From Candidatus Sulfotelmatobacter sp. (GTDB lineage Bacteria; Acidobacteriota; Terriglobia; Terriglobales; Acidobacteriaceae), in the NCBI GenBank assembly GCA_017883425.1, contig JADGNP010000006.1, positions 1-35,597 of the forward strand: a DNA stretch of 35,597 bases, in the 5' to 3' direction. Of the stretch, positions 1-35,597 are shown piece after piece (positions within the stretch are counted from its first letter, which is position 1; the number at the start of each line of letters is the position of its first letter). The translations under genes and the position numbers were made by a program. The notes beneath the pieces are model-generated. The model saw nothing but the letters and a program-made list of their open reading frames with translations. It was not told the origin of the DNA and searched no databases.

Positions 1-43
1 CCGTGCCGGGCTTTCCCATAACGCCCCTGCGGGGCTGGAGTGT
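1..43. repeat. Dispersed palindromic repeat, family B, truncated by window edge
   Basis: The first 17 bases are the exact reverse complement of bases 8462-8478 inside the dppA-like gene. They are followed by a small hairpin with arms GCCCC/GGGGC and then CTGGAG, matching the other copy in layout. There the hairpin arms are GCCGC/GCGGC, so both arms changed together. The match at two unrelated sites marks it as a dispersed element. Its left end is outside the window. Confidence 0.65.
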
Positions 44-94
44 GCTGGCTCTGTCTCGTTGCTTCGTTGGGAGATTCAATTTGGCTGCATTCTT

Positions 95-141
95 CGCCGG
101 GCTTCGCCCGGCGGACAGCCGAGGGCGGCTGTCCCCACATG
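95..141. repeat. Dispersed double-hairpin repeat, family A, copy 1
   Basis: Two adjacent hairpins are visible. The first has arms CGCCGGGC and GCCCGGCG around a TTC loop. The second has arms GACAGCC and GGCTGTC, and is followed by CCCACATG. The same layout recurs near 2760 and 32758. Function is unknown; it resembles REP-like intergenic elements. Confidence 0.75.
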
Positions 142-250
142 AACACAACTTTCCAACATGAGTCCAAACACAACCATCCCACATGAGGCCTAATACAACT
201 GCGCCCACATTTGTCCAAATGCGACTCTCCCGACATGGTTCAAATACAAA
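137..250. repeat. Degenerate tandem repeat, about 25-26 bp period
   Basis: The core ACAT recurs at 137, 156, 181, 207 and 233, with later spacings of 25, 26 and 26 bases. Each is followed by a segment like gtCCAAAcACAAC. The units abut, without identical repeats separated by unique spacers, so this is not a CRISPR array. The array starts in the tail of the family A repeat and ends at the terminator of the 75-aa gene. Confidence 0.5.
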
Positions 251-276
251 GGGCCGCTCCTCTTAAGGAGCGACCC
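243..276 (-). terminator. Rho-independent terminator of the 75-aa gene
   Basis: Read on the minus strand, an 11-bp stem (GGGTCGCTCCT paired with AGGAGCGGCCC, one G-U pair) with a TAAG loop is followed at once by TTTGTATTTG. It starts about 24 nt past the stop codon at 300, so it fits as that gene's terminator. Confidence 0.8.
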
Positions 277-299
277 TGAAAACGCTGTCACTGCTGTGG

Positions 300-527
300 T
301 TACAGCGTGGACTCGATCTCGAAGCCCCAAGCTTCCAGAAGAGGCTCGGGGATGTACTTGGAATTCTTGTTGCGGCGGGCCCACTCGCGCAGCCGGGTCG
401 ACCGCAGGTACTGGTCGGGGGAGAGCTTGTACTCACGCACAACCTGCTCAAATTCGGTGATGGTTGGGGTGATCGGCCCGATCGGCTCAGGCTTGCCCCA
501 GTTCGGATTTCCGCGTCGCTTGGCCAT
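300..527 (-). CDS. Small conserved hypothetical protein (GNPNWG type), 75 aa
   Basis: The function is not known. The protein is short, basic and soluble, with no signal peptide or membrane segment. It opens with MAKRRGNPNWGKP and contains a Leu/Arg-rich middle (REWARRNKNSKY) and a hydrophobic end (LLEAWGFEIE). I recall similar short proteins with an N-terminal GNPNWG motif from Acidobacteriota, but could not check this. It is supported as a real gene by a GGAAAGG ribosome-binding site about 9 nt before the ATG and by a strong terminator just after the stop. The TRLREWARRN segment might form a small helical nucleic-acid-binding unit; that is only a guess. It is transcribed alone. Confidence 0.75.
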   Translation of the reverse strand: MAKRRGNPNWGKPEPIGPITPTITEFEQVVREYKLSPDQYLRSTRLREWARRNKNSKYIPEPLLEAWGFEIESTL

Positions 528-1103
528 GAAAAATGCCTTTCCACGTAAGGGGATGAAACTGCAAACTCGTCCAATCTAAACTTGTCTAAGTATATGATTC
601 TCCGAGTGGTCTTCAGGATTCAGCTTCAGGATTCCCTGGCACACAGGCTCACTGTAGACAAAGCTAGGACCTAAGACAGATCCGCACCTAAAGCTAATCG
701 GAGACGCCACATCTTACAGCCAATTTCGCTTGAAAGTCAATGAAAATTTCCCCCCGAAACCGTGAGCGAATCTGATTCAAACGTATGTAAATAGGGTAGT
801 TATTCCTGCTCGTTGAGCATTTTCCGGTCTCCTGACGCCGGGAAGTTTGTCCCAACTGAGGAATGCGGAGTGCTTCGGGTTCTGGCGCGATTCCTGCGGG
901 CCAGTCTGCCCGATGGGCCGGCAAGGACTTGCAGATTACGGCCGTAACCCGCTGCGGCAGGAGAGTCGTTGAACACCGCGGTCGATGGACATAGAGTGTC
1001 AGACAGGGAGTTCCGTAGTGCGTTTCCAGGCTGCTCTTAGCGCAGCGGGAGAACATTTGCCCGGCAATCGGATCCTTGAGTTCTGCTTAGGAATGGGCCC
1101 GCC
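528..1103. other. Intergenic region between divergent genes, no gene seen
   Basis: This 576-bp stretch separates the 75-aa gene (-) from the PilZ gene (+) and must hold both promoters. I see no convincing -35/-10 pair. The 120-aa minus-strand ORF at 694-1056 has no ribosome-binding site and a Cys/Arg/Ser-rich composition typical of a chance ORF. A weak AGGAAT lies about 10 nt before the PilZ gene start. Confidence 0.5.
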
Positions 1104-2243
1104 ATGAGTCTGAAATCGTTGGTGCTGTGTTCGGACGAAAAGATCGTACGGGTATTGCGCCGTGTGCTGGGCGATCTGGATATCGCGGTCGAGTTATGCG
1201 CGGACGCCGATAGCGCGTTGCGCAAGCTGACCCGCGAGCGGTTCGAGGCGATCATCGTCGACATTACTGACGACGGCGCCTCCGACGTGCTGCGCAGCGC
1301 CCGCGTTGCTCCCTGCAACAAGCACGCGGTCGCGGTCGCCATTGTCGAGCCCATCATTGGTCTGAAGGCGGTGTTCGAGATTGGCGCCCACTTCGTGCTG
1401 TATAAGCCGGTATCGAGTGAGCGCGCCAAGTCGAGTTTCCGGGCTGCCCGGGCCCTGATGAAGAGCGAGCGCCGCCGCAACGCGCGGGTCGCGGTGCAGA
1501 TTCCCGTGGTCATGCGAAGCCCTGAGGCGGGCGCCAACATGAAGGTGACAACCATCGACCTGAGCGAAGGTGGCATGGCGGTCGGCATGCCGAAGCGGCG
1601 CCGTCCCACCGGGCGCTGGCAGATCGCCTTTAGCTTGCCGGGAACCGAGAACTCGCTGGAACTTCCCGCGGAGTTTGCCTGGGAAGGGACGGGGGAACAG
1701 GCGGGGCTGCGCTTCCAGCAGATCTCGCCGGAAGCGACGCGCCAGTTGCGGGAATGGCTCAAACAGAATTCTCCGGACGCCGAGCAGGACGATCCGCCGA
1801 TCCGTTGCCAGCTTACCGATCTGAGCCTGGGGGGATGCTATCTGGAGATGGCATCGCCATTTCCTGCGTCGAGTCGGGTGACGCTGTCGATGCGGGCCGG
1901 CGCGGTGGAAGTGCGCGCCCAGGGTGTGGTGCGGATCATGCATCCGGACAAAGGTATGGGAGTGGAATTCACGCAAGCGACTCCGGAACATCGCACGGCC
2001 GTGGAAAAATTTCTGGGTGTGCTCAACGACAACCGCACGCTGATGCCCGAGTTGCTGGTCGAACCGGAGGGACTGGAATCGGAATCCAGCGCGCGTAAAC
2101 CGCCCGCAGATACGGACGACCCGTTACTGCAGCTCTTCTATGGCGAGTCGCTCACGGCAGAACAGTTCCACATGGCGATGCACAAGCAGCGAGCCACCCC
2201 GCCCGCAGTCACGGGCAGGGCATCGGCTGCCGCTCACGCCTAG
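1104..2243 (+). CDS. Pseudo-receiver protein with two PilZ domains
   Basis: A 379-aa soluble protein predicted to respond to cyclic-di-GMP. Residues 1-120 look like a CheY-type receiver: an acidic pair at D11/E12, a phosphoacceptor-like D53 (IIVDI) and a K101-P (YKPVS). The usual Thr/Ser of the switch region is not obvious, so phosphorylation is uncertain. Residues about 122-225 form a first PilZ domain with both ligand motifs, RRNAR (RxxxR) and DLSEGG (DxSxxG). Residues about 232-310 form a second PilZ unit with DLSLGG but no clear RxxxR, so it may not bind ligand. The tail is low-complexity. No DNA-binding domain is present, so output is probably by protein contact. It stands alone, upstream of tRNA-Leu. 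Confidence 0.85.
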   Translation: MSLKSLVLCSDEKIVRVLRRVLGDLDIAVELCADADSALRKLTRERFEAIIVDITDDGASDVLRSARVAPCNKHAVAVAIVEPIIGLKAVFEIGAHFVLYKPVSSERAKSSFRAARALMKSERRRNARVAVQIPVVMRSPEAGANMKVTTIDLSEGGMAVGMPKRRRPTGRWQIAFSLPGTENSLELPAEFAWEGTGEQAGLRFQQISPEATRQLREWLKQNSPDAEQDDPPIRCQLTDLSLGGCYLEMASPFPASSRVTLSMRAGAVEVRAQGVVRIMHPDKGMGVEFTQATPEHRTAVEKFLGVLNDNRTLMPELLVEPEGLESESSARKPPADTDDPLLQLFYGESLTAEQFHMAMHKQRATPPAVTGRASAAAHA

Positions 2244-2290
2244 GCCCGCGTTTCCTCCATCAAGTCCATCGCCCGGCAACATCCCTAAGC

Positions 2291-2296
2291 TAGAAT
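2291..2296 (+). promoter_or_regulatory. Putative -10 box of the tRNA-Leu gene
   Basis: TAGAAT lies 8 nt before the mature 5' end of the tRNA, at the right place for a -10 element giving a very short leader. No good -35 hexamer is visible at the expected spacing. Confidence 0.45.
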
Positions 2297-2304
2297 GAAC
2301 GCGA

Positions 2305-2393
2305 GCCGGGATGGCGAAATTGGCAGACGCAGCGGACTTAAAATCCGCAGGTCCGAAAGGACTGTGGGGGTTCGATTCCCCCTCCCGGCACCA
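2305..2393 (+). tRNA. tRNA-Leu (anticodon UAA)
   Basis: The acceptor stem GCCGGGA pairs with TCCCGGC, followed by discriminator A and an encoded CCA. The anticodon stem GCGGA/TCCGC encloses the loop CTTAAAA, giving anticodon TAA for the Leu codons UUA/UUG. A long variable arm (GTCCGAAAGGAC) marks a class II tRNA, and the T loop is TTCGATT. Length is 89 nt with CCA. The ORFs called across it are artefacts. Confidence 0.97.
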
Positions 2394-2993
2394 GTTCGAC
2401 TGTGGGATCGTTTCTGGGAGAAGCGGAACAAGGAAAATGGAACATTTGCTTCCGAACCCGCAGAGGGATTCCGGTTACACATTGCTGCTGCACCTGAAGG
2501 CGCTGGGGATTGTAAACGTGTTGCCAGAGAAGAGTGATTCCTCTGCACTGGCTGGGTTGCGGCGGAGGGGATGCGAACGCCGACGGAACCATAGTCAGAA
2601 CCGTCGCCAGAATTGCAGGAATACCCGCAAGACCCGCTGATGAAACTGTCGTCCTGGCAGCGCACCTCCGCGTCGAGCGAGTGGAGCCTCAAGACCTGCC
2701 GAAATCAAACATCCAAGGCGGTGGGTAGTGTCTCAGTTTGCCAGTCCTGACCGACAAGACGGTCGAGCTTCGCTCGACCGGACAGCCGAGGGCGGCTGTC
2801 CCCACATGGGTGTTTCCGCGAACTGAGAGACCACGAGGCAATGTAGTTTGACCAACGACGCTGTGCGAGAACTGCCGTCCGTGCGCACGATGGGGATTCA
2901 GTGGTTTGCCGGAAGCGTCGCCGTATCGCATGCCTACGCTCACATTTTCGCCGTTGGCGCTGCCGTCAAGGTGGCATCCGCGGGCCGAAAGAA
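2394..2993. other. Intergenic region after tRNA-Leu, no gene seen
   Basis: About 600 bp without a credible gene. Plus-strand ORFs starting at 2295 and 2311 begin upstream of or inside the tRNA, and the minus-strand ORFs have no supporting start. No integrase fragment or copy of the tRNA 3' end was noticed, so there is no sign of an integrated element. A family A repeat lies at 2760-2808 within a looser inverted repeat: GTCTCAGTT near 2729 and AACTGAGAGAC near 2821. Confidence 0.5.
2760..2808. repeat. Dispersed double-hairpin repeat, family A, copy 2
   Basis: The first hairpin has arms CGGTCGAGC and GCTCGACCG around a TTC loop. The second is the same GACAGCC/GGCTGTC hairpin as in copy 1, followed by CCCACATG. 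The first stem differs in sequence from copy 1 but still pairs fully, so the two arms have changed together. Confidence 0.75.
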
Positions 2994-3033
2994 AAAGGGT
3001 GGCCTGCGCGGCTTGCGCCGCCTGCCACCCTTT
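2987..3033 (-). terminator. Rho-independent terminator of the membrane-protein gene
   Basis: On the minus strand, a long GC-rich stem with outer arms AAAGGGTGGC and GCCACCCTTT is followed by TTTTTCTTTC. It begins about 27 nt past the stop codon at 3060, so it would end the protease/membrane-protein transcript. Confidence 0.85.
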
Positions 3034-3059
3034 CCTTGAATCAAGTCGAGCCGGACCGC

Positions 3060-3788
3060 TTACGCTCCTGCCCCCGCTGCTTTGACCAGAGTCTCGGGGC
3101 GCAGAGTTTCCGCCATCCGTCCAAAGTACAACTGGTAGGAGCGGTGGATTCCGTACATGATCGGGAAGACCGCGAGCGCCAGTCCCCAGCCCAGGTGAGA
3201 GCTGACCGCCTGGACCATGGTGGTGACTCCCGCGCTGACCACGTAGTACGGGAACGAGAGATGCGCCAGGCTCCACCAGATCTGTCCTGCCGCCTTGCCC
3301 TCGCTCACCGCTACGATCGCAGCTACTGGAGCGGTCTGTCCCAGGAACAAGGTCGCTGTCGCCAGCGTTAGTCCCCAGGTGCTGGAACTCCACTGCATGC
3401 CACGCAGCCGGTCGGCATGGAACATCAGGTTGGCCAGGCAACTGGCAAACGCCATCATGCTGACGTTGAACGCCATTTGCTGCGGGTTGAACTTCGCGTT
3501 CTTCCTCGGCCAGCATTGCACCACGGTTGAAACGCAGGTGACCACCACTGCTTCGGCAGCGCTTAGATTCACGACCGCCGTGAGCAGGAATGGCAGATTG
3601 ACCGACATGTTGCCGTTAATTCCCGGCAACTTCACTTTCATCCGCGACGTAACCGCCGCCAGTACCAGAACTGCCAGGGCAAAGTAGGTGTGCAACGCGT
3701 GGCTCACGAATCCCGCATATCCCGCGGTGATGACCGAGGCCAGCATCATTGCGCCGATGAAGGTCTGAATTCGCCGTGTGTTGTTCAT
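3060..3788 (-). CDS. Stand-alone multi-pass membrane sensor-type domain protein
   Basis: A 242-aa integral membrane protein of unknown function with roughly seven hydrophobic segments. It is clearly related to the N-terminal membrane domain of the HD-GYP/GGDEF protein at 10248-12722. Shared motifs are KLPGI-G-MSVN after the second helix, SFPYY-V-A near the sixth, and RSY-LY-GR at the last. It carries no output domain, so it is a free version of that sensor domain. The ORF track starts at 3815. I chose the ATG at 3788 because GGAGAGGAG lies about 8 nt before it and the longer start would overlap that site. The gene starts 35 nt after the protease stop on the same strand, so the two are probably co-transcribed. 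The domain could sense a membrane or redox state, or escort the protease; this is inference. Confidence 0.8.
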   Translation of the reverse strand: MNNTRRIQTFIGAMMLASVITAGYAGFVSHALHTYFALAVLVLAAVTSRMKVKLPGINGNMSVNLPFLLTAVVNLSAAEAVVVTCVSTVVQCWPRKNAKFNPQQMAFNVSMMAFASCLANLMFHADRLRGMQWSSSTWGLTLATATLFLGQTAPVAAIVAVSEGKAAGQIWWSLAHLSFPYYVVSAGVTTMVQAVSSHLGWGLALAVFPIMYGIHRSYQLYFGRMAETLRPETLVKAAGAGA

Positions 3789-3823
3789 GATCTTGTCTCC
3801 TCTCCTTGGATTCACACGGCTAA

Positions 3824-5659
3824 CTATTGCTCATCGTCTCCCGCATCGGAGAACGCACTGTTGGCACTCGAGACCGACGAACCCCAGACCACGCTGGAGG
3901 CCGAGGTGCTCGCGCCCGTGCTCGATCCCCACACCACGCTGAAAGCACTCAGCGTGTTGTCGTTCCAGGGAAGCGAACTGCCCCAGACAACGGAGGTACC
4001 GTTTACGATCGAACTTCCCCAAACCACTGAGGTTCCCCAGACCACCGAAGTACCCCAAACCACGGAGGTTGGGGCAACGGTCGAGTTTCCATATAGCAGC
4101 GAAACCGTGTGGGTCAGAGGGTTATAGACTGCGGTCGGCGAAAGGGCCGATCCGACCGTGGCTGGCGCCAGGTCAGTATTGGCAACCGCGGCCTGTACGT
4201 TCAGCAATCCCGACCCTACCGAGAACAGATCGTAGAAATCGGTGAACGTCCTCGAAAGATGCGGCACAAAAGACGACGTAAAGACCATGCCCGCCATCTT
4301 GTACGCTGTTTTCATCAGCCGCGCCTTCACTTGATCCGGAGTGAGGGTGTCTTGTTCCTGCAGCAACAAAGCTACCGCGCCCGCCACGGCGGGGGTCGCC
4401 ATGCTGGTGCCGCTCAAGCTGAAGTAGTCATTCTTGCCGTCGGTTCCGGTGATCAGTGCCTTCGGATAAGATGCCTCGAGTGACGCCCCCGGGGCCGCCA
4501 GAGAAACGACGGCATTGCCGGGCGCCATGATGTCAGGCTTCACCACGTGATCGTAGGTCGTGGGGCCCTTCGAGCTGTAGCTGGCTTTGGTCTCGGCTGC
4601 GGCGGAGGTTGATCCGTTGCTCTTGGTCGCGCCCACCGTCAGCACGTAAGGATCGTTCCCAGGTGCAGTGACGGTTCCGAAGCCGTTGCTTCCATTTACG
4701 GTCAAGCGGCCATAGTTGCCGGCGGCCACAACCACCACAATTCCGCTCTTCCATGCCGCTTCCACAGCCTGGCACAGAGGATCCTGGGCGTAGCCGACAG
4801 GGATTCCGCGGCCCAGCGACAGGTTGATGACTCGGATGTTATAGGTGTTCTTCAACGCAATGGCCTGCTGAATGGCCGCGATTACGGTACTGTCCGTGCC
4901 CGCGCCGTTCGCGTCCAAGGCCCGAAGATCGACCAGATTGACCCCGGGGGCCACGCCGGCATATTCCCCACCGGAGAGGGAGCCGTTGCCGGCAATGATT
5001 CCGGCCACGTGCGTGCCGTGACCGTACAGGTCGTACTGCGCTCCGCCGGCGTTGCTCGTCGCGGTTCCAGTGAAATCCTGGCGATAGACCACGCGCGAGG
5101 CGCCAGCTGAATCCCACAGATCGGGGTGACTGTCGTTGATGCCGCTATCAATCACGGCTACTCCGACGCCCGCTCCCGTGTATCCGGCGTTCCAGGCTGC
5201 GTCCACGCCCGTAACACCATTCGTCAGATCGTCCATCACGTTGATCGGATGGTCGATGGTGACGGACGCGATTTCTGGATCAGACTCCAAGGCAGCCAGG
5301 GCGCTGACTGGAATCGTGAATGCCGCACCCTGAATCATGTGCAGTCTCGTATGCAGGCGTCCACCCCTGCCTTGCATGGTGGCGTAGCGCGCCGCCGACG
5401 GCATCTGTTTGTATTGCACAATGACCTTCACGGTCTGGCCTTGTGCGGATCCCCGATGAGCTTTCGCCAGAAGTCCCGAGAGTTCGGGAGCGATGCGGAA
5501 GAACCGGCCGCTCGTTTCGCCGGCCGTGGGGTTGGTCCAGCGCTGTCCGAATGCCATCCCCGTTGCCAGGAGTAGCATCAGGCTCAAGCGCTTACCCCAG
5601 GCGGCGCTGTGTCGTTCTCCGCGTCCCGTAGGTTTCGGTGATCTGTTTAGGTGCTCCAT
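3824..5659 (-). CDS. Secreted S8 subtilisin-like serine protease with SVVWG repeats
   Basis: A 611-aa exported peptidase. Residues about 22-38 form a signal peptide ending AFGQ after a long basic start. Residues about 75-140 resemble an inhibitor-I9 propeptide (VKVIVQYKQMP... SVTIDHPI), so the protease is probably made as a zymogen. The catalytic domain spans about 155-495: Asp171 (AVIDSG), His214 (GHGTHVAG), oxyanion Asn313 (AAGNYG) and Ser417 (SGTSMATP) are all present, so it should be active. After about residue 528 the tail carries at least six (S/T)VVWG(T/S)S units, an arrangement I recall from other acidobacterial S8 proteases and whose role is unknown to me. The family is well known; substrate specificity cannot be read from the sequence. 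The membrane protein gene follows on the same strand. Confidence 0.93.
   Translation of the reverse strand: MEHLNRSPKPTGRGERHSAAWGKRLSLMLLLATGMAFGQRWTNPTAGETSGRFFRIAPELSGLLAKAHRGSAQGQTVKVIVQYKQMPSAARYATMQGRGGRLHTRLHMIQGAAFTIPVSALAALESDPEIASVTIDHPINVMDDLTNGVTGVDAAWNAGYTGAGVGVAVIDSGINDSHPDLWDSAGASRVVYRQDFTGTATSNAGGAQYDLYGHGTHVAGIIAGNGSLSGGEYAGVAPGVNLVDLRALDANGAGTDSTVIAAIQQAIALKNTYNIRVINLSLGRGIPVGYAQDPLCQAVEAAWKSGIVVVVAAGNYGRLTVNGSNGFGTVTAPGNDPYVLTVGATKSNGSTSAAAETKASYSSKGPTTYDHVVKPDIMAPGNAVVSLAAPGASLEASYPKALITGTDGKNDYFSLSGTSMATPAVAGAVALLLQEQDTLTPDQVKARLMKTAYKMAGMVFTSSFVPHLSRTFTDFYDLFSVGSGLLNVQAAVANTDLAPATVGSALSPTAVYNPLTHTVSLLYGNSTVAPTSVVWGTSVVWGTSVVWGSSIVNGTSVVWGSSLPWNDNTLSAFSVVWGSSTGASTSASSVVWGSSVSSANSAFSDAGDDEQ
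3981..4074. repeat. 18-bp coding repeat of the SVVWG tract
   Basis: In-frame near-repeats of 18 bp, appearing on the plus strand as variants of CCCCA(A/G)ACCACGGAGGT, encode successive TSVVWG units of the protease. Further, more widely spaced units lie at 3850-3960. Such repeats can change copy number by slippage. Confidence 0.75.
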
Positions 5660-5805
5660 AGAATCTCACTCTACTTTCTTGATGGGGGAAAGATCGAGCT
5701 TCGTACCCAGTCCTCCTGTTGCACGGGAGCAGCCAATGGGACCCTTGTAAATGATTGTTTCTATTGGAGATCGTCGAGCCTTGGCTAGGGCTGGTTGGGC
5801 CAGTC

Positions 5806-5831
5806 TGTCCCGCCAGAGCGGGCGTGGGACA
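5806..5831. repeat. Short imperfect inverted repeat
   Basis: The arms TGTCCC and GGGACA, with further CGCC/GGCG pairing inside, form an imperfect hairpin in the 288-bp gap between the protease gene start and the end of the ABC ATPase gene. No T-tract follows on either strand, so it is not a classic terminator. No gene is seen in the gap. Confidence 0.4.
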
Positions 5832-5947
5832 CTCTGTCTCACATTCCCAGGTTGACGTGAATGTGACCTCAGTCCTGTGGAGGTTGGTGACTGGAGTGGA
5901 TTTGAGAATGAAGACTGGAGGAAATGCGACCTGAACTCTTGCGTCTT

Positions 5948-6775
5948 CTAGATCGCTGCAGCTTTGCCCGCGGCCAGCCGCTGCGGCATCTTGGGCATCG
6001 CCGCCATGAGGCGCTGCGTGTATTCATGGCGAGGACTGGTCAAGACCTGCTCGGTGGGGCCGCTCTCTACGATCTGCCCTTGGTGCAGGATCGCAATGCG
6101 GTCGCAAATCCCGGCTACCGACGCGAGATCGTGCGAGATGTAGAGAATCGCCATTCCTGAGCTGCGGTTGAGTTCGCGAAACAGCGCCAGAATCTCGGAC
6201 TGCGTAATTACATCGAGGGCGCTCGTAGCCTCATCGGCGATCAACAACGCGGGACGGTGCATCACCGCCATTGCAATCAGCACGCGTTGCGCTTGTCCTA
6301 CGCTCATCTGGGACGGATATTTTTGCAGGAACTCCTCGCTCGAGGGCAAACTCACGCTCTCCAGAGCGGCCCGGATCGCGCTATCGCAATCGGCCCTCGG
6401 TCCTGAAGCATGTGCCCGCCACGCTTCCTTTAACTGGGTGCGGATCTTCAGGGCCGGATTCAGCGACGACAGCGGACTCTGCAGCACGAGCGCGACTTTT
6501 CGTCCGCGCAGCCCGCGCAGCTCGCGCTCGCGCAGGGTCAACAGATCACAACCGTCGAATTCGATCGCGCCCTCGGCCTTCGCCTGCTTGCGATCGAGCA
6601 GGCCCAGAATTGCCATCGCCAGCGTGCTCTTGCCAGATCCACTTTGTCCGACCAGCCCGAGCACCTCGCCCCGCCGGATTTCGAATTTCACGTCGCGCAA
6701 CACAGCCGGCTTCTCCCCATACCACACGGAAACGCGCGCAGCGAGGAGAACGTCGGGTTGCGTGCTGTAGTCCAT
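5948..6775 (-). CDS. Dipeptide/oligopeptide ABC transporter ATPase (DppD/OppD type)
   Basis: A 275-aa cytoplasmic nucleotide-binding subunit that would hydrolyse ATP to drive peptide import. Visible motifs are Walker A GQSGSGKS (about 43-50), the signature MSVGQAQRV, Walker B LLIADEATSALD and the H-loop ISHD. It is shorter than typical DppD/OppD (about 320-340 aa); most of the C-terminal extension that follows the ATPase domain in that family is missing. It is the last gene of the operon, 56 nt after the binding-protein gene, and no partner DppF/OppF is present. The subunit may act as a homodimer or pair with an ATPase encoded elsewhere. The gap before it contains a dispersed repeat (6790-6823). 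The ATG is closely preceded by ACCGAGG; a GAGGAG lies further upstream. Confidence 0.88.
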   Translation of the reverse strand: MDYSTQPDVLLAARVSVWYGEKPAVLRDVKFEIRRGEVLGLVGQSGSGKSTLAMAILGLLDRKQAKAEGAIEFDGCDLLTLRERELRGLRGRKVALVLQSPLSSLNPALKIRTQLKEAWRAHASGPRADCDSAIRAALESVSLPSSEEFLQKYPSQMSVGQAQRVLIAMAVMHRPALLIADEATSALDVITQSEILALFRELNRSSGMAILYISHDLASVAGICDRIAILHQGQIVESGPTEQVLTSPRHEYTQRLMAAMPKMPQRLAAGKAAAI

Positions 6776-6789
6776 CCTCGGTGTGAATC

Positions 6790-6823
6790 TCCTCTGTGTA
6801 CCTCAGTGCCCTCTGTGGTTAAA
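6790..6823. repeat. Purine-rich dispersed repeat (CACAGAGG type)
   Basis: On the minus strand the sequence reads TTTAACCACAGAGGGCACTG and continues with TACACAGAGGA, a periodic purine-rich motif. It resembles one arm of the inverted repeat at 22017-22093, which has ACCAC-AAGG-CACGAAG. It occupies most of the gap between the binding-protein and ATPase genes and provides GAGG motifs that could act as ribosome-binding sites. Confidence 0.45.
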
Positions 6824-6831
6824 GATTTGAT

Positions 6832-8565
6832 CTACTTCACGGAAAGCCGGTCCACGTTCCAGTAGGTCTGCGGCACCAGAATCACCGGGCTCGCGCCCTG
6901 CACAGTGGCGGCAACCGCCGACAGGGCATTCCGATTCACCAGATAAATAAACGGCGCCTGCTCCACGGCGATTTCCTGCACGCGGTCGAAACTTTCCTTC
7001 CGCTTCTTCGGATCTGCCGACGAAGCCTGGGCCCGCATCAAGCGGTCAATCTCACCTTCCCACGCGGTCTCCGGGGACTTTTCCTGCGGGTTCCACTGGT
7101 GATTCTCCGACGAACTGAGCCACACGTTCATCTGTTCGTTCGGGTCGAGTCCTACATTGGTCAGGCCCAGCAGGATCGCCTCGTAGTCGAATGTCTGGGT
7201 CATGCGCTCGATCAAAGAAGGGAAGTCGAGCGTCACCACGTTCACTTGAATCCCGATCTTCTGCAGATCTTCTTGAATCATGGTGGCCATGCGTTCGCGA
7301 TATTTATTCCCCGAGTTGGTGATGATCGAAAACACCACCGCATTTCCGTCCTTGTCCTTCAGCGCCCCGTGCTCCAGCCGGAAGCCTTCGCCCTGCAGCG
7401 CCTTCAGCGCGGCGTCCGGCGAACAGGCCTCAGCCTTCAGCCGGGCATTGAACCAGAACTTGTTCGCGGGAGACACCGGACCGACCGCGGGCTGAGCATG
7501 CCCGCGAAACACAACCCGGGCCAGGTCCTGGCGATTGATCGCCCCGGAAATCGCCCGCCGGAAATTCGCCGACCGGAACCAGTTCTTCTTGTATCCCGGC
7601 AGTGGAGCTTTGCCCACTTCGTTGAACCACATCTGCTCGCTGTCGAGCGACGGACCCGCATCATGCACGAGTTGCGGAGAAGTTCCCGCCAGTTTGTCGA
7701 AGTACTCACTGTCCAGCGAATTGATTAAGTCGATTTCCCCGCGTTTGAAGCGCAGCATTTCCACATCACGATTCGGCTGGATATCCAGCTTGATCGAATC
7801 CAGATGCGGCAGCTTCCGTCCCTGCGCGTCCGTCTTCCAGTAATTCGGATTGCGCTTCAGCAGCACCGTCGCCCCGGGCTTGTAATCCGCCACCATGAAC
7901 GGCCCCAGCACCGCCATTTCCTTCTTGGCGGAGTGTGCCGAAAGAATTGCTACCTGGTCGAATTGCCGGTCGAGTCCCGCCACGGGCGCCGGAAACGTAA
8001 TCGAAATCTGAGTCGGCGAAAGAACTTTGGTCTCCACATTGCCCGGCCCCGAGCGGAACGCATCTCCGGTTGGCGAATGCAATGCCGGATCCATCAACTG
8101 CTGCACCGTGTACGCCACATCCTCCGCGGAAAACGGGGTGCCATCGGAGAACGAAACTCCGCTGCGCAGTTTGAACGTGATCTGCTTCCCGTCCTTCGAA
8201 ACCTTCCACGACTGCGCCAGTTCCGGCTCCAAAGCCTGTGTCTGGCGGTTCATGCGCAGCAGCACGCCCCCTGTCAAATACCGGATCGCCACCGACGCAT
8301 CGTCTGCCACCTTCAGGGGATCAAATGTCTTCGGTTCCGAGCGCAGGCAAAACCGCAGTTCGCCCCCACTCTGTGCCGCCGCCGAACTCAGAAACATGCA
8401 AATGCAAACGAAGATTGACGCCGCAAAATGCAACCGCTCTCCAGCCGCGAAGCGGCGGAACGGGAAAGCCCGGCACGGCAGTGCCGGGGAAGAGTGGAGA
8501 GACGGCGCGAGTCCCGCAGGGACGGCACTGGCTGAACGCTTGTTGTGAAACCGGCGGCGCATCAT
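6832..8565 (-). CDS. Peptide ABC transporter substrate-binding protein (family 5), extended N-terminus
   Basis: A 577-aa periplasmic binding protein of the DppA/OppA type that would capture peptides for the two permeases. The mature part starts near GGELRFCLRSEPKTFDPL and contains family features such as WKVSKDGKQITFKLRSGVSFSDGTPFSAEDV. The ORF track starts at 9348, inside the permease genes. I chose 8565 because ATG overlaps the permease stop as ATGA and GAGGAGGT lies about 6 nt upstream. A second ATG follows directly at 8562. The first roughly 45 residues are Arg/Ala/Pro-rich and precede a normal signal-peptide core (FAASIFVCICMFLSSAAAQ). This extension is encoded by a dispersed palindromic repeat (8438-8531), so export may be altered. 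It is the fourth gene of the operon. Confidence 0.88.
   Translation of the reverse strand: MMRRRFHNKRSASAVPAGLAPSLHSSPALPCRAFPFRRFAAGERLHFAASIFVCICMFLSSAAAQSGGELRFCLRSEPKTFDPLKVADDASVAIRYLTGGVLLRMNRQTQALEPELAQSWKVSKDGKQITFKLRSGVSFSDGTPFSAEDVAYTVQQLMDPALHSPTGDAFRSGPGNVETKVLSPTQISITFPAPVAGLDRQFDQVAILSAHSAKKEMAVLGPFMVADYKPGATVLLKRNPNYWKTDAQGRKLPHLDSIKLDIQPNRDVEMLRFKRGEIDLINSLDSEYFDKLAGTSPQLVHDAGPSLDSEQMWFNEVGKAPLPGYKKNWFRSANFRRAISGAINRQDLARVVFRGHAQPAVGPVSPANKFWFNARLKAEACSPDAALKALQGEGFRLEHGALKDKDGNAVVFSIITNSGNKYRERMATMIQEDLQKIGIQVNVVTLDFPSLIERMTQTFDYEAILLGLTNVGLDPNEQMNVWLSSSENHQWNPQEKSPETAWEGEIDRLMRAQASSADPKKRKESFDRVQEIAVEQAPFIYLVNRNALSAVAATVQGASPVILVPQTYWNVDRLSVK
8438..8531. repeat. Family B palindromic repeat inside the binding-protein gene
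   Basis: The element contains the hairpins GCCGC-TTC-GCGGC, CCCGGCAC/GTGCCGGG and GTCCC/GGGAC. Bases 8462-8478 are the exact reverse complement of window bases 1-17. It lies in frame within the signal-peptide region and encodes a sequence like PALPCRAFPFRRFAAG. Exact ends are uncertain. Confidence 0.65.
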
Positions 8566-9371
8566 GCGGCCACCTCCTCTTGCTTCGAAAGCACAAGTTG
8601 AAACGAAGTCACCACTACCACCAGCAACACCAGCGGCACGAACTTCCAGGGCTCTTCGCCCACCGATACCAGCCCTTCCAATTCCTTCAACAGGCTTCCC
8701 CACGAAGGCATCGGCTCGGCCACACCCAGCCCCAGGATCCCCAGGTTCGCCTCGCTCAGGATGAACGCCGGAATCGAAATCCAGAACTGCGCGTACAGCA
8801 CCGGCTTCAGATTCGGCAGCACATGCACCCAGAACAAGCGCACGCCGCGAATGCCGGAAGCTCTCGCCTGTCGTACAAAGTCCGAATCCCGCAGCGATCC
8901 CGCGGTGGCGCACAAAACCCGCGCCGCGCTTGTCCAACCCAACAGCCCCAACAGCGAAAACGTCACCAGCACCGAAACCAATGGCGACACGTTCAAAGGC
9001 ATCACCGCCCGAACCGTGATCAGCAAAAACAGCCACGGCAGCGACAGAAACAGATCCGTCACCGCCATCGCGCCCCGCGCCCACGCGCCGCCCAGATATC
9101 CGGCCAGCCCGCCCACCAGCGCTGCCATCAGCGTGGACAGCAGAGCCGCAGCCGGCGCCAGCAGCAACGAGATCCGCGTCCCATACAGCACGCGCGCAAA
9201 CCGATCCCGCCCAATGTCGTCGGTCCCCAGCCAGTGCTGCCGCGACGGAGCCGCGCCTGCCGCCTCGCGATACTGCTTCGCATAACCCGCCGGAGCCAGC
9301 CAGTTCGCCGCCAGCGACACGCTGACCACGAGCAGCAAGACCGCACACGCCACCCTGCGCCAGATCGTCAT
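8562..9371 (-). CDS. Peptide ABC transporter permease (DppC/OppC type)
   Basis: A 269-aa inner-membrane permease. It has an N-terminal helix (VACAVLLLVVSVSLAANWLAP), the DppC-type motif HWLGTDDIGRDRFARVLYGTRISL, and about five further helices. The ATPase-contact loop carries the EAA-like stretch FVRQARASGIRGVRLFWVHVLPN. The ORF track starts at 9527. I chose the ATG at 9371 because it overlaps the upstream permease stop as ATGA, has AGGAAG upstream, and gives a normal DppC start (MTIWRR). It in turn overlaps the binding-protein start. The three genes are therefore probably translationally coupled. It should form the channel with the DppB-type partner. Confidence 0.9.
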   Translation of the reverse strand: MTIWRRVACAVLLLVVSVSLAANWLAPAGYAKQYREAAGAAPSRQHWLGTDDIGRDRFARVLYGTRISLLLAPAAALLSTLMAALVGGLAGYLGGAWARGAMAVTDLFLSLPWLFLLITVRAVMPLNVSPLVSVLVTFSLLGLLGWTSAARVLCATAGSLRDSDFVRQARASGIRGVRLFWVHVLPNLKPVLYAQFWISIPAFILSEANLGILGLGVAEPMPSWGSLLKELEGLVSVGEEPWKFVPLVLLVVVVTSFQLVLSKQEEVAA

Positions 9372-10234
9372 GCTTCCTGGCCTCGAAGCATATGTCCGAT
9401 TACATCGGCCCCGGAATTGGCCAGCAAGGTTACGATCGTCACCAGGATGGTCAAATTCGTCAGCAAGGGCAGATCGCGTGCCAGCGCCGCCTGCCACGCC
9501 AACTGCCCAACTCCCGCCAGCCCGCACAGCGCTTCCACCGGGATGGCTGCTCCCACCGCGATGCTCACCGACACTCCCGCCACCGCCAGCAACTGCGGCC
9601 CGGCAACCGGAACCACGTGCCAGAACAGAATCCGCAACTCACTCAGCCCCTTGGCCCGCGCCGTAATGATGTGGGGCAGGGAATACGCTTTCGCCAGCAG
9701 ATTGCGCGCATAGCGATACACGCGGGGAAATACGATCAGCCCGATCGCCAGCGCTCCCGGCACATTCCACAGCACCGACAACAGAGCCAGCACCGCCGCC
9801 GGAATACAAAGGAACGTTCCGCTAATCGCCGTCGTCAGCGCGTCGTAAGCCGATACCCGCAGCCAGGCCGCGCTGAGCGCCAACGCCATGGCCACGGCCC
9901 AACTCAGCAACAGTCCGATTCCTACCAGCCGCAGCGTCAGCGGAGCCCGCTCCCGCAACAGCACGCTCACCGGTTGACCCAGAGAAATCGACGTTCCCAG
10001 GTCCCCATGGGCCGCACGTTGTAAGGAATGAAAATAGAAACGGAAGATGTTGTGCTGTTCCAGCCGCGCCTGGCGCAAGGCCTGAACACTGGCTGAATTC
10101 AGATGAGGATCCAGCTGCGCTTCATCCACATCAAAGCCGGGCGCCAGCCGCACCAGCGTGGCCGAGAGCAGTCCTCCCAGCAAGACTGTTGCGACGATGG
10201 CGAGTCCATGCCGCGCAATTTTCCGCCCCAGCAT
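9368..10234 (-). CDS. Peptide ABC transporter permease (DppB/OppB type)
   Basis: A 288-aa inner-membrane permease, partner of the DppC-type protein. It has an N-terminal helix (HGLAIVATVLLGGLLSATLVRLAPG), a periplasmic region with FRFYFHSLQRAAHGDLGTSI (compare the LGxS motif of DppB), then the permease domain. The EAA-like loop is ITARAKGLSELRILFWHVVP. The sequence is more divergent than a textbook DppB and somewhat short. It starts 13 nt after the stop of the HD-GYP/GGDEF gene, and its ribosome-binding site AGGAGGT overlaps that stop codon (TAGGAGGT). This is direct evidence that the signalling enzyme and the transporter belong to one transcript. Confidence 0.88.
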   Translation of the reverse strand: MLGRKIARHGLAIVATVLLGGLLSATLVRLAPGFDVDEAQLDPHLNSASVQALRQARLEQHNIFRFYFHSLQRAAHGDLGTSISLGQPVSVLLRERAPLTLRLVGIGLLLSWAVAMALALSAAWLRVSAYDALTTAISGTFLCIPAAVLALLSVLWNVPGALAIGLIVFPRVYRYARNLLAKAYSLPHIITARAKGLSELRILFWHVVPVAGPQLLAVAGVSVSIAVGAAIPVEALCGLAGVGQLAWQAALARDLPLLTNLTILVTIVTLLANSGADVIGHMLRGQEA

Positions 10235-10247
10235 GGTCCAAGACCTC

Positions 10248-12722
10248 CTATTTCGCGGTGGCTCCGCTGCTCTTCGGGTCCTGCTGGCGCGTGGCAGCGG
10301 CCGCGTGATGGATCTGTTTCATGGAGTACATGCGGCGGTCCGCCTCGGCTAGCAGTCGTTCCACATCGGACCCGTCGTCCGGACAGAATGCCATGCCTAC
10401 GCTCAGCGTGATCACATCCCGTCCGCACACGTGCCGGCCCGATTCGATGGCCGCCTGGTTCAGCCGCTCGGCCTTTTCCTTCGCCGCCTCTGCGGTCATC
10501 CCGGGAGCGGTAATCACAAATTCGTCTCCACCCATGCGCGCCACATAGTCGTATCCGCGGCACACGTCTTTCAAACGAACCGTAAACTCGCGCAGCAGTT
10601 TGTCGCCTTCCAGGTGCCCGAAGGAATCATTGATCGCCTTGAAGCCGTCGATGTCGCACACCAGTACCGCCAGCGACGTTTTCATGCGCCGGCAGCGCGC
10701 CACTTCCTGCGCCAGATGCACAAACAGCGACCGCGCATTCGGCAGGCCGGTCAGATAGTCCGTAGTCGCCGAACTCTCGGCCTGCTGATACTTCAAAGCG
10801 TTTTCCACCGACATGGCGACCTTCGAAGCCACGGCCAGCAAGATTCTCAAATGATCGGGCGTGAAGGCGTCGCGATTCGCCTGATACATAGCCAGCACGC
10901 CAACCACGCCGTTCAGTCCTTCGAGAGGCACGACCAGCGCCGATTGCAGCGTCGTATGCTTTCCGGGGTCGACCACATAGCCCGCTTCCACCTGCGGATT
11001 CCCGTTCACGATGGGCTTGCAGTTCGCCGCCACCCATCCGCACAGTCCTTCGCCTACTCTGATCTTCAACGACGACAGCATGCGGAAGTTCTCGCCGCTG
11101 ATCAGTTCCGGCAGCAGCCAGCCATTCCGGTTCACGAACACGGCAATCGAATCGTAGGGAATCATGCGCCGCAGCCGCATCGACAGCACCGACAATGTCT
11201 CGCTCAAACTCAGAGACACACCCAGATCCTGGCTCAGCTCAAACATCGTCTGCGCCTCTTGCCGTGCGGACGCGATCGATGTCAGGAAGTCCGCGCTATC
11301 GACCGGCCCGTGGGTGGGATCGGTTGGTTCGAATCCCGTTGCCGGCGCCAGCCCTCGCTCCACCTTCACTGTCTTGGAAAGCCCATGGAGACAGGCTGTT
11401 TCCTCCGACATCTGCGCCATCCGCTCCAACTCCACATAACGACTTGCAAGAATCGCGACGACTTGTGGATCGAACCACGTCCCGGCCTTCTCCTGCACTT
11501 TCGCCATCGCCTCGCCCAGGGGCAGCGCGGGCCGGTACTGGCGGTGAGAAGCCAGTGCGTCCAGACAATCCGCTGCGGCCAGGATTCGCGCTCCCATCGG
11601 AATCTCTTGCCCGCTCAATCCCTCCGGATATCCCGTTCCATCCCAGCGCTCGTGATGTGACCGGACAATCGGCGCCACGGGATAGGGAAACGCCACCCGC
11701 TCCAGAATTTCCGCCCCCACCAGTGGATGCACCTTCATCTTCTCGAACTCTTCCGGCGTGAGCTTGCCCGGCTTGTTGATGATTTGTTCCGGCACCGCCA
11801 GTTTCCCGATGTCATGCAACAGGGCTGCCGCCCGCAGCGCCTCGATCTCGCCTTGCGGCAGATTCAACTCGGTGGCCACTGCTACCGCATACGTTCGCAC
11901 GCGCTGCAGATGGGTGTGCGTGGTATGATCCTTGGCCTCGATCGCCAGCGCCAGCGCCTCGATTGTGCGCATGTTGAGCGACGCGATTTGTTCCACGTGC
12001 CGCTTTTCTACCTCGACCCGCTCTTTTTCAGCCTCCAGCCTGCCCAGATACAGCCGGTACGACCGATACACCCAATAGATCAGAGGCAGTACCAGCAGCG
12101 ACGTTTCCCATCCCGCCGACCGGTTCACAATCCCGACGAGTCCTACCGCAGCCGCTCCAACGAGATAATACGGGAACGACCAGAAGTAGCACTCCGACCA
12201 CACCTTGCGGCTCGATTTCCCCTCGGTCAACGCAATTACAACTGAGATCGGCAAAGTGTTGGCGAAGAAGAACACCAGCGCCGCGACCATCAGGAGAATG
12301 GGCTTGTTCGCTCCGAACCTCCCCACCAGCCAGTGATAGCTGAGGTAGGTAAGCGCGCCGGCATTGGCCATCATGCCCACGACGTTGAACAGTACTTTGA
12401 CCGGATCGAGCCGGTTGCGGGCCTGCCACACGCTCTGCACCAGACTCGCCAGGCAGCCAATGAGCAGCGTTTCGGGAAGGCTCAGTTCCAGCACGCCCAG
12501 CAGGATGAACAGGAAATTCACCGACATCGTGCCGTCGATCCCGGGCAGTTGCACCTTCAATCCCGATGCCAGCAGCGCCACCGCCAGATAGCACGCGAAT
12601 CGCATCAGGTCCTGCGACTGCCAATGCAACAAGGCATACCCCAGCACCACCATGCCAAACGACACGGTGATGCCGACGAATGCCTTCGTCTGAATCGACA
12701 ATCCGTCCGTCTCTGCTTTCAT
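10248..12722 (-). CDS. Membrane sensor with HD-GYP, GAF and GGDEF domains
   Basis: An 824-aa membrane protein predicted both to make and to break cyclic-di-GMP. Residues 1-228 form about seven membrane segments homologous to the separate protein at 3060-3788. A short charged linker follows. The HD-GYP phosphodiesterase domain (about 255-430) has H303-D304 in HDIGK, HH at 356-357 and GYP at 364-366, so its metal site looks intact. A GAF domain spans about 485-645. The GGDEF domain (about 652-805) has an intact GGDEF at 731-735 and an I-site R722GYD725 five residues before it, implying product inhibition. Both catalytic units look functional; which dominates cannot be told. It is the first gene of the peptide-transporter operon, linked to dppB by an overlapping ribosome-binding site. 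Confidence 0.93.
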   Translation of the reverse strand: MKAETDGLSIQTKAFVGITVSFGMVVLGYALLHWQSQDLMRFACYLAVALLASGLKVQLPGIDGTMSVNFLFILLGVLELSLPETLLIGCLASLVQSVWQARNRLDPVKVLFNVVGMMANAGALTYLSYHWLVGRFGANKPILLMVAALVFFFANTLPISVVIALTEGKSSRKVWSECYFWSFPYYLVGAAAVGLVGIVNRSAGWETSLLVLPLIYWVYRSYRLYLGRLEAEKERVEVEKRHVEQIASLNMRTIEALALAIEAKDHTTHTHLQRVRTYAVAVATELNLPQGEIEALRAAALLHDIGKLAVPEQIINKPGKLTPEEFEKMKVHPLVGAEILERVAFPYPVAPIVRSHHERWDGTGYPEGLSGQEIPMGARILAAADCLDALASHRQYRPALPLGEAMAKVQEKAGTWFDPQVVAILASRYVELERMAQMSEETACLHGLSKTVKVERGLAPATGFEPTDPTHGPVDSADFLTSIASARQEAQTMFELSQDLGVSLSLSETLSVLSMRLRRMIPYDSIAVFVNRNGWLLPELISGENFRMLSSLKIRVGEGLCGWVAANCKPIVNGNPQVEAGYVVDPGKHTTLQSALVVPLEGLNGVVGVLAMYQANRDAFTPDHLRILLAVASKVAMSVENALKYQQAESSATTDYLTGLPNARSLFVHLAQEVARCRRMKTSLAVLVCDIDGFKAINDSFGHLEGDKLLREFTVRLKDVCRGYDYVARMGGDEFVITAPGMTAEAAKEKAERLNQAAIESGRHVCGRDVITLSVGMAFCPDDGSDVERLLAEADRRMYSMKQIHHAAAATRQQDPKSSGATAK

Positions 12723-13043
12723 CCACGCCCTGACAACTGCGGCCCTACCTTCGAAGCGCGGTTGTCCCCGATGACGCCCTCGTCATCCTCCCGTGAAGAC
12801 ACAAAGATTTACTGCGCGGGCTCCCTCAGCCCGCGCTCGGCCCTTGTGGAAGACATCTCTCCCAGTTCGAGCCTGTTCGAATCGTATTGCAGGGATTGGG
12901 GGTTCTGAAGCTTACTGAAGTAACCATCCGGAGGTGCCTCTCCCGCAGGAGTGACTTAGGGCGGGTTTGTTTGAGGCGAGCCGTGAGCCGGTAATCTATT
13001 TTGCCGCGGTTCTTCTTTAGAGAGCTTATAATCCGCGCTATCC
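12723..13043. other. Divergent intergenic region with no gene
   Basis: These 321 bp separate the HD-GYP/GGDEF gene (-) from the Ser/Thr kinase gene (+) and must hold both promoters. A small GC hairpin GCGGGCTCCCTCAGCCCGC lies near 12817. A perfect TATAAT sits just before the kinase gene and is listed separately. No clear promoter for the minus-strand operon was recognised. Confidence 0.5.
13027..13032 (+). promoter_or_regulatory. -10 box of the kinase gene, probably leaderless
   Basis: A perfect TATAAT ends 11 nt before the kinase ATG, so transcription would start only about 4-6 nt before the start codon. There is no Shine-Dalgarno sequence in that short space. TTGCCG 20 nt upstream is a weak -35 candidate with long spacing. 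Together this suggests a nearly leaderless mRNA. Confidence 0.5.
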
Positions 13044-15659
13044 ATGGCGCTAACCAATGGCTTCAAACTGGGTCCTTACGAGATCCTTGCGCCCATTGGG
13101 GCAGGCGGGATGGGCGAAGTGTATCGGGCGCGGGACACGCGCCTCGACCGCACCGTCGCCATCAAGATTCTTCCGCACCATCTCTCCGACGATGTCATGC
13201 GGCGCCAGCGCTTTGAGCGCGAGGCCAAAGTTATTTCCAGCCTCAATCATCCCCACATCTGCACCCTGCACGACGTAGGCCGGCAAGACGGCGTTGATTT
13301 CATTGTCATGGAATACCTGGAAGGCGACTCCCTGGCGGAGCGGTTGGAAAAAGGCCCGCTGCCCGTGGCGCAGGTGCTGCAATACGGAACCCAGATCGCC
13401 AGCGCCCTCGACAAGGCACACCGCAGTGGCGTAACCCATCGGGACCTGAAGCCCGGCAACATCATGCTGACGAAGTCCGGCGCTAAGCTGCTCGATTTCG
13501 GCCTGGCGAAAGCTACGCCGCTGCCCGCCGGCGCGACTCTGACCGATATGACCCCACGAGCCGCGCCGATGACGCAGCAGGGCGCGATTCTCGGAACCGT
13601 CCCCTACATGTCGCCCGAGCAGGTGGACGGGAACGAAGTCGACGGCCGCAGCGACATCTTCTCGTTGGGCGCCGTGTTGTACGAAATGGTCACCGGGGGC
13701 CGCGCGTTTCAGGGCAAGAGCGAGTTCAGTGTGGCCTCGGCCATTCTGCAAAAGGACCCGGAGCCGATCAGCAAGCTGCAACCTCTCACGCCGCCGGCGC
13801 TGGAACGCACCATCGGAGTCTGTCTGGCGAAAGACCCAGACGACCGCTGGCAGTCGGCGGGCGATCTCTGGAAAGAGCTGCGGTGGATTTCGGAAGGCGG
13901 CTCCCAGTCCGGAGCGCAGTCCGGAGTGACGACTGGAGCGCCCGCCGGAGTGCCGATGGTGCGCCCCGCTCGGCGAGCGGTCCGCCCGCGCATCGCATGG
14001 ATCCTCGCCACGGTGTTCGCCGCCGTTGCCGTAGCCGCGCTGCTGTTCGCGTTCCGCGCTGGGCGCGATCCCGCAGCGCTTGCCTTCCGCCAGCTGAACT
14101 TCCGGCGCGAGGCGGTCTTCCAAGCGGCCTTCGCGGCGGACAAACAGACCGTCGTGTACAGCGCCGCGACCTGGGGCAACACGCCCCAGATCTTCACGGT
14201 GCGCCCCGACTATCCCGAGCCCCAACCGCTGGGCCCGCGCGGCATGCACCTGCTCGCCGTCTCTTCACAGGGTGAGCTCGCCGTTCTTGTTGGTGCCCGC
14301 TACGTGTGGTACCGGCTGTTCACCGGCACGCTGGCGCGCATGCCTCTGGGGGGTGGCGCACCGCGCGAGGTTCAGGAGGGCGTGCGGCAGGCCGACTTTT
14401 CGCCGGACGGATCGCAGCTTGCCATCATCCGCGAGGTCGCGGGCAAGGATCGCCTCGAGTACCCCATTGGCCATGTGCTCCGCGAGGTCAGCGGCTACAT
14501 GAGCGATCTGCGTTTTTCCCCTCGCGGAGATCGCATCGCGTACTTCGAACATCCCCGCAAGTGGGATGACCGCGGCGCCGTGAACGTGGTTGACCTCGCC
14601 GGAAACAACAGCCTGCTTTCGGACGGCTACTGGAGCGCGCGTGGGCTCGCCTGGTCGCCTGACGGGGAGGAGATTCTTTTTTCTGCCAGCCTCAGCGGCG
14701 GCAGCTACACGGTCTACGGCGTGACCCTGAGTGGCAAGCGGCGCATCGCCTACCAGGCGCCCGGCGGCCTCACCATCCAGGACGTGGCTCGCGACGGACG
14801 CTGGCTCGCGAACCGCGTCGACTATCGCTATGTGGCGATGATTCATTCTCCCGGCGACACCGACGATCGAGACCTCTCGTGGCTCAATACGTCCCATGTC
14901 CGCGCGCTCTCGCAGGACGGTCAGACGCTTCTGTTCGCCGAGACCGGCCTTGGAACCAACTACGCCGTATGCCTGCGCAAGACCGGCGGCTCGCCCGGGG
15001 GGTCTCCTGTTGTCCGCCTCGGCGAGGGATGGCCCGCCGACCTCTCCGCCGATGGCAAGTGGGCTCTCGCCGTGGTCCAATCCCGTCCGCCCCAGCTCGT
15101 CATCTATCCCACCGGGGCCGGCCAGACCCAGCAGCTCCAACGGGGCGAGATCGAGAATTACGTCAGCGCCCAGTGGTCCCGGGACGGTAAGAGCGTCCTT
15201 ATCTGCGGCAACGAGCCCGGCAAGGGTACGCGCTTCTATGTACAGGAAATCGCTGGAGGCGCCGCGCGCCCGGTGACTCCGGAAGGCACCCGCGATGGTT
15301 GGCTCTCTTCCGACGGGAAGCTCGTTTTGGCGCGCGGAGCGGACGGGAAATACTCCATCTATCCGATCGATGGCGGTGAGCCGCGGCCCGTGCCCGGCCT
15401 CACCGAGGCCGACGTGCTCGCGCAGTGGAGCGCGGACGGCCGGTCCGTGCTGGTCTATCGCCGAGCCGAGATTCCTTGCCGCCTCGAGCGCGTCGATCTG
15501 GCGACCGGACACCGCACACTCTTCAAGGAGTTCGCGCCCGCCGACCGCGCCGGACTCCTGTCCCTGCGAGAGATTTTCGTCACCGATGACCTGCGCTCCT
15601 ACGCCTACACCGGCTACTACCAGGTGTCGAGCCTGTTCGTATCGGAAGGCGGGCACTAG
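13044..15659 (+). CDS. Membrane Ser/Thr protein kinase with C-terminal beta-propeller
   Basis: An 871-aa PknB-type kinase. The cytoplasmic kinase domain (about 12-280) has the glycine loop GAGGMGEVY, Lys41 (VAIK), catalytic HRDLKPGN (Asp134), DFG at 151-153, and GTVPYMSPEQ in the activation segment, so it should be active. A Ser/Gly/Ala-rich linker leads to one transmembrane helix at about 317-338 (IAWILATVFAAVAVAALLFAF). The outer part (about 345-871) has repeated TolB/WD40-like blades, for example FSPDGSQLAII, FSPRGDRIAYF and WSPDGEEILFS, and is probably the sensor. This architecture is common in Acidobacteriota. Its substrate is unknown. The next gene encodes a sigma-54 activator, but a 158-nt gap leaves co-transcription open. 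Confidence 0.93.
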   Translation: MALTNGFKLGPYEILAPIGAGGMGEVYRARDTRLDRTVAIKILPHHLSDDVMRRQRFEREAKVISSLNHPHICTLHDVGRQDGVDFIVMEYLEGDSLAERLEKGPLPVAQVLQYGTQIASALDKAHRSGVTHRDLKPGNIMLTKSGAKLLDFGLAKATPLPAGATLTDMTPRAAPMTQQGAILGTVPYMSPEQVDGNEVDGRSDIFSLGAVLYEMVTGGRAFQGKSEFSVASAILQKDPEPISKLQPLTPPALERTIGVCLAKDPDDRWQSAGDLWKELRWISEGGSQSGAQSGVTTGAPAGVPMVRPARRAVRPRIAWILATVFAAVAVAALLFAFRAGRDPAALAFRQLNFRREAVFQAAFAADKQTVVYSAATWGNTPQIFTVRPDYPEPQPLGPRGMHLLAVSSQGELAVLVGARYVWYRLFTGTLARMPLGGGAPREVQEGVRQADFSPDGSQLAIIREVAGKDRLEYPIGHVLREVSGYMSDLRFSPRGDRIAYFEHPRKWDDRGAVNVVDLAGNNSLLSDGYWSARGLAWSPDGEEILFSASLSGGSYTVYGVTLSGKRRIAYQAPGGLTIQDVARDGRWLANRVDYRYVAMIHSPGDTDDRDLSWLNTSHVRALSQDGQTLLFAETGLGTNYAVCLRKTGGSPGGSPVVRLGEGWPADLSADGKWALAVVQSRPPQLVIYPTGAGQTQQLQRGEIENYVSAQWSRDGKSVLICGNEPGKGTRFYVQEIAGGAARPVTPEGTRDGWLSSDGKLVLARGADGKYSIYPIDGGEPRPVPGLTEADVLAQWSADGRSVLVYRRAEIPCRLERVDLATGHRTLFKEFAPADRAGLLSLREIFVTDDLRSYAYTGYYQVSSLFVSEGGH

Positions 15660-15817
15660 CCACACACCCGGCATCTGTCCAGCCTGCGGTTTGCCCAGAG
15701 CGAAGATTCCAGCAAGCCAGTGTCCCAGACGGAGAAGCCCATTACCTTCGTTACTCCCTTCGTAACACGCTTCTCGGTCGAACCGCCCTGCCTGTGTCAC
15801 CATCATCCCAAACGCCC

Positions 15818-17611
15818 ATGCCGACTCCGCACCGCAGTTCGGACCAGCAAGAGCCGCTTACCAGCGCGCGGACCGACGGCGGCGAGAATGCCGCGTCGAC
15901 GCAATCTCCGATGGCCGTTTTCTCCGCCGATCTGCAGGGAGAATTCATCGCCTGTAACTCCGCCTTTACTGCGCTGTTCGGTTATTCGCCCGCGGACGTG
16001 CTCGGCCGCGACTTCTCGGCGCTCTTTGCTCAGAGGGAAGAAACCGACGGCGCGAACCACGATCCTTTGCGTAAAACGATTCTTGCCGCCGCCTCCCTGC
16101 ATGGGGACTATCGCGGCAATTTGTTCGCCCGACCGAAGACCGGCGGCAGTTTTCCGGTACAGTTCTGCGCCACGCTCCTGCGCGAGTCCTCCGGCAGATC
16201 CGTGGCGCTGATCGCTGTCGTCGTGCCGCTGGAGGAAACGAATTCCGCTCCCGCCAAGGCCACGTCCCCAGCGCAGGCGTCAGCCGCGCCCGGCGTGATT
16301 TCCCGAAAGATCGATGACACGCTATTTATCCTTGCCAGCCCCGTCATGCACAAGTTCATGGCCCTGGTCGACCGCGTAGCCGACCACACCGAGACGGTCC
16401 TGATCACCGGCGAGACCGGTACTGGCAAGGAACTTATCGCCCGCACGATTCACCAGTCTTCGCAGCGCCGCAGCCGTCCCTGGGTCGACATCAACTGCGC
16501 CGCGCTTCCCGAGAACCTCGTGGAAAGCGAGCTCTTCGGATACGAGAAAGGGGCCTTCAGCGGCGCCGACACCTCCAAGCCAGGTCTGTTCGAAATGGCC
16601 GACAAGGGCACTCTTTTCCTCGACGAAATTGGCGACCTGCAACTGCAGACTCAAGTGAAACTGCTGCGCGTGCTCGATGGCCAGCCCTTTTACCGTCTCG
16701 GCGGCCACCGCAAGATCAAAGTCGACGTCCGCATTGTTGCCGCCACCAACCAGGATCTGGAAGCCGCAGTCAAGGACGGCCGTTTCCGCCAGGATCTTTT
16801 TCACCGCCTCGGGCAATTCCAGCTCCGCGTTCCTCCTTTGCGGGAGCGCCCCGAGGACATTGTTGCCCTCGCGGAACATTTCCTGCGCCTGAAAGCCCCC
16901 AGCAAGGATTTTTCCTCGCAGGCGATTTCCGCGCTTCTGTCGCATGCCTGGCCGGGCAATATTCGCGAACTGCGCAACCTGGTCGCCAAAATGGCGATGG
17001 AATCTTCCGGCTCCGACATCGACTTCTCCCGGCTCAGCGCCGCGCTCACCGGAGAGCCGGCCGCGCTCCGTCAAACCGCCTCCATGCCCGTCAGCAATCT
17101 CGACAGCATGGAGGAGCAGATGATCATCAAGGCCCTTGAGCGTACTGGCGGACAGCGCACGCTCGCCGCCGAACAACTCGGCATTTCCCGCCGCACCTTG
17201 AGCCGCAAGCTCAAGGAATACAACATCAGCTTCGCTCCCGGGGAAAGCACCGCGTCCCTGGGCTTCATCAGCAACGAGCAGCAGAAATTCTTCCGCGCCC
17301 GGGTGCAGATTGCGGTCACGATCAGGACTTCTCAAGGCGAAGAAATTCGCGTGCAGGGAGTCAACCTGAGCACCGGCGGCATGGGCCTGGACGGCCTGAA
17401 CGAGCCGCTGCGCTTCGCGGGATTGCTCGACGTCAGCTTCGTCCTGCCCGAGAGCGAAATCCTCTTCCAGGCCAAAGCCCGTCTCATGTGGATCGGCGAC
17501 GAAGGCCGGGTCGGCATCCGCTTTGCCGTCATCGAACCCGCCCTCTTCGAGCAGCTCCAGCATTGGACCAACCACAAGATGAAGGAAGAAGGTTGGGAGT
17601 TTCCCGCCTAA
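15818..17611 (+). CDS. PAS / sigma-54 activator / Fis-HTH protein with C-terminal PilZ domain
   Basis: A 597-aa transcription activator for sigma-54 promoters. In order: PAS domain (about 30-140), AAA+ domain (about 165-385) with Walker A GETGTGKE, the sigma-54 contact loop GAFSGA (usual GAFTGA, a conservative Ser change) and Walker B GTLFLDEIGD, then a Fis-type helix-turn-helix (about 440-470, LAAEQLGISRRTLSRKLKEY). After the DNA-binding end, where most such proteins stop, there is a PilZ-like domain (about 490-590) with NLSTGG (NxSxxG); the RxxxR motif is not clearly intact (FFRARVQ), so cyclic-di-GMP binding is uncertain. The ORF track begins at a GTG at 15794. I prefer the ATG at 15818, though neither has a clear ribosome-binding site. 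No receiver domain is present, so the PAS and PilZ domains are the likely inputs. Confidence 0.9.
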   Translation: MPTPHRSSDQQEPLTSARTDGGENAASTQSPMAVFSADLQGEFIACNSAFTALFGYSPADVLGRDFSALFAQREETDGANHDPLRKTILAAASLHGDYRGNLFARPKTGGSFPVQFCATLLRESSGRSVALIAVVVPLEETNSAPAKATSPAQASAAPGVISRKIDDTLFILASPVMHKFMALVDRVADHTETVLITGETGTGKELIARTIHQSSQRRSRPWVDINCAALPENLVESELFGYEKGAFSGADTSKPGLFEMADKGTLFLDEIGDLQLQTQVKLLRVLDGQPFYRLGGHRKIKVDVRIVAATNQDLEAAVKDGRFRQDLFHRLGQFQLRVPPLRERPEDIVALAEHFLRLKAPSKDFSSQAISALLSHAWPGNIRELRNLVAKMAMESSGSDIDFSRLSAALTGEPAALRQTASMPVSNLDSMEEQMIIKALERTGGQRTLAAEQLGISRRTLSRKLKEYNISFAPGESTASLGFISNEQQKFFRARVQIAVTIRTSQGEEIRVQGVNLSTGGMGLDGLNEPLRFAGLLDVSFVLPESEILFQAKARLMWIGDEGRVGIRFAVIEPALFEQLQHWTNHKMKEEGWEFPA

Positions 17612-17897
17612 CCGGGCCATTCTCGGTTCTCTTCTAGCAAGCCGCCTGGAGTGTGCAAGAATTTTCATCCTTGACGGCGCAAACGCCGGAATCCAGAATG
17701 GTTACAACTCCCCAGTCGTGTTTCCCGGGCTCTGCCTGTGAGACACGAGGAACGATTTCCCCAAAGATCTTGATTGCCGATCGGCGTTGGCGATGACGCT
17801 GTCCGGGAGGTTCAACCAGCCGCTTTCGCATCAGCCACCGACCCCTATCGGCGTCTCGATACGAACACACTTACGTTTTCCATCGCCGAGAGGATTT

Positions 17898-20800
17898 ATG
17901 AAAGCACAGACGTGCCGTCTCCTGACCCTAACTGCCGTTTGCAGTATGCTGAGTTTGGCCGCGACGATTTCGGCCTTCGCGCAGGACCTCTCTTCTTCTC
18001 CAACTTCTCTGAACTTTGGAAACGTCTACATCGGCAAGCCTTCGGGAAGCAAGGCGCTGACCATCACCAACATCTCGGGCGGTGGCATTACTATTACCAA
18101 CATCGGTTTTGACTGCGCCGGCTACGGAATCTCCGCGGGAGTGGCGCCATTTTCCTTCGGCGCGACCCAGACTATTACGCATTATTCGATCTTCCTGAAT
18201 CCCACCGCCGCGCAGACCTATAGCTGCAACTTCGTCATGACCATGAATGACGGCACCTTCGTGGATGTGCCAATCACCGGTGTCGGAATCGTGAGCACAG
18301 GGCTGGCCAGCGTGAATGTGTCATCGATGAGCTTTCCGAACCAGAAGGTCGGAACCACGAGCGCCGGGCAAACGGTTACGATCACCAACAGTGGCTCGAG
18401 CAGCGTAGCGTTAACCGGCATCACGCTGTCGCCACCCAGTTTCACGACGAGTGCCGTGACGCTTCCATACACCCTCCATGCGGGTTCCACCCTGCCGATT
18501 TCGGTGTTCTATACCCCAAGTGAAGTGACGTCAGAAACCGGAGCGCTGGATCTGACCTACACGCAAGTTGTCGATAACGGTGTGACGCTCACGGGCAATG
18601 GAATTGCGCCTACTTCGTTGGTAATCTCGACTTCGTCAACGCTGCCGCAGGCCACACAGAGTGCCGTCTACCAAACCACTCTCGCCGCCAGCGGCGGTAC
18701 AGGCGGGTATACCTGGGCCTTGGCATCGGGTTCGACGTTGCCTTTGGGATTGACTCTGTCGAGTTCCGGTGTAATCAGCGGCACGGTCGCGTCTACCGTC
18801 GCCACAGGAAATTACACTTTCACCGTGAAAGCGACGGATACAAGCTCTGGTTCCACCGCCAGTTCCGCGATGTCTATCGGCGTGTTTGCCAACCTCGCGG
18901 ACAACTGCGCCGACATTTCCTTCGACGTCCCCAACACCACGACGCCGATGACTGCGTTAACCGATCTTGGCACGGGAACCTATCAGGGGTCGGAAGGCGG
19001 GTTGTATCCCAATGGCAGCAACGTGCGGCCGACGTCTCATGACGCGGACGGCGTCGGCTTCGCGCGAGGGATTGTGCCTCTCGATGCCAACGGCAACTAT
19101 AGTCCGACCGGAAAGTACGTCATGATGGCCATCGGCGAATCGACGGCGCAGAACGAGTTCGGCCGGTTCCTGCCCATCGCCAACGCCGATCCGGCGAAGA
19201 ATCCCTATTTGGTGATAGTCAATGGCGCGCAAGGTGGCGCCACACCTTTCAACTTCACCAGCCCCAGTTCGGTGTATTGGTCCACGGTGATGAACAATTA
19301 CCTGCCACAGAATGGCGTGACCGCGAACCAGGTCGTCGTCATCTGGATGGAAGACACCGATGGAATCGCGTCCGGAACTTTTCCGAGCGACATCACCGTG
19401 CTTCAGTCTCAGTACGAGACCATGATGCAGACCATGCACACGCTGTTCCCGAACCTGAAGATGGTTTACTTCTCGTCGCGAGTGTACGGCGGATATTCCA
19501 ATGGCGTCGGGAATCCTGACAATCCTGAACCGTACGCCTATGAAGTTGGGTTCGCCGTGAAGTGGGCGATTCAGGACCAGATCAACGGCAATGCCAATTT
19601 GAATTACAACCCGGCCTTGGGAGCGGTAGTAGCGCCCTGGATGTCGTGGGGACCGTACTACTGGTCGAACGGCATGCTGGGCCGGAACGATGGATTGGAA
19701 TGGGACTGCGCGGACTTCTCCGCCGACGGAACGCATCCCTCCACCCAGTACGGGCAGTTGAAGGTCGCAACTTCGTTGCTCCAATTCCTCAAGACGGACG
19801 ATACGACGACACCGTGGTATCTGGCGCAGGGGGCCGTTCTTTCCCCGACCGGCGGTAACAATCAGACTGGCATTACCGGCACCACTCTGCCCACTGCCTT
19901 AACTGTACTGGCCTCGAATGGCGGGACTGCTGTTTCTGGCGTGAGTGTGAGCTTCAGCGACGGCGGCGCGAACGGGACGTTTACTCCAAACCCAGCCGTC
20001 ACCAACAGCAGCGGTATTGCGTCGACCAGTTACAAGCTCGGCGCCCCCGGAACCATCACAGTCACCGCCAGCAGTTCTGGTTATAATTCCGCGACCTTCA
20101 CAGAGACGTCTACGGCCGCGGTCAAGACTCTCGCCGTGAACGGCGGTAATAATCAGACTGGCGCTACGGGCAGCACGCTTCCGACCGCTCTGACTGTATT
20201 GGCCACGAACAACGGGACCGCCGTCTCCGGCGTGAGCGTATCGTTCACCGACGGCTCGACCGGGACTTTCACTCCCAATCCGGCAATCACGAACAGCAGC
20301 GGTATCGCATCGACCAGTTACAAATTGCCCACCGCGCCGGGGACTTATACCGTCACCGCCAGTAGTTCGGGCTATACGTCAACAACCTTCACTGAGACCG
20401 CCACTGCCACAACGGGGAAGCTTCTCACCGTGACCGGCGGCAACAACCAGACGGGTCCAGCGGGTACCACGCTGCCGACGGCATTGACCGTGGAGGCCAC
20501 GAATAACGGAAGCGCCGTCTCTGGCGTTAGCGTGACCTTCAAAGACAACAAAGCGGGCGGTACTTTCAATCCGGGCACCGCGGTTACGAACAGTAGCGGT
20601 ATCGCGTCGACCATCTACACGTTGCCGAAGTCGGCCAAGTCGATCACCGTCACCGCTGGCGCTGTCGGCTACACCTCGACAACCTTTAAAGAGACTTCCA
20701 CCGTAACCAAGACTCTTGCAGTAAACGGCGGCAACAATCAGACAGGCGTGGCCGGCACAACGCTGCCCACGGCGTTGACTGTATTGGCCACCAACAACGG

Positions 20801-21590
20801 CACCGCCGTTTTCGGTGTGAGCGTGTCGTTCACTGATGGCGCAGGCGGGACTTTCAGTCCAAACCCGGCCGTCAGCAACAGCAGCGGTATCGCGTCGACG
20901 AGCTACACTTTGCCGGCTACAGCCGGGACCTACACCGTCACTGCCAGCAGTACTGGCTACTCGTCGGCCACTTTCACAGAGACTGCAACCACTTCTGTGG
21001 CTGTTACTCAGCTGCAACTTGTTTCGGGCGGGAAACAGACCGGAACGGTTGGGACGACTCTGCCGAACCCGATTGTGATCAAGGCCAAGAACTCTTCCGG
21101 CGGGATCGTGGTGGGCGCTTCCATCAACTTCAGCGATGGTGTGGGTGGCACGTTCTCGCCGAATCCGGCACTCACTGGTTCGAACGGGGAAGCCAGCACT
21201 TCCTACACGCTTCCCACCAAGGCTCAGAGCCTTGTGGTGACCGCATCCGATGGGAGCGTGAAAACCACTGCTAGCGAGGCATCCGTTGCCGCTGCAGCCT
21301 CCGCGATTGCGATTGTGTCGGGGAATAACCAGTCGGCCAATCCCAATACCTTGCTTCCCAGCATGCTCATCGTGTCCGTGACCGATAAATACGGCAATGC
21401 CGTTTCGGGTTATACGGTGACGTTTACCGACAACGGCGCGGGAGGTACGTTCTCCACGACCACGCCCATAACCAATTCCTTCGGCCAGGCGTCGGTGAGC
21501 TACACCACCGGTTCGACCGCAGGAACAGTGACGATCACGGCGGGGTCGACGCAGACTGGCAGTGTCAATTTCACCGAGACGGTCATTTGA
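17898..21590 (+). CDS. Secreted SGNH-hydrolase-like protein with Ig-type domains
   Basis: A 1230-aa exported protein. A signal peptide (about 1-29, LLTLTAVCSMLSLAATISAFAQ) is followed by two HYDIN/choice-of-anchor-D type Ig folds (about 30-235) and a putative-Ig domain (about 238-332). Residues about 334-637 resemble an SGNH esterase: a GES nucleophile block near 411 (MAIGESTAQNEF), a middle NGAQGG block and a DGTHPS block near 608 that would supply Asp/His. No clear GxND block is seen, so activity is likely but not certain. From about 648 to the end there are six Big_1-like repeats of about 95 residues. The ORF track starts at 17787. I chose the ATG at 17898, which has GAGAGGA upstream and opens directly on the signal peptide. 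Substrate unknown; a surface polysaccharide esterase is one option. Confidence 0.8.
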   Translation: MKAQTCRLLTLTAVCSMLSLAATISAFAQDLSSSPTSLNFGNVYIGKPSGSKALTITNISGGGITITNIGFDCAGYGISAGVAPFSFGATQTITHYSIFLNPTAAQTYSCNFVMTMNDGTFVDVPITGVGIVSTGLASVNVSSMSFPNQKVGTTSAGQTVTITNSGSSSVALTGITLSPPSFTTSAVTLPYTLHAGSTLPISVFYTPSEVTSETGALDLTYTQVVDNGVTLTGNGIAPTSLVISTSSTLPQATQSAVYQTTLAASGGTGGYTWALASGSTLPLGLTLSSSGVISGTVASTVATGNYTFTVKATDTSSGSTASSAMSIGVFANLADNCADISFDVPNTTTPMTALTDLGTGTYQGSEGGLYPNGSNVRPTSHDADGVGFARGIVPLDANGNYSPTGKYVMMAIGESTAQNEFGRFLPIANADPAKNPYLVIVNGAQGGATPFNFTSPSSVYWSTVMNNYLPQNGVTANQVVVIWMEDTDGIASGTFPSDITVLQSQYETMMQTMHTLFPNLKMVYFSSRVYGGYSNGVGNPDNPEPYAYEVGFAVKWAIQDQINGNANLNYNPALGAVVAPWMSWGPYYWSNGMLGRNDGLEWDCADFSADGTHPSTQYGQLKVATSLLQFLKTDDTTTPWYLAQGAVLSPTGGNNQTGITGTTLPTALTVLASNGGTAVSGVSVSFSDGGANGTFTPNPAVTNSSGIASTSYKLGAPGTITVTASSSGYNSATFTETSTAAVKTLAVNGGNNQTGATGSTLPTALTVLATNNGTAVSGVSVSFTDGSTGTFTPNPAITNSSGIASTSYKLPTAPGTYTVTASSSGYTSTTFTETATATTGKLLTVTGGNNQTGPAGTTLPTALTVEATNNGSAVSGVSVTFKDNKAGGTFNPGTAVTNSSGIASTIYTLPKSAKSITVTAGAVGYTSTTFKETSTVTKTLAVNGGNNQTGVAGTTLPTALTVLATNNGTAVFGVSVSFTDGAGGTFSPNPAVSNSSGIASTSYTLPATAGTYTVTASSTGYSSATFTETATTSVAVTQLQLVSGGKQTGTVGTTLPNPIVIKAKNSSGGIVVGASINFSDGVGGTFSPNPALTGSNGEASTSYTLPTKAQSLVVTASDGSVKTTASEASVAAAASAIAIVSGNNQSANPNTLLPSMLIVSVTDKYGNAVSGYTVTFTDNGAGGTFSTTTPITNSFGQASVSYTTGSTAGTVTITAGSTQTGSVNFTETVI
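19851..21590. repeat. Six tandem Big_1-like coding repeats
   Basis: Six in-frame units of about 285-290 bp. The first four are nearly alike, each starting GGNNQTG..GTTLPTALTV and containing NSSGIAST. The last two are divergent. The gradient suggests recent internal duplication of the first units. They probably extend the enzyme-like domain away from the cell. Confidence 0.8.
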
Positions 21591-21601
21591 TGCGGCTTCG
21601 C

Positions 21602-21638
21602 CCGGGACGTTAGTCTTTCTCTACGTCCCGGTCTTTCC
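21602..21638 (+). terminator. Terminator of the SGNH/Ig protein gene
   Basis: A 9-bp perfect stem, CCGGGACGT paired with ACGTCCCGG, with a 12-nt loop is followed by TCTTTCC. It begins 11 nt after the stop codon. The T-tract is imperfect, but the position fits an intrinsic terminator. Confidence 0.65.
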
Positions 21639-22016
21639 ACTGCGCTATTCTGTGACATCTAACCTTGCCTTCACCGGCGAATAAGCAGATTATTGCCAAG
21701 GCGCTAGCGGTCGGCGCAGCCGCCCTCAAGAGACGCGCAAGTCCTTTGTTATCAAGATTTTGACCTCTAACCCCTGGCGGCTCAAGATTTTGCAGACACT
21801 TTTTGCAAAACCCGCGCCAGTCGCGCCTTTCAAACGGGGTGGGGGAGGGGGTACTTCTCGCAATCCCAAGCTTCCCAAAACGAAACCAGCTAAAAAAGCA
21901 CTTCTCCAGTTAGTCAGCGAGAATCTTTTTCGAAGAATGCGCGACCACGAGGACAGGCGTGCGATGTACGTCGAGAGGGAGTTTTTGGCGGTAGTGGTTC
22001 AATTTGAAAGACCTTT
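21639..22016. other. Intergenic region between converging genes, no gene seen
   Basis: No credible gene. TCAAGATTTTG occurs twice (near 21752 and 21783), and a G-rich run (GGGGTGGGGGAGGGGG) lies near 21837. The plus-strand ORF at 21760-22266 runs through this low-complexity sequence, the inverted repeat and antisense citF, so it is rejected. Confidence 0.5.
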
Positions 22017-22093
22017 ACCACCAAGGGCACGAAGTCACACGAAGGAAATGCATACACATGAAGTCCTTCGTGATACTTCGTGTCCTTTGTGGT
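22017..22093. repeat. Long imperfect inverted repeat after citF
   Basis: Two arms of about 30 bp (22017-22046 and 22064-22093) are inverted copies with five mismatches: ACCACCAAGGGCACGAAG versus ACCACAAAGGACACGAAG, each continuing to CACGAAGGA. It starts about 50 nt past the citF stop, so it could form a large hairpin in that transcript. One arm resembles the repeat at 6790-6823. Confidence 0.7.
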
Positions 22094-22141
22094 TCATGGT
22101 TTTTGTCTTCCAGCAGCGAATTGATCCACTACTTGTTTGGC

Positions 22142-23710
22142 TTATGGCAACTGCCAGACCGTGTCGAGCACCGTGCCATCGACCCACTTCACGATGGCCA
22201 CTGGACGATCGCGGTGGACCGGTCGCTGGGGTTTTCCTCCGCAGATGCGTTCGACTTCTTCTTTGATTTCTCGCAGCGGCCGGATCGGAAGCTTCGAGCC
22301 TTTGACCGCATCCAGAAGATCCTGACGCCGCGGGTTGATGGCGATGCCGCGCTCGGTCACCACCACATCGATCAACTCGCCTGGCCCACACAGCGTCGTC
22401 ACCTCGTCGACGATCACCGGAATGCGATCACGGAAGGAAGGCACAGCCAGGATCGTGCATCGTGCCGAGAGGCAGTTTTGCCACCCGCCAATGCCGTGGA
22501 GAAGCCGTCCGTCGGAGTGCGTGACCACGTTCGCGTTGAAGTTCGCGTCTACTTCGGTGGCGCCGAGCACAACCGCGTCCACCATCGACGCGAAGTTCCC
22601 TTTGCCGTGATAGTTGTACGAAGTGAACGGGGAAGTCGCAACATGACGCGGGTTCGTTGCCATGGAGCGCACTCCGTCGAGATCGAAGGTTTGACCATCG
22701 AGGATATAGTCGGTGAGTCCTTCTTCCAGCAATTCGACCAGGTACTTGGTTGAACCCCCGCGCACGAAACGGGCCTTCACGCCAGCCTGCTTCATCATCG
22801 GCTTGAGGTAGCTGACGAAGGCCAGCGCGATTCCGCCCGCGCCGGCCTGGAAGGAAAAGCCGTTGCGCATGATTCCCGCGTCGCGCAGGAATCGGGCCAC
22901 AAATTCGGCGATGCGCAGACGGTCCGGCGAGCGCGTGATCTGGGTTGTACCCGAAACCATCCGAGCGGGATCGCCGATGGAGTCGACTTCGACGACGTAA
23001 TCCACGTTGTTGCCCTGGATCTGCCAGGGGACGCAAGGGAAGGGAACCAGGTTGTCGGTGACGACAATGACGTGGTCGGCGTACATCGAATCCGCCAGCG
23101 CGAAGCCCAGAGAGCCGCAAGCGGATTTTCCGTGCGAGGCATCGCAGTTGCCGAACGCATCGGCTGTGGGCGCGGCGATCACCGCGATATCGATGTGTAC
23201 TTCGCCGTCTTGAATAGCCTGCCAGCGCCCGCCATGCGAGCGCAGAACGCCCATGCCGCGCATTTTGCCTTGCGTGCAGTAATCGCCCAGAGGCCCGTTC
23301 ATGCTGCCCTCGATGTGGTCGATGGCTCCCGACTCCATCAACGCAATGGCATTTTTTTGCGAAGGGAAGGATGCGCTGGGGAACCACATCAGGTGCTTCA
23401 CCCCGGTCTGGGCCGCGGCTTCCAGCGCCATGAGCGCGACCCGGTCGCCGTCGCGAAGATGATGATGGGAGGACACGACCATGCCGTCGCGCAGGCCGCA
23501 TTTCCGCAGCGCGCTTTGCAGATCAGGGATGCGCTTGTCGCCATTTGTGGGATAGTCCGCCGCGGTGCGTACCGCAGGCGAGGCTTTGCCATCGAGCGGC
23601 CGGTATTTCCCGACGCCCATGAAGGGGGCTTGAGGACGGCCGTTGACCGTTTCCGGGACGATGCGTCCCGCCGAATTTGCGACCAGTTCAATTTTCTCGA
23701 GGATTGCCAT
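22142..23710 (-). CDS. citF: Citrate lyase alpha subunit (acyl-ACP:acid transferase)
   Basis: A 522-aa cytoplasmic enzyme. In citrate lyase the alpha subunit swaps acetate on the acyl carrier protein for citrate, forming citryl-ACP and acetate. The match is over the full family length (about 510 aa), with stretches such as DGMVVSSHHHLRDGD, GTTQITRSPDRL, FSFQAGAGGIALA, RGGSTKYLVELLEEGLTDYILDGQ, and the end region VVTERGIAINPRR. The ORF track starts at 23800. I chose the ATG at 23710 (MAILEKIELV), with GGGGG about 5 nt upstream, because the extra 30 residues lack family character. It is the last gene of the cluster, 61 nt after the CitD-CitE gene. The true acid substrate may be citrate, homocitrate or citramalate; family membership alone cannot decide. 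Confidence 0.88.
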   Translation of the reverse strand: MAILEKIELVANSAGRIVPETVNGRPQAPFMGVGKYRPLDGKASPAVRTAADYPTNGDKRIPDLQSALRKCGLRDGMVVSSHHHLRDGDRVALMALEAAAQTGVKHLMWFPSASFPSQKNAIALMESGAIDHIEGSMNGPLGDYCTQGKMRGMGVLRSHGGRWQAIQDGEVHIDIAVIAAPTADAFGNCDASHGKSACGSLGFALADSMYADHVIVVTDNLVPFPCVPWQIQGNNVDYVVEVDSIGDPARMVSGTTQITRSPDRLRIAEFVARFLRDAGIMRNGFSFQAGAGGIALAFVSYLKPMMKQAGVKARFVRGGSTKYLVELLEEGLTDYILDGQTFDLDGVRSMATNPRHVATSPFTSYNYHGKGNFASMVDAVVLGATEVDANFNANVVTHSDGRLLHGIGGWQNCLSARCTILAVPSFRDRIPVIVDEVTTLCGPGELIDVVVTERGIAINPRRQDLLDAVKGSKLPIRPLREIKEEVERICGGKPQRPVHRDRPVAIVKWVDGTVLDTVWQLP

Positions 23711-23771
23711 CAGACCCCCAATGCAACGAAAGACCCGGAACCGCGATGAATCAGCGGCGATGCTCGACCTT

Positions 23772-24977
23772 TTACGCGGCCAATCCCATGGCCTGCGCAC
23801 GCGCCATCAGCTTCAGGGCGCGCTGCACGACCGGAGGATCGATCATCTTCGAGCCCAGGCTCACGACTCCCAGACCCTTCTGCTGCGCCTCGTTGTAAGC
23901 CGCGACGATCTTCCGCGCCCGCTCGATTTCCGCCGTCGTGGGCGCGAATGCGTCGTGAATCACCGCAATCTGCAGCGGGTGAACGCAGCCCATGCCTTCA
24001 AATCCGAGCGCGCGGGAGTTTAGACCCCAGGCGCGCAGGCCTTCCAGGTCGCCGACGTCACCAAAGACCGAATCGATGGCCTGCACACCGGCGGCGTGCG
24101 CGGCGTTCACGATACGTTGCCGCGCATAGAGTGATTCCGCGCCCGTAGAAGTCTTCGCCACGCCAAGGTCGGCGGTGTAATCTTCCAGTCCGATCGTCAG
24201 TGCGACAATCTGTTCGCTCGCTTTGACGATCGCGAACGCGTTCTCGATCCCCAGCGCGGACTCAAGAATCGGCATAAGCCAGATCGGCCTCGTGATGCCG
24301 TAGTTGGCTTTGATCTCCGCCATGCGAGCGCTGGCCTCGGTGATCTGGCTCGGGCTCTCGACCTTGGGGATCAGAATCAGGTCCGGAGACTCGGGGACGA
24401 TCTCGTCGAGGTCCTCGAGTCCAAGCGGGAGTTGGTTGATGCGCACCATGCGTTCGCAGTGCAGAAAGTCGACGGCCCGCAGCGCATTGCGCACCAGCAA
24501 GCGCGCAGCATCCTTCTCGCTGGCGTGGACCGAGTCTTCCAGGTCGAGGATGACGCCGTCGGCCCCGTGCAGCGCCGCGTTGACGAAATACTTGGGCTCG
24601 CTGCCGGGAACGTAGAGCCGCGAGCGCCGCAGACGATCGCGCGCAGAAGGCTCCGGGAGCGCGATCCGGTCGGGGAGCACGCGCGTGCCCTGGCCCAGTC
24701 CGGCGCGCCGGACCGCGGCTTCGATGCGCGCGGCAATCACGAAGGGCAGCGCGCCCTCATCGTGGATCTGAACCTGGGCGTGCCGCACGCCGAGTGCCTC
24801 AAGCACCTCTTCGGCCTGCCGGTGGATCGAGTCGCCGTAATACGGTTTGACCCGCGACTCAAGTTCCACGGTAATGCCGCCGCGATCGCGGGGCTCAATC
24901 CGCACGTGAAGGTCAGACCGGACTTCCGCGCCGGAGTGGCCGGCTTCGCCGGTGCGAGTTTCCGTTGCGACTGTCAT
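23772..24977 (-). CDS. Citrate lyase acyl carrier protein fused to beta subunit (CitD-CitE)
   Basis: A 401-aa fusion. Residues about 12-95 match CitD, the acyl carrier protein that bears the CoA-like prosthetic group (VRIEP... PYYGDSIHRQAEEVLEALGV.. DEGALPFVIAARIEAA). Residues about 108-400 match CitE, the citryl-ACP lyase (SRLYVPGSEPKYF, GVILDLEDSV with Mg-binding acids, LIPKVESPSQI, GCVHPLQI). In classic operons these are separate genes. From memory, Klebsiella CitD has its modified serine in ESSD; here the aligned stretch reads VRSD, so the attachment serine may be shifted by one or absent. The ORF track starts at 25031, inside the upstream gene; the ATG at 24977 lies 13 nt after that gene's stop. 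No citC, citG or citX is in the window. Confidence 0.85.
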   Translation of the reverse strand: MTVATETRTGEAGHSGAEVRSDLHVRIEPRDRGGITVELESRVKPYYGDSIHRQAEEVLEALGVRHAQVQIHDEGALPFVIAARIEAAVRRAGLGQGTRVLPDRIALPEPSARDRLRRSRLYVPGSEPKYFVNAALHGADGVILDLEDSVHASEKDAARLLVRNALRAVDFLHCERMVRINQLPLGLEDLDEIVPESPDLILIPKVESPSQITEASARMAEIKANYGITRPIWLMPILESALGIENAFAIVKASEQIVALTIGLEDYTADLGVAKTSTGAESLYARQRIVNAAHAAGVQAIDSVFGDVGDLEGLRAWGLNSRALGFEGMGCVHPLQIAVIHDAFAPTTAEIERARKIVAAYNEAQQKGLGVVSLGSKMIDPPVVQRALKLMARAQAMGLAA

Positions 24978-24990
24978 GAGATCACCGTTT

Positions 24991-26235
24991 CTATTCGTGG
25001 ACTTCTGCGAGTTCAGCGTGGTTCGACGCATCCGCCGATTTCGACTGCTCAGCCAGCTTGGCCAAAACTGCGTCTGTCATTTGCACCGTGGTCGCCGCGC
25101 CCTGACTGATGGCTTTGGCGCTGCCGGGAATGCGCATCATGTCGTAGGTGCGAACTTTGCCTGCCTTCACGACGGCGGCGATGGCGTCGCGGATGCGGCG
25201 GGCTTTCTCCACCTCGCCGACGTGCTCGAGCATCATGACGGCGGAAAGGAACATCGCGATCGGGTTCACGATGGGCGGGTCGAGTTCCGCATACTTCGGA
25301 GCGGAGCCATGCGTCGGTTCGAAGACCGCGACTTCATCCCCGATGTTGCCGGATGCCGCGAAGCCCAGGCCGCCGATCAGGCCGGCGAAGGCGTCGGAGA
25401 TCACGTCGCCGAACAGGTTCGACGCGACCACCACTCCGTAGTCTTCCGGATTCTTGGTCAGCCACATGGTCTGGGCATCAATGTTGGTCGACCGCAACGC
25501 AATTCCCGGATATTCCTTGGCTACGGCCTTGGCTTCATCTTCCATCATGCCGGAAGTTTCGCGCAGCACGTTAGGCTTTTCGCAGATGGTGACAGACTTG
25601 TAGCTGTACTTTTTCGCCCATTCGAAGGCAGCCTGGCAAATCTTGCGTGCGGCGTGGCGAGTAATGATGCGCACCGAGATGGCAAGGTCAGGACCCGCAA
25701 TGGCGGTGAATGGTTTGAACTTGGAATGCGTCGCGAGCGCGGCTCGAACCTGCTCCGGCGGATTGGTCCACTCGACGCCGGCGTAAAGGCCTTCGGTATT
25801 CTGGCGGAAGACGACTACGTTGACAAGCGGTTCCTCAAAACCTCCGGCGGTCTTTTTGCGGATGAAGTTCAGCGGATTGCCGGGGAAGGAAATGCACGGG
25901 CGAATGCAAGTGTCGAGATGGAAGCGCTGCCGCATGGTGACAATGGGGCTGAAATACGAGTAGCCCTTGCCTCGGAGCTCCGGCCTGAGTTCGCCTTCCG
26001 CCTGTTTCTTGGGCTTGGAGGTGATGGCGCCAAACAGGCCCAGCTTGTGCTTGGCCAGCAGATCGACGGTGCGTTGGGGCAGGGCATTGCCCTCTCGGCA
26101 CCAGTACTCCCAGCCGATATCGGCGTGGATGTAGTCGGCGTCGAAGCCGACTGCTTTCAGAATCCGCAAGGCCTCGGGGAGAACCTGATTGCCAATTCCA
26201 TCTCCGGGCATGGTGACGACGGTATGTTTTGCCAT
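24991..26235 (-). CDS. Isocitrate/homoisocitrate-type decarboxylating dehydrogenase
   Basis: A 414-aa enzyme of the isocitrate/isopropylmalate dehydrogenase family, oxidising a 2-hydroxy tricarboxylate to a 2-oxo acid and CO2. The family core is clear: MPGDGIGNQVLPEA, RQNTEGLYAGVEW, SNLFGDVISDAFAGLIGG and EPTHGSAPKYA. By my alignment to E. coli Icd, Ser113, Arg119 and Arg129 are kept (SPIVTMR...CIRP), but Asn115 is Ile. SPIV-x-x-R recalls fungal homoisocitrate dehydrogenase. The KY after HGSAP matches the Lys/Tyr pair of NADP-specific Icd, suggesting NADP. Substrate is therefore open: isocitrate, homoisocitrate or a relative. It starts 6 nt after the hydratase stop, with AGGAGAC overlapping the end of that gene. 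Confidence 0.85.
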   Translation of the reverse strand: MAKHTVVTMPGDGIGNQVLPEALRILKAVGFDADYIHADIGWEYWCREGNALPQRTVDLLAKHKLGLFGAITSKPKKQAEGELRPELRGKGYSYFSPIVTMRQRFHLDTCIRPCISFPGNPLNFIRKKTAGGFEEPLVNVVVFRQNTEGLYAGVEWTNPPEQVRAALATHSKFKPFTAIAGPDLAISVRIITRHAARKICQAAFEWAKKYSYKSVTICEKPNVLRETSGMMEDEAKAVAKEYPGIALRSTNIDAQTMWLTKNPEDYGVVVASNLFGDVISDAFAGLIGGLGFAASGNIGDEVAVFEPTHGSAPKYAELDPPIVNPIAMFLSAVMMLEHVGEVEKARRIRDAIAAVVKAGKVRTYDMMRIPGSAKAISQGAATTVQMTDAVLAKLAEQSKSADASNHAELAEVHE

Positions 26236-26241
26236 GATTGC

Positions 26242-28230
26242 TTAGTCTCCTGAAACGACGACAGCCTCTTCACGCGGGTGCTTCTGATCCAGCCCCAGTC
26301 TCTTCGCGACCATGTTCTCCGCACCGCCCGCGATGACCAGGGACTGCGGCACACTGCCAAGCGGCGGGAAAGCGAAGCTCGCCCCACGCCATGCAACTGT
26401 TCCGGAAGTGAAGTCGATCTCCACCTGCTCGCCCGGGATAATGGTCTTTTCTTTTCCGGCGATGTCGCTGGCGAACTGTTCGCGCAGCCGCTTTACCAAC
26501 TCCGGAACCTCGATGCACAAGAAGCCGTTGTTATAGGCGTTGCGCAGGTAGGTTTGCGAAAAGCTGCCCGCGATGACCAGCGGGATGCCTTTGGCCTTCA
26601 GACAAGTGACCGCCTGTTCGCGACTCGATCCGGTACCGAAATTGAATCCGCCGACGATGACGTCGCCGGCGCGAGTGCGAAGGGCAAACGTCGGGTCATA
26701 GTTCTCCATGACCACGCGGGCCATCATCGCGGGCGTCATGTCATCGCGATAAGTGTAATCCTTGCCGTAGATGGCGTCGGTGTTAACGTTGTCCGGCGGC
26801 ATGAACACCAGCCGGCCTTGCACGCGCTCGGGAAATCCGGGGAGGATCTCCACGCGCTCGGCGGAGTGCGAATTGGACGCGAACTCTTCGTAATTGCGCA
26901 CGAGAGTGCGGTCTGCAAACTGACGCGGCCCGGTGATGTAGCCGGCGATGGCCGAGGCCGCGACGACTTCGGGACTGGCGAGATAGCACTGAGCCTCGCG
27001 CGATCCCATGCGGCCTTTGAAATTGCGGTTAGTGGCCGAGATGCCGACCTCACCCTTTTCCAGAAGTCCGGTTCCCAGACCGATGCAGGGGCCGCAACTG
27101 GATGGTAACGGAATCGCTCCGGCATCGAGCAGCGCTTGCCAGACGCCGCGTTTCTCCGCCTCCTGCTGCGTCCATGCGCTGGCCGCGCCCACGTAGAGCT
27201 TTACGCCAGGGGCAACCTTCTTGCCGCACAACACCCAAGCAGCCGCTTCGAGGTCCTCGACGCGGGAGTTTACGCAGGAAACCAGGTATGCCTTGTGGAC
27301 TGCGACTCTTTTCTTTTCAATCTCGGAGAGAGATTGCATCGCCTGCACAGTGTCGGGGCCGGAGACATGCGGCGTGACCTGACCGAGATCGAGGACAATG
27401 CGCGCGGCATAGGTCGCATCGGGATCGGGACGCGACGGCGTTTGGATCCATCTGTCGATGTCTTTTTCTGTGAAGCGCTCAACGCCTTGTTCCTGCAGGA
27501 GCTGGTGCATACCGCGCAGGTAACGGATGGTGACGTCGTCCACCGGGAACCAGGCTACGAGCGGTCCCCACTCGGTGCTCATGTTGGAGATGGAGAAGCG
27601 GGCATCCATCGACAGGCTGGCTACGCCCGAGCCGGAGAATTCGACGGCTGCGTTCAGAACCTCGTCGTGGTTGTAGAGGCCGCAAAGAGTGATGATGACG
27701 TCTTTACCGCTGACGCCTTCGGGCAGTTTGCCTTCGAGCACCACCTGGATGGTCCGCGGAATCTGCCACCAGAATTCGCCCGTGGCCCAAACCGCAGCGG
27801 CGTCGGTGCGGACAATGGGCGTACCAATAGCGCCGAGCGCGCCGTACATGTTGGAGTGCGAATCTGACGCAACTACGAAAGATCCCGGGAGAACATACCC
27901 GCGCTCGACCATGATCTGGTGGCCGATGCCCGATCCGGCGGGATAGAAATCGACTCCGTGTTGCGTGGCGAAGGCTTCGATGGACCCATATTTCTTCAGG
28001 TTAGCCTCGTCGCGATTCTGGATGTCGTGATCGAGGGCAAAGACGAGTTGTTTCGGGTCGGATATCTTCTTGGCGCCGATGGCTTTGAATTTACTCATCA
28101 CCGCCGACGTGTTGTCGTGGGTCATGGTGTGAAACGGCCGGATGGAAACGAAGTCGCCGGTGCGCAGCGGGCGCTGCGGGCCATCGGCGAGGTGGGCTTG
28201 GGCGATCTTCTCAACAATTGTCTGAGGCAT
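26242..28230 (-). CDS. Homoaconitase-type hydro-lyase (LeuC and LeuD domains in one chain)
   Basis: A 662-aa aconitase-superfamily enzyme that would move a hydroxyl group between adjacent carbons of a tricarboxylic acid. The large domain (about 1-425) has the three [4Fe-4S] cysteines: Cys319 (VSCVNSR), Cys379 and Cys382 (SSCGPC). The swivel domain (about 455-640) has FNFGTGSSREQA. Many stretches (FVSIRP.H.MTHDNT, FYPAGSGIGHQIMVE, VASDSHSNMYG, WATGEFWWQIP, ISATNRNFKGRMGS) recall fungal mitochondrial homoaconitase (Lys4) more than AcnA or AcnB; this comparison is from memory. Substrate could be homocitrate/homoisocitrate, citrate/isocitrate or a methyl analogue. Its ATG is preceded by GGAG about 9 nt upstream. 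It lies between the PrpD-like gene (78 nt upstream) and the dehydrogenase gene (6 nt downstream). Confidence 0.87.
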   Translation of the reverse strand: MPQTIVEKIAQAHLADGPQRPLRTGDFVSIRPFHTMTHDNTSAVMSKFKAIGAKKISDPKQLVFALDHDIQNRDEANLKKYGSIEAFATQHGVDFYPAGSGIGHQIMVERGYVLPGSFVVASDSHSNMYGALGAIGTPIVRTDAAAVWATGEFWWQIPRTIQVVLEGKLPEGVSGKDVIITLCGLYNHDEVLNAAVEFSGSGVASLSMDARFSISNMSTEWGPLVAWFPVDDVTIRYLRGMHQLLQEQGVERFTEKDIDRWIQTPSRPDPDATYAARIVLDLGQVTPHVSGPDTVQAMQSLSEIEKKRVAVHKAYLVSCVNSRVEDLEAAAWVLCGKKVAPGVKLYVGAASAWTQQEAEKRGVWQALLDAGAIPLPSSCGPCIGLGTGLLEKGEVGISATNRNFKGRMGSREAQCYLASPEVVAASAIAGYITGPRQFADRTLVRNYEEFASNSHSAERVEILPGFPERVQGRLVFMPPDNVNTDAIYGKDYTYRDDMTPAMMARVVMENYDPTFALRTRAGDVIVGGFNFGTGSSREQAVTCLKAKGIPLVIAGSFSQTYLRNAYNNGFLCIEVPELVKRLREQFASDIAGKEKTIIPGEQVEIDFTSGTVAWRGASFAFPPLGSVPQSLVIAGGAENMVAKRLGLDQKHPREEAVVVSGD

Positions 28231-28276
28231 AAGAGGACTCCAGTCGTTTCGCGGAGCACGTGTTGCCAGCCGCGCG

Positions 28277-28321
28277 ACGGTGTTATGCGATCACGATTGC
28301 TAGCACGGTTATGCGAGCACG
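28277..28321. repeat. Short imperfect direct repeat between prpD-like and hydratase genes
   Basis: ACGGTGTTATGCGATCACG and ACGGTTATGCGAGCACG lie 28 bp apart; the second overlaps the PrpD-like stop codon. This could be a local duplication or a pair of protein-binding sites. No further support is visible. Confidence 0.35.
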
Positions 28322-29793
28322 GGCTTGTGGCTCTTCTGGCCTTTGGCGCGCTGCTTCGTCCCGCCCTTGGTCTTCACGGACTCTGTCTTGCGAACATCGG
28401 CTTCCAGCAGAGCCATCAGTTCGCTTACAGAACCGACTCGCTCCAAATTCCAGATCGCATCTTTGACTCGCTTCTGCGCGCCGATGGATAGTACGCCATC
28501 GGCGAGCGCAGAAAACTTTTCTTCCAATTCCTGATCCGTCAACGGATTGCGCGGATCACCTTTGGGATAATCAAGCTGTTTATTGAAGGAGCGTCCGTCG
28601 GTTGTGCTGATGTTCACGATCACCCGCTGCAGTGCGGGAAATACTTTTTCGATCTCGGGATCCGCGACTACCTCGACCTTCTGCAGTTGCGCCCGGATTG
28701 CCGGGTCCATGATCTTTTCCATGGTAAACTGCGCCGGCGTCACCTGACGGTCGACCAGCGCTGCGGCGATCACATAGGGCAACGAGTGATCGGCAGTCTC
28801 CCTGGTGCGGGGATCGTATTTGCTGGGATCGGAAAGAATGTCGGCGGCGCGGGCCAGCGAGCGGATCTGGATCTTCTCCACCTGGTCGGGATGCAGATCA
28901 TTGCTCTTCACCAGATCGAGCACTGCCGAGATGGGCGTGTGGGTCAAGGCTTCAGTGGGAAAGGCTTTCATGCCGCATTGCGTGATGCGCCAGGATTCGC
29001 CCAAGCCATCCGTCAGGAGATTGAGCTTCCACTCCGGTTTGAAGACATGGGTCAGCCCTTCCTTGCCATCGACCACGTGCTCCGGGCCGGTATAGCCTTT
29101 TTCCGCCAGCAGTGCGGCAAACACGCCGCTCTGGGTCGCCATGGGATCGACGGTATTCTTCATCATGGTCAGCTTGCCTGCCGTGACCGCGCCCAGCGTG
29201 CAGTGACGACTGGCGGAGATGCCGATGGCGTGCTGGATTTGCTTCCAGGGAAGGTGCAGAGCGCGCCCAGCCACCATGGGCGAAACGAAGGCGGTGAGCG
29301 TGGCGTGATGCCAGCCGCGCTCACGGATGCCCGGGAACGCCGCTTCGCAATAGCGCATTTCGAATTCGTGGCCGAGCACGAGTCCGACGATGAGTTCCTT
29401 GCCGCCACTGTAGGCGCGTTCGCAGCAGGCGATCGCTGCGGGAAAAATGTCGGAGGGATGCGAAGGGTCCTGTTTCCAGTAGATGTCGTTGTAATCCATA
29501 CAGCGGATCATGAGCGCGTTGGCCAGCGACGCGGAGACGGGATCGATGCGCCGGCCGGTGCCAATCACGGTGGCGAGTCCTCGGCCGGCAACTTCGTCGA
29601 GAACTGCGAGAGCAATCTTTACGTCGTGCTGCTGGTAGCCGCCCAACGCGCAGCCCAGCGAGTCGAGCAGGAAACGCTTGGCCTGGTAGACGGCGTCCGG
29701 AGAGAGGTTCTTGAACTGGAGAGCGGACGCCCAGCGGGACATCTTCGCGGTCACAGTTTCTTTGGCAGGGGGATTCGGGTTGGACGCAGACAC
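28309..29793 (-). CDS. MmgE/PrpD family protein (2-methylcitrate dehydratase-like)
   Basis: A 494-aa cytoplasmic protein of the MmgE/PrpD family, whose known members dehydrate 2-methylcitrate, decarboxylate cis-aconitate or epimerise iminodisuccinate. Family features are the early FLLDSLGCALGG, the active-site region MDYNDIYWKQDPSHPSD, the turn GMKAFPTEALTH, and ETADHSLPYVIAAALVD. The basic tail (TKGGTKQRAKGQKSHK) is unusual. The start is GTG at 29793, with AAGGAGAG about 6 nt upstream, located in the 18-nt gap after the HD gene. In this setting it probably dehydrates or hydrates the cluster's tricarboxylic acid together with the homoaconitase-type enzyme. The exact reaction cannot be read from the sequence. 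Confidence 0.87.
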   Translation of the reverse strand: MSASNPNPPAKETVTAKMSRWASALQFKNLSPDAVYQAKRFLLDSLGCALGGYQQHDVKIALAVLDEVAGRGLATVIGTGRRIDPVSASLANALMIRCMDYNDIYWKQDPSHPSDIFPAAIACCERAYSGGKELIVGLVLGHEFEMRYCEAAFPGIRERGWHHATLTAFVSPMVAGRALHLPWKQIQHAIGISASRHCTLGAVTAGKLTMMKNTVDPMATQSGVFAALLAEKGYTGPEHVVDGKEGLTHVFKPEWKLNLLTDGLGESWRITQCGMKAFPTEALTHTPISAVLDLVKSNDLHPDQVEKIQIRSLARAADILSDPSKYDPRTRETADHSLPYVIAAALVDRQVTPAQFTMEKIMDPAIRAQLQKVEVVADPEIEKVFPALQRVIVNISTTDGRSFNKQLDYPKGDPRNPLTDQELEEKFSALADGVLSIGAQKRVKDAIWNLERVGSVSELMALLEADVRKTESVKTKGGTKQRAKGQKSHKPVLA

Positions 29794-29811
29794 GGGTTCT
29801 CTCCTTATATC

Positions 29812-30378
29812 TTAACCTGATGTTTTGAGCTTGATGTTCTTCGGATTCTTGAACGGCAGGAAGGCCATGAAGTCGGCGTGATGCACGATGAAGGCTTCCG
29901 TGGTGCGCTTGACCAGATCGCCCTCGGCCGCGTGGGCGGCGATGATGTGGCAAACCGCGTCGGGCACGCCGCATTCGAGCGCCAGTGCGACCCCGGTGAA
30001 GGGATGGCGCAGAGCCTCGCCGCGTTCGCTCTGGCGGCTCTTGCCGTCGGGGCCGATTTCGTATTCCAGCAGCTTGCCCACGTCGGCCAGAATTGCGCCC
30101 GCAATCACGGTGTCGAGGTCGATGGGCAACGCCCGTCCCATGAAACTGTGCATGGCCCGGGCGCTGTCGCGAGCGATGTGCACGACGCAGCGTTTGTGCT
30201 CCATAAAGGTGATGGGGCAATTCGGAACCAGCAGGGTGAAGGGGATCCGGTTCAGGTCTTCGGCCTGGAGGGAGCTGCGCTCGAGCGCTTTGATCCAGGT
30301 GTCGGTAACTTGTTCACGCAATTGGAGATCTTCAATCCAGTCGATCTCCGGCCAAAGGCGCTTGATAGTCTCCCGCAT
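29812..30378 (-). CDS. HD-domain protein with altered HD motif
   Basis: A 188-aa soluble protein with an HD-phosphohydrolase-like layout: a first His (EHKRCVVHIARD, about 61-70), then AILADVGKLLEY where most HD proteins have LLHDIGK, and later His/Asp residues (LRHPFTG, IIAAHAAEGD, FIVHHADF). The His of the HD pair is Ala, so one metal ligand is lost and the usual activity may be weak or changed. It is the first gene of the tricarboxylate cluster, 18 nt before the PrpD-like GTG start, and a 28-bp palindrome lies 56-83 nt upstream of its ATG. Its role is unknown. It might act on a CoA-like or nucleotide intermediate, for example in prosthetic-group supply for the CitD part; that is speculation. 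There is no strong ribosome-binding site. Confidence 0.8.
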   Translation of the reverse strand: MRETIKRLWPEIDWIEDLQLREQVTDTWIKALERSSLQAEDLNRIPFTLLVPNCPITFMEHKRCVVHIARDSARAMHSFMGRALPIDLDTVIAGAILADVGKLLEYEIGPDGKSRQSERGEALRHPFTGVALALECGVPDAVCHIIAAHAAEGDLVKRTTEAFIVHHADFMAFLPFKNPKNIKLKTSG

Positions 30379-30433
30379 ACGCGTCCCGATGCAAACAGTT
30401 CAGGCTAGCTCGGGGCGGAGGCGGAGACGACGA

Positions 30434-30461
30434 TTCAGATCACAAGGGGGTGTGATTTGAA
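30434..30461. promoter_or_regulatory. 28-bp palindrome, candidate operator of the tricarboxylate cluster
   Basis: TTCAGATCACA, six bases, then TGTGATTTGAA: 10 of 11 arm positions are complementary. It lies 56-83 nt upstream of the HD gene ATG, where a dimeric regulator would bind. No T-tract follows on the minus strand, so it is less likely to be a terminator for the preceding thioredoxin gene. The regulator is not in the window. Confidence 0.6.
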
Positions 30462-30524
30462 CACGGCGGAGACGGCCGGCCTCAGACCGGGGAGGGGTTG
30501 GATGGGGATGAGGTTGGGTTGCCC

Positions 30525-31046
30525 TTACGGGGTCTGCAAGAGGCTCTTGATCTCTCTCTCGAAGACGGCGGGGTCCGTGGCGCCTATGTGTTTGGCGTAG
30601 ATGTGCCCATCGCGGGTGATCAGAAACGCGATTGGGAGTCCCAGAACTCCGCCGTATAGCTCGCCGGTCTTCGCAGTCCCCATCACGACGGGATAATTCA
30701 TGTGGAATTGCTGATAGAAGGCGCGGACGGGCTCGGGACTGTCGTCCATGGAGACACCGATAATCTGCAGGCCGCGATCGCCGTACTTTTGCTGCAGTTC
30801 AACGAAATGAGGGGTCTCCTCGCGGCAGGGATCGCACCAGGTCGCCCAGAAATCGAGCAGAACGACCTTGCCGCGATAGGAGGACAGGCGAAGGGCTTGT
30901 CCGTCCAGTTGTGGAAGAGTGAAGTCGGGTGCGAGCACGTGCTGCTTTGTGCCGGGTGACGTGGCGTGTGGAACACTGGTGCGCCGCAGGTGCAGCGCAA
31001 CCAGCGCGGCAAGCGCCAGGGCACCCGCGACAAGCAGCCGTCTCAT
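30525..31046 (-). CDS. TlpA/ResA-like membrane-anchored thiol-disulfide oxidoreductase
   Basis: A 173-aa protein with an N-terminal signal-anchor helix (about 4-20, LLVAGALALAALVALHL) and an extracytoplasmic thioredoxin fold. The redox motif is WCDPC (about residues 70-74), preceded by VVLLDFWATW. The cis-Pro region is GLPIAFLI, as in TlpA/ResA proteins. It would reduce or exchange disulfides, for example during cytochrome maturation. It starts 15 nt after the rhodanese gene, so the two are probably co-transcribed. The only ribosome-binding candidate, GGGAGAA, lies within the end of that gene. Confidence 0.88.
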   Translation of the reverse strand: MRRLLVAGALALAALVALHLRRTSVPHATSPGTKQHVLAPDFTLPQLDGQALRLSSYRGKVVLLDFWATWCDPCREETPHFVELQQKYGDRGLQIIGVSMDDSPEPVRAFYQQFHMNYPVVMGTAKTGELYGGVLGLPIAFLITRDGHIYAKHIGATDPAVFEREIKSLLQTP

Positions 31047-31061
31047 GGCCGGACGCAGAAC

Positions 31062-31532
31062 CTATTCTCCCTTCGCGACGGGATAGCCCTTGTCCACCCA
31101 ATTCGCGCCGAAATTGTCGGAGATGTACAGCACCTTCACGTTGGTAAAGCCCATGGCGTGCAGGGCGTCGTCGGCGGGCTTGACGTTGGGACAGTGGCTC
31201 CAGGGGCAACAGCCGCAGTACAGAACGATGAGCTTGGTTCGCGGCAAGGACTCCACGCGCTTGCGGAGCTGCTGTAATCCGCTCTCGCTCGAGGCGGGAC
31301 CAATGTATTCCGACCCGGGGATGTGCGCCTGCGCGAACAGAACGTGGGAGCCTACCTGGATCATGAGCGGCTTTTCTTTGCCGGAGGTCTGGAGGAGTTT
31401 CACCAAATCTTCGGGGTTGATCAGGCGGGTGGTGGGAATGGAGGTTGCCTGACCGGCTGCCTGAGCTAGGGAGAGGACGGCAATTGCCACGAAAATGAGG
31501 GCGGACTTTGAATATCTACTGGCGATTCTCAT
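31062..31532 (-). CDS. Exported rhodanese-like protein
   Basis: A 156-aa protein with a signal peptide (about 1-29, SALIFVAIAVLSLAQAAGQA) and one rhodanese-like domain. The expected Cys loop is present as LYCGCCPWSHCPNV, with four cysteines, more than the usual one. This may mean redox or metal chemistry instead of plain sulfur transfer. The ORF track starts at 31583. I chose the ATG at 31532 because GGGAGA lies about 6 nt upstream and the signal peptide follows directly. It is followed by the TlpA-like gene, suggesting a joint extracytoplasmic sulfur or thiol role. Confidence 0.82.
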   Translation of the reverse strand: MRIASRYSKSALIFVAIAVLSLAQAAGQATSIPTTRLINPEDLVKLLQTSGKEKPLMIQVGSHVLFAQAHIPGSEYIGPASSESGLQQLRKRVESLPRTKLIVLYCGCCPWSHCPNVKPADDALHAMGFTNVKVLYISDNFGANWVDKGYPVAKGE

Positions 31533-31613
31533 AGGAGTTCTCCCTGAGGAATTCGTGTGATCGGAGTACCTGCAAGAATACACCGCCTGGTCGCTGAAAG
31601 GCGTCCCGCGTAA

Positions 31614-32660
31614 TTATGCGCCCGCAAGCTCGCGCAGGCGCTGGGCCGCACTCTCTGGCGTGATATCGCGTTGCGGGGTTCCCAGCATCTCGAAGCCGAC
31701 CATGAACTTGCGGATGGTCGCCGAGCGCAGGAGCGGGGGATAGAAATGCGCGTGGAAATGCCATTCCGGATGGTCGGCGCCATCGGTCGGAGACTGATGG
31801 AAGCCCATCGAGTAGGGGAAGGGAACGCCGAAAACTTTGTCGTAGGTGGAAGTGACGCGCTGAAGAATCTGGCTCAGGGAACGCGCTTCGTCGGTCGCGA
31901 ACTCATTCATGCTTCCTAAATGGCGGCGGCTGCAGACCAGAATCTCGAAGGGCCAGACCGCCCAGAAGGGCACGAGCGCAACGAAACCGTCGTTCTGACA
32001 AACTACGCGCACCTGCTGACGTGCTTCCAATGCGGCATAGTCACACAGCAGACAGCGATGGTGCGACTTCCCGTATATCCGTTGAGTTGCCAGTTCTTTG
32101 GAAGGCGCTTCCGGAATCGAGGAGGTAGCCCAGATCTGGCAGTGGGGATGCGGATTGCTGGCGCCCATCATGGCGCCGCGGTTTTCGAAGATCTGGACGT
32201 GGTTGATGTCTGCGAGACCGCCCAACTCGCGGAATTGCCCCACCCAGGTGTGGACTACCAGTTCGATTTCGTCCAAAGGCATGGTAGCGAGCGTGAGATC
32301 GTGCCGCGGAGAGAAGCAAATCACGCGGCAAATCCCGGGCTCGGCCTCGGCGACCAGCAGGCCCATGCTGTCGACATCGAGACGAGCGGCGGAGGTTTGC
32401 GGTTTCAGAGCGGCGAAGTCATTCTCAAAAACGAAGGTCGTGGAGTATGCAGGATTTTGAATTCCGCCGGCCCGGGTGTTGCCGGGGCAAAGGTAGCAAT
32501 TCGGATCGTAGGCGGGCTCGGACGCAGTTTGAAGCGGCGCCACTTCTCCTTGCCAGGGACGCGTCGCGCGATGGGGAGAGACCAGCACCCATTCGTTGGT
32601 CAGGGCATTCAGGCGGCGATGAGGATCTTCCGTGAGTTTCAAATTTTGGCCTCGCAGCAT
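31614..32660 (-). CDS. galT: Galactose-1-phosphate uridylyltransferase
   Basis: A 348-aa cytoplasmic enzyme of the Leloir pathway: UDP-glucose plus galactose-1-phosphate gives UDP-galactose plus glucose-1-phosphate. Family motifs are [24 protein letters not shown] near the start, zinc-type CYLCPGN, the active-site HPHCQIW (catalytic second His), and [11 protein letters not shown] near the end. Length is normal for GalT. The ORF track starts at 32720. I chose the ATG at 32660 (MLRGQNLKL), which matches the family start, although no clear ribosome-binding site precedes it. No galK or galE lies nearby. Confidence 0.92.
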
Positions 32661-32757
32661 TTTACGACGAGTGGAGGCAAGGTGCAGACCGTCATCATCG
32701 TGATGCCGCGGAACGGGCAACGAAAGAGAACCAGCCCACGCGGCAACCGTGAAGGTC

Positions 32758-32805
32758 CGCCGGGCTTCGCCCTGGCGGGACAGCCGAGGCGGCTGTCACC
32801 ACATG
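32758..32805. repeat. Dispersed double-hairpin repeat, family A, copy 3
   Basis: CGCCGGGC-TTC-GCCCTGGCG (one bulged base), then GACAGCC/GGCTGTC, then ACCACATG. It has the same layout as copies 1 and 2. It sits in the gap between the heme O synthase and galT genes, just past the stop of the first. Confidence 0.75.
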
Positions 32806-32821
32806 CGCAGAGTGTGTTGGC

Positions 32822-33757
32822 TCACGGCTTCAGGGAGTTGCCCATCATCAGGGCGAATAACAGAGGCAGGTAGATCACGGTTGCCTGCAGCACGTGACGG
32901 GCGCGCATCTTCGAGGGCGCGCTGGACAGCGGCAGGTTCAGGAACGCCAGACGGATGCCGAAATAGAGGAGCGCGAAGCCGAGGACTACCGCACCCACCA
33001 GGTAGGTTTTGCCGGCCATGCCCATGAAGCTGGGCAGAAGGCTGATGGGAATCAGAGCCACCGAGTAAATCAGAATGCGGCGGGCGGTCGAGCGGCCGTC
33101 TTGTTCCACTACGGGCAGCATTTTGACTCCGCCCTTGGCGTAATCGTCGCGGTACAGCCAGGCGATGGAGAAGAAGTGGGGGAACTGCCAGACGAAGAGG
33201 ATGGCGAACAACACCAGGGTGCCCCATTCGAGTTGACCGCGAGCGGCGGTCCAACCGAGAACTCCGGGCATAGCTCCGGGAAAAGCTCCAACGAACGTGC
33301 AAATGGGCGAGATGCGCTTCAGGGGGGTGTAGGCAGCGAGGTAGACAACGGACGTCAGGAAGGTCAGCAGTCCGGTCAGGGGATTGGTGAATACGGCGAG
33401 GTAGATCGAGCCGCCAACCGCTGCCAGCAGGCCAACTGCGGTGGCGTGAAACAGGCTCATGCGGCCGGCGGGAAGCGGGCGGAAGGCGGTGCGGCGCATG
33501 TGCGCGTCGACATCGTGCTCCATTACTTCATTCAGCGCCGCGGTCCCGCTCGAGACCATTCCAATCCCCAGCAAGGAATGGAATAGCCCCCAGCTAATCC
33601 AGGAAGTGCCCGCCTGGTGGGCGCCGAAGAAGTATCCGCACCATGCGGTCACGACGATCAGGCTCGTGACCCGGAGCTTGGTCAGTTCGGCATAATCGCG
33701 CAGAAGGGACGTCGCCCGGGTGCGGAAAGCAGAGAAAGGCAGTGTCATCGAGCTCAT
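32822..33757 (-). CDS. ctaB: Protoheme IX farnesyltransferase (heme O synthase)
   Basis: A 311-aa integral membrane UbiA-family prenyltransferase that adds a farnesyl group to heme B, giving heme O for cytochrome oxidase. The first Asp-rich motif is NEVMEHDVDAHMRRT, followed by RPLPAGR. The second is YRDDYAKGG. Around nine hydrophobic segments are visible, and the length fits CtaB/CyoE. The ATG at 33757 has a second ATG three codons later; neither has a clear ribosome-binding site. The expected oxidase or ctaA genes are not in the window; they might lie elsewhere. Confidence 0.93.
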   Translation of the reverse strand: MSSMTLPFSAFRTRATSLLRDYAELTKLRVTSLIVVTAWCGYFFGAHQAGTSWISWGLFHSLLGIGMVSSGTAALNEVMEHDVDAHMRRTAFRPLPAGRMSLFHATAVGLLAAVGGSIYLAVFTNPLTGLLTFLTSVVYLAAYTPLKRISPICTFVGAFPGAMPGVLGWTAARGQLEWGTLVLFAILFVWQFPHFFSIAWLYRDDYAKGGVKMLPVVEQDGRSTARRILIYSVALIPISLLPSFMGMAGKTYLVGAVVLGFALLYFGIRLAFLNLPLSSAPSKMRARHVLQATVIYLPLLFALMMGNSLKP

Positions 33758-34012
33758 TGTTTGGCCGTGTAAAGCGTTCCGGAAAACCGTTCCTGGCTGT
33801 TACGGAAAAACCACGTACGGACCCCACTCCGTTACGTGCTCAAGGATTGCATAGGTACTCTGATCATTTTCGAAAGTCAAGCGAAAATGGAAAACCCCAG
33901 TTCTGAATCAGGGTAACACATCGGGCCACGCCAGCGGACGAACGACAAGAAGGAATCGGACAAGTCGGACAGCGGCTGGTAAGGCGTACTCGGCTTAATA
34001 AGGTTTGCGGAG

Positions 34013-34083
34013 TATTGTGACCCACCACAGAATCTGTCATTCCGAGCTGCGCTCGAAACGACATAGGGGGAAGTGTCACAATA
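34013..34083. repeat. Inverted-repeat element containing CATTCCGAGC
   Basis: The outer arms TATTGTGAC and GTCACAATA are perfect inverted copies 53 nt apart. Inside is TGTCATTCCGAGC, which I recall as a widespread intergenic repeat motif in several phyla, and an inner GAGCTGCGCTC near-palindrome. Confidence 0.6.
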
Positions 34084-34131
34084 TTGGGCAATCCTCAATA
34101 ATTACTCTTCCGCCTCCTTGGGAAAACAACC

Positions 34132-34161
34132 CTGACGGATTCCCGCGCCGCGTGGCATAAT
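34132..34161 (+). promoter_or_regulatory. Putative promoter of the hydrolase gene
   Basis: CTGACG (-35, four of six matches to TTGACA) and CATAAT (-10, five of six) are separated by 18 nt. Transcription would start near 34168, giving a leader of about 28 nt that contains the AGGTG ribosome-binding site at about 34184. Confidence 0.5.
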
Positions 34162-34195
34162 CTTCGGCAACATCTCCCGAATCAGGTGCCAACCG

Positions 34196-35230
34196 ATGCG
34201 TCCAGTCTTGATTGCCGTTCTCAGTCTGTACCTTTGTGTGTTAAGTGCGAGTTCGCCTTGCGCGGCTGCGGCTGCGAGCCCGAAGTCGCTGCAGATCTAC
34301 TTCATCGATGTGGAAGGCGGGCAGGCGACCTTGGTCGTGAGCCCGTCAGGAGAGTCGCTGCTGATCGACACCGGCTGGCCGGGATATGAAGGCCGCGACG
34401 CGGACCGGATTCTGGCTGCCGCCCACCAGGCCGGCATCAAGCAGCTCGATTACGTCCTGATTACCCACTATCACCGCGACCACGTTGGCGGCGTCCCGCA
34501 GCTGGTGGACGGGATTAAGGTGGGCACGTTTGTCGACCACGGGCCGAATCTGGAAGACTCCCAAGTGACGCGCACCGATTATGCCGCCTATGAGAAGGCG
34601 ATCGGAGGCCATGCCCACGTCGTCGTCAAGCCGGGATGGGGGCTTCCCATCAAAGGCATCGAAGTTCGCGTGCTGGCCGCAGCCGGAGATCACATCACGA
34701 GTCCATTGCCGGGAGCCGGGGAGGCGAATTCGCTTTGTGGCTCCGAGCCTGCCGCCGCGGTGGACAACACGGAGAATGCCCGTTCCGTGGGTGTTCTGAT
34801 CACCTACGGGCATTTTCGCTTTCTCGATCTCGGCGATCTCACCAAGAAGAAGGAGATTGAAATAGCCTGCCCGAACAACTTGCTCGGCACGGTCGATCTT
34901 TTTCTAGTGACGCATCACGGGGCGGACCTTTCGAATTCGAAGGCCCTGGTGTGGGCCCTGCATCCTCGTGTGGCCGTGATCGACAATGGTCCCCGCAAGG
35001 GATCGAGTCCCGCGGCGTGGCAGATCGTCCACGATTCTCCGGGGCTGGAAGATTTGTGGCAGGTGCACTACGCCGCCGAATCGGACCGAGAGCACAACAT
35101 AGCCGACGAGCGCATTGCGAACGTAAAAGAAAACTGCGAAGGGAAGTACATCAAGGTCGCAGCGGAAACCGACGGCACGTTCACGGTTAGCAACGGCCGG
35201 ACAGGTGCTCAGAAGACGTACAAGAAATAG
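34196..35230 (+). CDS. Exported metallo-beta-lactamase-fold hydrolase (ComEC C-terminal type)
   Basis: A 344-aa protein with a signal peptide (about 1-27, LIAVLSLYLCVLSASSPCAAAAA) and a metallo-beta-lactamase fold. The metal motif is THYHRDHVGG (HxHxDH). IYFIDVEGGQATLV and LLIDTGWPG at the start resemble the free hydrolase domain of ComEC/Rec2 rather than a true beta-lactamase. Later ligand candidates are FLDLGDL and THHGADLSNS. Lactamase activity is unlikely; a phosphodiester or nuclease-type activity is possible, but the substrate is unknown. An AGGTG lies about 8 nt before the ATG. It is transcribed alone, with a palindromic repeat after the stop. Confidence 0.85.
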   Translation: MRPVLIAVLSLYLCVLSASSPCAAAAASPKSLQIYFIDVEGGQATLVVSPSGESLLIDTGWPGYEGRDADRILAAAHQAGIKQLDYVLITHYHRDHVGGVPQLVDGIKVGTFVDHGPNLEDSQVTRTDYAAYEKAIGGHAHVVVKPGWGLPIKGIEVRVLAAAGDHITSPLPGAGEANSLCGSEPAAAVDNTENARSVGVLITYGHFRFLDLGDLTKKKEIEIACPNNLLGTVDLFLVTHHGADLSNSKALVWALHPRVAVIDNGPRKGSSPAAWQIVHDSPGLEDLWQVHYAAESDREHNIADERIANVKENCEGKYIKVAAETDGTFTVSNGRTGAQKTYKK

Positions 35231-35245
35231 GCCGGCGCGGAATTT

Positions 35246-35341
35246 GTAGCGCCGCCGTCTCGGCGGCTGTCGCGGGGGCGTCTCGCCCCCGCATACGTGG
35301 GCAAGGTGCCCCCGCGACAGCCGGCAAGATGCCGGCGCTAC
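35246..35341. repeat. Nested palindromic repeat before gntK
   Basis: Outer arms GTAGCGCCG/CGGCGCTAC enclose inner arms CTGTCGCGGGGGC/GCCCCCGCGACAG, plus smaller GCCGCC/GGCGGC and GGGGGCG/CGCCCCC hairpins. The whole can fold as a cruciform or branched hairpin. It ends 17 nt before the gluconokinase ATG and may also end the hydrolase transcript. Confidence 0.75.
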
Positions 35342-35344
35342 GAC

Positions 35345-35350
35345 TAGAAT
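35345..35350 (+). promoter_or_regulatory. Putative -10 box of gntK
   Basis: TAGAAT ends 8 nt before the ATG, with no Shine-Dalgarno sequence between. If used, transcription would start almost at the start codon, as proposed for the kinase gene at 13044. No -35 box is clear because the repeat lies there. Confidence 0.35.
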
Positions 35351-35358
35351 CCTCACCC

Positions 35359-35597
35359 ATGATCGTGATCGTGATGGGAGTCGTCGGCGCGGGCAAGACG
35401 ACCGTGGGGCGTCTGCTGGCCGAGTCGCCCGGTTGGGAATTCGCCGACGCGGACGACTTTCATCCACCCGCGAATGTAGAGAAGATTCGGCGTGGCATCG
35501 CGCTTAACGACGACGACCGGACGCCTTGGCTGGAGCGCCTTCGAGCGGCGATCAACCATTGGATCGCTGAGAAACGCAATGTTGTGCTGGCCTGCTC
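35359..35597 (+). CDS. gntK: Gluconokinase, 5' part only (runs off the window)
   Basis: The first 79 codons of an open frame not listed in the ORF track because it has no stop in the window. The translation begins MIVIVMGVVGAGKTT (P-loop) and continues with FADADDFHPPANVEKIRRG and DDDRTPWLERL, the hallmark motifs of gluconokinase, which phosphorylates gluconate to 6-phosphogluconate. The Walker A is GVVGAGKTT in place of the common GVSGSGKST. The frame is intact to the edge. Confidence 0.88.
   Translation, partial: MIVIVMGVVGAGKTTVGRLLAESPGWEFADADDFHPPANVEKIRRGIALNDDDRTPWLERLRAAINHWIAEKRNVVLAC

Follow-up and report, generated by a model that had tools for sequence, protein, structure and literature searches.

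A repeat-tailed subtilase and its MASE9-like membrane partners suggest an undescribed signalling module in acidobacteria and other phyla

Peptide signalling of the Rap-Phr/RRNPPA type combines tandem short peptide copies, secreted proteases (including subtilases), an Opp permease and peptide-receptor specificity; in Bacillus phages (Bacillota), secreted proteases mature tandem pheromone propeptides, which are then taken up by Opp (PMC11343458). In LapD-LapG, a secreted protease and a c-di-GMP protein of the inner membrane are coupled genetically: LapG, a cysteine protease, is under the inside-out control of LapD, the c-di-GMP receptor (PMC3032545, PMC4359373). On the receptor side, 5TMR kinases have already established the S-component fold as a receptor fold, and 5TMR/LytS-type receptors use it as membrane input for modular GGDEF, EAL and HK outputs (PMC11109136). 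MASE domains are membrane-associated sensors that precede c-di-GMP enzymes, and a review of c-di-GMP signalling counts MASE1 among sensors for which no purpose can be discerned (PMC8846402).

The window (the whole stretch of DNA analysed, 35,597 nt, from Candidatus Sulfotelmatobacter sp.) carries on its minus strand a seven-gene operon in the order S-OppB-OppC-OppA-OppD-P-M. The earlier note had read its last two genes, P and M, as a two-gene unit; the pairing stands, but the unit is larger, since P and M close an operon that also holds Opp and S. The features, including a separate regulator R, are:

2987–3034, minus strand: terminator hairpin and U-run downstream of M
3060–3815, minus strand: ORF of M, a free-standing MASE9-like membrane protein, of 242 aa if, as is probable, translation begins at ATG 3788
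3797–3807, minus strand: strong Shine-Dalgarno sequence of M, AAGGAGAGGAG, ahead of ATG 3788
3824–5659, minus strand: P, an S8 pro-subtilisin of 611 aa with I9-like propeptide, catalytic domain and repeat tail
3878–4066, minus strand: repeat tail of P (residues 532–594), six S-V-V-W-G-[TS] units and degenerate ones; predicted disordered
5948–6775, minus strand: OppD-type ABC ATPase
6832–8565, minus strand: OppA-type peptide-binding protein (SBP_bac_5); the listed ORF extends to 9348
8562–9527, minus strand: OppC permease ORF (BPD_transp_1); the true start is probably near 9370
9368–10234, minus strand: OppB permease (BPD_transp_1)
10248–12722, minus strand: S, MASE9-like domain, HD-GYP, GAF and GGDEF, 824 aa
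15794–17611, plus strand: R, a PAS, sigma54 activator, Fis HTH and PilZ regulator

The locus shares the four Rap-Phr/RRNPPA elements named above, and tandem pheromone propeptides offer, by analogy, a partial precedent for a model of the P tail. Unlike in Rap-Phr/RRNPPA, the protease itself carries the repeats, an S-component-like membrane domain takes the place of the cytoplasmic TPR protein as putative receptor, the output is c-di-GMP or a kinase, and the hosts are acidobacteria and members of other phyla. Since no cytoplasmic TPR receptor gene was found among the recurrent neighbours of P loci, we do not class the module as RRNPPA. LapD-LapG is the nearest protease–c-di-GMP pair, but protease family and sensor architecture differ: P is an S8 protease with repeats and not a transglutaminase-like cysteine protease, whereas S is a MASE9-like–HD-GYP–GAF–GGDEF protein with catalytic motifs and not a LapD GGDEF-EAL receptor, and the flow of information is probably outside-in. 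Moreover, unlike in LapD-LapG, no adhesin substrate is recurrent at P loci. In contrast to the 5TMR/LytS-type receptors (a term search of PMC11109136 gave no mention of MASE), the MASE9-like family here has a protease as genomic partner, and the tail of that protease may be its ligand; in contrast to the MASE domains reviewed in PMC8846402, the family comes with a proposed candidate ligand source. In the open-access literature we found no description of a P-M-S module, and nothing relevant on VVWG repeats, MASE9, subtilases with peptide pheromones or acidobacterial subtilisins with HD-GYP. The P-M-S arrangement points to a signalling system not described before, with the tail as its possible signal. 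Our main reading, held at about even odds (probability roughly 0.5), is that P, M and S work together as a single signalling module, in which the tail, intact or as peptides, acts on the MASE domain as its ligand and so feeds c-di-GMP or kinase outputs.

By Pfam, SBP_bac_5, both BPD permeases and the ATPase stand in the one operon, which thus encodes a peptide ABC importer of Opp/Dpp type. An 838-aa OppA ORF was rejected as a genuine OppC-OppA fusion, its first ~260 codons being out of frame. The widest gap between S and M, 288 nt, lies just before P, so that P and M may also have a promoter of their own. M could alternatively start at GTG 3815, 8 nt past P, but ATG 3788 with its Shine-Dalgarno sequence is the more likely start, in agreement with the earlier description of a membrane protein 35 nt after the protease with its own ribosome-binding site. 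The terminator described there after M was also recovered by folding, as a hairpin with a U-run (−32.2 kcal/mol, z=−2.7); it went unlisted in a simple terminator scan. Two more copies of P occur in the window's own genome, with 54% and 49% identity, and each of them stands divergently next to a further S-type gene.

P had been described as an exported S8 protease with an intact triad and a VVWG tract, and this characterization holds. It matches Pfam Peptidase_S8 (PF00082) with E=2.6e-56, and relatives conserve its triad (D171/H214/S419) and oxyanion N315 with little or no variation. The AlphaFold model places an I9-type propeptide at about residues 58–142, ahead of a subtilisin-fold catalytic domain, and Foldseek matches ProN-Tk-SP and pro-subtilisin E; export is suggested by an N-terminal hydrophobic stretch. 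The tail contains six exact hhWG units, SVVWGT twice and SVVWGS four times, and is predicted to be disordered (pLDDT <50 for residues 524–611). Most Terriglobia P tails (window 3827–3845, L112, L113) end in a conserved G-[DE]-[NQKHE], as GEN, GDN, GEQ or GEK, possibly a sorting or processing signal. One locus (L115, G005:C29:2637-3864) is a broken P copy with internal stops and remnants of WG repeats, a pseudogene whose genome also holds intact copies.

The WG tract is no chance pattern: hexaperiodic WG arrays in 30 genomes occur in P tails, save for a few low-complexity G/W or unrelated stretches, and none were found in eight relatives lacking P. Across 95 proteins there are about 50 different consensus units, and units within one protein match at 0.77 of variable positions, compared to 0.36 when shuffled among proteins. 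At the nucleotide level, in 94 proteins, units of one protein mismatch at 0.59 of four-fold sites, where random third bases would give 0.65; pS is 0.64 and pN 0.14. Silent sites are thus near-random, whereas amino acids are nearly identical within a protein and differ between loci; judged from these sequences, every repeat copy is under selection toward a locus-specific sequence. The near-random silent sites also led us to reject recent array expansion as the source of identical repeats in most proteins. The arrays of a few distant proteins (L222, L188, L213) are likely recent expansions. A beta-solenoid or other folded repeat was rejected as well, because the tail is predicted to be disordered and the repeat spacing is irregular.

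The membrane protein M and the membrane domain at the N-terminus of S, encoded 7 kb upstream, are homologues (35% identity, E=3e-36). S carries HD, GYP, RGYD-x5-GGDEF and I-site motifs and matches Pfam HD_5 and GGDEF. Against the Pfam MASE9 (PF20972) cut-off of 24.3 bits, M gives no match and the window S scores 20.5 bits, whereas homologues exceed it (28.6 bits for M of L073, 46.1 for S of L176 and 37.2 for S of L192); hence the label MASE9-like. The AlphaFold model of M (pLDDT 89.6) has only short extramembrane loops. All top 15 PDB matches of this model are ECF S-components, among them RibU (prob 1.0, TM 0.61 by target length), at a Foldseek E of 0.0095, so that the likeness is one of fold only; a sequence search of PDB returned no relatives of the MASE domain. 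We conclude that M is predicted to have the ECF S-component fold.

The idea that P works with a membrane sensor-like protein draws its support from conserved linkage. In 22 related genomes, a MASE gene lies within 4 kb of 33 of the 42 tailed S8 proteases and of none of the 36 other S8 proteases (p=7e-14). A count over 100 genomes of the same family gave 28 with a P-type protease and 45 with the MASE domain; every P genome has MASE (28/28), against 17/72 of the others (p=2e-13). M is confined to genomes encoding S (22/22, namely 21 clear cases and one S fragment). The survey of neighbours of tailed S8 proteases proposed in the earlier note, here restricted to loci with 3 kb flanks, located a MASE gene within 3 kb at 26 of 34 family loci and at 21 of 28 independent GTDB Acidobacteriota loci, with no such neighbour at the other well-flanked loci (8/34 and 7/28), and the pairing crosses phyla. 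The earlier note would have given up the idea had no relative kept the pairing, which is clearly not the case. M always lies directly downstream of P on the same strand (23/23), with short gaps; S is mostly either divergent upstream or directly downstream of P. A sigma54 activator, often with PilZ, is recurrent near the module, and relatives of R adjoin P or S at many loci; distant loci L222 and L223 also have a sigma54 activator, there without a PilZ match. Sigma54 promoters 5′ of P that would tie in R were not accepted, being found in 4 of 101 upstream regions, against 0.9% in shuffles, at scattered positions. Past the sigma54 regulator, window positions 17787–21590 encode a probable surface protein of 1267 aa, in which choice-of-anchor D and Big_1 domains are found.

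Genes for Opp lie within 8 kb of P at 18/34 family loci, which is in keeping with the signalling reading and would also fit a nutritional module: P would digest extracellular protein, Opp would import the peptides, S and M would sense peptides or nutrients and adjust c-di-GMP, and the tail would serve surface or matrix attachment only. By sequence and modelled fold P does look like an ordinary active-type pro-subtilisin, and S-component folds elsewhere bind nutrients. However, many P-M loci have no Opp, the other S8 proteases of the same genomes are not found near MASE, and the copy-by-copy conservation of repeats, their locus-specific variants and their correlation with MASE over the catalytic domain (see below) would be left unexplained. 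We regard this explanation as unlikely.

In close relatives, tail and P subfamily are inseparable, so the linkage there could follow the catalytic domain. A scan of GTDB gave matches from several classes of Acidobacteriota, as well as from Armatimonadota, Chloroflexota and gammaproteobacteria. For distant genomes, S8 genes were chosen by PF00082 rank alone, and a MASE gene was found within 3 kb of 15/38 tailed and 1/27 untailed ones (p=0.001); the sole "untailed" case, L214, ends in weak ILWGTS repeats. An earlier, smaller comparison of distant genomes (7/15 tailed vs 0/4) was not significant. Repeat-tailed S8 proteases stand beside MASE sensors also in Chloroflexota, Armatimonadota and other acidobacterial classes. 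The MASE domain is fused there to HD-GYP (L176, L182, L206, L214, L222), HD-GYP-GGDEF (L215), GGDEF-EAL (L179) or HK-REC (L177, L181, L192, L193); the GGDEF-EAL partner at L187 has a membrane domain in which the MASE profile gave no match. Gammaproteobacterial tailed S8 proteases (L189–L191, L210, L211) adjoin Reg_prop beta-propeller GGDEF proteins and not MASE sensors, and at L190 also a REC-GGDEF-EAL protein. Armatimonadota paralogues L208 and L209 have WG-type tails without sensor neighbours, and S8 proteases L262 and L267 of an Anaerolineae genome carry perfect NSVSWNSVSWN tails without a MASE neighbour. Several distant S8 proteases (L231, L239, L261, L271, L212), mostly gammaproteobacterial and repeat-tailed, share a conserved terminal N-x-W-V-x-x-E.

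Tails are kept across these lineages as their chemistry shifts (SVVWGS, DNIVWGT, TLIWGD, GVVWSD, YLWADG, GVIIGD, GIMVSD, SWETV, NSVSWN), with 0 to >10 residues between repeats. This bears on the proposal that the tail is structural or adhesive, forming short beta or amyloid-like stacks or a secretion or sorting tag, and that the MASE linkage reflects co-regulation of biofilm functions by c-di-GMP. The repeats are hydrophobic and rich in Trp-Gly, the Terriglobia C-terminus is conserved, and c-di-GMP often controls surface proteins. Nevertheless, such a role is hard to reconcile with the variable spacing, with a complete change of chemistry between lineages (WG, WSDG, ASD, IGD, SWN) and with predicted disorder, and co-regulation does not predict a single receptor domain with varying outputs; we consider it very unlikely.

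Repeat type was also compared with the receptor. With the catalytic domain removed, repeat-unit distance correlates with MASE distance in both M pairs (partial r 0.33, p=0.0065, n=30) and S pairs (0.27, p<0.001, n=38), whereas with MASE removed its correlation with catalytic-domain distance is about 0 (−0.03, 0.05). For M and S pairs pooled, the two partial correlations are equal (0.13 each). Within S, the correlation is 0.17 (p=0.006) for MASE and 0.12 (p=0.05) for HD-GYP, a small margin. These are Mantel tests in which phylogenetic structure remains, so their significance is overstated; they are no more than suggestive of repeat type following MASE and not the body of the protease. The correlation speaks against the repeats being a mere substrate or inhibitor of P. 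In an exploratory column scan, residue 120 of M, beside the invariant F116-N117, ranked first for association with the repeat in both M and S pairs, two largely separate sets; in the predicted topology it maps mid-membrane, away from the outer pocket.

The repeat–MASE correlation, the position of M immediately 3′ of P with short gaps, and the multivalent linear motif within a predicted disordered tail would also suit a tethered reporter, in which the uncut tail sits on M or S, holding P at the membrane or silencing the receptor, and tail proteolysis reports on the environment. This is the alternative closest to the earlier note's idea that M anchors or restrains the protease. That role of M is disfavoured by the short loops, by the predicted S-component fold of ligand-binding type and by the use of the same domain mostly as an HD-GYP/GGDEF or kinase input. 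For a tethered reporter, mature P would need to remain periplasmic, yet no membrane anchor is seen in P, and a single binding site has no obvious need for 6–17 selected copies. We therefore find it quite unlikely.

We prefer the reading of the tail as a MASE ligand. The module as such rests on gene linkage, conservation, a constant receptor domain with swapped outputs and selection on each repeat copy; from these we infer tail–MASE binding, peptide release, the direction of c-di-GMP change and the roles of M, Opp and R, as follows. P would be exported, mature itself through its I9-like propeptide and display or release short hydrophobic Trp-containing repeats from a tail predicted to be disordered. 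Whether left in place or freed as peptides by P or another protease, these repeats would bind the MASE domain from outside the cell and shift the HD-GYP/GGDEF activity of S, changing c-di-GMP, or in other lineages drive a histidine kinase. M, a receptor domain without output, would most likely be a partner, decoy or attenuator of S; Opp may import or clear repeat peptides, and the PilZ/sigma54 regulator R may read c-di-GMP. A bolder version, possible but somewhat doubtful, is a form of peptide signalling that spans phyla, in which a subtilase bears its own tandem pheromone tail, a receptor of S-component fold has a swappable c-di-GMP or histidine-kinase output, and M is a receptor-only modulator.

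In this module the MASE9-like domain gains a concrete candidate ligand, encoded close by in genomes of several phyla. Should the tail turn out not to be that ligand, what has been delimited is still a conserved gene module, marked by its characteristic repeats and by a receptor whose outputs can be exchanged. To our knowledge, no peptide signalling has been described in soil acidobacteria. If the tail is the signal, these bacteria would possess a self-contained protease–pheromone–receptor system, and extracellular proteolysis would be tied to c-di-GMP decisions.
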